From: Nitrospirota bacterium
GTDB taxonomy: Bacteria > Nitrospirota > Leptospirillia > Leptospirillales > Leptospirillaceae
Reading direction: 5' to 3'
Length of the DNA stretch: 48,321 bases
NCBI GenBank assembly: GCA_021827365.1
Contig: JAKAWK010000002.1
Span: 1-48,321, forward strand
Under the pieces are notes generated by a model. The model did no database searches and was not told the origin of the DNA. It worked only from the letters and a program-made list of their open reading frames with translations. Position numbers and translations under genes: made by a program. Position 1 is the stretch's first letter. Every line of letters begins with the position of its first letter. Shown here in pieces: positions 1 through 48,321 of the stretch.

Positions 1-270
1 CAGATGTCCTTCAAGGATGGTTTCCGAAAGCGTGGCGATCGCATAACCCAGCGTGCCGACCCCCACGACGATCAGGGCCATCGTAAAAAAAAGGCCGGCC
101 CTGTCGAGGGGATGAACCGTCTGGTATCCGACGGTGGACAGGGTGATGACCGTCATGAAGAGGGAGTCCACCCAACCCCATCCTTCGATCTCCACATATC
201 CGAGTGTTCCCCCTCCGATCAGGAGGAAAAACAGCAAAAGAGAAAGGCGGAATCGCTGGATGGGCGTCAC
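1..270 (-). CDS. Potassium-channel-like (Ion_trans_2) protein, truncated by the window edge
   Basis: Reverse complement of 1-270 from a GTG start reads VTPIQRFRLSLLLFFLLIGGGTLGYVEIEGWGWVDSLFMTVITLSTVGYQTVHPLDRAGLFFTMALIVVGVGTLGYAIATLSETILEGHL. This is two TM helices around a TVGYQ pore-loop motif. Open at the window edge, so missing from the ORF track. Confidence 0.8.
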   Translation of the reverse strand, partial: MTPIQRFRLSLLLFFLLIGGGTLGYVEIEGWGWVDSLFMTVITLSTVGYQTVHPLDRAGLFFTMALIVVGVGTLGYAIATLSETILEGHL

Positions 271-288
271 AGGGACCTTTCTTACTTG

Positions 289-1662
289 TCAGGCTTCGAG
301 CAATCCGGCAAGCTTTCTTTCGAGATCTTCCGGCGTGATGCGGTCCCGGAGATATTTGACCCAGAGGACTTTCTCGGACTCCCGGTACCGGCAGTCGACC
401 ACCCCAGCCATGTCTCCCATCTGGCGAACGAGAGGCATGGGATCGGAGAGTTCCCTCTCCACCGGACGCTCGAATGTTTCGAGAAGGTTCGGATCAGTGA
501 GCCCCAACGAGATAAAAAACCAGATGATGGAGATCACCAGCATCCCGATGAAAAAGGCCTCGTTCGAAACCGTGACCAGGGCTCCGCCCAGGGCCCCGCC
601 TAAAAATGCTCCCAGGAACTGGCTCATATTGAAAACCCCCGACGAGGTCCCCCGCGTCCGGGTCCGGACAAAACGGGTCATGATGGAGGGCATGAGCGGC
701 TCCAAGAGGTTGAATCCGACAAAGAATACCGAAAGACCCGCGATCAGGCCAACTTCGGTGCGGTAACCCATCAGGAAGACCACGAAGCTCAGGACGATGA
801 GGGCGATGGCGATCAGGTATGCCACCTTGAGCTTTTTGCGCTTCTCGGCCACGATCATGCCCGGAACCATGAGGAACATGCCGCCCAGAATCACGGGCAG
901 GTAGACCTTCCACATGCTTTGGGCCGACATGTACTTGTGGAGCAGGACCGGGAAGCTCACAAAGACCCCGGTGAGAAAAAGGTGCAGGGTGAAGACGGAA
1001 ATGTCGATCCGGAGAAGGGCCGGATTTCTGAGAACATACCCAAGCTGCGATAAGGAAAGCTCCATTTCGTTCTTGTGGACCGCACCGACAGGGTTGGGGA
1101 CGACCAGGAGCAGGATCGCGATTCCCAAAAGAGAGAGAACAGCCGTCATCCAGAAGAGAGAAGAGACTCCATAATGGGCCCCCACGATCGGCCCCACGAC
1201 CATCCCGACGGCAAAGGAAAGTCCGATCGAAATCCCGATGCCGGCCATGGCCCGTGTCCGGTATTCTTCCCTTGTAAGATCAGCCATCAGTGCGATCACC
1301 ACCGAAGCCACCGCGCCGGCCCCCTGGAGGAGGCGCCCGACGAAGAGTCCGAGAACCGAATGGGCGCTCGCTGCAAAGACGGATCCGCCGGCAAAGATCA
1401 GAAGCCCGATAATGATGATCGGCTTTCGTCCGAAACGATCGGACAGCATCCCGAACGGGACCTGCAGAAGCGCCTGGGAGAGGCCATAGCCTCCCAGGGC
1501 CAATCCGAGCCACAAGGGGTCCGCTCCCGGTAGCGTCCGGGCATAGAGACTGATCACCGGAAGCACAATGAAAAGTCCGAACATCCTGATTGCAAAAATC
1601 ATGCTGAGGCCGACCAGAGTTTTTTTCTCGACCGGGCTCAGTCCTTCGCCGCCACCTGCCAT
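289..1662 (-). CDS. MFS transporter, YajR-like, with C-terminal ferredoxin-like domain
   Basis: 457 aa, 12 TM-like segments, MFS motif GMLSDRFGRKP. Soluble ~60 aa C-terminal tail VVDCRYRESEKVLWVKYLRDRITPEDLERKLAGLLEA resembles the YAM domain of YajR. Confidence 0.85.
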   Translation of the reverse strand: MAGGGEGLSPVEKKTLVGLSMIFAIRMFGLFIVLPVISLYARTLPGADPLWLGLALGGYGLSQALLQVPFGMLSDRFGRKPIIIIGLLIFAGGSVFAASAHSVLGLFVGRLLQGAGAVASVVIALMADLTREEYRTRAMAGIGISIGLSFAVGMVVGPIVGAHYGVSSLFWMTAVLSLLGIAILLLVVPNPVGAVHKNEMELSLSQLGYVLRNPALLRIDISVFTLHLFLTGVFVSFPVLLHKYMSAQSMWKVYLPVILGGMFLMVPGMIVAEKRKKLKVAYLIAIALIVLSFVVFLMGYRTEVGLIAGLSVFFVGFNLLEPLMPSIMTRFVRTRTRGTSSGVFNMSQFLGAFLGGALGGALVTVSNEAFFIGMLVISIIWFFISLGLTDPNLLETFERPVERELSDPMPLVRQMGDMAGVVDCRYRESEKVLWVKYLRDRITPEDLERKLAGLLEA

Positions 1663-2062
1663 AAAACTATCCTTTCCCGAAATTCAACTGTTTTCTTGTT
1701 TCAAATGACTCTGATTCACCGTAAGACCTGCAGCGCACATCTTTAAAGAGTAACCGTTACGGCTCTTAGAATTCAACCATCGCTGCCAGATAGGCAAGCC
1801 ATATCGGCATGGTTCTCTTGCCAGGGGGTGCCCGATCCCCCTTTCGCTCCGGAACGGTCCGGGGCCCGACCCTTTTGAAGATTGCCCCCGTCTTGATACT
1901 TTCCGGGCGCAGATCCTTTTTTGTCACATTCGGGACCCGAGGAAGGTGTCATTTTTTGACGGTCCGGAAACAGCGTGTCATTTCGGATGGGCCTGTGGAG
2001 GGAGGTCCTTCAAGGGCCGAGGGGATCGGCCCGGAGTGATCACAAGATCGGCGGGCCCGACA

Positions 2063-2248
2063 TTATTTTTGAGGACTGGCGGAAGGAGGGGATGAAGGGT
2101 GGGAATAATGGCTGAAGGAATCCTTGCCCATCAAACCCCACATCATGGAACCGAAAAGGAGAAGAAAAAGACCGATAACACCGGCCAATATAAAAAATAT
2201 CGGCCGGGCATCGGTCCACATCTTTTTGATTTCCGCGATGACCCGCAT
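2063..2248 (-). CDS. Small single-TM membrane protein
   Basis: 61 aa: MRVIAEIKKMWTDARPIFFILAGVIGLFLLLFGSMMWGLMGKDSFSHYSHPSSPPSASPQK. One clear TM helix; AGGA-like RBS upstream of the ATG; tandem with the next small ORF. Confidence 0.55.
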   Translation of the reverse strand: MRVIAEIKKMWTDARPIFFILAGVIGLFLLLFGSMMWGLMGKDSFSHYSHPSSPPSASPQK

Positions 2249-2281
2249 CAGGAATTCCTAAAAAACGACCGGCACGGAAAC

Positions 2282-2410
2282 CTACTTGTCGGGATTGGAA
2301 TAGATAGACGAGATGGCCATAAACCAGCCAGCGACAATTGCAAACCCGAGAGCGATCGGGATTGCCCACTCCAGCGCAGTCCAGTTACCAACGGTTTGAA
2401 TGGGAGCCAT
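2282..2410 (-). CDS. Very small membrane protein (42 aa)
   Basis: Manual translation: MAPIQTVGNWTALEWAIPIALGFAIVAGWFMAISSIYSNPDK*. GGAGG RBS just upstream of the ATG; one hydrophobic helix. Below the ORF-track length cutoff. Confidence 0.5.
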   Translation of the reverse strand: MAPIQTVGNWTALEWAIPIALGFAIVAGWFMAISSIYSNPDK

Positions 2411-2557
2411 TCTGGAACCTCCAGTCAGGATAATGTAATAGTTCGGGCGGCAAAAGGGTGCGTCGCCGATTCCTTGAGAATATCCGAAGAAATCAAAAAT
2501 CGCAAGTCACGAATCTACAGAGGGAATCCGGGAAGACCGATCGCCCCTCCTTGGCCT

Positions 2558-3130
2558 CTATCTCCCGTATCGCCCCACGAGCCTCCCCTTCCCGATCATG
2601 GCAAAATGGAGAAAATAGCCGACCTGGGCCGGCGACGCCCCGGGCGACACCCCGAGCTTCTGGGTCTTCAGGGCATAGACGGTGACGATGTAGTGATGGG
2701 GGCGGTCTCCTTTTGGCGGACAGGGCCCGCCATAGCCCGGAGCCCCGAAGTCCGTCACGGCCTGGACGGCTCCGGCCGGAAGTCGCCGGCCCTCCTTCGT
2801 TCCGACCCCTTCGGGAAGCTCATGGACGGACGGGGGAATATTGTAAACCACCCAGTGCCACCAGCCGGAACCGGTGGGGGCATCCGGGTCGTACACGGTC
2901 AGGGCGACACTTTTCGTCCCCCGGGGAAGGGTGCCCCACCGGATTTCGGGGGAGACATTCCTGCCCTTGCACCCGAATCCGGAAAAGACATATTTCTCTC
3001 CGATCCGGCCTCCATTTTTAAAGGCGGTGCTTGTCACCCGGATCCCGGATGCGGCATAGGAGAGGAGGGGTGACAGAACAAGGATTGCCAGACAAAGACC
3101 CCAAAACATTTTTTTTCCTGCCGGATTCAT
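2558..3130 (-). CDS. YbhB/YbcL (PEBP) family protein, secreted
   Basis: Signal peptide MNPAGKKMFWGLCLAILVLSPLLSYAA; PEBP core CKGRNVSPEIRWGTLPRGTKSVALTVYDPDAPTGSGWWHWVVYNIP. GGAGGTGACGATG RBS supports the start at 3130. Confidence 0.9.
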   Translation of the reverse strand: MNPAGKKMFWGLCLAILVLSPLLSYAASGIRVTSTAFKNGGRIGEKYVFSGFGCKGRNVSPEIRWGTLPRGTKSVALTVYDPDAPTGSGWWHWVVYNIPPSVHELPEGVGTKEGRRLPAGAVQAVTDFGAPGYGGPCPPKGDRPHHYIVTVYALKTQKLGVSPGASPAQVGYFLHFAMIGKGRLVGRYGR

Positions 3131-3185
3131 CGTCACCTCCATGAAGGCTCCCTCCTGGCACGGCGGGGAGACCGGTTGTCGTTCA

Positions 3186-4052
3186 TCAGACAAGGGTCGG
3201 GGAGGAGGTCCAGAACCCGGCCAGAATGAGGGCTCCCAGGAGCGCATGGGAGCGGAACAGGCGAAGGGGTTCCTCCCCGGAGAGCCCCCTTTTGATTCTG
3301 AGGGACTGCCAGAGCACGACGCAAAGGAAGAGGAGAAGGGAGAGGAAAAGCCATCCCGACTGAGGCAGGGAGCGCCCGGCCACCCCCAAAAGAAGGGCCG
3401 CCAGAACGGAGAAAAAAAGGAAGACGGCCCAGAGGGAGTCTCCGAAGGTGACCGCTCCGGAGCGGATCCCGGCCTTTCTGTCATCCGGCAGATCGGCCAC
3501 CGCATAGATCAGGTCGTAGGCCGTGGCCCAAAAAAGGCCGGCCAGGGCCAGGAGAATCCCGGGGAGGGAAATCCTTCCCGTGAGCTGGACCCAGGCCATG
3601 AGGGGGCCCGTCGCCCCGAAGGGAATCCCCATGAAGAGCTGGGGAAGCGGAAAAAAGCGTTTCATCAGGGGATAGACCACCGCTGAGCCGTACCCCAGCA
3701 CAGCCACCAGGATGGCCCCTCCGGAGAAGAACAGGAGAAGGGAGGCCGAGAGAATGGTCAGGAGGCCGAAGATCCCGAGGGCCCAGGAGACGGACAGGCG
3801 ACCGTCGGCCAAGGGGCGCAACTTCGTCCGGGAGACCTGCCCGTCGATCTTCCGGTCGAAGAAATCATTGATGACACATCCTGCCGAGCGCGTCAGAAAG
3901 GATCCGGCCAGGAAAATGGCGATCCATTTCCAGGGAATCTCTCCGGGCCGGGCCAGGAGGAGGGCCCACCCGGCGGGAAGAAAGAGGAGGATCCAGCCGA
4001 TGGGCCGGTCAAACCGGATCAGCTCCAGCGTGGCAAGGAGCCGGCCTCTCAT
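3186..4052 (-). CDS. ubiA: UbiA-family prenyltransferase (4-hydroxybenzoate polyprenyltransferase)
   Basis: 288 aa polytopic membrane protein with NDFFDRKIDGQVSRTKLRPLADG and DLIYAVADLPDDRKAGIRS, the two Asp-rich motifs of UbiA. Confidence 0.92.
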   Translation of the reverse strand: MRGRLLATLELIRFDRPIGWILLFLPAGWALLLARPGEIPWKWIAIFLAGSFLTRSAGCVINDFFDRKIDGQVSRTKLRPLADGRLSVSWALGIFGLLTILSASLLLFFSGGAILVAVLGYGSAVVYPLMKRFFPLPQLFMGIPFGATGPLMAWVQLTGRISLPGILLALAGLFWATAYDLIYAVADLPDDRKAGIRSGAVTFGDSLWAVFLFFSVLAALLLGVAGRSLPQSGWLFLSLLLFLCVVLWQSLRIKRGLSGEEPLRLFRSHALLGALILAGFWTSSPTLV

Positions 4053-4582
4053 GGGGGTCCGCCTCCGGCAAGACGCAAAAGGGGAGGAAGAAAAAACTCC
4101 TCGATCCTGAGAGAGAGGCCCTCTCGGGTCCCCATCCGGTAGGAGCGGGCCCAGGTCTCCCCCGTTTCGCTGGGTCCGTCGGAATCGAAGGGGCCGAAGA
4201 TGGAGAAGACAGAGAATTCATCCTTGAGGAGGGGTCCGTAGCGGGCCTCCATCGACTGGCCAATGGCCAGGTCTCCCCGCAGGAGGGTGGCGATAAAGGG
4301 ATCGGATCCCCCCCCCGGCGAAGGAAGAAGGCGTGTTCTGGCGAAGACAAGACGACCCAGGGTGGGAACCCGGAGATAGACCTTTCTCTGCCCTTCCGGG
4401 GAGTCCGGAAGAAGAACGGTTTCGACCTCCACCCTCTCCCCCGAGAGAAAGGTCAGGGATCGGGTCAGGGTTCCGTCAAGACCGAGCAGCATCCGGAAGG
4501 GGCCGGGAAGGCGGGAAAAGCCGGCCGGAACCGGGCCTTCGAGAATCGCCTCCATAGCCTTCGGCTCCGTTCCTTCCTTCAC
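4049..4582 (-). CDS. Chorismate--pyruvate lyase-like (UbiC/DUF98) protein
   Basis: 177 aa with MLLGLDGTLTRSLTFLSGERVEVETV, RKVYLRVPTLGRLVFARTRLL and LRGDLAIGQSMEAR. Pattern and genomic context (4-nt overlap with ubiA) fit a UbiC-like lyase. Confidence 0.7.
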   Translation of the reverse strand: MKEGTEPKAMEAILEGPVPAGFSRLPGPFRMLLGLDGTLTRSLTFLSGERVEVETVLLPDSPEGQRKVYLRVPTLGRLVFARTRLLPSPGGGSDPFIATLLRGDLAIGQSMEARYGPLLKDEFSVFSIFGPFDSDGPSETGETWARSYRMGTREGLSLRIEEFFLPPLLRLAGGGPP

Positions 4583-6150
4583 GAGGCCCGGGCCACAACA
4601 GATCCCTTGGCCGAAACCCCGGCGAGTCCCAGGGATCTCTTGATCTCCCGCATCACCACGCGCCCCATGGCCATGGGCTCGATGTCCCAGGCCAGAAGAC
4701 AGGCCTTCGCGATCAGCTCACCCAAGGGTCCGGGATTGTAGAGAAGTTTTCTGATCGTCCAGGGATTGAGGGAGATGGGGTCGTAGTCCGGGTCGAGCCA
4801 CCCTTCCCTCATGAGACGCTTCTCGAAACTCGTGTGCGGCTGGACCGCCAGAAAGAAGACCATGGGATAGACATTTTCCGGCCCGAAGATGTCGCAGATT
4901 TCCTCGTAGCTCTCGACCGCACAGGCCAGGGACTCCGGAGTCTCTCCGGGGGCGTTCAGGGAATAGTTCAGGATGATCTTTCCCCGGTAGCCGGCCGCCT
5001 TGAGGTTGCGGCACCCTTCCATCAGCCCCTCGAGGCGGAACCCCATCTTGAGGGAGTCCAGGATCTCCTGGGACCCCGAGGTGATCGCCACTTCAAGGTC
5101 TCCCATCCCCGACTCCACCATCAGGCGCGCCATTTCAGGAGAGATGAGGCTTGTGCGGATATACCCGCTCCAGGTGATGTCGAGACGGCTGTCCCGGAGG
5201 GCCGTCAGGAGCGAAAGGGCCTCAGGCACGGCCTTGACGCCGGGGATGAACTGGGCATCGGCGAACCAGAAGTTTTTTATTCCCCACCTGTCCCGGTACT
5301 GGCGGATTTCCTCCACCACCTCCTCGGGGTCACGATAGTAAACCCGTTTCCCCTCGATGTAGGTATAGAGACAGAAGGAGCATCCGTAGGGACACCCCCG
5401 CTTGGTCTGGATGCCGACCGTTTTCCCGTGGTAGATCTCATGGCCGGGGAAAACCGATTCAAGATAGGCAAGATCGAAGGGGGCGCGACGGATTTCCACG
5501 GCCCCCGCCTTCTTGCCCAGGAGGATCTGGGACCCCTTGCGGGTGATGACCCGTTCGTCATCGACCGGCCGCCCCTCCAGGGTCTTGATCATGGCCTCCT
5601 CACCCTCTCCGACCACCCCGATGACCCCCTCGGGAAGGAGGCGGATGATCTGTTCGGCGAAGACGGAAAAGGCTCCGCCCCCTACCATGACACGGGCCTT
5701 GGGGGCGCGACGGACCCCTTCCTTGATGAAGCGGAGCTTCTTGTGGAATTCGGAACGGTATTTCCAAACCATGCGAAGGCCGTCCCAGGCGGCATAGGCC
5801 CGGGTGAGAAGATTGGGGGAATAATAAAATTCGAAGGCCCGGCGGAGGGAGTTGTCTCCCTCGTGGGGAGCGAAGATCTGAACATCGCGCCAGGAATAGG
5901 CCAGGAGATCGGGGGAGAACTCCTCGATCCTGGAGGTCAAGGCCTTCATCTGGTCGGGCTCCTCGAATCGGGTCAGGTCGAGGACCTCCAAGGTCACCTC
6001 CGGATGCTCCCGGTGGATCCAGTTCACGAGATAGCCGATTCCCACCGGAAAGATCTGGCGGACGGGAAGCCAGACGAAGAGAATCCTCCGGTACAGGCTG
6101 GGTGGGCGGGTCCCTGTCCCCGCCACCATGGGCAGTTCCATTGTCTCCAT
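4579..6150 (-). CDS. B12-binding-domain radical SAM protein
   Basis: 523 aa. Radical SAM motif CPYGCSFC (CxxxCxxC) in TKRGCPYGCSFCLYTYIEGKRVYYRDPEEVVEEI; N-terminal Rossmann-like cobalamin-binding-type region ending MVGGGAFSVFAEQII...GVVGEGEEAM. Confidence 0.9.
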   Translation of the reverse strand: METMELPMVAGTGTRPPSLYRRILFVWLPVRQIFPVGIGYLVNWIHREHPEVTLEVLDLTRFEEPDQMKALTSRIEEFSPDLLAYSWRDVQIFAPHEGDNSLRRAFEFYYSPNLLTRAYAAWDGLRMVWKYRSEFHKKLRFIKEGVRRAPKARVMVGGGAFSVFAEQIIRLLPEGVIGVVGEGEEAMIKTLEGRPVDDERVITRKGSQILLGKKAGAVEIRRAPFDLAYLESVFPGHEIYHGKTVGIQTKRGCPYGCSFCLYTYIEGKRVYYRDPEEVVEEIRQYRDRWGIKNFWFADAQFIPGVKAVPEALSLLTALRDSRLDITWSGYIRTSLISPEMARLMVESGMGDLEVAITSGSQEILDSLKMGFRLEGLMEGCRNLKAAGYRGKIILNYSLNAPGETPESLACAVESYEEICDIFGPENVYPMVFFLAVQPHTSFEKRLMREGWLDPDYDPISLNPWTIRKLLYNPGPLGELIAKACLLAWDIEPMAMGRVVMREIKRSLGLAGVSAKGSVVARAS

Positions 6151-6902
6151 TACTTATCTCCCATATGGATCGCCACGATCCCTCCCGACAGGTTCCGGTA
6201 GACGACATTGGAAAACCCGGCCTTCCTGATCGTCTCGCTGAATATCTCCTGGTCAGGAAATTTCGCGATCGACGCCGGCAGGTATTCGTAGATCCCCGTA
6301 TTGTCCCTCGATATCCATTTTCCGATTTTTGGCAGTATGTAAAAGGAATAGAAACGGTACAGCCCGTCCCAAAGGGCATTGACGGGATGGGAAAACTCCA
6401 GGCACGCAAATCGGCCGCCCGGCTTCAGGACCCTGTAAATTTCCGACAGGGCCACATCGAGATTGGTCACGTTCCTGAGGCCGAATCCCACCGTCAGGCG
6501 GTCCACCGATCCCGCGGGAAGGGGAATGCTTTCAGCATTTGCCTGGATCATGACCGGCCGTGCCCGGCTCTTTCTCTCCTTCAGGCCGTCGATGACCCGG
6601 GATCGGGCCTTGGAAAGGCCCACACGGAGCATGGCCATATTGAGGTCGACGGTCATGACAAGGCCCTCCCCTCCTGCCTTCTCCGCGGCCAGAAGAGACA
6701 GGTCGGCGGTTCCCCCGCACAGGTCCAGAATCACATGGCCTTTCTCGATCTTCAAAAGATCAATCGTCAGGCGCTTCCACCGGTGATGCTGGCCAAGGCT
6801 CAGGACGGAATTGTTGAGGTCATAGGCCTTGGCGGCCGAGGTGAACATGTTCTGGACGACGTCCTGCTTGCGTTCCTTGGCAGGAAGGGAATACTCCGAC
6901 AT
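6150..6902 (-). CDS. ubiE: UbiE/MenG-family quinone C-methyltransferase
   Basis: SAM-binding ILDLCGGTADLSLLAAEKAGGEG; GFGLRNVTNLDVALSEIYRVLKPGGRFACLEFSHP is diagnostic. AAAGGA RBS supports the ATG at 6902 (ORF track start is 6926). Confidence 0.93.
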   Translation of the reverse strand: MSEYSLPAKERKQDVVQNMFTSAAKAYDLNNSVLSLGQHHRWKRLTIDLLKIEKGHVILDLCGGTADLSLLAAEKAGGEGLVMTVDLNMAMLRVGLSKARSRVIDGLKERKSRARPVMIQANAESIPLPAGSVDRLTVGFGLRNVTNLDVALSEIYRVLKPGGRFACLEFSHPVNALWDGLYRFYSFYILPKIGKWISRDNTGIYEYLPASIAKFPDQEIFSETIRKAGFSNVVYRNLSGGIVAIHMGDK

Positions 6903-6985
6903 TCCGGTCCTTTCGGATATTGGCATGAAAAGGGTGTGCCCCGCCGACGCGTGGACGGGCCGTTGGCCCCTTGATCAGTTTTCCC

Positions 6986-7013
6986 ATTATAACCCAAGAT
7001 TTCCCGGGATCAA
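6986..7013 (-). promoter_or_regulatory. Candidate sigma70-type promoter for the ubiE operon
   Basis: Minus strand TTGATC-16 nt-TATAAT, about 85 nt upstream of the ubiE start. Confidence 0.5.
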
Positions 7014-7078
7014 TCGAACTCTTCCGGACCCGAGCAATTCTCCTTGGAAGTCGTCCTGTGCTGTGGCACAATCAAGCC

Positions 7079-8614
7079 ATGAGCCTCCAGAAAATCGCCC
7101 TCATCGACATCGGATCGAACTCCATGCGCCTCGAGATCGTGGCCATTCGGGGGGGCGATTTCTGGACCGTTGCCCGCTACAAGAGTTCGGCCCGAATCGC
7201 CTCAGGAATGTATCCCTCGCTTCTGATAACTCCGGAGGCTATCGACCGGGCCTGCCGGGCTCTCGAAGATTTTCGCCGCCGGATCGGTCTCCATCAGGCC
7301 GATGAGGTCCGGTGCGTCGCCACATCGGCTGTCAGGGATGCCAAAAACCGCCATGAGGTTCTCGAGCGCCTGTCGGCCTCCCTGTCAGGAGAGGTCGAGG
7401 TCCTGTCGGGAGAGCAGGAGGGCCGGTACAGTTGTCTTGGGGTCCAGAACGGGTTCGACCAGCCGGATGCCCTCGTTTTCGACATCGGAGGCGGAAGCGC
7501 CGAGCTGATCGACCTCCGGGACAATCACCCGAGGAAAATCCTGACCCTTCCGCTGGGGGCTGTCCGTCTGTCCGAGATGTTTTTCGAAAATCGGGGGCGG
7601 CCGACTCCCGCCGAATGGAAAAAAATGGAGCGATATATCACTGTCACGCTAGAAGAGTCCGGACTCTTCGACCGATCCTTTCCGGCCCTGATCGGAGTGG
7701 GCGGAACGGCTCGTCAGGTGGCGCGCATTTCGCAAAAGATCCGATCCTACCCTTTTTTCCCCGACATCCACCATTACGAGATTCCCGCCCGGGAGGTGGC
7801 CCGGATCACCAAACGGACCGGCCGCAGGCTCACTCCCGAGCAGGCGCGGACCTTCAACATCGGGGCTGACCGGGCCGACATCCTTCCCGCGGGACTTTCG
7901 GTCATCAGTGCGATCACCTCCCTCTCCGGGGCCCCCATTCTGACATTTTCCCACTACGGACTCCGCCAGGGACTCTTCATGGAACTCTATCACAAGTCCA
8001 ACGCCATTGAGGAAGGCCCCGTGGGCCGGGCGACACTTAGGCGCCTCTCCCGCCGTTACGGCCGGATCCGGGATTCGAAGCCGCTTCGGGAGACCCTTCA
8101 CGAACTCCTCAAGCGCCTTCTGCCGGCCCCCCTCCAGTCGCCCAGACTCCTCCTCCTTTGCGACATGATGGGAACCCTGGCCCTGCTCCCCGTTTTTTAC
8201 AACCCCTCTCCCAACACCCGGGAGCTCTGGGATCTCCTTTTGCATGGGGATCTTCCGGGACTTTCCCAGCGGGACCGCCTCCTGTGCGGCCTGATCCTCT
8301 GCCAGACGGAAGACCGGACGGGACGGGCCAAAAAGAAGGGCCATCCCTACCTTCGCCACCTGACAAAGGAAGACCAGCGCCTTCTTGGCCTCCTTTCTCC
8401 CCTCCTGGGACTCGCGCGCGACATTCTCCTCTCTTCGGGCGGAAAGGAGGCCGCCCTGTCCTACCGGGCCCCGGTCCTCAGGGTCATGCCCCGTGATCTC
8501 GAGGAGTCGGACGAATCACTCTCCCTCCTGGCCACCGAAAGCCGGGAGATCGGCCTGGGACACCCCCTGTCGGTACAGTGGTTTTCAGAACCGAAAATCC
8601 GTCCCGAAGACTGA
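7079..8614 (+). CDS. ppx: Ppx/GppA-family exopolyphosphatase / pppGpp phosphatase
   Basis: MSLQKIALIDIGSNSMRLEIV and VFDIGGGSAELIDL; IGVGGTARQVARI. Start at 7079 chosen because the family N-terminus begins there. Confidence 0.9.
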   Translation: MSLQKIALIDIGSNSMRLEIVAIRGGDFWTVARYKSSARIASGMYPSLLITPEAIDRACRALEDFRRRIGLHQADEVRCVATSAVRDAKNRHEVLERLSASLSGEVEVLSGEQEGRYSCLGVQNGFDQPDALVFDIGGGSAELIDLRDNHPRKILTLPLGAVRLSEMFFENRGRPTPAEWKKMERYITVTLEESGLFDRSFPALIGVGGTARQVARISQKIRSYPFFPDIHHYEIPAREVARITKRTGRRLTPEQARTFNIGADRADILPAGLSVISAITSLSGAPILTFSHYGLRQGLFMELYHKSNAIEEGPVGRATLRRLSRRYGRIRDSKPLRETLHELLKRLLPAPLQSPRLLLLCDMMGTLALLPVFYNPSPNTRELWDLLLHGDLPGLSQRDRLLCGLILCQTEDRTGRAKKKGHPYLRHLTKEDQRLLGLLSPLLGLARDILLSSGGKEAALSYRAPVLRVMPRDLEESDESLSLLATESREIGLGHPLSVQWFSEPKIRPED

Positions 8615-8732
8615 CTCCACCCCCGAAATCTTTCCTGCCTTCTGTCAGGCCGCCCAAAATAGGGCCAAATTACGCGGGAGCGGGAGGATGTCAGGGCCGA
8701 TCTTTTTCAAAGAGAGGACGAAAGGCCTGGGA

Positions 8733-9590
8733 TCAGGGGGATTGGGCGCGGACAAAACGACTCCCCCAAAAATAGGCCAAGGATAAAACCAGAATCACGC
8801 CGGCCCCGGTCAGGGTCTCGGTCAGGGGAGAGTCGGAAACGACCTCGGTCATGAATGTCGTCACCAGGACGAAAAGTCCCACGAGAAGACTCAAAAGGAC
8901 CACCGCCCACCCCATCAGGCGCGACAGGCGCACTCCCCCGAGATCGGACCGTTCGATCAGGCGGGCGATCCAGAGCCCGTTAGCTCCGTCGGTGAGGCTC
9001 ATTCCCAGCACAAAGGCGATCCCCACGGCCAGCCCCTCCAGCTTCCCTCCCAGGGAGGCGGCGGCAAGGGAGAAGACGACCGTCTGGGAAAAGGTATCGA
9101 ACGAGACGGCAAAGAGCATTCCGAGAAGAACGGCGAAGACCGGCCGGTCGAGGGGAAAGGCCCGAAGAAGGATCCGGGCCCGGGGGCCCACTGGCGAAAA
9201 AGGGACTCCGGACCCCGAGCGGACCAGGGAAATGCCGTTGGCCCCGGCCATTCCCAGGAGAAAAAATCCCGAAAAGAGACCTCCGGCGAGGGAGAGAGGC
9301 GGAGGAACCCGAACATGCAGAAGGACCAGGTTGACAATGAGCCCTCCGAGCGTCAGGACGACAATCCCGTGGCCCAGGGAAAAAAAGAGACCGGTCCATC
9401 TGACCATCCTTTTTCGGACCGACTGGAACCTCAGGATCGCATCGATGGCCGTCAGATGATCGGGATCGAGACCATGGCGGACCCCCATCCCGAAAGCCGT
9501 CAGGACAAGGAGGAGGCTTTCGGCAACAGGTCCCCGGGCCAGGGAGAAGGAAGATGTCCACCCTGTTGCGGGTCCGGGAAACCCTGTCAT
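8733..9590 (-). CDS. NiCoT-family nickel/cobalt transporter
   Basis: Signature HGLDPDHLTAIDAILR plus LGHGIVV, GMLFAVSFDTFSQT and LGMSLTDGANG motifs of HoxN/NixA-type permeases; adjacent to hyp genes. Confidence 0.9.
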   Translation of the reverse strand: MTGFPGPATGWTSSFSLARGPVAESLLLVLTAFGMGVRHGLDPDHLTAIDAILRFQSVRKRMVRWTGLFFSLGHGIVVLTLGGLIVNLVLLHVRVPPPLSLAGGLFSGFFLLGMAGANGISLVRSGSGVPFSPVGPRARILLRAFPLDRPVFAVLLGMLFAVSFDTFSQTVVFSLAAASLGGKLEGLAVGIAFVLGMSLTDGANGLWIARLIERSDLGGVRLSRLMGWAVVLLSLLVGLFVLVTTFMTEVVSDSPLTETLTGAGVILVLSLAYFWGSRFVRAQSP

Positions 9591-9603
9591 CCTTCAGCTC
9601 CTT

Positions 9604-10644
9604 TCAGCAAATCCGGGGGAGCGGATCCCCCAGAAGCCAGTCCACGGTCCGAGTTCCGCCCATGAGGGTCTTCATCCGGACACACCCCGAGGGGAAGTTC
9701 GGGCGTCCTCTTCCGACCCGTCCGAGGGAGACCGCCTCACGTCCCGCGGGATGATTCCTCATCGCCCCAAGGAGGGTGTCGGCCGACTCGGGCCGGCACA
9801 CGGCCAGAAGCCGGCCTTCGTTGGCCAGGTAGAGAGGATCGATCCCCAGAAGTTCGGAGACTCCCTTCACCTCGGGACGGATGGGGATTGCGGCTTCCTC
9901 GATCTCGAAGGAAAGCCCCGAAAGACGGGCCCATTCGTTCAGTGTCGCCGCGACCCCTCCCCGGGTCGGATCCCGGAGACAGACCAGCCCCGGGCCACTT
10001 TCCACCATGGCCCCCACCAGCCCGTGGAGAGGCGCCGAATCGGAACAGAGCGAGGTGGCGAGACCCCAGTTTTCCCGGGCGGCGAGAACGGACGCTCCGT
10101 GGTCTCCCACCGGTCCCGAGAGAAGGAGGGCATCTCCCGGCCGGATTCCGGAAGGATCAAGATTCACCCCGGGGGGGATCCTTCCTATCCCGGCGGTGTT
10201 GATGTAGATCCCGTCCCCCTTGCCCCGTTCCACGACCTTGGTGTCCCCCGCCACCACCGAGACCCCGCAGGACCGGGCCGCTTCCCCCATGCTCCGGGCG
10301 ATCCGGACAAGGTCGGCCAGAGGAAATCCCTCCTCGAGAACGAACCCTGCCGTCAGGTAGAGGGGAAGCGCCCCTCCCATGGCCAGATCGTTCACCGTCC
10401 CGTGGACGGCGAGAGATCCGATGTCCCCTCCCGGAAAGAAAACGGGAGAAATCACGAATGAGTCCGTGCTCATGGCCCACCGCCCCTCCGAAAGATCCAG
10501 CTGGGCCTGGTCGCCCTCCTTTCTGAGCCACGGATTGTCGAAGGCGGGGAGGAAGATCTCTTCCACGAGCTGACAGGAAGCCCGTCCCCCGCTTCCCTGG
10601 ACCATCTCAACGCGCCCCTTTTCAAGATCAAGCCTCGGGCCCAT
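9604..10644 (-). CDS. hypE: Hydrogenase expression/formation protein HypE
   Basis: GSGGRASCQLVEEIFLPAF...STDSFVISPVFFPGGDIGSLAVHGTVNDLAMGGA and C-terminal PLPRIC. Start set to the internal ATG at 10644 (GTG at 10665 also possible). Confidence 0.95.
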   Translation of the reverse strand: MGPRLDLEKGRVEMVQGSGGRASCQLVEEIFLPAFDNPWLRKEGDQAQLDLSEGRWAMSTDSFVISPVFFPGGDIGSLAVHGTVNDLAMGGALPLYLTAGFVLEEGFPLADLVRIARSMGEAARSCGVSVVAGDTKVVERGKGDGIYINTAGIGRIPPGVNLDPSGIRPGDALLLSGPVGDHGASVLAARENWGLATSLCSDSAPLHGLVGAMVESGPGLVCLRDPTRGGVAATLNEWARLSGLSFEIEEAAIPIRPEVKGVSELLGIDPLYLANEGRLLAVCRPESADTLLGAMRNHPAGREAVSLGRVGRGRPNFPSGCVRMKTLMGGTRTVDWLLGDPLPRIC

Positions 10645-10661
10645 AGATCCCCGTCCCCCGC

Positions 10662-11783
10662 TCACGAGACCGCCCCCTCCCGGTCTCCGTAGTGGAAAAC
10701 GGCCGCACAGGCCCCCTCCGCGCTGACCATGCAGGCTCCGACCGGCGTGTCGGGGGTGCAGATCGTTCCGAATATCCGGCAATCCCGGGGACCCTTGACG
10801 CCCTTCAGGATGTCTCCGCATTCGCAGATCCCCGGGTCGGAGACATGGCCGACCTCGATCGAAAATCGCCTTTGGGCATCGAAAAAACCAAACTCTTCCC
10901 GGATCGCAAGACCGCTTTGGGGAAGGAGCCCGAGACCCCGCCATTCGAAGGCGGGGGCCCTTTCGAAGACCCGGGATATCAGCTCGAGCGACCGGAGATT
11001 CCCTTCAGGAGCCACCGCGCGGGCATATTCGTTTTCCACCTCCGAACGGCCTTCCGCAATCTGGGAGAGGAGCATCCGGAGGGCCAGCAGGATGTCCAGA
11101 GGCTCGAATCCTGCCACCACCAGGGGAACCTTGTGGATCCGGGCCACAAAGTCGTAGGGGCGTGTGCCGATGACCGTGCTGACGTGGGAGGGACCGATGA
11201 TGCCGTCGAGGGATGTCCCGGACAGGATGGCCTCCATGGCGGATGGAGTCAGCACATGGTTTGCGAAGACGGAAAAATTCCGAAGACCCCGTCTCTTAGC
11301 TTCCAGGATCACGGCGGCCGTGGGGGGGGTGGTCGTCTCGAATCCGATGGCGAAGAAGACGACGTCCCGGTCGGGATGGGTCTCCGCCAGGGCCAGGGCT
11401 TCCATGGCGGAGATGACGGTTTTGATCTCCCCTCCTCTGGCCCGGGCCTTCATGAGGGTCATCGCGTGCGAGCCCGGGACCCTGAGAACGTCCCCGTAGG
11501 TTGCGAGAACGGCTCCCTTTTCCAGGGAGAGATCGATCGCCGCGTCGATCCGGCCCTTGGGAAGGACGCAAACCGGGCATCCCGGCCCATGGACCATCCG
11601 GATTTCCGGGGGAAGGAGTTCGAGAAGCCCGAACCGGTGAAAGGCATGGGTATGGCCACCGCAGAATTCCATGATCCGCACGGGGGTCCGGGGAAGTCTC
11701 CTGGCCAGGGTGCCAAGCGAAGCCAGAAGGGACCGGCCAAGCTCCGGATCACGAAATGACTCGAGATATCTGAGATCAGACAT
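10662..11783 (-). CDS. hypD: Hydrogenase formation protein HypD
   Basis: IMEFCGGHTHAFHRFGL, VHGPGCPVCVLP, AIGFETTTP, CECGDILKG. Confidence 0.96.
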   Translation of the reverse strand: MSDLRYLESFRDPELGRSLLASLGTLARRLPRTPVRIMEFCGGHTHAFHRFGLLELLPPEIRMVHGPGCPVCVLPKGRIDAAIDLSLEKGAVLATYGDVLRVPGSHAMTLMKARARGGEIKTVISAMEALALAETHPDRDVVFFAIGFETTTPPTAAVILEAKRRGLRNFSVFANHVLTPSAMEAILSGTSLDGIIGPSHVSTVIGTRPYDFVARIHKVPLVVAGFEPLDILLALRMLLSQIAEGRSEVENEYARAVAPEGNLRSLELISRVFERAPAFEWRGLGLLPQSGLAIREEFGFFDAQRRFSIEVGHVSDPGICECGDILKGVKGPRDCRIFGTICTPDTPVGACMVSAEGACAAVFHYGDREGAVS

Positions 11784-12012
11784 CCTCCCCTCCTTCGAAG
11801 CCGGCAGCTTCCCTCATGAGGGCGAGGGTCTTCTGCGCCTCCCCGGGGTCGAGCCGGCTCAGGGCAAAGCCCACATGGACGATGACAAAGTCCCCCTTCC
11901 GAAGATCCTCGACCAGAACGGTCGAGACGTCCTGGAGAACGCCTCCCAGGCGCACCCTGGCCTGTGAATCCCCCAGAATCTCCTCCACCCTTGCCGGAAC
12001 AGCAAGACACAT
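11776..12012 (-). CDS. hypC: Hydrogenase assembly chaperone HypC
   Basis: MCLAVPARVEEILGDSQARVRLGGVLQDVSTVLVEDLRKGDFVIVHVGFALSRLDPGEAQKTL; N-terminal MC essential motif. ORF track over-extends upstream. Confidence 0.95.
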   Translation of the reverse strand: MCLAVPARVEEILGDSQARVRLGGVLQDVSTVLVEDLRKGDFVIVHVGFALSRLDPGEAQKTLALMREAAGFEGGEDV

Positions 12013-12028
12013 CGATCCTTCTCCCCTT

Positions 12029-14422
12029 TTACCCGATTCGGGCGTGATTCTCCCGGGCCCACACGGCCCAGGCCTGTCCCAGAGCCAATCCCCCGTCGTT
12101 TGCCGGAACCCGCAGGGGTTCGACGATCCGGAATCCGGTTCCTTCGAGGCGCTTCCGGAGGAGTCCTGCCAAAAGGCGGTTCTGAAAGACCCCTCCCGAC
12201 AAGATGAGAGTCGAGAGACCGGTCTGCTCCCGTCCGATTTGAACCCACTCCCCCAGTCCCGTCGCGAGGGCCTCATGAAAAAGACGGGCTCCCCTCTCCC
12301 GAGACGGCTCTTTGGCGAGATGGTCGAAAAGCGGACGAAAGTCGAGGATTCCCGCGCTGATCCGATGGAACCCTCCTGTCCGGCCGGCCGGATCCGGATG
12401 CCCCTTTCGGCCCCAGGCCTCGAGCTCCATCGCTCCCTGTCCCTCGTACGAAAGCCGTTCCCGGCCCCCCAGAAGGGCGTAGGCCGCATCAAAAAGACGG
12501 CCGGCGCTTGTGGTCCGGGGAAAGAGTCCGGGAGCTCCCCCCTCAAGAAGGCCCAGAAGATCTCCTGCCCCCGGGGCCCGAAAGCGCCGGAGCGCCTCCT
12601 CTTTCCGCCCCAGGGCGTTAAGCACCGCCATCCCCATCCGCCAGGGCTCCCGGAAGGCCCGGGCCCCTCCCGGAACGGGAAACGGGAAAAAATGGCCCAG
12701 GCGCGTCCACCCCGACCGGTCCACCCGGAGAAGCTCCCCTCCCCAGAAGCTTCCGTCCGTCCCCAGCCCGAACCCGTCCAGCGCCAGTCCCAGAACAGGT
12801 CCCTCCATGACCCGGTCGGCCATCACCGACGCCACATGGGCGTGATGGTGCTGGACGGGAGTCACCGGAATCCCCCATTCCGTGCCCAGGGAGAATGCCA
12901 GCCGGCTCGAGGGAAAGTCCGGGTGGAGATCGCAGGCCAGGTGGGTCGGCCGTCTCCCCTCCCGCTCGATGAATCGCACCAGGGTCTCCCTGAACGATTC
13001 CTGGCTCTCGAAGGATTCGAGATCTCCCAGATGGGGAAGGAGCAGGGCCCGTCCGTTCCGGACCCGGCAGGGAGCGATCTTCTGGTGAGCCCCCAGGGCC
13101 AGCACGACCGGGCCGGAGGAAGGGCCTTTTCCCCGGACAATCCCGAAGGAGGCGGGGACCCATCCCCGGGAGCGGCGAAGAAGAACGGCCCCCTTTTTTG
13201 AAGGAAGGGCCAGACTGTCGTCCTGGCGTTCCCGGACAGGACGGCCATGAGCGAGGATGCCCTCCACCTTTCCCCGGAAAAACCCCAGGGCCTCCGGGAG
13301 GCTTGCGGCAATCGGGCCCCCTCCCGGATTGGCGCTCGTCATGACGAGGGGGGGAAGATCCTCTCCGTCCTCCCCGAAAAGAAGGTGATGAAGGGGGGTC
13401 GAGGGAAGAAAGAGGCCGATCCGGTCGAGGCCGGGAGTGAGACTCTCCCGGGCGACCGGGGCCCCTTTCCGGTAGGGCAGCAGAACGATCATGTTCTCCG
13501 GGGCCAGCAGAAGACGGCGGGCTGCCGGAGAGATCCGCGCCAGGGTCCCCGCGATGGCCAGAGATCCTGCCATCACCGCCAAAGGCTTCTCCGGCCGGTT
13601 CTTGAGAGCCCGGATGCGAAGGATCGCCTCACGGTTCCGGGCATCGCAGGCTAGGTGAAATCCCCCAAGCCCCTTGACGAGAAGGACCCCCCCCGACCGG
13701 AGGCGGCGCCCCGCCTCCTCCAGATAGCCTTCGGTTCTCCTTCCCCGCCCGTCTCCCTCCAGGAACCAGGTTTTCGGACCGCAGTCCGGACATCCGAGGG
13801 TCTGGGCATGAAAGCGGCGATCGGCCGGATCCTCAAATTCCCTCCGGCATGCGGAACACAGGGGAAAGCGCCGGAGGGTGGTGCGGACCCTGTCGAAGGG
13901 AGGATGCAGGGCGATCGAATACCTTGGACCGCAGGCGGTGCAGGAGATCAGCGGATACCGGAACCGGCGGTCTTCCGGGTCGAAGAGCTCCCGGAGACAG
14001 TCCTGACAGACCGCCGAATCCGGCAGGAGCTGGGAGATGTCTCCCTCCTCCCCTCTCCTCTCACGGGACTGCCGGATGGAAAACCCCTTCTCCCGCGGCC
14101 TGGGCGCCAACTCTGCCCGGCTGAGCCGGTCGATTCTGGAGCCGGAAGGGGCCTTTCGCACAAGCTCCTCAAGAAACCTGCCAAGACAGCTCCGGCGCCC
14201 CTGAATCTCCAGATGGACACCCCCGGGGGTGTTGGCGACCGAGCCCGCAAGAGCCAATTCCCTCGCCAGGCGGACAACGAAGGGCCGAAAGCCCACCCCC
14301 TGGACCCGTCCCGAGATCTCAAGGGAGAACCGGGCCAGATCCGCGGCCGAATCCTCGAAGGATGGCCCTTCCGTTTTCACCGGACTCGGATTCATGGAGC
14401 TCTCCGGCTCAGGCCCGGGCAT
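12029..14422 (-). CDS. hypF: Carbamoyltransferase HypF
   Basis: 797 aa; acylphosphatase domain GRVQGVGFRPFVVRLA; zinc-finger cysteines CQDCLREL...CTACGPRY...CSACRREF...CPDCGP; HHHAHVASVMAD. Confidence 0.96.
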   Translation of the reverse strand: MPGPEPESSMNPSPVKTEGPSFEDSAADLARFSLEISGRVQGVGFRPFVVRLARELALAGSVANTPGGVHLEIQGRRSCLGRFLEELVRKAPSGSRIDRLSRAELAPRPREKGFSIRQSRERRGEEGDISQLLPDSAVCQDCLRELFDPEDRRFRYPLISCTACGPRYSIALHPPFDRVRTTLRRFPLCSACRREFEDPADRRFHAQTLGCPDCGPKTWFLEGDGRGRRTEGYLEEAGRRLRSGGVLLVKGLGGFHLACDARNREAILRIRALKNRPEKPLAVMAGSLAIAGTLARISPAARRLLLAPENMIVLLPYRKGAPVARESLTPGLDRIGLFLPSTPLHHLLFGEDGEDLPPLVMTSANPGGGPIAASLPEALGFFRGKVEGILAHGRPVRERQDDSLALPSKKGAVLLRRSRGWVPASFGIVRGKGPSSGPVVLALGAHQKIAPCRVRNGRALLLPHLGDLESFESQESFRETLVRFIEREGRRPTHLACDLHPDFPSSRLAFSLGTEWGIPVTPVQHHHAHVASVMADRVMEGPVLGLALDGFGLGTDGSFWGGELLRVDRSGWTRLGHFFPFPVPGGARAFREPWRMGMAVLNALGRKEEALRRFRAPGAGDLLGLLEGGAPGLFPRTTSAGRLFDAAYALLGGRERLSYEGQGAMELEAWGRKGHPDPAGRTGGFHRISAGILDFRPLFDHLAKEPSRERGARLFHEALATGLGEWVQIGREQTGLSTLILSGGVFQNRLLAGLLRKRLEGTGFRIVEPLRVPANDGGLALGQAWAVWARENHARIG

Positions 14423-15239
14423 GGGTAAGAGTCCCGGCCTTCTCCCGACGGGCCAGAAGCCAGGAGAGCCAGAGACCGAACCCTTCCCCTGTCCGGGCCG
14501 ACAGGGCGATGATCTCCCCCCGGGGGTTGACCCCGCGGAGGGAACTTTCCGCCCGGGTCCGGTCGAAGTCCAGATGGGGAAGAAGATCCGACTTGGTAAG
14601 GAGGGTCAGGTCGGCCTCCCGGAAGATCCGGGGGTATTTGAGGGGCTTGTCCTCCCCTTCCGTCACCGAAAAAAGAACCACACGGGCGGTCTCTCCAAGG
14701 TCAAAAAGAGCCGGACAGACCAGATTCCCGATATTTTCGATGACCAGGACCGTCCCGGGAAAAAGTTCAAGATCGCCTGCCGCATGGGCCACCTGATGGG
14801 CATCGAGATGGCAACCGGCTCCCGTGTTGATCTGCACCGCCTGAACCCCCAACTTCCGTATCCGGTCCGCGTCACGGGAGGTCTCCTGGTCTCCTTCGAT
14901 GACGGCCATGGGACACGTGGTCCCCAGGGCGCTGATGGTCCGTTCAAGAAGGGTGGTTTTCCCCGATCCCGGAGCCGAGAGGAGATTCAGGACGAATAGG
15001 CCGTGTTCCCGGAAAAAATCCCGGTTGTCGCGGGCGATGCGGTTGTTCTTTCCCAGGATGTCCTGCTCGATCCGGATCGTCCGATTAACTTCCGACTCCT
15101 CCGGGACAATGGAGGGTGCCCCCGGACCGGAGCCTTCGTAGCCCCCTCCCTCATGATGGTGATGAGGAAGAGCAACACCCCGCCTCTTCTCTCCCCCGAC
15201 CCCATGTCCCGGTGCCCCGCATCCGCATTCCACGCACAT
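14409..15239 (-). CDS. hypB: Hydrogenase nickel incorporation GTPase HypB
   Basis: MCVECGCG N-terminus, His-rich stretch PHHHHE, P-loop LLSAPGSGKTTLLE, GAGCHLDA, TKSDLL. Confidence 0.96.
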   Translation of the reverse strand: MCVECGCGAPGHGVGGEKRRGVALPHHHHEGGGYEGSGPGAPSIVPEESEVNRTIRIEQDILGKNNRIARDNRDFFREHGLFVLNLLSAPGSGKTTLLERTISALGTTCPMAVIEGDQETSRDADRIRKLGVQAVQINTGAGCHLDAHQVAHAAGDLELFPGTVLVIENIGNLVCPALFDLGETARVVLFSVTEGEDKPLKYPRIFREADLTLLTKSDLLPHLDFDRTRAESSLRGVNPRGEIIALSARTGEGFGLWLSWLLARREKAGTLTHARA

Positions 15240-15619
15240 TACCGCTCTCCTTTGCCGGACTTTTCCAGCATTCGCCTGTCCCGGACGACCAGTTCGCAAA
15301 GACGGAACTCCGTCCCCCCCGTTGGAAGGAGCACCGGGCTGCCGCAAGCGGGACACTCCCTCAGGGGCTCCCGAATCGGCACGGTCTCCTCACATTTAAG
15401 GCACCAGCCCCTTCCCGGAATCTCCCTGATTTCAAGGACGGCCGATTCGGTGACGGATCCCCGGGCGGCCACGTCGAAACTGAAGCGGAGCGCGGGAAGC
15501 GAAACTCCCGAAAGCTCCCCCACCTCCAGGACGATCCGGTCGATCCTGTCGAAACTGCCCCGGGAAGCCTCGGCCTCGCAGAGCTCGAGGAGATTCATCA
15601 CGAGCGAGAGTTCATGCAT
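15239..15619 (-). CDS. hypA: Hydrogenase maturation factor HypA
   Basis: MHELSLVMNLLELCEAEA and zinc site CLKCEETVPIREPLRECPACGSP. Stop/start TAATG overlap with hypB. Confidence 0.95.
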   Translation of the reverse strand: MHELSLVMNLLELCEAEASRGSFDRIDRIVLEVGELSGVSLPALRFSFDVAARGSVTESAVLEIREIPGRGWCLKCEETVPIREPLRECPACGSPVLLPTGGTEFRLCELVVRDRRMLEKSGKGER

Positions 15620-16787
15620 TCTTCCCCTCTGTCTTTTGCCCGAAAGAGCCCTCCCGAACCACGACCGGCGCGCAGGGATCGAAGACCCAGAGGGCCAGGG
15701 AGACCGTCTTCCGAAGATTCGCCCGGCATCCTTCCTTCCGGGAGACGACGGAAAACCACTCGGCAAAGGATCCCCTTTCCGGGGCGAAGGTCCATTCGGT
15801 GGGTGCCAGGATCCGGACCTTGCTCACCGTTCTCTCTCTTTTGGTCCACCGGTGAACCAGGAGCCCACGGGCGGTCTCTCCCCAGGCGATGGCCTCCCCT
15901 CTCCCAAGAGAGCGGGAAGTAATCTTCGCAAGAGAGGCGCTCATGTCCCCGGCGGCCTCCTCTCCTCCGGACCAGAGGGAAAGCTCGGTCAATCGGGCCG
16001 CCAAACGGGAGGACAGGGAGCGGCCGCATCCGGAAAGAGCGGCGACCAGGGGATGACTCTCCATGCGGGCCAAGGGACCGGTCTCCCGCCCTTCTTCGTC
16101 CAGCCGGGGGAAGGCAAGAAAATCGACCTCCTCCAATCTCCGGGCGAGGCGGTCCGTCTCCTCCCCGCCATTCAGGCGCAAGGCTGGGAGAAGTCTGACG
16201 GCCGCATCCGCATCGGGAGTGAACCGACCGGCTCGTCTCGCCACCGGGGAGAGGTCTCGGCTCGTCCGGATCCAGTCCTCCCAATCCCCCTCCGATTTCC
16301 GGGCAAGAAATCGGGAGACGCTCTCCCCCAGAACGAACTCCTCAAGCAGTTCCCGGAAATCCCTGAAAAAATCCCTGGTCGGACCAGAGCCCACTCTTCC
16401 GAGATCCCGGAGCTTCGTCCACATCCTGGTCTCGGAGAGAAAGGGGGGCGTCTCTCCGGCCACCGGCAGAAGAAGGGCCCGGAGACTCTCCGAAAGACTC
16501 TCCCTAAGGAGCTCCCCGTCGAAGAAGGGGTCTCCCGTTTCCTCACCTCGGGCCGCCTTCAGGGCCAGAAGGGCCAACTTCTCCTGGGCCTTTCCGCAGA
16601 GATGGAAGAGGGCCCGGAGTCTCAAAAGCGAGATCCCTTCGTCGACCCCCTCGAGAAGCCCGAGATGGGAGAGGTCCCGGGGAGAGAGGGAAAGGCGATA
16701 TTCCCCGGACTTCCCTTCCAGTGACAGGTGAAGGCTTCCCGGCGGGTCATTTTCCATCGGCATCACGACAGATCCCGGGCAATCCAC
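15612..16787 (-). CDS. hupK: HupK/HoxV-like hydrogenase accessory protein (degenerate large-subunit-like scaffold)
   Basis: 391 aa between hupH and hypA. C-terminal WVFDPCAPVVV resembles the large-subunit DPCLAC motif; N-terminal LFHLCGKAQ resembles a degenerate L1 motif. Position matches HupK/HoxV. Confidence 0.75.
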   Translation of the reverse strand: MDCPGSVVMPMENDPPGSLHLSLEGKSGEYRLSLSPRDLSHLGLLEGVDEGISLLRLRALFHLCGKAQEKLALLALKAARGEETGDPFFDGELLRESLSESLRALLLPVAGETPPFLSETRMWTKLRDLGRVGSGPTRDFFRDFRELLEEFVLGESVSRFLARKSEGDWEDWIRTSRDLSPVARRAGRFTPDADAAVRLLPALRLNGGEETDRLARRLEEVDFLAFPRLDEEGRETGPLARMESHPLVAALSGCGRSLSSRLAARLTELSLWSGGEEAAGDMSASLAKITSRSLGRGEAIAWGETARGLLVHRWTKRERTVSKVRILAPTEWTFAPERGSFAEWFSVVSRKEGCRANLRKTVSLALWVFDPCAPVVVREGSFGQKTEGKNA

Positions 16788-17563
16788 TCCAGAAAGTCCC
16801 GATAATCTTCCAGTGCCTGACGGATATCTTCCGGCGTCGCGGCAATTTCATCGGGAATATCTGCAACCGAAAGAGCGTCCAGAAGGGGAATCCCTTCGGG
16901 ATTTTTATAGAGGACCCGCCACAATCCCGAAAAACCGGTGGAAAGCACCTGGCAATCCCCGTATCCCTTCGAGACCAGGGAGATTCGTCCCTGCGAGCAG
17001 ACCCGGTCGATCCATTCGGCGTCTCCTTCCGACAGCGGGAGCTTGTTGAGAAAGATCCGGTGATTTTTTCCGATCGGACCAAACGTTGCCAGATGATGCG
17101 CCGCCTCTTCCATGAGAGGAAGGGCATTCATGAGCTGGGGCCTGAGACGGACCGCGGCCGGGTCATCGGGAGCGAGTCCCCCGGAGGCAAGGAAGGAGGA
17201 GGGTTCCGGGGGCGAAAGAAGGATCCCGGGAGCCCGACCGACTTCGATAGAGGAAAGGACCACTCCCTCGCCTCCCTCCGGCCGGCTCCCCAAAAGCCAG
17301 ATTCCCGGATAGACCGATTCCCGGAGATAACGAACCTCGCCCGTCTCCCCGGGTCCTGGCTTTATCATTCCGGAGATTTCCCCCTCGCCCAAGAGAGCGA
17401 CGAGGCTCCTCCGGTCTTCGGAGGAGAGCCCGTCCAGATCGGGACCCCCAAGGTGGGTCGGATTCAAGGTGGTCCTTTCAAGAGCCGCCCCCAGCCTTTC
17501 AAGGAAGTGGAACACGGGACGGGTGACAGGCTCCGTCCCACCCTCCAGGGACCGGCCGGTCAT
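16763..17563 (-). CDS. hupH: HupH/HyaF (HoxQ)-family hydrogenase expression protein
   Basis: 266 aa. C-terminal GYGDCQVLSTGFSGLWRVLYKNPEGIPLLDALSVADIPDEIAATPEDIRQALEDYRDFLEWI fits the HupH C-terminal domain; context. Confidence 0.85.
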   Translation of the reverse strand: MTGRSLEGGTEPVTRPVFHFLERLGAALERTTLNPTHLGGPDLDGLSSEDRRSLVALLGEGEISGMIKPGPGETGEVRYLRESVYPGIWLLGSRPEGGEGVVLSSIEVGRAPGILLSPPEPSSFLASGGLAPDDPAAVRLRPQLMNALPLMEEAAHHLATFGPIGKNHRIFLNKLPLSEGDAEWIDRVCSQGRISLVSKGYGDCQVLSTGFSGLWRVLYKNPEGIPLLDALSVADIPDEIAATPEDIRQALEDYRDFLEWIARDLS

Positions 17564-17856
17564 GTTCCTCCTCCCTGACCGGAGGAGGAGGGGAGTCCCG
17601 GAAAAAACCTTTCGAAATCTGTCTCACCCGAATGTGAGGCCTCAAGGGCGTCAAGGGCCAGGTCGATCTGCCGGGCCTCCTCCTCATCCAGCACACGACG
17701 GGCATGCCCGGCAAAGACGAGAACCCAAGCTCCTTCCTCTTGAGGACCGACTAAGGCGAGGTTCACCGTTCGCCTCTCCCCCCGTCCCTCGCACAGGGTC
17801 CTGAACGAAAATTCTGACGAAGGCCCGATCACCCGCATGGGAAGTCCCAGACACAC
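17560..17856 (-). CDS. hupF: HupF/HoxL (HypC-family) hydrogenase chaperone
   Basis: From GTG at 17856: (M)CLGLPMRVIGPSSEFSFRTLCEGRGERRTVNLALVGPQEEGAWVLVFAGHARRVLDEEEARQIDLALDAL. ATGA overlap with hupH. Confidence 0.88.
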   Translation of the reverse strand: MCLGLPMRVIGPSSEFSFRTLCEGRGERRTVNLALVGPQEEGAWVLVFAGHARRVLDEEEARQIDLALDALEASHSGETDFERFFPGLPSSSGQGGGT

Positions 17857-17870
17857 TGCTCGATCCTTTT

Positions 17871-18437
17871 CTAGAGGCTGGAGAGAAGGGCCCGGGGAAA
17901 AAGAAGATCCCCGGGCCTTCCGTCCTGGCGGAGAAGGGGTTCGACGCCCCACTCCCGGAGAACAGAGGCTCCTGTCTCGAGGGCCAGCGCCATCTTCTCC
18001 CTGATCAGCCTGGAAAGCTCCCCCCCAAAGGTCTCCCAATCCAGGGGTTGGAGCCCGACGAGGGCCATTTCCCGTGGATTCTTCCCGAGAAGGTCGCACA
18101 AAACGAGCACCTCCTGAAACCCCGTCTGGTGAAGACTCATCTTTCCGGAGTGAAGGTAGGCCGGAACCTCCTCGTTTCTCCGAAGAATCATTGTCCCGGG
18201 AGGTCTTCCGAAATCGACCGCATCGAAAATCAGAAGGTGGCTCGCCTCCTGGATGTAGGGCATCAGCAGAAGACCCTGAGTTCCTCCGTCCATGAGACGA
18301 ACGGAGCCGGGAAAGGAGTAGACCCGCCCGAAAGCCTCGACAGCCCGAACGCCAAACCCTTCGTCGCCCCAGAGCAGATTTCCAATGCCGAGCACAAGAA
18401 CCCCACCCGGGGCCGGGGTTTTCTCCTCCACCTTCAC
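17871..18437 (-). CDS. hupD: [NiFe]-hydrogenase maturation endopeptidase (HyaD/HupD/HoxM)
   Basis: VLGIGNLLWGDEGFGVRAVEAF, MDGGTQGLLLMPYIQEASHLLIFDAVDFG, SLHQTGFQEVL. Confidence 0.95.
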   Translation of the reverse strand: MKVEEKTPAPGGVLVLGIGNLLWGDEGFGVRAVEAFGRVYSFPGSVRLMDGGTQGLLLMPYIQEASHLLIFDAVDFGRPPGTMILRRNEEVPAYLHSGKMSLHQTGFQEVLVLCDLLGKNPREMALVGLQPLDWETFGGELSRLIREKMALALETGASVLREWGVEPLLRQDGRPGDLLFPRALLSSL

Positions 18438-18444
18438 CCCCCGC

Positions 18445-19149
18445 CTACTTGCGGAAAATCCTGAAACCGCTGATCATCGTGCTGACAGAGGTCTGCCGGC
18501 CAACGATATCCTCCCTGACGGCCATGTATATGTGCCCGACCACAAAGACGAGAATAAACCACATACCCAGGTGGTGCAGGGTCCTGAGGTCCTGGGGCTG
18601 GCCTATGAGCGGCGTCACCCATCCGAAAAGACGGTCGGCCCAGGATCCGTCTCCCAGGCCTTCGGCATAGAGGGCTCCGCCCGTCAGGATCATCAAAAGG
18701 CTTCCCAGAACAAAGAAGAAAAACATGGCGAGTTGGGCCATCGGATTGTGCCCGTAGTATTTCCTGGCGCGCTTTTCCAGAAAGAGGTTCCACCGGGCCT
18801 CGTAGCCCAGGGACTGCCACCAGGAGCTCTCCCCCAACGGGAGATGAAAGAGCTCCCGGGAATATTCGTTTCCAAAAACGGCCCAGAGCAGGCGGACCAC
18901 AAAGCCCCCGGCGAAGAGCCAGGCGGCCACGAAATGAACAAACCGCACATCTCCCATCAGGAAGTGATGGCTGGCCTCACCCATGAGGCTCGGAAAGGGG
19001 TGGGCGATCAGAAGGCCGGTTGCGGCCAGAACGAGGATCGAACCGGCGTTGATCCAGTGCCAGAGGCGAACGGGGGCTTCATAGATATAAAAAACCCCCC
19101 TTTCTTCTTCGGGAGCCGCCCGGAACCCTGCCGCATCTTCGTGTCTCAT
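18445..19149 (-). CDS. hupC: Ni/Fe-hydrogenase b-type cytochrome subunit
   Basis: YEAPVRLWHWINAGSILVLAATGLLI; RFVHFVAAWLFAGGFVVRLLWAVFGNEYS; LRTLHHLGMWFILVFVVGHIYMAVREDI (heme-b His residues). Start set at 19149. Confidence 0.95.
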   Translation of the reverse strand: MRHEDAAGFRAAPEEERGVFYIYEAPVRLWHWINAGSILVLAATGLLIAHPFPSLMGEASHHFLMGDVRFVHFVAAWLFAGGFVVRLLWAVFGNEYSRELFHLPLGESSWWQSLGYEARWNLFLEKRARKYYGHNPMAQLAMFFFFVLGSLLMILTGGALYAEGLGDGSWADRLFGWVTPLIGQPQDLRTLHHLGMWFILVFVVGHIYMAVREDIVGRQTSVSTMISGFRIFRK

Positions 19150-19171
19150 CAATCTGTCCCTCCTTCCTCTC

Positions 19172-20965
19172 CTAACAGACCCTGACGCTGTGAAGAGCCT
19201 CTCCGGCCGGGCCGAGGACATGGGTCGAACAGGCCAGGCAAGGGTCGAAGCTGTGAAGGGTCCGCAGGATCTCGAGCGGTTGCTGAGGGTTTGAGAGCGG
19301 GGTGTTCAGGAGAGCGGCCTCGTAGGCTCCGATCTGGCCCTTCGGATCCCGCGGAGAGGCGTTCCAGGTGGTCGGGACGACCGCTTGGTAGTTTTCGATT
19401 TTTTCATCCCGGATCCGGATCCAGTGGGCAAGAGCGCCTCTCGGCGCTTCTCCGAATCCCACCCCCTTGCATTCTCGGGGCCAGGTGGCGGGCTCCCACT
19501 TGTCGGTGTTGGCCGTCGAAGTGTCCCCGGCCCGGATGTTGGCCATGAGCCGGTCGTGGAAATAACGCATCTTGTGGGCCGCCCATGACGCCTCGAGACC
19601 CCGCGCGGCCGTCCTTCCCAGGGTCGAGAAAAGGGCGGAAACCGGAAGGTCGAGCGTCCTGAGCAGATTGTCCACAGGCTCCTTGAACTCCGGTTTTTTC
19701 TGGGCGTAGCCGACCACCCAACGGGCGAGGGGCCCCACCTCCATGGCGTGTCCATTCCAGCGAGGGGCCTTGATGAAGGAGTATTTTCCCTCCTCGTCGA
19801 GTTCCCGGATGTCGGTGGGCGTTCCTTTCGTGTTCTTCCCCAGGACATAGTGGGGATCGGTGAGGCCATCCCACGGGTGTAGACCCTTCGTCTCGTCCGG
19901 ATAGCGATACCAGGAATGAACCACATATTCCTTCACCTCTTCGGGATTCCGGAGATCGACGGGGTGAACGGCGGAGAGATCCCCGTTCACGATGGCCCCC
20001 CGGGGAAGCAGGAGATTTTCGGGACTATCGTTGTTGGCCCGATCGGGGAATTCCCCGTAGGCCAGAACATTTTTCCCCGAAAGCCCCGCCCCGTAAAGCC
20101 AGTCCTTGTAATAGGAGGCAATGGCGATGAGGTCCGGAATGTAAACCTGGTCGATGAAGGTGATGGTCCGGTCGATGATCTCGGAGACGAAATTGAGGCG
20201 TTCCATGTTCAGGGGCGCCCCGGCCGCCAGATCTCCGTCGATGTTGATCGCACAGGGAACTCCGCCCACCAGCCAGTTCGGGTGGGGATTCTTACCCCCG
20301 AAGATGGTCTGGATCTTGACGATGTCCTTCTGGAAATCAAGGGCCTCAAGATAGTGGGTCACGGCCAGAAGATTGACGGCCGCCGGCAGCCGGTAGGAGG
20401 CATTCCCCCAGTACCCGTTGGTGAAGGGTCCCAGTTGACCGGATGCGACAAATTTTTTGAGGCGGTTCTGGACATCACGGAAATAGCCGGGAGAGGAATT
20501 CGGCCAGCGGGAAATTTTTTGTGCTATGGCGGAGGTCTCCCGGGGATCGGCCTTGAGAGCGTCCGGGACATCGACCCAGTCCATGGCATGGAGGTGGTAG
20601 AAATGGACCAGATGGTCCTGGGCATAAAGGGTCGAATGCATGAGATTGCGGATGATGTTCGCATTTTCCGGAATCCTGATTCCCAGGGCATCCTCCACCG
20701 TCCGGACGGAAACCAGGGCATGAACCCCCGTGCAGACGCCACAGATCCGCTGGGTAAAGGCCCAGGCATCGCGGGGATCCCGACCCTTCAGGATCGTCTC
20801 GATTCCCCGCCACATCGTTCCCGAGCTGACCGCATTGCGGATGACATTGTCGTGGTCGATGTTGACCTCGCACCTCAGATGGCCCTCGATCCGGGTCACG
20901 GGATCAACCACCACCCGGCGTCCCGAGTTGTCGAGGCGGAATCCCTGGGTTTCATAGACACTCAT
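19172..20965 (-). CDS. hupL: [NiFe]-hydrogenase large subunit (group 1 uptake type)
   Basis: 597 aa; [24 protein letters not shown] (L1) and [24 protein letters not shown] (L2 plus cleavable C-terminal peptide). Confidence 0.97.
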
Positions 20966-21001
20966 GGGGTCTGCTCCTTCCCTTGTCCTTGATGATCCTG
21001 G

Positions 21002-22096
21002 TCAGACCGGCCCCTTGTCTCCGGACTGGTCTTTTCCCTCTTCCTTCCCGGTTTTTTTGAGCCCGGTCAGAAGGGCATGGGCCGCCACCCCGGCTCCGGC
21101 CGCCCCCAGGGCGACCATCCCGATCGTGTCGGCATCGGCTTCCACCCCGAAACCCGTGAGGTTCGAAAGATGTTTGTAAAAGGGACCCTTGTCCCAGAAA
21201 TCTTTTTCGGAACATCCGATGCAACCGTGTCCGGACTTGATCGGGAAAGAGACGCCATTGTTCCACCCGGTGGTCGAACAGGCGTTGTAGGTCACCGGGC
21301 CCTTGCATCCGACCTTGTAAAGACAGTATCCCTTCCTGGCCCCTTCATCATCCCAGCGCTCGACATACTGCCCGGCGTCAAAGTTCGGCCGCCGGTAGCA
21401 CTTGTCGTGGATTCTCTGGCTGTAGAACATCTTCGGCCGTCCTTCCCTGTCGAGATCGGGAAGTCGGCCGAAGGCGGTAATGTAGGTGATGACGCCTGTC
21501 ATCACCTCGGCAATGGGGGGACATCCGGGAATCTTGACCACCGGGAGGTCGGTCAGAACCTTGTGAATGGGTGTGGCCTGGGTGGGATTGGGCTTTGCAG
21601 CCTGGACGCATCCCCAGGAGGCACAGGAGCCCCAGGCGATGACGGCCTTGGCCTTCGAGGCGACGCGCCTGAGCTGGCCGACGAAGGGTTTTCCCCCGAC
21701 AATGCAGTACATTCCCTCTTCATTCAGGGGAGGGTTTCCCTCCACGGCCAGGATATATTCTCCGGGATACTTCTCCATGATGCCGTCGATGCAGGCCTCT
21801 GCCTGGAATCCCGCCGCCGCCATGAGGGTGTCGTCGTAATCAAGGGAAATCATCGACAGGATGACATCCTTGGCCAACGGATGGGAGGAGCGGATGAAGG
21901 ATTCGCTGCAGCAGGTACATTCGAGACCGTGCAGCCAGAGGACGGGAACCCGCGGCTTGGTTTCCAGGGCCTGGGCGATTTCATAGACGGTGGCCGGACC
22001 AAGGGACAAACCGGCGGCCATGACACTGCAAAACTTGAGAAAGCTCCTCCGGGTGATTCCCTGGTTTCGCATGACCTCGTAGACTGTCTCGGACAT
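21002..22096 (-). CDS. hupS: [NiFe]-hydrogenase small subunit, Tat-exported, O2-tolerant type
   Basis: Twin-Arg [73 protein letters not shown]-terminal hydrophobic anchor. Start set at 22096 ([13 protein letters not shown]). Confidence 0.96.
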
Positions 22097-22430
22097 GGTC
22101 CCTCCTCGGTGAATTCGGACACCTGGTCGGATAGATATTCTCTTTCCGACGGAGAATGGGATAGGCGTCGTCGATGACGTCAAATGACTGGTGAGCCGGC
22201 TTCATCGCCGGGAGGGAAAAAGAGCAAGGACGAAACTTGAGAGCGGCTCATGGAAAATAAGGCCGACAGCAAAACTATAACCCCATGAAAAACAGGTTGC
22301 AAGGTCCGAAGCGGATCGCCACGGGGGGCTTGCACTCTTGATATCGCTTGACTTTATCAGCCGTGGTTGATAGCTTTTCGTAATAGGACTCTGGACGGGC
22401 AAAAGACAAATTCACCAAGGATGATCCCTT

Positions 22431-23129
22431 TTGGAACGGACCTCCCAGTACCCCGGTCTCCTGATCGCCATCGAAGGCACCGACGGGTCCGGAAAGACCA
22501 CCCAGGCCGAGCTCCTTAAACACTATTACCTCTCCCGTGGCGTCGCGGTCGTCGTCTCAGCCTGCAACACCGTCGAACTTATCCGTCGGGCCATCTCGGA
22601 TCTCAAGCAGCAGAACTTTCTCGATCCCCTGACTTTCAGCTTCCTCTACGCCGCCGATTTCGTCGACCGCTTCGAGCACCAGATCATTCCGGCGCTGGAA
22701 TCCGGCCAGCTCGTGATCGCCGAACAGTATGTCTATACGGTCTTCGGCCGGGCCATCCTCCGGGGAATCGCCCCCGAATGGATCGCGAACATCTTCGACT
22801 TTGCCCTGGTTCCGGCCAAGACCTTCTATCTCGACCTCCCTGTGGAGTCCCTTCTCGAGAGGATCCACTGGAAGACCCGCCAGGAGCGCTTCTTCGACTA
22901 TTATGAAGCGGGAATGGACATGAATCTTTCCAGCCGGAAAAAGGACTCCTTCGTCATCTACCAGCGCCGGCTCATCGAACTCTACCGGGAGATGGCCAAG
23001 TCCTACGGGATGGAGACCGTCGACGCGATGGCGCCCATCCATCGCCAGCAGAAGACCCTCCGGGCAAAAATCGACAATCTCCTGGCGACCCACCGCAAGG
23101 GAATGGTTTTGGCCGGAGGGGGCCGATGA
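22431..23129 (+). CDS. Thymidylate-kinase-like P-loop protein, paralogue A (TTG start)
   Basis: P-loop IAIEGTDGSGKTTQAELL; DRY motif replaced by EQY (VIAEQYVYTVFGRAILRG); atypical YYEAGMDMNLSSRKK. Confidence 0.8.
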   Translation: MERTSQYPGLLIAIEGTDGSGKTTQAELLKHYYLSRGVAVVVSACNTVELIRRAISDLKQQNFLDPLTFSFLYAADFVDRFEHQIIPALESGQLVIAEQYVYTVFGRAILRGIAPEWIANIFDFALVPAKTFYLDLPVESLLERIHWKTRQERFFDYYEAGMDMNLSSRKKDSFVIYQRRLIELYREMAKSYGMETVDAMAPIHRQQKTLRAKIDNLLATHRKGMVLAGGGR

Positions 23130-23788
23130 GCCACACCCCACCCCATTCCTACCCCGGTCGCCTCATCGTCGTCGAGGGCATCGACGGGTCCGGGAAATCC
23201 ACCCAGATGGACCTCCTGGCCGACTATTTCCAGTCCCGGGGCTTCGGGGTTCTGAAGAGCGCCTGGAATTCAAGTCCTGACATCTCTCCCGTCATCCGCA
23301 AAGCCAAGAAAAAACAGATCCTGACCCCCTATGCCTTCAGCCTCCTGCATGCCGCGGATTTCAGTTTCCGTTACACCTACGAAATCCTTCCGGCCATGGA
23401 GGCGGGCATGGTCGTCCTCTCGGACCGGTACATCTTCACGGCCATCGCCCGGGACTGCGCCCGGGGAATTCCCAAAAAGTGGCTCGTCTCGAATTTCCGC
23501 TTCGCCATCGTTCCCGACCTGACCTTCTTCTTCCGGGTGGATCCGGAGACCTCCTACCAGCGGATCACCCGCACGCGCCCCATCAAGTTCTACGAAGCCG
23601 GGATGGACATGAATCTCTCCACCAATCCCCGCGAATCCTATACCCTGTTCCAGTCCCGGGTCCTGTCCGAATACGAGGCCATGAAGGACGAATACGGCTT
23701 CCATGTGGTGGACGCCACCCTGAGCCTGGAGCGAACCCAGGCCCGGATGCGCCGCCTTCTGGGGCCCATCATCCGTTCCCTTTCCTGA
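23126..23788 (+). CDS. Thymidylate-kinase-like P-loop protein, paralogue B
   Basis: P-loop IVVEGIDGSGKSTQMDLL; VLSDRYIFTAIARDCARG; FYEAGMDMNLSTNPRESY; ATGA overlap with paralogue A. Confidence 0.82.
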   Translation: MSHTPPHSYPGRLIVVEGIDGSGKSTQMDLLADYFQSRGFGVLKSAWNSSPDISPVIRKAKKKQILTPYAFSLLHAADFSFRYTYEILPAMEAGMVVLSDRYIFTAIARDCARGIPKKWLVSNFRFAIVPDLTFFFRVDPETSYQRITRTRPIKFYEAGMDMNLSTNPRESYTLFQSRVLSEYEAMKDEYGFHVVDATLSLERTQARMRRLLGPIIRSLS

Positions 23789-23804
23789 ACAGTCCTCTTT
23801 TGAA

Positions 23805-24299
23805 CTAGGGAGTGCGGAGACAGCCACGGGTATGGACCCGCACGAGAAGGCTGTTTTTCGACACGCGCCTTCCATTCGAGCTGTAAATCCGGAACTGGTA
23901 GGCGGTGCAGGGAAGAAGGCCCGTGATCCGGGTCTGGTTTGTCGGCACATCCTCCACAAGGCGATTGCCGTTGTAGACGAGATAGTCGGTGACATTGTCC
24001 ACCCGGCGCCACTGGAGAAAGATCCCGTCCCCCTCGGCCAGGGGAACGACATGGGAGAAAGTCGGGGGTTCAAGTTCACTTCCGAAGCCGTCGCGGGAAC
24101 TTTTCGTCGTCGTCTCGGAGTTGGAGGGGGTGACAGTCTGAGCGGAGGGCTGTTTGGAGGGCGAGAAGAGTCCTCCCAAAAGGCCGTGAGGATTGTTCCA
24201 GGCCTCGGCAGTGCAGCCGGAAAGCGCGGCAAGCCCCAGAAGTGCCGGGAGGACGGAGCGAACCCCCAGATCCCGCAATGTCTTCCCATTCATAGGCAA
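23805..24299 (-). CDS. Lipoprotein with fibronectin type III-like domain
   Basis: Lipobox LAALSGC; FN3-like PTFSHVVPLAEGDGIFLQWRRVDNVTDYLVYNGNRLVEDVPTNQTRITGLLPCTAYQFRIYSSNGRRVSKNSLLVRVHT. Confidence 0.65.
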   Translation of the reverse strand: MPMNGKTLRDLGVRSVLPALLGLAALSGCTAEAWNNPHGLLGGLFSPSKQPSAQTVTPSNSETTTKSSRDGFGSELEPPTFSHVVPLAEGDGIFLQWRRVDNVTDYLVYNGNRLVEDVPTNQTRITGLLPCTAYQFRIYSSNGRRVSKNSLLVRVHTRGCLRTP

Positions 24300-24345
24300 A
24301 ATCCGTATTCAGGAAGGTCTCCGGGTCGCATCCCGCCCGTTTCGG

Positions 24346-24354
24346 TGCTATAAT
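24346..24354 (+). promoter_or_regulatory. Candidate extended -10 promoter for rpiB-glyA-nrdR-priA
   Basis: TGCTATAAT (TGn + perfect TATAAT) about 69 nt upstream of the rpiB start. Confidence 0.5.
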
Positions 24355-24422
24355 CTTATGACAGGTTTTTTGTTTTGTCACCCTGACCCTTATCGCAAAA
24401 AATCAAACGAAACGATGCCTTC

Positions 24423-24887
24423 ATGTCAAACGACACCTCCGGTTCTTCCCGTTTTTACTTCGGATCCGATCATGCGGGACGGGAACTCAAGGATGTCCTC
24501 GTCGCCCATGCCAAGAACAGGGGTTTTGCGGTCGAGGATCTGGGGACCTATTCCGACGATTCGGTCGACTATCCCGATTACGCCGAGAAGGTGGGCCGTG
24601 CCGTCGTCTCCCATCCCGGCTCCATTGGCGTCCTCGTCTGCGGAACAGGCATCGGGATGAGCATTGCCGCCAACAAGATCCGGGGGATCAGGGCCGGCCT
24701 TCTCTACAATGAAAGCACCGCCAGGCTTGCCCGGCAGCACAACAATGCCAATGTCATCGCAATGGGCGGCCGGGAGATTTCCCCGCTCCAGGCCGTCACC
24801 TGGTTCGACATCTTCGTGGCGACCGCCTTCGAGGGTGGGCGGCATGAGCGGCGCCTCGAAAAGATCGCCCGTCTCGAGACTCCGTGA
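24423..24887 (+). CDS. rpiB: Ribose-5-phosphate isomerase B
   Basis: FGSDHAGRELKD, GVLVCGTGIGMSIAANKIRGIRAGLL, ARQHNNANVIAMGGR. Confidence 0.96.
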   Translation: MSNDTSGSSRFYFGSDHAGRELKDVLVAHAKNRGFAVEDLGTYSDDSVDYPDYAEKVGRAVVSHPGSIGVLVCGTGIGMSIAANKIRGIRAGLLYNESTARLARQHNNANVIAMGGREISPLQAVTWFDIFVATAFEGGRHERRLEKIARLETP

Positions 24888-24980
24888 TTTTCGACAGCGA
24901 ACCTTCCTACAAACAGACCCAAGGCGCAAAAGGGAGAAGACCCCCCTTTCCGCCCATCATCGAGAGAGGACCGGCATTTT

Positions 24981-26249
24981 ATGTTCTGGCTTGAGCAGAA
25001 AGACCCCGAAACCTACCAGGCAATCATGAACGAAGTCAGGCGGGAGCAGGACCGCCTTATCCTCATCGCCTCCGAGAACTATGTGAGCCCCTCCATTCTC
25101 GAGGCGGTGGGATCGGTCATGACCAACAAGTATGCGGAAGGTTATCCCGGCCGGCGCTACTATGCCGGATGCGAAGCGGTCGATGTCGTCGAGGAGCTGG
25201 CCATTTCCCGGGCCAGAACGCTCTTCGGGGCCGAGCATGTGAACGTCCAGCCCCATTCCGGCTCTCAGGCCAACATGGCCGTCTATCTGGCGGCGATCAA
25301 GCCGGGAGACACTATCCTCGGGATGAACCTCTCCCATGGGGGACACCTGACGCATGGCTCCCAGGTCTCCTTTTCCGGACACTATTACAAGTCGGTCTTT
25401 TACGGGGTCGACCCGAAGACGGGACTGATCGACTTCGACGGACTCAGAGCCCAGGCCCGGGAGCACCGGCCGCGCATCATCATCGCCGGAGCCAGCTCTT
25501 ATCCCCGGACGATCGACTTCGCCCCATTCCGGGAGATTGCCGACGAGGTGGGGGCAACCCTTCTCGTGGACATGGCCCACATCGCGGGCCTCGTGGCGGC
25601 CGGGCTCCATCCCTCCCCCTTCGGCGTGGCGGATTTCATCACCACCTCCACCCACAAGACCCTCCGTGGGCCCCGGGGCGGCATGGCCTTCTCCCGCGAG
25701 CCCTTCGGGAAGGCCCTCGACAAGGCGGTCTTTCCCATGATGCAGGGAGGTCCCCTCATGCATGTCGTGGCCGGAAAGGCCGTGATGCTGAACGAAGCCC
25801 TGGCCCCTTCCTTCCGTGAATACATGGCCCGAGTCCTGGAAAACTGCCGGGTCCTGGCCCGTTCCCTCTCGGAAGCCGGTTACAGCCTCCTGACCGGAGG
25901 GACGGACAACCATCTTCTCCTGATCGACCTCAGGCCTCAGGGACTCTCGGGAAAGGATGCCGAACACTATCTCTCCCAGGCGGGAATCTTCGTCAACAAG
26001 AATGCGGTCCCTTTCGACGACAAGCCTCCCACCATCACCAGCGGCATCAGGATCGGCACCCCCGCCGCCACCACCCGCGGCCTGGGCCCCCAGGAAATGC
26101 TCCTGGTGGGGGGCTGGATACGCCAGGCCCTGGAAAGTCGCGGCAAGGAGGAGGTCCTTCGGCGCATCTCCGGAGAGGTCGGGGAACTCCTCTCCCGCTT
26201 CCCCATCTATGGAGAGATCCGGAAGAGTTCCTCCTCTCCCCGTATATGA
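24981..26249 (+). CDS. glyA: Serine hydroxymethyltransferase
   Basis: [56 protein letters not shown]. Confidence 0.98.
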
Positions 26250-26716
26250 ACTGTCCCTTCTGCCGCACGGCCGACTCGAAGGTGATCGACTCCCGGCTGA
26301 CCGCCGACGGACGGGGAATCCGCCGTCGGCGGGAATGTCCGGGCTGCCGGAACCGCTTCACGACCTACGAGTGGGTCCAGGAATCGGCGCCGATGGTGGT
26401 CAAGAAGGACGGGCGCCGCGAGCCCTTCGACCGAAACAAGCTTCAGGAAGGACTCAGGCGGGCCTTCCAGAAACGGCCCGTTTCCACCGGAACACTCGAA
26501 GATCTTGTCAGAACGATCGAACGAACCCTCTCCGAATTTCCCTCTCCCGAAATTCCCTCCAAACGGATCGGCGAACTCGTCATGGATCATCTGGCCCGGA
26601 TCGATCACGTGGCCTACGTCCGTTTCGCCTCGGTCTACAAGAACTTCAGGGACCCGGAAGAGTTTGCCCAGGAAATCACCCGGCTCAAGCATGGATCCGA
26701 TTTCAAGCCCCTCTGA
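26246..26716 (+). CDS. nrdR: Transcriptional repressor NrdR
   Basis: [45 protein letters not shown]-cone [16 protein letters not shown]. Confidence 0.97.
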
Positions 26717-28691
26717 GTCCCAGCTCAATATTCTTCCCCTCGAGCCCCTGGAATCTCCCTTTCTGACCTATCGCCTTCCCGAAGGCCGGGAGAGCCCAGG
26801 ACCCGGAACCCGGGTCATCGTTCCCCTCGGCCGCCGCCTGGTGACCGGACTCGTCTGGCCTTCCTCCATTCCCCCCTGGGAAGGAGAGACCCGGGAGATC
26901 GCGGACCTTCCCGACCCCCGGCCCGTCCTTCCCCCCTTCCTTTTTTCTCTTCTAGAGTTTGGGGCCTGGTATTACCGGATCCCCCTCGGGGCGCTGGTCC
27001 GTTCGGCCCTTCCTCCACAGCTCACGGCGACACGCCCCCTCTCCTCCCGCTTCTGGAAGGAATGGGAGTGGCAGAGGCCACCTCGTCCCGGTCTCCCCCC
27101 CTCCCTTCCTCCCCTCTCCCCCGACCAGGTGCGGGCCTTTGAGGACTGGACCAATGGGCGGAGCCGCGGGGGGTTTTCCCCTTTTCTGCTGGAGGGAATC
27201 ACAGGCTCCGGAAAGACCCGCCTCTACCAGGAGATGGCCCGGACGGTCATCGAAGAGGGGAAGCGTGTGCTCCTCCTGACTCCCGAGATCGGACTGGTGG
27301 GACCCCTTTACTCCTCCATGGAACAGGTTTCCCCCGGCACCGTCTCCCTCCACAGCCGCCAGACTCCGGCCGCCCGCGCCCGAGGATGGGCACGCATTCT
27401 CTCCGGACAGGCACAGGTTGTGGTCGGTCCTCGTTCCGCCCTTTTCGCACCCCTTCCGGATCTCGGTCTCGTCATCGTCGACGAGGAGCACGACCCCTCC
27501 TACCAGGCCTACGAGGGACTCTCCTTCAACGCCAGGAATCTGGCCATCAAGCGGGCCCAGGAGGCGAAGGTCCCCGTTGTTCTGGGATCGGCCACTCCCC
27601 TTTCCGACTCCCTCTTCCACGCGGGGGCGGGACGGTACCAGCCTCTTTGTCTTCCCCGGAGGATCGGGGGATTTCCTCTTCCCCCCATCGACCTGGTGGT
27701 CCCGGGGAGCGGTCCGTCTCCGCTCCCCGGTGAGGTCCGGGAGGCGCTGGCCCTGACACTTTCCCGTCGCGAACAGGCGGTCATCCTCCTGAACCGGCGC
27801 GGATATGTCCCCACGCTTCTCTGCCGGGACTGCCACTCCCATGTCACCTGCCCCTCCTGCGCCGTCCGGCTTGTTCTCCACAAGGTCCCGGAGAGGCGGA
27901 TGATCTGTCACTTCTGTGCGGCCTCCTATGCCGTCCCGTCCCTCTGTCCTTCCTGCCGCGGCAGGAATCTGGATCTTAGGGGGATCGCCACCCAGAAACT
28001 CGAGGAGGAGCTCCGGTCATTTTTTCCGGAGACCCGCATCATCCGGCTCGATCAGGACCAGAAGGAGGATGCCTGGGAAAAAATCGGAAGGTTCAGGGAG
28101 GGGGAGGGGGAGATCCTGATCGGGACGCAGGTGGTGGCCAAGGGGCATGACCTGCCCGGGGTCACCCTAGGCGTGGTGCTGGAGGCTGACGGCATGCTGG
28201 CATTCCCCGACTACCGCGCAAGCGAGCGCGCCTTCGGGCTCTGGATCCAGCTGGCCGGGCGAGTTGGCCGTCACCGGACGGGGGGGCGGGTAATGCTTGT
28301 GACGAGGGAGCCGGAGAACCCGATATTCGGATGGGCGAAAAACTACGATTCGCGATCCTTCCATGAAAGCCTGCTGGAAGAAAGGAAGCTTCTGGGCTAT
28401 CCCCCCTATTGCCGCCTTGCCTCGGTCATCCTCTCCTCGGCTTCGGAAGAGGTGATCCAAGAGGTCTTGGCCGAACCCTCTCCCTTCGGATCCCATCCTC
28501 CCGGAAACGGGATCTATGGTCCGATCCCCGCCCTCCCTCCCCGTCTCAAAAACCGCTACCGGGCCCAGATCCTGATCAAGGCTCCGACGGTCCGGGAGAT
28601 CCATGAACGTCTTTCCCTGATCCGTCATCATTACCGGCCCGGGAAGAAAATTCTGGTGGAATGGCAGATCGATCCGTCCGACCTGGCCTAA
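26691..28691 (+). CDS. priA: Primosomal protein N' (PriA helicase)
   Basis: GITGSGKTRLYQEMA, DEEHDPSYQAYEG, zinc cysteines CRDCHSHVTCPSC...CHFC...CPSC, GTQVVAKGHDLPGVTL. Start set at 26691, overlapping nrdR. Confidence 0.93.
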   Translation: MDPISSPSESQLNILPLEPLESPFLTYRLPEGRESPGPGTRVIVPLGRRLVTGLVWPSSIPPWEGETREIADLPDPRPVLPPFLFSLLEFGAWYYRIPLGALVRSALPPQLTATRPLSSRFWKEWEWQRPPRPGLPPSLPPLSPDQVRAFEDWTNGRSRGGFSPFLLEGITGSGKTRLYQEMARTVIEEGKRVLLLTPEIGLVGPLYSSMEQVSPGTVSLHSRQTPAARARGWARILSGQAQVVVGPRSALFAPLPDLGLVIVDEEHDPSYQAYEGLSFNARNLAIKRAQEAKVPVVLGSATPLSDSLFHAGAGRYQPLCLPRRIGGFPLPPIDLVVPGSGPSPLPGEVREALALTLSRREQAVILLNRRGYVPTLLCRDCHSHVTCPSCAVRLVLHKVPERRMICHFCAASYAVPSLCPSCRGRNLDLRGIATQKLEEELRSFFPETRIIRLDQDQKEDAWEKIGRFREGEGEILIGTQVVAKGHDLPGVTLGVVLEADGMLAFPDYRASERAFGLWIQLAGRVGRHRTGGRVMLVTREPENPIFGWAKNYDSRSFHESLLEERKLLGYPPYCRLASVILSSASEEVIQEVLAEPSPFGSHPPGNGIYGPIPALPPRLKNRYRAQILIKAPTVREIHERLSLIRHHYRPGKKILVEWQIDPSDLA

Positions 28692-29865
28692 GGAGCAGGG
28701 CCCCGTCCAGATAGGAGTCGACAATGGCCGACTGGGCCAGGGGCTCCCGCATAAGCCACCCCGTCACTCGCCCGTCCCGGAGGACAGGAATTCCTTCGGG
28801 ACGCTGGCCAAGGGCCTCGAGAATCCGGCTCGGGCTGTCTTTTAAATCCACCGCCGGACCGGAGACGATACCGGAAAGATCCAGAACCCGGACCCCGTCC
28901 CACTGGGAGAAGGATCGAGTCCGTAGATTTTCCCAGGAGATCTCCCCCAGAAAGCGACCATCCTCCCCCGACACGACAGGAACCCGGCCCAGGCCCTCCC
29001 GGAGAAAGGATCCCAGGATCACTTCCTGGACCCACATGTCGGATCTGACCAGGGCGGGAACGGGGGTTAGCCACCGTTCGATCCCTCCCTCCTCGAGGAT
29101 CCTGGCGATCCGGTTTCTCTCCCGGAAGTCCATGAGAAGATTCAGGACGAGATATCCAAGGATCATTCCCCCGAATCCTGAGACCAGCATTCCCCGGGCT
29201 ACCAGGAGAAGTCCGACCAGGGACAGGAAAAATCCTCCCGCCCATCCCAGCTTTTCCGGGAGGCTTCCCTCCCCAGGACGATCCTTCCCGATGGCCTGGC
29301 TGAAAATGAGACCCACCAGAACACCCATGTCGAACGGAAAGCCGGGAAAGAGGTTGAGAAGGGCAATGAAGAGATTCAAATTGGCGAAGATCCGGAGGAG
29401 ATAGGCAAGCTGGGGGAAAAAGAATGTCCAGTCCCCCCCGGCAAAGGACAAAACGGACAGAGAGACCTGCCAAAGGAGGAGATTGACGGCGGGCCCGGCA
29501 GCCCGGACGGCTATGGCGCCGGGTCCCGGTGGACCGAAATCGACCCGGTGCTCAGGAAAGCCTCCCCAAAAGGAGAGACGGCTCCCGTCATAGGGAAAGC
29601 GAAGGATCCGGGCCATCGCCCGATGACCCAGCTCATGAAGGAGAGTCGTCAGAAGGGCCAGAAAAACCGTCGAAATCCCAATTGCGACGGAGCCGTAAAG
29701 TCCCCTGGAGGGAGAACCCCCAGAAAATCCGGCTGCCCAGAATAGGTAAAGGCCATAAAAAGTCCAGGACCGGTCAAGGCGGATTTTTCCGTCGGAACCC
29801 TGTCGACCGGAGGGAGAGCGGCCTCCGCCAAGAAGGCGGCCGACAAGGGGATGTCTGGAAATCAC
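28576..29865 (-). CDS. M50 (site-2 protease) family membrane metalloprotease with C-terminal CBS-like domains
   Basis: LLHELGHRAMA zinc motif; LNLFPGFPFDMG second motif; VRSDMWVQEVILGSFLREGLGRVPVV...GIPVLRDGRVTGWL resembles a CBS pair. Confidence 0.8.
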   Translation of the reverse strand: MISRHPLVGRLLGGGRSPSGRQGSDGKIRLDRSWTFYGLYLFWAAGFSGGSPSRGLYGSVAIGISTVFLALLTTLLHELGHRAMARILRFPYDGSRLSFWGGFPEHRVDFGPPGPGAIAVRAAGPAVNLLLWQVSLSVLSFAGGDWTFFFPQLAYLLRIFANLNLFIALLNLFPGFPFDMGVLVGLIFSQAIGKDRPGEGSLPEKLGWAGGFFLSLVGLLLVARGMLVSGFGGMILGYLVLNLLMDFRERNRIARILEEGGIERWLTPVPALVRSDMWVQEVILGSFLREGLGRVPVVSGEDGRFLGEISWENLRTRSFSQWDGVRVLDLSGIVSGPAVDLKDSPSRILEALGQRPEGIPVLRDGRVTGWLMREPLAQSAIVDSYLDGALLLRPGRTDRSAIPPEFSSRAGNDDGSGKDVHGSPGPSEP

Positions 29866-31106
29866 AGGACCCGGCCGGCGGCTGGGCGGCGATTGGGAAG
29901 AAGCCTTCCCAAGGCCCGGCGGATCACTTCCCGGGAAAAGGAGCGGTAGTCATGATCCCCCGTGAGAATCGAGGCATAAAGCTCGAGGAGCTTGGGATAG
30001 CGACCCGTCAGCGCGAAGAAGACTCCGGGGAATCGGTAGATCGTCCTGGCAAGCCGGGAGCCCTGGCGAAAGTCCGGCCAGATATTCCTGTCAAGCCACC
30101 GGACATACTCCATTGCGGACTGTTCGGGGAGATCCGGACCAGAGCGCAAGACATTCCGGCTCCGGATATAGGATTCCGCCGCCTTGGTCCCCGACAGGAC
30201 CGCATAGTAGATCCCTTCCCCAAGAAAGGGATCTACTATGCCTCCCGCGTCCCCAACAAGAAAGAGACCCGGGATCCGTCCATGGCGGACCGCGCGGAAG
30301 TTCGGAAGGGGCCAGGTCAAGGCTCCTCCCGAATCGAGCTCGGCCTCCCTTAAGACCAGGTAACGGGAGAAGACCGAGCGGGGATCTCCGAGCGGCTTGA
30401 GGAAACCCGCAACGCCCAGGCCCCAGAGGGAGTCCTTCTTCGGGAATGACCAGGCATACCCTCCGTCGACCAGTCCAAGATCGATGGCGACAAAGCGCGC
30501 ATCGAGAGGATCCCTGAGAGAGGCCCATCCCTCGGCCGAAGTCCAGGGACGAAGAAGCGGATTTTTTCTGATTTTTGACATCGAATCCGGATCAAGGTCC
30601 CTTAAGACTTTGCTTGTCGCCCCGTCTGCCGCCATGACGGCCCGGGCAAAAACGGTTTTCTCTCCGATCATGGCCACAAATCCCCCTCCCCTGCGGGAAA
30701 GCCTGATATCCCGGATTCCGGTCATGATCCGGGCACCGGTCTCCCGGGCCTGCTCAAGAAGAGCCAGGTCGAACTGGTCGCGTCGCACCTGATAGGCGAT
30801 GGGGCGGCCAAAATCCTGTCGCTGCTCCCGCTTTCCACGCAATGTCAGTGAAATTCCCTGGGTCGTCTGGTGCGGGAGACTTTCCATGAAATTTTCCGGA
30901 AGGAAGGGAAGGGTCCGGGCGGAGACGCCTCCCCCACAGGGTTTTTCGCGGGGGAATTCGGCCCGGTCAACCCCCAGGGCCGATATTCCGGACGAGGCCA
31001 GAATCCGGAGGGCCGTGCTGCCGGCAGGACCCAAACCCACGACAAGAACCTCCACTTCGATGGGACGGAGGGCCGTTGGCCCGGAGGGGGTAATTTGTCC
31101 GTTCAT
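29862..31106 (-). CDS. Geranylgeranyl-reductase-family FAD-dependent oxidoreductase
   Basis: VLVVGLGPAGSTALRILA; EFPREKPCGGGVSART; GDAGGIVDPFLGEGIYYAVLSG. Confidence 0.88.
   Translation of the reverse strand: MNGQITPSGPTALRPIEVEVLVVGLGPAGSTALRILASSGISALGVDRAEFPREKPCGGGVSARTLPFLPENFMESLPHQTTQGISLTLRGKREQRQDFGRPIAYQVRRDQFDLALLEQARETGARIMTGIRDIRLSRRGGGFVAMIGEKTVFARAVMAADGATSKVLRDLDPDSMSKIRKNPLLRPWTSAEGWASLRDPLDARFVAIDLGLVDGGYAWSFPKKDSLWGLGVAGFLKPLGDPRSVFSRYLVLREAELDSGGALTWPLPNFRAVRHGRIPGLFLVGDAGGIVDPFLGEGIYYAVLSGTKAAESYIRSRNVLRSGPDLPEQSAMEYVRWLDRNIWPDFRQGSRLARTIYRFPGVFFALTGRYPKLLELYASILTGDHDYRSFSREVIRRALGRLLPNRRPAAGRVL
30202..30241. repeat. Perfect 16-bp inverted repeat with 8-nt loop inside CDS
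   Basis: GCATAGTAGATCCCTT-ccccaaga-AAGGGATCTACTATGC, arms 30202-30217 and 30226-30241. Confidence 0.95.
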
Positions 31107-31119
31107 CGCTCGAGCCGGC

Positions 31120-31869
31120 TCAGAGGTTGGGGGTCCAGCCGATATGATGCTGGGTCAGAAAGGCGGAGATGATGGTAAAGGCATTCGTGAAGATCAGAAC
31201 TCCCATGACCACCAGAAAGCTGCCCGATACGCGGGTAATCCAGGGCATCCATTGCCGGAGGGAGCGCATGCTCCCCAGAAAGAGGTTAAAGAGAACGGAA
31301 GCCAGGATGAAGGGAATCGCCAGCCCCAGGGAATAGAAGGAGAGGAGGACAACCCCCTTCATGACCGTTCCCTGGGTGCCGGCATAAAACAGGATGGCGC
31401 CCAGGATCGGTCCGACACAGGGAGTCCATCCGGCCGCAAAGCCTATCCCGACAAGAAATGACCCCGAGAGGGTGGCCTTTTTTCCCCGGAACGAGAGGTG
31501 GAGTTCCCGGTTCAGAAAGGGAATCCGAAGCCAGCCTGCAATAAAAAGTCCGAAGAGGATGATCAGGATCGCGCCCAGTCTGCGGATAATGTCCTGGTAG
31601 GTCAAGAGAAGTTCCCCCAGGAAGGAGGCCGAGGCGCCGAACCCGATAAAGAGTGTCGAGAAGCCAAGGCTGAAGACGAGGGCATGGACAAGGGATTCCC
31701 GCAAGATGACCTGGCGTGACAACGACTGGGAGCGGCCTGTCAGTTCTTCGAAGGACAGTCCCGTGATATAGGAGACATAGGAGGGAACAATGGGAAGGAC
31801 ACAGGGGGACACAAAAGAGACCAGCCCCGCCAGAAAGGCCAGAGTCCAGGAAATTGGCTGATGAGCCAT
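31120..31869 (-). CDS. ccdA: CcdA/DsbD-type cytochrome c biogenesis transmembrane protein
   Basis: FLAGLVSFVSPCVLPIVPSYVSYITGLS and FAAGWTPCVGPILGAIL conserved Cys/Pro motifs. Confidence 0.95.
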   Translation of the reverse strand: MAHQPISWTLAFLAGLVSFVSPCVLPIVPSYVSYITGLSFEELTGRSQSLSRQVILRESLVHALVFSLGFSTLFIGFGASASFLGELLLTYQDIIRRLGAILIILFGLFIAGWLRIPFLNRELHLSFRGKKATLSGSFLVGIGFAAGWTPCVGPILGAILFYAGTQGTVMKGVVLLSFYSLGLAIPFILASVLFNLFLGSMRSLRQWMPWITRVSGSFLVVMGVLIFTNAFTIISAFLTQHHIGWTPNL

Positions 31870-32471
31870 CAGAAGCCTGCCTTTGAAGAAATGAAGCTTT
31901 TCAGGTAACTGCGGACCCGGGGATCATCCCAGTCCACCCCCCCGGAAACCCGGCTCAAAACATGCCCCCCCGAGTCGACAATGAAAGTGGTCGGAAGCCC
32001 ATGAACCCCCAGGGCCCGTGAAAATCTCAAGGCGGGATCCCTGATCAGGGGAAAGGGGATCTTTGTGTTCCGGAGAAACTCGTTCAGGGTTTTCTTATCC
32101 ATCGGTCCTTCGAGGATCCCCCGGACGGCGAATGTCTTGCCCTCCATCCGGGAGAGCCGGACAAGGGATGGGATCTCCCGGAGACAGGGATCACACCAGG
32201 GGGCCATGAAATTCAGGATCAGGAGCGGATGGCCTGAAAATGCCGAGGTCTGAACCGGCCTTCCCGAAAGATCCCTAAGTTCCAGCGATGGCATCACCGG
32301 AGGATGCGAAAGGTCTGCTCCCAGGGTTCCGGGAGGCGTCGGGGACGAGGCAAGAGCCCCCTCTTGGCAGAATGAGATCATACCCAGAAAGGCCAGGACA
32401 AAAGTCCACGCAAGGTTCCTTACGACATTTTCCCTGGTTCCTGCCACAAAGGACAACGGGAAACCCTTCAA
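31869..32471 (-). CDS. TlpA-like thioredoxin-fold protein
   Basis: NFMAPWCDPCLREIPSLVRL; VHGLPTTFIVDSGG; N-terminal hydrophobic signal. Confidence 0.88.
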   Translation of the reverse strand: MKGFPLSFVAGTRENVVRNLAWTFVLAFLGMISFCQEGALASSPTPPGTLGADLSHPPVMPSLELRDLSGRPVQTSAFSGHPLLILNFMAPWCDPCLREIPSLVRLSRMEGKTFAVRGILEGPMDKKTLNEFLRNTKIPFPLIRDPALRFSRALGVHGLPTTFIVDSGGHVLSRVSGGVDWDDPRVRSYLKSFISSKAGF

Positions 32472-33067
32472 TAGCCTGATGCAGCGTCCTTCTTGGCCGC
32501 GAGATAGGCCGAGGGAGGCTTGGGTCCGTGGTCAAGAAGACTGTGCACGGTTACAAGACTGTCCTTCATCCTCCAGTCCCGGGGTCCGATCACGTGTTCG
32601 GCCACCACACCCTTCTGGTCGATGATGAAGGTCTCGGGAACCCCTGTGATCTTGTAAAGGTGGTCGAGTTTGCCCAAGGGATCCACCGGAACAGGAAAAT
32701 CAATTCCGTACTTCTGGAGAAAGGGACGGATCTTCCCCTGGTAGAAAACGTTGTTTTCGTTGACCGCGACCAGGTCAAAACGGTCCCCGGCCAGGTTCTT
32801 GAACCCATGGTACATCTCTTCCATCGAGGGCATTTCCTGGCGACAGGGCTTGCACCATGTAGCCCAGAAATTGAGCATGACCACCTTCCCCCGCAGATCT
32901 GAAAGGCGGACGGTCTTTCCGTCCACCGTGGAGAGCGTGAAGTCGGGGGCAACCATGCCGACAGAAACAGGGTTGATGTTTGCGGTCTTGACCACATATC
33001 CGACCACAAGAATCACAACAGCAGCAGCCACGAGATAGGGCCACCTGTCCTTCATTCCGCCTTTCAT
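32468..33067 (-). CDS. resA: ResA/CcsX-like thiol-disulfide oxidoreductase
   Basis: N-terminal TM; LNFWATWCKPCRQEMPSMEEMY; ITGVPETFIIDQKG. Confidence 0.9.
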   Translation of the reverse strand: MKGGMKDRWPYLVAAAVVILVVGYVVKTANINPVSVGMVAPDFTLSTVDGKTVRLSDLRGKVVMLNFWATWCKPCRQEMPSMEEMYHGFKNLAGDRFDLVAVNENNVFYQGKIRPFLQKYGIDFPVPVDPLGKLDHLYKITGVPETFIIDQKGVVAEHVIGPRDWRMKDSLVTVHSLLDHGPKPPSAYLAAKKDAASGY

Positions 33068-33085
33068 GATGTTCCTCCCGCCTCC

Positions 33086-33940
33086 TCAGGCCGCGTAGGC
33101 ATGGAGGCCCGGGATGATGAAACTCACACCCCAGTACAAAAAGATGACCGCCACAAAACCGAGAATTGAAAAGTAGGCACTGGGTGCCCCGCGAAGCCCC
33201 CGTGTCATCCGGGCGTGCAGATAGGCCGCATAGACGAACCAGGTAATCAGGGACCAGGTTTCCTTGGGATCCCAGGACCAGTATCCGCCCCAGGCCTCAT
33301 AGGCCCACATGGCTCCGAAGATCACGCCCAGTGTCAGGAGCGGAAAACCGACGAGAACAGACTTGTAGGTGAGATCGTCGAGATCCTCCGCGGAGGGGAA
33401 CTCCTGGAGAATCCATCCCACCGATCCCTTCTTTTCCGCACGGCGCTTGGCCAGATAAATTCCGGCCAGGGCGGCCGATATGCCGAAGGCCGCATAAGAG
33501 AGAAACATCGTGAAGACATGAATTTTCAGCCAGTAGGAGTTGAGGGCCGGATTGAGAGGTTCGACCATCTGGTAGCGGTAGGGGAGCATGCGGGCTGCTC
33601 CAACAGCAAACATCACCAGGGTCAGTACGAAGGCGCCGGCAACCCGGACCTTGTACTTGAACTCCATGACCATGTATCCCAAAACGGAGGCCCAGGAGAA
33701 TAAGAAGAGGGTCTCATAGAGATTGGACCATGGAGCATGGTGATCGGCAAAACCCCGTCCCACCAGGGCGGCGGTATTCACGATCCAGCCCGAGAAGGTC
33801 ACTGTCGAGGCAATCTTCCCCACTTCTTTCCGGTGAGAGATCAGGAATAGGAAGTAGGCCACGGTTCCGGCAAGGTACAGGACAATAACGGTGTTGTAAA
33901 GTATAAAGGAAGATCCGACAGAATTAATGAGGGACATCAC
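33086..33940 (-). CDS. ccsA: Cytochrome c assembly protein CcsA/ResC
   Basis: MWAYEAWGGYWSWDPKETWSLITWFVYAAYLHAR (WWD motif); polytopic. Confidence 0.96.
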   Translation of the reverse strand: MMSLINSVGSSFILYNTVIVLYLAGTVAYFLFLISHRKEVGKIASTVTFSGWIVNTAALVGRGFADHHAPWSNLYETLFLFSWASVLGYMVMEFKYKVRVAGAFVLTLVMFAVGAARMLPYRYQMVEPLNPALNSYWLKIHVFTMFLSYAAFGISAALAGIYLAKRRAEKKGSVGWILQEFPSAEDLDDLTYKSVLVGFPLLTLGVIFGAMWAYEAWGGYWSWDPKETWSLITWFVYAAYLHARMTRGLRGAPSAYFSILGFVAVIFLYWGVSFIIPGLHAYAA

Positions 33941-34038
33941 CAGTCTCCTTGCTCAGTGTTCGCTATATAACATCTCCGAAAAACCAGGTCTCAGGAGAGT
34001 CTCTTTCACGTTTCGCCTTGAATCGGCCAACCCCTTCC

Positions 34039-35598
34039 TCATCCGTTCGAAAGGGAGGGCCTTTGCGCCATCGCTCCGGAGACGGGCTCCGTGGCGGGAC
34101 GGTCAGGAGGCGACAGGGCCGTCTTCAGATCAGCGACGATCGCCTCAAACTCACGCTCAAATCCAATCTTGTCCTTGTGGCCGAATCCCCCGACGGCCAC
34201 GGAGAGTCCCTCCCCGTGCGGCCGGACCCGAAGCCAAATTTTCCGGTGAAAGATGAAAGAGGACAGGAAAAGCCCGCCGACCAGAAGGAAGGATCCGGTC
34301 CACACGACGGGGACCCCGGGATCCTTGGCAAGCTCAAGCCCCGTATAAAATGGCGCGTGATATCCTCCGAAAATAAAGAATTCCGGCACACTTTTCAAGA
34401 CCTGGACCTGTGGGAACTTGTAAAAAAGCCAGGGGCTCCCCAAAAGTTTTCCGTCCTGGTAGACCTCGATCTGGACGGCCGGGTTCTTCGGCTTTTCCGA
34501 TTGGGTAAAGACCGACCCCGTCTTCGGATCAAAGGCAAAATCGGACACGTAGCGGACCACCTTCAGGGTGTAAGGCGTCCTGGGAATCGGAACCGGTTTG
34601 TCCCATGCGAGGGAAAATCGTCCGAGAAACTGTTTTTTCTGCTTGTCCACCACAAGGATGTCGGCCTTGTCCAGCCGGTCGGGGGCCTCTCCGAAACTCG
34701 CCTGGTAAAAGCGAAGTCCCTTGTACTCCAGGGGATGATTGACCTGGATGACCTTGTGCTTCATGATTTTCCCGTCTTTCAGGATATCCACATCGCTGAA
34801 ATAGGACTTGACCATCCCGTTCTTGTAGTGAGTGATCCAGAACTTGTTGACACGGAGATCCCATCCCCCCTGGGGGATGAAGGTGGTCGTGTTGACATAG
34901 AAGGTTCCAAAAAGACGGAATCCCGTCAGACTCCCCAGAAGGCCGCCGGCCAGGATCACGATCACCGAAAGATGCGCGACGTGGGATCCGATGCGTCCCA
35001 GGACACCCTTATGGGCAAAGATGGCGGTTTCCTTGCCGTCACCTGATGTCTGGACCCTGTAATGGCGTGCCTTGAGGGTTTCCGTCACCAGGGAGGGAAC
35101 GGAGGCCTGCGGAACGGGAGAGCGGGCAATCTCGATTTCCCTGTATTCTTTCTGTCTTTTCAGAAAGTCCCGGCTGACATTCACGCGTTCCCGGAAGAGG
35201 GAGCGGATCGTCACCGGGAAGCGCCGATAAACGCAGGTGAGGGCGTTGACACAAAGGAGTGCCAGGAGGCTCGTGTAGTACCAGCTATGGTAGATGTTGT
35301 CGATCTTGAGATTCAGGATCCATGGTCCCCATTTGGGCCCATAGGACGCCAGGTAGAAGGCGGGATCCCGTCCCTGCTCAATGAAGGTCCCGAAGATGGT
35401 CAGAACGGCCAGGGTCAGGAAGAGGAAGATGGCGAGGGCAAGGGAGGAAAGAAAGCGAATCAGAATATGGTCGCGGGCTCCGTGGAAAGGGAACGACCCT
35501 GAGGAGGGTCCGGTGGACGGGCTGCCTTCATCCACCCCGGATGCCCCCTCTATTTCAAGAGCATGCTGCTCTTCAGGACTATATCGCTCTGTCATCAA
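34039..35598 (-). CDS. resB: Cytochrome c biogenesis protein ResB (Ccs1)
   Basis: 519 aa; FLSSLALAIFLFLTLAVLTIFGTFIEQG; HPLEYKGLRFYQASFG; C-terminal TM region; adjacent to ccsA. Confidence 0.94.
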   Translation of the reverse strand: MMTERYSPEEQHALEIEGASGVDEGSPSTGPSSGSFPFHGARDHILIRFLSSLALAIFLFLTLAVLTIFGTFIEQGRDPAFYLASYGPKWGPWILNLKIDNIYHSWYYTSLLALLCVNALTCVYRRFPVTIRSLFRERVNVSRDFLKRQKEYREIEIARSPVPQASVPSLVTETLKARHYRVQTSGDGKETAIFAHKGVLGRIGSHVAHLSVIVILAGGLLGSLTGFRLFGTFYVNTTTFIPQGGWDLRVNKFWITHYKNGMVKSYFSDVDILKDGKIMKHKVIQVNHPLEYKGLRFYQASFGEAPDRLDKADILVVDKQKKQFLGRFSLAWDKPVPIPRTPYTLKVVRYVSDFAFDPKTGSVFTQSEKPKNPAVQIEVYQDGKLLGSPWLFYKFPQVQVLKSVPEFFIFGGYHAPFYTGLELAKDPGVPVVWTGSFLLVGGLFLSSFIFHRKIWLRVRPHGEGLSVAVGGFGHKDKIGFEREFEAIVADLKTALSPPDRPATEPVSGAMAQRPSLSNG

Positions 35599-35762
35599 CT
35601 ATCCTTGGGTAAGCACGAAGACAACATCCCCCCATCTCCTTGGCTAAAGCCGGCATCATTGAGGGGACTATCCTGTCATGGTCCAATCGGGTTTCTTTTC
35701 CTGTCCTTCCAGAATACTGATCCGGCGCCCTTTCGTCAAATCCGAGATTCTTAAAATCCGGC

Positions 35763-37364
35763 TCAGGGAAGATGGCCGGCAATCAGATACTTCAGGGTTT
35801 CGTCATTGAGGATGATTCCGCCCCCGACGAGCGGAGAGGCCACACTGGCATTGAAGACGTTGTAATATCCCGCATTGAGCCAGATGTGGTTGAAGAGTGT
35901 ATAGGTCAGGAAAATCCGGGAATAGGGATTGGGGGTCATCGGATCATAGGTTCCGATATTGTACATGGTAAATGTCAGGAAGAGGTTCTTGAAAATCTGG
36001 TAGTCGGCCCCGACACCGAAGCTGTTCTGGATAAGGCCCGCCCTCACGTCGAAGTCGCCGAACTTTTCCCCGAACTCAACGCTGAACTTGATTCCCTGGG
36101 TTGTCCCCGTGATCTGCGTCGGCCCGGCCACATAATTTCCGTTGATCTGGGTATAGGGCGTTGTCTGCGTGTAGTAGGGATTGGTCGTGCTCACCACCTG
36201 GATGCGGTAAAACTTGTCCGACCTGGGATAGAGGTCGAGGGTGAAAAAACCTTCGGCGGTCCCGGCCCGGGGCATATAGAATCCCCGCATCCAGACGTTA
36301 AGTTCCATCCGGTCAGCCTTGTTGGTGACCCCTGAAAGCTTTTTGAGCGTTTTCGACAGGTTGTCGTAGACATCCGGATTGTTGACCAGCTTTCCGATCG
36401 TTCCCTGCCCTTCGTCGATTTTCTTCAGGATGCTGTTCAGATGGGCCAGAGACTGGTTGGCGTTGTCGTAGACGTCGTTCTTGTTGACCAGGGAGCCGAT
36501 GGTTCCGACCCCGTTGTCGATCTTGTTGGCGATGGAATCGACCTTGTTGAGGATATCCGGGGACTTTTTCTTGAGGCTCAAAGTAAAATCCCGAAGATTG
36601 GTGGTGAGCTCGTCCAGATGCTTGAGCGTCCGGCGAAGCTGCTCCTTTCCCTGGGGTGTCCCGATCGACCCCTTGAGCGAATTCGAGACGGCCTGGATGT
36701 CGTCCGCGATCTTGTTGAGCTTTTTCACGAGCCTGTTGACGCTGACGGTGTTTCCCGGAGCGGAGAGAGTCGCACCCGGAGTCAGCTCGCCGGACGGAGG
36801 GTCCGGAGGCCCGGCCTGGGTGGGGGCTGAGCCGGGCGGAGGAGGGGCCGGCTGCGGTCGGGAGGAAGAAGGAGAGGAGGGAGCGGCAGGAGCCGGGGAG
36901 CCGGCGGAGGAGCCTTCTTCGGCCCAGGCCCGGGCCGGGAAGTCGATTTCCCCGAAGATCCGCCGGAGAAGTCCGGGCGGCTCCCGGTCCCGGTCAGGAT
37001 CGAGCCGCGGCCTGACCCCCGATGGGCCGGGTTCAATTTCCACATACATCTTTCCCAGAAATCCGTTGGAAAAGATGACGGCCCGGGCATCGGCGGGTAT
37101 GACCACCTTCTTGGTGACCAGCATCCGGACCCGGGCCATGCCGTCGGAACCCAGGGTGATGGCATCGACCTCCCCCACCTTGACGCCCGCCACTTCCACG
37201 TCGGTTCCCTTTTCGAGGCCGTCCACGGAAGAAAATTTGGCGTAAAAGGCAAAGGAATGATCCGGCTTCAACTTGTGATGGCCAAGACGGAGGGACAGGA
37301 AGGCGATCACTCCCAGCGCGACCAGCACAAAAAAACCGAGCCGCGTTTCGGCGGACACTTTCAA
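35763..37364 (-). CDS. mlaD: MlaD/MCE-domain protein with helical repeats and C-terminal beta-rich (barrel-like) domain
   Basis: N-terminal TM + MCE (FYAKFSSVDGLEKGTDVEVAGVKVGEVDAITL); two GTIG[SK]LVN.xDVYDN repeats; Tyr/Phe-rich C-terminus GADYQIFKNLFLTFTMYNIGTYDP...FLTYTLFNHIWLNAGYYNVF. Confidence 0.9.
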   Translation of the reverse strand: MKVSAETRLGFFVLVALGVIAFLSLRLGHHKLKPDHSFAFYAKFSSVDGLEKGTDVEVAGVKVGEVDAITLGSDGMARVRMLVTKKVVIPADARAVIFSNGFLGKMYVEIEPGPSGVRPRLDPDRDREPPGLLRRIFGEIDFPARAWAEEGSSAGSPAPAAPSSPSSSRPQPAPPPPGSAPTQAGPPDPPSGELTPGATLSAPGNTVSVNRLVKKLNKIADDIQAVSNSLKGSIGTPQGKEQLRRTLKHLDELTTNLRDFTLSLKKKSPDILNKVDSIANKIDNGVGTIGSLVNKNDVYDNANQSLAHLNSILKKIDEGQGTIGKLVNNPDVYDNLSKTLKKLSGVTNKADRMELNVWMRGFYMPRAGTAEGFFTLDLYPRSDKFYRIQVVSTTNPYYTQTTPYTQINGNYVAGPTQITGTTQGIKFSVEFGEKFGDFDVRAGLIQNSFGVGADYQIFKNLFLTFTMYNIGTYDPMTPNPYSRIFLTYTLFNHIWLNAGYYNVFNASVASPLVGGGIILNDETLKYLIAGHLP

Positions 37365-37416
37365 TGAAGGGCTCCTTCAAATAAAAGGGGAGAATATCGG
37401 CCTGGCCCATTTCTCA

Positions 37417-38199
37417 TCACGGACCTGTCTCCTCGGCTATGACCGGGATCGGTCCCGATGTTTCTCCCCTGACGAATTGTCCGAGAACGGGATCCTCCGT
37501 CTCGCGGACCTCCCGGGGAGTGCCTGAAAAATGAATTTTCCCCTGGTAGAGGAAAAGGATCCTGTCCGCGATCCGAAATGCGCTGTTCATGTCATGCGTG
37601 ATGACAAGACTTGTCACATGAAGCTCCGCCTTCATCTTGAGGATCAGCTCATCGATCGAGCTTGCCAGAACCGGATCAAGGCCTGTGGTTGGCTCGTCAT
37701 AAAGAAGGATCTCGGGCTCCAGGGCAATGGCCCTGGCAATGCCGACCCTTTTTTTCATCCCTCCCGAAATTTCGGAGGGATATTTTTCTTCCACCCGGTT
37801 CAGTCCGACAAGCCGGATCTTTTCACGGGCAATCCGCTCGATCTCCACAGCGGAGAGATCCCTCCGGTGCATGGTCAGCCCAAAGGCCACGTTTTCAAGG
37901 CAGGTCATAGAGTCGAAAAGGGCCGATTCCTGGAAGACCATCCCCATCTTTTTCCGCACATCGTCCAGGGAGGCCCCCGAAAGGCCGACAATGGACTCTC
38001 CGTCAATCCGGATATCCCCGGAATCGGGAACAAGAAGACGCATGACATGTTTCAGAAGGACCGACTTTCCCTGGCCGGATCCACCGATAATACAATAAGT
38101 CTGGCCCCGGGGTACCTCAAAGGAGACATTCCGGAGGACCTCCTGGTTTCCGAAGCTTTTTGTGAGGTTCGATATGGTGATCGCCGACGGGGAGGACAT
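37417..38199 (-). CDS. mlaF: ABC transporter ATP-binding protein MlaF
   Basis: GGSGQGKSVLLKHVMRLL Walker A; EISGGMKKRVGIARAIALEPEILLYDEPTTGLDP. Confidence 0.95.
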   Translation of the reverse strand: MSSPSAITISNLTKSFGNQEVLRNVSFEVPRGQTYCIIGGSGQGKSVLLKHVMRLLVPDSGDIRIDGESIVGLSGASLDDVRKKMGMVFQESALFDSMTCLENVAFGLTMHRRDLSAVEIERIAREKIRLVGLNRVEEKYPSEISGGMKKRVGIARAIALEPEILLYDEPTTGLDPVLASSIDELILKMKAELHVTSLVITHDMNSAFRIADRILFLYQGKIHFSGTPREVRETEDPVLGQFVRGETSGPIPVIAEETGP

Positions 38200-38972
38200 C
38201 AGAAAAGCCATGCCGTCAGGAAATAGTCGACGACCAGAATGCTCATCGAGGCGCTGACCACAGCACTGGTCACGGCCCGCCCAACCCCCGCCGCACCTCC
38301 GGAGGCCACAAATCCTGTCCGGCAGGCCCACAGGGAAAGAATTCCCCCGAAAAAGACTGATTTCACGATCCCCGAAAGAAAATCATGAAGTTCGACGTAG
38401 TGGCGTATCTCCTGAAAATAAAGATGGGGAGAAAGGCCCAGGAGATTGACAGAGACAAAGTACCCTCCCCCGATCCCTATGAGATCGGCCAGGGCTGTCA
38501 GAAGGGGAAGGGCCACAAGGGAGGCATAGAAACGCGGCGTGACCAGGTAGTCAACCGGGTTTACGGCAAGACTTTCCAGGGCGTCGATCTGCTCGCTCAC
38601 GCGCATGCTTCCTAGCTCTGCTGCCATCGCCGAACCGGACCGCCCTGTCACCATAAGGCTTGTGATGACGGGACCGAGCTCCCGGGTCATCGACAAGGTC
38701 ACCACCGCTCCCACAAGACCCTCGGCATTGAACTTCCGGAATCCGATCCAGGCCTGGAGGGCAAGCACCATCCCTGTAAAAAAAGCCGTGACTCCGACAA
38801 CGGCCGTCGAATCCGCCCCGATCTTCAAAAGCTGCTCAAGAAAGTTCCGAAACAGGAAGGCTGGCCGGAAGAGCCCGAGAAGTCCTCGCACACCCATGAT
38901 GAAGAGAGCCCCGGCCGCCTCCAGGATCCGGCCGGCCAAGTCAGAAATCATTTTGGAGAAACCTTGAAGCAT
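38199..38972 (-). CDS. mlaE: ABC transporter permease MlaE
   Basis: MTRELGPVITSLMVTGRSGSAMAAELGSMRVSEQIDALESLAVNPVDYLVTPR. Confidence 0.95.
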   Translation of the reverse strand: MLQGFSKMISDLAGRILEAAGALFIMGVRGLLGLFRPAFLFRNFLEQLLKIGADSTAVVGVTAFFTGMVLALQAWIGFRKFNAEGLVGAVVTLSMTRELGPVITSLMVTGRSGSAMAAELGSMRVSEQIDALESLAVNPVDYLVTPRFYASLVALPLLTALADLIGIGGGYFVSVNLLGLSPHLYFQEIRHYVELHDFLSGIVKSVFFGGILSLWACRTGFVASGGAAGVGRAVTSAVVSASMSILVVDYFLTAWLF

Positions 38973-40164
38973 CGCCGACAAACCTCCTGTCCGCCCGGTG
39001 GCCGAGAAGGCAGAGCACCTCGTAGGGAATGGTCCCCGTCCACCGGGCAATCTGATCCACGGTCAGGGATTCAGGTTCCTTGGGATCGATGATGCTGACC
39101 CATTCCCCGATCTCCACGGGCCGCGGGAGATCCGTCAGGTCAACGGCGACCATGTCCATGCAGACCCGCCCGGCAAATGGGACCTTCCGGCCGTCGATCA
39201 CTCCCCACCCGCGACCGGAGAGAGCCCGTGGCAGGCCATCGGCATATCCCATGCCAAGGATTCCCAGCCGACTGTCCCGGGACAGGACTTCCGTTCTTCC
39301 GTAGGAGACGGAATGGCCTTTCGGGAGATTCCGAAGGGAGAGCAGCCGGGCTTCTACGGTAAGGACTGGGGATATCTCATCCCACCCGGGAAGATCGCTG
39401 ATGGGAAGATGACCATAGAGCATCAATCCGGGTCTGGCCCAGAATGTGAGAGTCTTTCCCGAAGACCTTGGGGTCGGGAAGGAGACAAGTCCTTGCATGA
39501 CCCCTCCGCTGTTGGCCATGTGAATGTCCGACAGGCTGGAGAGCGCCGGATGGGAAAGACTGGAAAGGACACACTCCTGAAAGAGTTTGAGACAGTCTTC
39601 CGTATCCTTCCGGTCCTCGGAAAGGGGAAAATGGGTCATGATCCCCGTTATTCTCCCCTGGGGAATCCGGAGCATCCGGTCAAGGACTTGAGGGATCTCG
39701 GGAGGGAGAAAGCCAAGACGCCCCATCCCGGAGTCGATCTTGAGGTGGAGGTCCAGGGGGTCCCTGGCCGGAGAAAAGGCTTCAAGAAGACGGATTTGGT
39801 CCCGATGGTGGAGGACAGGGGTGAGTTTTTCCCGAAAACAGAGTGTCAGTTCCTTCCCGGAAAACCCTCCGAGAAGGATGATCGTCCCGGAATACCCTCC
39901 CCGCCTGAGAGAGAGGGCTTCATCCGTCCCCATGACTGCCACGCGGTTGATGCCGATTGAGGAGAGGGCAGTCATGACAGGAAGAAGTCCGTGGCCATAG
40001 GCATTGGCCTTGATGACCGGAAGGAGCCCCTCGTTCTTTCCGAGGCGATGGATCACCCTTTGGACATTCCGGAGAAACTGGTCCAGATCAACGGTGACAC
40101 GGGTCCGGCCCTCCGGAAACCCCGGATCCGGGATGGATTGCGGCGTGGGGTCCCGAGGTTTCAT
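38941..40164 (-). CDS. alr: Alanine racemase
   Basis: VIKANAYGHGLLPV PLP lysine motif; LHLKIDSGMGRLGF; VCMDMVAVDLTD. Confidence 0.96.
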   Translation of the reverse strand: MKPRDPTPQSIPDPGFPEGRTRVTVDLDQFLRNVQRVIHRLGKNEGLLPVIKANAYGHGLLPVMTALSSIGINRVAVMGTDEALSLRRGGYSGTIILLGGFSGKELTLCFREKLTPVLHHRDQIRLLEAFSPARDPLDLHLKIDSGMGRLGFLPPEIPQVLDRMLRIPQGRITGIMTHFPLSEDRKDTEDCLKLFQECVLSSLSHPALSSLSDIHMANSGGVMQGLVSFPTPRSSGKTLTFWARPGLMLYGHLPISDLPGWDEISPVLTVEARLLSLRNLPKGHSVSYGRTEVLSRDSRLGILGMGYADGLPRALSGRGWGVIDGRKVPFAGRVCMDMVAVDLTDLPRPVEIGEWVSIIDPKEPESLTVDQIARWTGTIPYEVLCLLGHRADRRFVGDASRFLQNDF

Positions 40165-40168
40165 GGGG

Positions 40169-40723
40169 TCAGGTCGTCAGGATCTCCTGCTCCTTCTTCC
40201 GGGCATGTTCGTCGACCTTGGCCCCCGCTCCGTCGACAAGCTTCTGGACTTCATCCTGAAGGCGCTTCACCCGGTCCTCCTGGATCAGGCCTTCCTTGTG
40301 CTTCTTTTTGATATCCTCGTTCGCATCCCGCCGGATGTTTCGCAAGGAAACCTTCGCATCCTCGGCCATTTTCTTCAGAAGCTTGACCATCTCCTTGCGA
40401 CGTTCCTCGGTCATTGGCGGAACGACGATCCTGACGGCCTTTCCGTCATTCTGTGGAGTCAGCCCCAGATTGGCCGCCATGATGGCCTTTTCGATATCTC
40501 CGATGAGCTTTGTCTCCCAGGGGGTGATGGTGATCATCCTGTTGTCGACGATGTTCAGGGCCGCCACCTTGTCGAGGGAGACTTGGTTCCCGTAATAGTC
40601 CACCCGGATATGTTCGATGAGGGAGAGCGACGGCCGCCCTGTTCTCAGGGTCTGGATCTCCTTGCGGAAATGGTCCACCGCATGGTCCATTTTCTCCGAA
40701 AATCCCTTAAGTTCCGCATCCAT
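40169..40723 (-). CDS. frr: Ribosome recycling factor
   Basis: 184 aa; LRTGRPSLSLIEHIRVDYYGNQVSLDKVAAL; RRDANEDIKKKHKEGLIQED. Confidence 0.98.
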   Translation of the reverse strand: MDAELKGFSEKMDHAVDHFRKEIQTLRTGRPSLSLIEHIRVDYYGNQVSLDKVAALNIVDNRMITITPWETKLIGDIEKAIMAANLGLTPQNDGKAVRIVVPPMTEERRKEMVKLLKKMAEDAKVSLRNIRRDANEDIKKKHKEGLIQEDRVKRLQDEVQKLVDGAGAKVDEHARKKEQEILTT

Positions 40724-40754
40724 TTAAGCCTCCCGTTCCGCAACACCGGATATT

Positions 40755-42058
<1,304 letters not shown>

Positions 42059-42159
42059 CTTGTTTCCTTCCTCCGTCTCTATCCGTCTGGCATTCTTCAC
42101 TGGGCTCAAGGCATGACCGGCTGCGGAGAAGGGAGGAGATCTTCCTCTCCCTTCCCCCT

Positions 42160-42936
42160 CTATTTCTCTCCGGATTCTCCGGCCGAGAAGGCCTGCTCAA
42201 GCTCAGAGGCGACCGCCGGAGATTCAGGCGCCACCGCCTTGCCGGATGAGCGGCGGGACAACCCCCCCTCGATCACGGCGTCGGCTATGCCTTCAGCCAT
42301 GAGCCGGATGGAGCGGATTGCGTCATCGTTGGCCGGAATCGGAAAATCGATCAGGTCCGGGTCGCAGTTCGTATCCACCATCGCCACCACCGGAATTCCG
42401 AGCCGGTTGGCTTCGTGAATGGCGATATGCTCTTTTTTGGGATCCACCACAAAAATGGCCCCGGGAAGCTGTCCCATCCCGCGAATTCCCGACAGGGTCG
42501 ATCGCAGCTTGGACTCCTCCTTTTCGATCTGGGCCACTTCTTTTTTGGGTAGACGGGCCCACTGGTCACTTTCCTTCATCGCTTCGATTTTCTTCAGACG
42601 CTCGACGGATTTGCGGATCGTCTGGTGGTTTGTCAGCATGCCGCCCAGCCAACGATGGGTGACATGGAACATTCCGCAACGTTCCGCCTCCTCTTCGATG
42701 ATCGATTGGGCCTGTTTCTTGGTGGCGATGAAAAGGACCGACTTCCCTTCTCCCACGACATTCCTGATAAATCGCGTGGCCTGACGATAGCGCCGTGTCG
42801 TCTGCTGAAGATCGATGATGTAGATTCCGTTTCTCTCTCCGTAAATGAACCGCTTCATCTTCGGGTTCCACCGCTTGGTCTGGTGTCCGAAATGGACGCC
42901 GGCGTCGAGAAGCTCCTTGATTGTCACATTCTTCAT
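42160..42936 (-). CDS. rpsB: 30S ribosomal protein S2
   Basis: [54 protein letters not shown]. Confidence 0.99.
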
Positions 42937-43223
42937 TCCTGTCTCCTGATCTGTGGGTTAACCTTTGCGAACCGTTCCCGCCGCCCAGGCCGGCGACAAA
43001 AAACGCCTTTGCGGACCCGTGGGATTTCCGGATGAATTCCGCGATTCGCTGCAGTATTTGTTATTGGACCGATGTCGGCCGAAGGCCGAGGTCTGGTCCC
43101 GCCATAAACCCGCTCCAGTCCGGAGGGGCTGTCATGGCTGAACCTGAAGTGAAGAAAAAGGTCGCCACTTCTCTTCATAAAAACGTTTTTTTATACCACA
43201 ATGGGGAAATAAATACAATTTTC

Positions 43224-44441
43224 CTAAGTTCTTCCTTTATACCCGGCATTGATCCGGACATAGTCGAGCGAGAGATCGGTCGTCCAGTATTCGGCCTCCA
43301 TGGAGCCTTGGCCCAGCATGACACGAAGGGTAATTTCCTTCCCTTTCATGACTTCGAGAGCCTTTTCCTCCTGGAGGGGTCCCAGGCCTACCCCCTTGTG
43401 CACCAGGGCGACAGGCCCCATAAAAATATCGATCCGTTCCTCGAAGACCCTGACTCCGGAATTGCCGATCGCGACCATGATTCTTCCCCAGTTCACATCC
43501 TCACCGAAGAAGGCTGTCTTGACGAGAAGGGACCGGGATATTGACTGGGCCACCCTCCGCGCATCACCCCGGGATCTGGCCCCCGAAACCTGGATCCTGA
43601 TGATCTTTGTGACACCCTCCCCATCCCTGACAAGCTGGTCCCGGAGGGATTCGCACACGGAGAGAAGAAGGGAGAAAAACTCCTGAAACTCGGGGGAATT
43701 TCTGGTGACTCGCGTATTTTCGGCCAGACCGCTCGCCATGATCAGGGCCGTATCATTGGTGCTCGTATCCCCGTCGACCGTCAGGGCATTGAAGGTCTTT
43801 TCCGAAGCCTGGAGCAGGGCGCTTTTAAGGGCCTCCTTTTCCACAGAAGCGTCGGTCGTCAGAAATACGAGAAGAGTCGCCATCTGGGGATGGATCATTC
43901 CCACTCCCTTGGCAATTCCCCCGATCCTGACGGTCCGTCCCCCTACAATTCCTTCGGTCTGGGCCGATTTTGACCTGGTGTCGGTTGTCATGATCGCCTG
44001 GGCGCAGGCTTCATGACCGAAAGGACTGGATTGTTTAACCAGGACGGGGAGAGAAGCCAGGATCGCTTCCATGTTGAGCGGACGACCGATCACTCCTGTC
44101 GACGCCATAAGGATCTTCCTGGGATCGCATCCCAGATGGACCGAGAGCTTTTCCGAAATCAGGAAGGCATCCTTCTCGCCCTGCTCCCCGTTACAGGCAT
44201 TGGCATTCCCGCTGTTCACGATGACCGCCCGGATCCCTGCCCCCCGGACCCGGCGCTGGGAGATTCGGACGGCCGGAGCCTTGATCTGGTTTGTTGTGAA
44301 GACCCCGGCGGCCAGGCATTCCGTTTCACAAAGGATCAGGGCGAGATCCGGCTTTCCGTTCTTTTTCACGCCGGAATAGAGGCCTCCGGCAGAAAATCCC
44401 TTCGGATAGGTGATTCCCCCCGCCATTTTTTTTCTGGACAT
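43224..44441 (-). CDS. argJ: Bifunctional ornithine acetyltransferase/N-acetylglutamate synthase
   Basis: [29 protein letters not shown] (conserved T cleavage region); [10 protein letters not shown]. Confidence 0.97.
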
Positions 44442-44473
44442 GACGTCTTTCCCATGATGGTTTGTGTTTTAGA

Positions 44474-45520
44474 CTAGGGGAAAATGGCTTCCTGCCTCAA
44501 TCCGTCCATTTCATTAAACCCAAAGATGCGGTTCATCGACTGGATGGCCTGACCGGCCGCCCCCCGAACGAGATTGTCGATGGCCGTCAGGACGACGAGA
44601 CGATCTTCCCGGACCTTGGCGTGGATGTGCACATTGTTGGTGCCCCGGACACCCATCGTATTGGGAGGAGAGGCCACCCTTCTCACAAAAGGACTGTCCC
44701 GGTAACTTTCATCAATCATCCGGTCCGCGTCCTCCTGGGAACAGCGACCCTCCATCACCATGTAGATCGTCGACAGAATTCCCCGGTTGAACGGCAAAAG
44801 GTGGGGAACAAAGGTGACCCGTCCCCCTCCCATTCCCTCCATGGCCTGCTCCATCTCGGGAACATGCCTGTGGTCGAGGAGCTTGTAGGCCAGAACACCT
44901 TCTGAAATTTCGGGAAAATGCGTCTCCAGGGTGAGACCTCTTCCGGCGCCCGTGATCCCAGACTTTCCGTCGACAAAGATCATGTCCCTTTTGATCCGTC
45001 CACGATGGAGAAAGGGGAGGATTCCCAGGAGGGCTCCCGTGGGAAAGCAGCCCGGGCAGGAGACGAGCCGATCTCTGGCAAGGGAGTTTCCTGACCATTC
45101 AGGAAGAGCATAGACTGCCCGGGAGAGACCTTCCGGAAACCCGTGGTCGATTCCGTAAACCTTCCGGTAGAGAGCCGGATCCCGAAGACGATAGTCCGGC
45201 CCCAGATCGATGACAACGGTTCCCTGTTCAAGGTATCGGGGAACCAGGCCAAAGCTTTGCCCGGCAGGGAGGGCGAAAAATACGACATCCACATCGGTCC
45301 AGAGGGGAGATTCCGAAGCCTTTTCCAGAATGGCGGACGACGTGAGGTGGGGAAATAGATCCCTGAGAGAAACTCCCGCCCTGGACTCTCCTGCCAAACG
45401 GACGACCTCCGTTTCAGGATGCGAGACCAGGAGACGGACAAGCTCTGCTCCGGCATATCCGGAGGCGCCGACAATTCCGACGCGAATCTTTTTCCCTTGC
45501 TGGTCTTTTTCTTTCGTCAT
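44474..45520 (-). CDS. argC: N-acetyl-gamma-glutamyl-phosphate reductase
   Basis: RVGIVGASGYAGAELVRLLVSHPE; LVSCPGCFPTGALLGILP; GVRGTNNVHIHAKV. Confidence 0.98.
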   Translation of the reverse strand: MTKEKDQQGKKIRVGIVGASGYAGAELVRLLVSHPETEVVRLAGESRAGVSLRDLFPHLTSSAILEKASESPLWTDVDVVFFALPAGQSFGLVPRYLEQGTVVIDLGPDYRLRDPALYRKVYGIDHGFPEGLSRAVYALPEWSGNSLARDRLVSCPGCFPTGALLGILPFLHRGRIKRDMIFVDGKSGITGAGRGLTLETHFPEISEGVLAYKLLDHRHVPEMEQAMEGMGGGRVTFVPHLLPFNRGILSTIYMVMEGRCSQEDADRMIDESYRDSPFVRRVASPPNTMGVRGTNNVHIHAKVREDRLVVLTAIDNLVRGAAGQAIQSMNRIFGFNEMDGLRQEAIFP

Positions 45521-45540
45521 TTCTCTCCAGTTTCAGCACG

Positions 45541-45568
45541 AAAAAAGGGGAGACCGAGGTCTCCCCTT
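45541..45568 (-). terminator. Rho-independent terminator downstream of rplM-rpsI
   Basis: Minus strand GGGGAGACC-TC-GGTCTCCCC followed by TTTTTT; 9-bp perfect stem plus U-tract, between rpsI and argC. Confidence 0.92.
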
Positions 45569-45591
45569 CATATCGGGACACACTCCAGAGA

Positions 45592-46002
45592 TTAGCGCTT
45601 GGAAAACTGGAAACGCTTTCTGGCACCCTTTTGTCCGAATTTCTTTCTTTCCTTGACCCTAGCGTCGCGGGTGAGGAAGCCTTCCTTTTTCAGGGATTCC
45701 CGAAACTCCGGGTTTATTTCGAGCAGGGCCCGGGAAATTCCATGCCGGATGGCTTCGGCCTGTCCGGTCAAACCGCCTCCGGTGACCTTGGCAAAGACAT
45801 CGAGTTTCCCGGCCATATTCGTAAGCTCGATGGGAGCCTTCACCTGAGTGGTCCACAAGGTCCTCGGGAAGTATTCTTCGAGGGGTCTATCATTGACCTG
45901 AATCAGACCCGTACCGCTCTGGACGCGCACGCGGGCGATGGCGGTCTTACGCTTTCCGGTCGCAGAACCCCGTCCATCCTCATTCGGTTCTCTCTCCATC
46001 AA
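45592..46002 (-). CDS. rpsI: 30S ribosomal protein S9
   Basis: [32 protein letters not shown]-terminal [17 protein letters not shown]. Confidence 0.99.
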
Positions 46003-46445
46003 CGACCTCCTAATGCGTAGACTTCGGGATTCTGGGCCTGGTGGGGATGCGATTCCTCGGCATAGACCTTGAGGCGGCTCATGAACTGGTTGGAAAGCTT
46101 GTTTTTTGGAAGCATTCCCTTCACGGCGTGAATGACAAGATGCTCAGGGTTCCGGGAGCGGACTTCCTTGGCGGTGGCGGACTTGAATCCTCCGGGATAC
46201 CCGCTGTGCCGGTAATACATTTTCTGGCTCCACTTTTTTCCTGTGAAGGCGACCTTGGCCGCATTGATCACGATGACAAAATCCCCTGCATCCTGATGCG
46301 GGGTAAAGAAAACCTTGTTCTTGCCCCTCAGAAGAAGCGCGACGGCCGTGGAGAGCCTTCCGACGGTCTGACCGTCGGCATCCACGACATACCACTTTTT
46401 CTGGGAGAGTTCTTCAGCGGTTGCAATTCGTGTCACTTTTTCCAT
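45999..46445 (-). CDS. rplM: 50S ribosomal protein L13
   Basis: [52 protein letters not shown]. Confidence 0.99.
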
Positions 46446-46478
46446 TGCCTGAAAATCTCCTTCAGATTCGGGTCGGCT

Positions 46479-48321
46479 TCAGGAGGTCATCTGGACCATC
46501 ACCGGCTTGATCTCCTCCGCCGTCGACGGGGAAGTCCTGATTCCGGCGATCGTCTCCTTGTAGGCTCGATGAACCCTGTCCAGATCCTGTGTAAAAAATG
46601 CTCCCAATTGGGCCAGCGAGGAGTAAAGGGAGCCGTCCTGCTTGTCAAGGAACAGGGAGACGGCGGTCGGAGCCGACTGCTTGTGCTGGGCCAGCCACTG
46701 CTTCAGACTCTCGATTTTCTGGAAAAACTCTTCTTCTCCCTGACGCGCCCGCTCCATCACCGGCATCACGATGCAGTCCACCTTTCCGCGAATCCTGGAA
46801 AGGGCCGTCGGATCATCCCCATCGGCCACAGATTCGGAAAAGGGAACCACTGAACTGCCAAGTCTTGCAAAAAAGGCGACAAGACCTGAACCCAGCTCCG
46901 AGTCAAGAATGAACCTCGGAACGCCCACACGGTTCGTGCGTGGATTTCTGGAGGAGGATTCAATTCCCTCCTCCGCTTTTTCAAAGACCGTCGACCGGAG
47001 TTCCTCAAGGAATCCCTGATTTTCCCGGCGCCAGTTCTTCAAAAGATGTTTTGCCCCAAACTGGATCAATGTCGAATAGTAGTCCCGCCTCATGGCGCTT
47101 CGGGAGATATTTTTCCAGGAATAGAAATCTTCCATCGCTCCGATCGCAGCCTCGTTCAATTCGTAGGCGGTCATGTTCTTAGGACGGTAGACGGCATGAT
47201 GTCCGTCGTAAAGGCTCCAGTCCTTGTAAAGAAGCTCCCGGTTTCCCGTGGCATAAAAATGGTCGAAATCGGGAGAGCCCGGCAGCGGAGTGAGGATCAT
47301 CAGCTGAATGGACTGAAGCTGCCACTCCTGGGCAAGGCGAGCCGTTTCGTAGATCGTATCCTTGTCGTCGGTATCGGCCCCGACCACGAACATCCCGTGT
47401 ATCCTGATACCGGCCTTGTTGAAGGCGTCGACCGACCGGACAATTTTTTCATAGGTCTGCCGCTTGTTGAAGAGATCGAGAGTCTGGGGATTGATCGACT
47501 CGAACCCGATAAAGACATTGAAGCAGTTGCTGGCCTTCATGAGCTCGAGCAGTTCAGGATCGAAGGCGGTTTCCGTCCTGATCTGGGCTCCCCATTCCGG
47601 GGTGAGCCCCTCTTCGATCATCCTTTTAAGCAGATCCTTGGTCCTTTTCCTGTTGGCCGTAAAAAGGTCGTCGGCGAAAAAGACATATTTCGGATTGTTG
47701 ACTCGGATTTCCTCAATAACCCTCTCGATGGAATGCATCCTGAATCCATGGCCGTACATCCCCGGAACGGAACAAAACGTGCAGGTAAAGGGACATCCGC
47801 GGGAGGTGGCAATGGAAATCAGCCCCCTCTTCTGGGTGTTCCACCCCTCCACCAAGCCGTAATCGGGGATGGGATTCGAATCAAGGTCCTCCTTGAGTGG
47901 CCGGTCCGGATTATGAAGCTTCCGGGTGCCCCTCCAGTAGGAGAGACCAAGGATCTTCTCCATCTCGCCACGTCCTTCCATGGCATCGATCAGCTCAAAG
48001 AGTGTCTCCTCGCCCTCTCCCCGAACGACATAATCCGCGTAATCGAGAGCCTCATCCGGAAGAAATGTGACATGCGTGCCTCCGATAACGACGGGAATTC
48101 CCGCCTTGCGGACAGTCTCTGCCAGACGGTAAGACTGGGGAGCGGTGGAAGTGAGCGTTGAAATTCCTACAATGTCTGCAGAAAGCACTTCCTTCATGTC
48201 AACGGGAGCCACATCCTCGATGTAGACCCTGACATCCCACCCTCGGTCTCTCAGCATGGTTCCAAGCAGAATGACGCCTAGTCTGGGAATGGTAAACGAA
48301 CTGTAGACATGGAGATGAGTC
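46479..48321 (-). CDS. B12-binding radical SAM protein (HpnP/BchE-like class), 5' end beyond window
   Basis: TSRGCPFTCTFCSVP motif; IGGTHVTFLPDEALDYADYVVRGEGEETL. Manual translation upstream of 48257 stays open: THLHVYSSFTIPRLGVILLGTMLRDRGWDV, so the CDS extends past the edge. Confidence 0.92.
   Translation of the reverse strand, partial: THLHVYSSFTIPRLGVILLGTMLRDRGWDVRVYIEDVAPVDMKEVLSADIVGISTLTSTAPQSYRLAETVRKAGIPVVIGGTHVTFLPDEALDYADYVVRGEGEETLFELIDAMEGRGEMEKILGLSYWRGTRKLHNPDRPLKEDLDSNPIPDYGLVEGWNTQKRGLISIATSRGCPFTCTFCSVPGMYGHGFRMHSIERVIEEIRVNNPKYVFFADDLFTANRKRTKDLLKRMIEEGLTPEWGAQIRTETAFDPELLELMKASNCFNVFIGFESINPQTLDLFNKRQTYEKIVRSVDAFNKAGIRIHGMFVVGADTDDKDTIYETARLAQEWQLQSIQLMILTPLPGSPDFDHFYATGNRELLYKDWSLYDGHHAVYRPKNMTAYELNEAAIGAMEDFYSWKNISRSAMRRDYYSTLIQFGAKHLLKNWRRENQGFLEELRSTVFEKAEEGIESSSRNPRTNRVGVPRFILDSELGSGLVAFFARLGSSVVPFSESVADGDDPTALSRIRGKVDCIVMPVMERARQGEEEFFQKIESLKQWLAQHKQSAPTAVSLFLDKQDGSLYSSLAQLGAFFTQDLDRVHRAYKETIAGIRTSPSTAEEIKPVMVQMTS

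Follow-up and report, generated by a model that had tools for sequence, protein, structure and literature searches.

Why should a Nitrospirota genome carry in tandem two divergent thymidylate-kinase-like (Tmk-like) genes of which one has lost the DR motif, and on what would their products act? The window analysed here (48,321 nucleotides) is contig 2 of a 2.25 Mb genome assembled in 155 contigs (87% complete) whose nearest kin are Leptospirillum-type Nitrospirota MAGs. A preliminary description had recognized two Tmk-like paralogues, A and B, joined by an ATGA overlap, and this was confirmed (Table 1). Gene A starts with TTG and has an AAGGA closely 5' of it, while gene B starts with ATG. A Pfam scan matched both to PF02223 (77 bits for A, 84 for B), and a promoter and terminator scan of the pair gave no useful signal. 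The adjacent pair was found in 17/21 Leptospirillaceae genomes, the other four being incomplete assemblies, and this adjacency rules out chance or artefact as its source.

The difference between VIAEQYVY in A and VLSDRYIF in B also held on inspection. In the same way, the shared (F/Y)YEAGMDMNLS segment is present in both proteins, but it does not stand in for the DR motif as had been thought. It belongs to the LID loop, past the arginines R140...R145. The DR motif lies elsewhere, where a core strand ends, and its place is not taken by the segment. Residue numbers refer here to trimmed B (full protein minus 6).

Table 1. Features of the locus, in positions of the window
Feature	Position	Strand	Remark
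Long Ppx/GppA, putative exopolyphosphatase	6971..8614	+	160.8 bits
Gene A, A-type ('gene 2') Tmk-like paralogue	22431..23129	+	232 aa; P-loop intact; DR -> EQ
P-loop GTDGSGKT of A	22476..22499	+	
EQY of A (within VIAEQYVY), where the DR(Y/F) motif stands	22722..22730	+	E-Q throughout the Leptospirillaceae A rows (24/24)
LID segment YYEAGMDMNLS of A	22899..22931	+	
ATGA shared by the stop of A and the start of B (translational coupling)	23126..23129	+	
Gene B, B-type ('gene 1') Tmk-like paralogue	23126..23788	+	220 aa; every catalytic residue present
P-loop GIDGSGKS of B	23177..23200	+	lysine in 89/89 B-type rows
AWNSS of B	23261..23275	+	W, N in 89/89 B-type rows; E-P in canonical Tmk
HAADF of B	23348..23362	+	F; Arg in canonical Tmk (11/11)
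DRYIFTAIARD of B	23423..23455	+	DRY (in VLSDRYIF) at 23423-23431; R-D; Y-Q in canonical Tmk (11/11)
LID segment FYEAGMDMNLS of B	23588..23620	+	E, G in 89/89 B-type rows

Divergence from the housekeeping thymidylate kinase

A canonical tmk scoring 141 bits lies elsewhere in the window genome (G000:C77:5566-6135) and is directly followed by a gene resembling holB, tmk-holB adjacency being a common bacterial arrangement. A and B are therefore not the cell's housekeeping dTMP kinase. A higher-scoring PF02223 gene apart from the pair was likewise present in 30/31 genomes checked, with G058, which has no pair, as a plain control. In the exception, G002 (96% complete), the pair alone was seen and a missing contig is possible.

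With canonical Tmk (TIGR00041, PF02223) the pair shares the fold, the P-loop, the general kinase layout and, in B, the DR motif. B passes the cut-off of the TIGR00041 equivalog profile (97.6 bits against 83.25), whereas A falls below it (76 bits). In known Tmk structures, dTMP is contacted by the E-P, Arg (DRxxH) and Y-Q positions. These were invariant in the 11 canonical rows of our alignment, whereas B-type proteins have W-N, F and R-D in 88-89 of 89 rows, some rows being near-duplicate copies of the same genomes. An ordinary duplicate dTMP kinase is thus disfavoured by the separate canonical tmk and by this family-wide replacement of dTMP-site residues, in line with the suspicion first raised from the sequence. 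A second (d)NMP kinase system, in which B would act on dTMP or another (d)NMP under regulation by A and the link with Ppx would be indirect, could draw on the PF02223 and TIGR00041 matches, but the same two observations make it quite unlikely.

Two clades of paralogues in bacteria and archaea

In a scan of 84,980 genomes, B-type relatives were found in Nitrospirota, Acidobacteriota, Gastranaerophilales, Chloroflexota, Gracilibacteria and several archaeal groups, and the archaeal holders of the pair include Sulfolobales, Nitrososphaeria and Euryarchaeota. A second Tmk-like gene stands alongside in nearly all of these loci, and from bacteria to archaea the two genes usually overlap or lie a few bases apart. 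In Leptospirillaceae A precedes B, and in the other groups B precedes A.

The maximum-likelihood tree recovered an A-type clade (support 98/96) that contains the A of the window and is apart from the B-type sequences, with canonical Tmk outside on long branches. The A-type and B-type proteins form two paralogous clades of ancient origin. For the B branch of Leptospirillaceae, a basal position has weak support (85/86) and is unsure; all B-type residues are present in that branch.

Genes surrounding the pair

Among 124 proteins encoded within three genes of the pair at 24 diverse loci, the commonest families were Ppx-GppA (11), HD (10), CHAD (9) and histidine phosphatase of the SixA type (7), the HD domain being part of long Ppx and of CHAD-HD proteins. 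Ppx lies at most 3.5 kb from the pair in 5/5 of Nitrospira and its allies, 9/12 of Acidobacteriota, 5/6 of Nitrososphaeria and 6/6 of Sulfolobales. For instance, in Sulfolobales and several Nitrososphaeria the genes SixA, Ppx, B and A follow one another in this order with overlapping ends, and a CHAD or CHAD-like gene comes next. For biomining archaea, an earlier paper already depicted a cluster in which SixA, Ppx and CHAD accompany a gene labelled dTMP kinase (PMC10892726). Polyphosphate, which the preliminary description had named in passing as a substrate, is the lead favoured by these neighbourhoods. No Ppx or CHAD neighbour was found at the loci examined in Gastranaerophilales or most marine Euryarchaeota, which counts against a polyphosphate kinase.

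In the window, 14 kb separate the long Ppx from the pair, and the distance is 0-3 kb in several sister Leptospirillaceae lineages; this Ppx is likely the partner of the pair. CHAD was not found in the genus of the window, so the CHAD link fails there. Downstream of the pair follow RpiB, GlyA and NrdR genes, which would suit a second (d)NMP kinase. Nevertheless, Leptospirillaceae were the sole group in which such neighbours were seen, while Ppx comes back in five lineages, and a nucleotide-metabolism operon was rejected on this ground.

The interval between the long Ppx and the pair (8733-22183) is occupied by NiFe hydrogenase structural genes, a cytochrome b gene and hyp/hup maturation genes (NicO, HypE-like, HypD, HypF, HypB-like and HupH). 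The same gap of 14-15 kb occurs in several close relatives while Ppx is 2-3 kb from the pair in others, and these mixed lengths suggest that the hydrogenase cluster was inserted or lost between them. In relatives without this cluster, a methyl-accepting chemotaxis protein gene can be found between Ppx and the pair (L042:2788-4653). In four Nitrososphaeria loci (L155-L158), genes for a PBP_like_2 phosphate-binding protein and an ABC transporter lie a few kb from the pair, in agreement with a phosphate island. In one Sulfolobales locus (L153, 9345-10581), the Ppx beside the pair is in two frames (9345-9908 and 9913-10581), perhaps by a frameshift or an assembly error.

Known polyphosphate kinases in pair-holding genomes

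PPK1 (PF02503) has another fold and presumably the same product, polyphosphate. It is absent from the lineage of the window, with 0/31 in the Nitrospirota genomes checked and 0/19 in Leptospirillaceae, and it occurs in 2/40 pair-holding genomes. Among 247 Acidobacteriota, 3/33 genomes with the pair have PPK1 compared with 132/214 without it (Fisher p = 6e-9, shared ancestry ignored), so that pair and PPK1 are nearly mutually exclusive. Here, a genome counts as having the pair if it shows at least two strong matches; one more, in which a contig end interrupts the pair, was added, and six with just one copy, of a more divergent kind, were scored as without. These six (G461, G506, G530, G566, G612 and G636) hold one copy of 219-238 bits without a strong-scoring partner; unlike pair holders, 4/6 have PPK1, and they possibly represent a separate subfamily.

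PPK2 (PF03976) is a P-loop kinase of the Tmk superfamily that acts on polyphosphate, and it was found in 23/48 pair-holding genomes. Neither A nor B matched PF03976 in the Pfam scan, which rules out their membership of PPK2. The window genome has its own PPK2 gene, away from the pair, and could thus make or use polyphosphate by this means, which counts against the pair as a polyphosphate kinase. No PPK2 was detected in 12 sampled Gastranaerophilales-type and 5 Sulfolobales pair-holding genomes, and both PPK1 and PPK2 were missing in 12/12 of the former.

The pair might also be a PPK2-like polyphosphate-dependent NMP/NDP kinase with A as allosteric partner, and not a polyphosphate synthase. This would account for the same operon evidence and for a fold near PPK2, P-loop kinases of such type are reversible, and some pair holders also carry PPK2. 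However, it would leave Gastranaerophilales devoid of PPK1 and PPK2 with no other known polyphosphate maker, and the PPK1 anti-occurrence suggests replacement of a synthase; we regard it as unlikely.

Hofmann et al. 2026 (J Biol Chem 302:111283) reportedly described a distinct crenarchaeal PPK family in Sulfolobus. Given the title of that work and the cluster drawn in PMC10892726, this family and the Tmk-like pair may be the same. The system of the window is a bacterial form of a family of which the archaeal representatives may be those described in 2026. The Sulfolobus enzyme resembles the pair in that polyphosphate activity is reported for it without PPK1 or PPK2, and Sulfolobales carry the pair beside Ppx. 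Reportedly, it also belongs to a Tmk-like family encoded beside Ppx. A later paper (PMC13318637) refers to a 'distinct PPK-type enzyme' from Sulfolobus as since reported. Crenarchaeota were already noted to make polyphosphate without a known PPK, and the same review states that no PPK-like protein was found in Leptospirillum ferrooxidans (PMC5328820).

ST1543, a crystallised B-type protein

Single-chain AlphaFold2 models of A and B had a mean pLDDT of 92 and 93, respectively. The closest PDB structure to both was ST1543 of S. tokodaii (E 9e-18 for A, 4e-21 for B), canonical Tmk coming next. By sequence, 2plr matched B at 174 bits and A at 127, the next best being 71 and 55, and B is 43% identical to ST1543. 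This protein (STK_15430, 100% match) is the B-type gene of an operon SixA-Ppx-B-A-CHAD-like, in which the CHAD-like gene scores 21.5 bits, under the Pfam cut-off. Of the shared segments, ST1543 has WNSS, ATDFSDR, DRYIYTAYARD and the EAG-D of the LID, and it is the first of a tandem pair in its own genome. Unlike the Leptospirillaceae locus, where the order is A-B and Ppx is apart, its order is B-A within the operon, and its partner differs from A of the window by a Walker-A change of K to R and by DR -> DG, not EQ.

The ST1543 deposits (PDB 2plr, 4nzy, 4rzx and 5h70) are labelled dTMP kinase, one of them with ADP, and published studies, by their titles, treat the protein as a thymidylate kinase. 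This counts against a polyphosphate kinase and would agree with a (d)NMP kinase. Nevertheless, S. tokodaii has besides ST1543 a second, separate tmk-type gene (C1:466121-466633). Furthermore, a Dali search with F. tularensis PPK2 placed ST1543 as the nearest non-PPK2 structure (PMC4748334).

A probable two-subunit polyphosphate kinase

What was observed is the gene pair, its conservation, the two clades of paralogues, the residue pattern, the Ppx, CHAD and SixA neighbours and the PPK1 anti-occurrence. Together with the published likeness of ST1543 to PPK2, these make it probable that A and B jointly form a polyphosphate kinase of the Tmk fold (an ATP/polyphosphate phosphotransferase), with a catalytic B and a degenerate partner A. 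Polyphosphate as substrate, the direction of the reaction, the heterodimer and the role of A are what we infer from them. B would be the catalytic subunit and would hold ATP by its P-loop and DR motif, while a conserved set of Arg, Lys and His could hold the phosphate chain at the place where canonical Tmk has dTMP, the candidate residues being R76, R95, R103, R107, R140, R145, K55 and H69. A, an ancient paralogue that has kept most of the basic residues and lost part of the catalytic centre, is most likely a half without catalysis in a heterodimer, where it would bind polyphosphate or regulate B. The pair would work against Ppx, which degrades polyphosphate, often together with CHAD, which binds it, and SixA.

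Polyphosphate is nearly universal, yet many organisms, among them Leptospirillum, Gastranaerophilales and Crenarchaeota, are without PPK1. The pair is a concrete candidate in these groups, placed under the database label thymidylate kinase and including a protein crystallised as such. More broadly, it is a possibility of slightly less than even weight that the pair represents a third, heteromeric PPK class across bacteria and archaea, derived from one ancient duplication, in which one subunit was degraded variously (DR -> EQ, K -> R, DR -> DG) and which stands in for PPK1.

Lineage-specific changes in the A-type paralogue

At the positions K18, D94, R95, R103, R107 and R140, all 89 B-type rows read K-D-R-R-R-R, and the DRY is kept in every one. 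B of the window has the whole B-type set, namely K18, W41-N42, H69, D72, R76, D94-R95-Y96, T99, R103, R107, R140, E151, G153, Q170 and Y177. At the same six positions, the A-type proteins of Leptospirillaceae read K-E-Q-R-R-R in 24/24 rows, those of other Nitrospirota, Acidobacteriota, Euryarchaeota and Nitrososphaeria R-D-R-R-R-R in 36/36, with the Walker-A lysine changed to arginine, and those of Sulfolobales (n=6) R-D-G-W-R-R in five and K-D-G-W-R-R in one. In Gastranaerophilales, the six catalytic and basic positions are intact in 19/21 A-type rows. Here, too, some rows are copies of one and the same genome. The A-type catalytic centre is thus altered differently from lineage to lineage, with most downstream arginines retained. 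Random variation of the DR motif among orthologues, which would have spoken against a division of roles, was not seen and drift is ruled out, since every Leptospirillaceae A row has EQ and every B-type row DRY. The loss being fixed by lineage, the early proposal of a catalytic and a regulatory subunit is plausible, in the form of one intact and one degraded partner.

The loss of catalytic residues from A-type copies in several lineages could also mean that there is no A-B complex, A being a decaying paralogue or an independent polyphosphate or nucleotide sensor on the same mRNA, which would be compatible with B as a polyphosphate kinase. On the other hand, the two genes stay side by side at almost every locus, bacterial or archaeal. 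Throughout the Leptospirillaceae rows, moreover, neither the downstream arginines nor the LID motif has been lost from A, which is therefore under selection, so that the absence of a complex seems rather unlikely. The pair also gives a natural set of examples in which one member of a probable paired enzyme lost catalytic residues on separate occasions. Since both copies look intact in most Gastranaerophilales, the inactivity of A-type proteins need not hold everywhere. In one Deltaproteobacteria MAG (L064, 6718-7779), the A-type gene is split into two frames.
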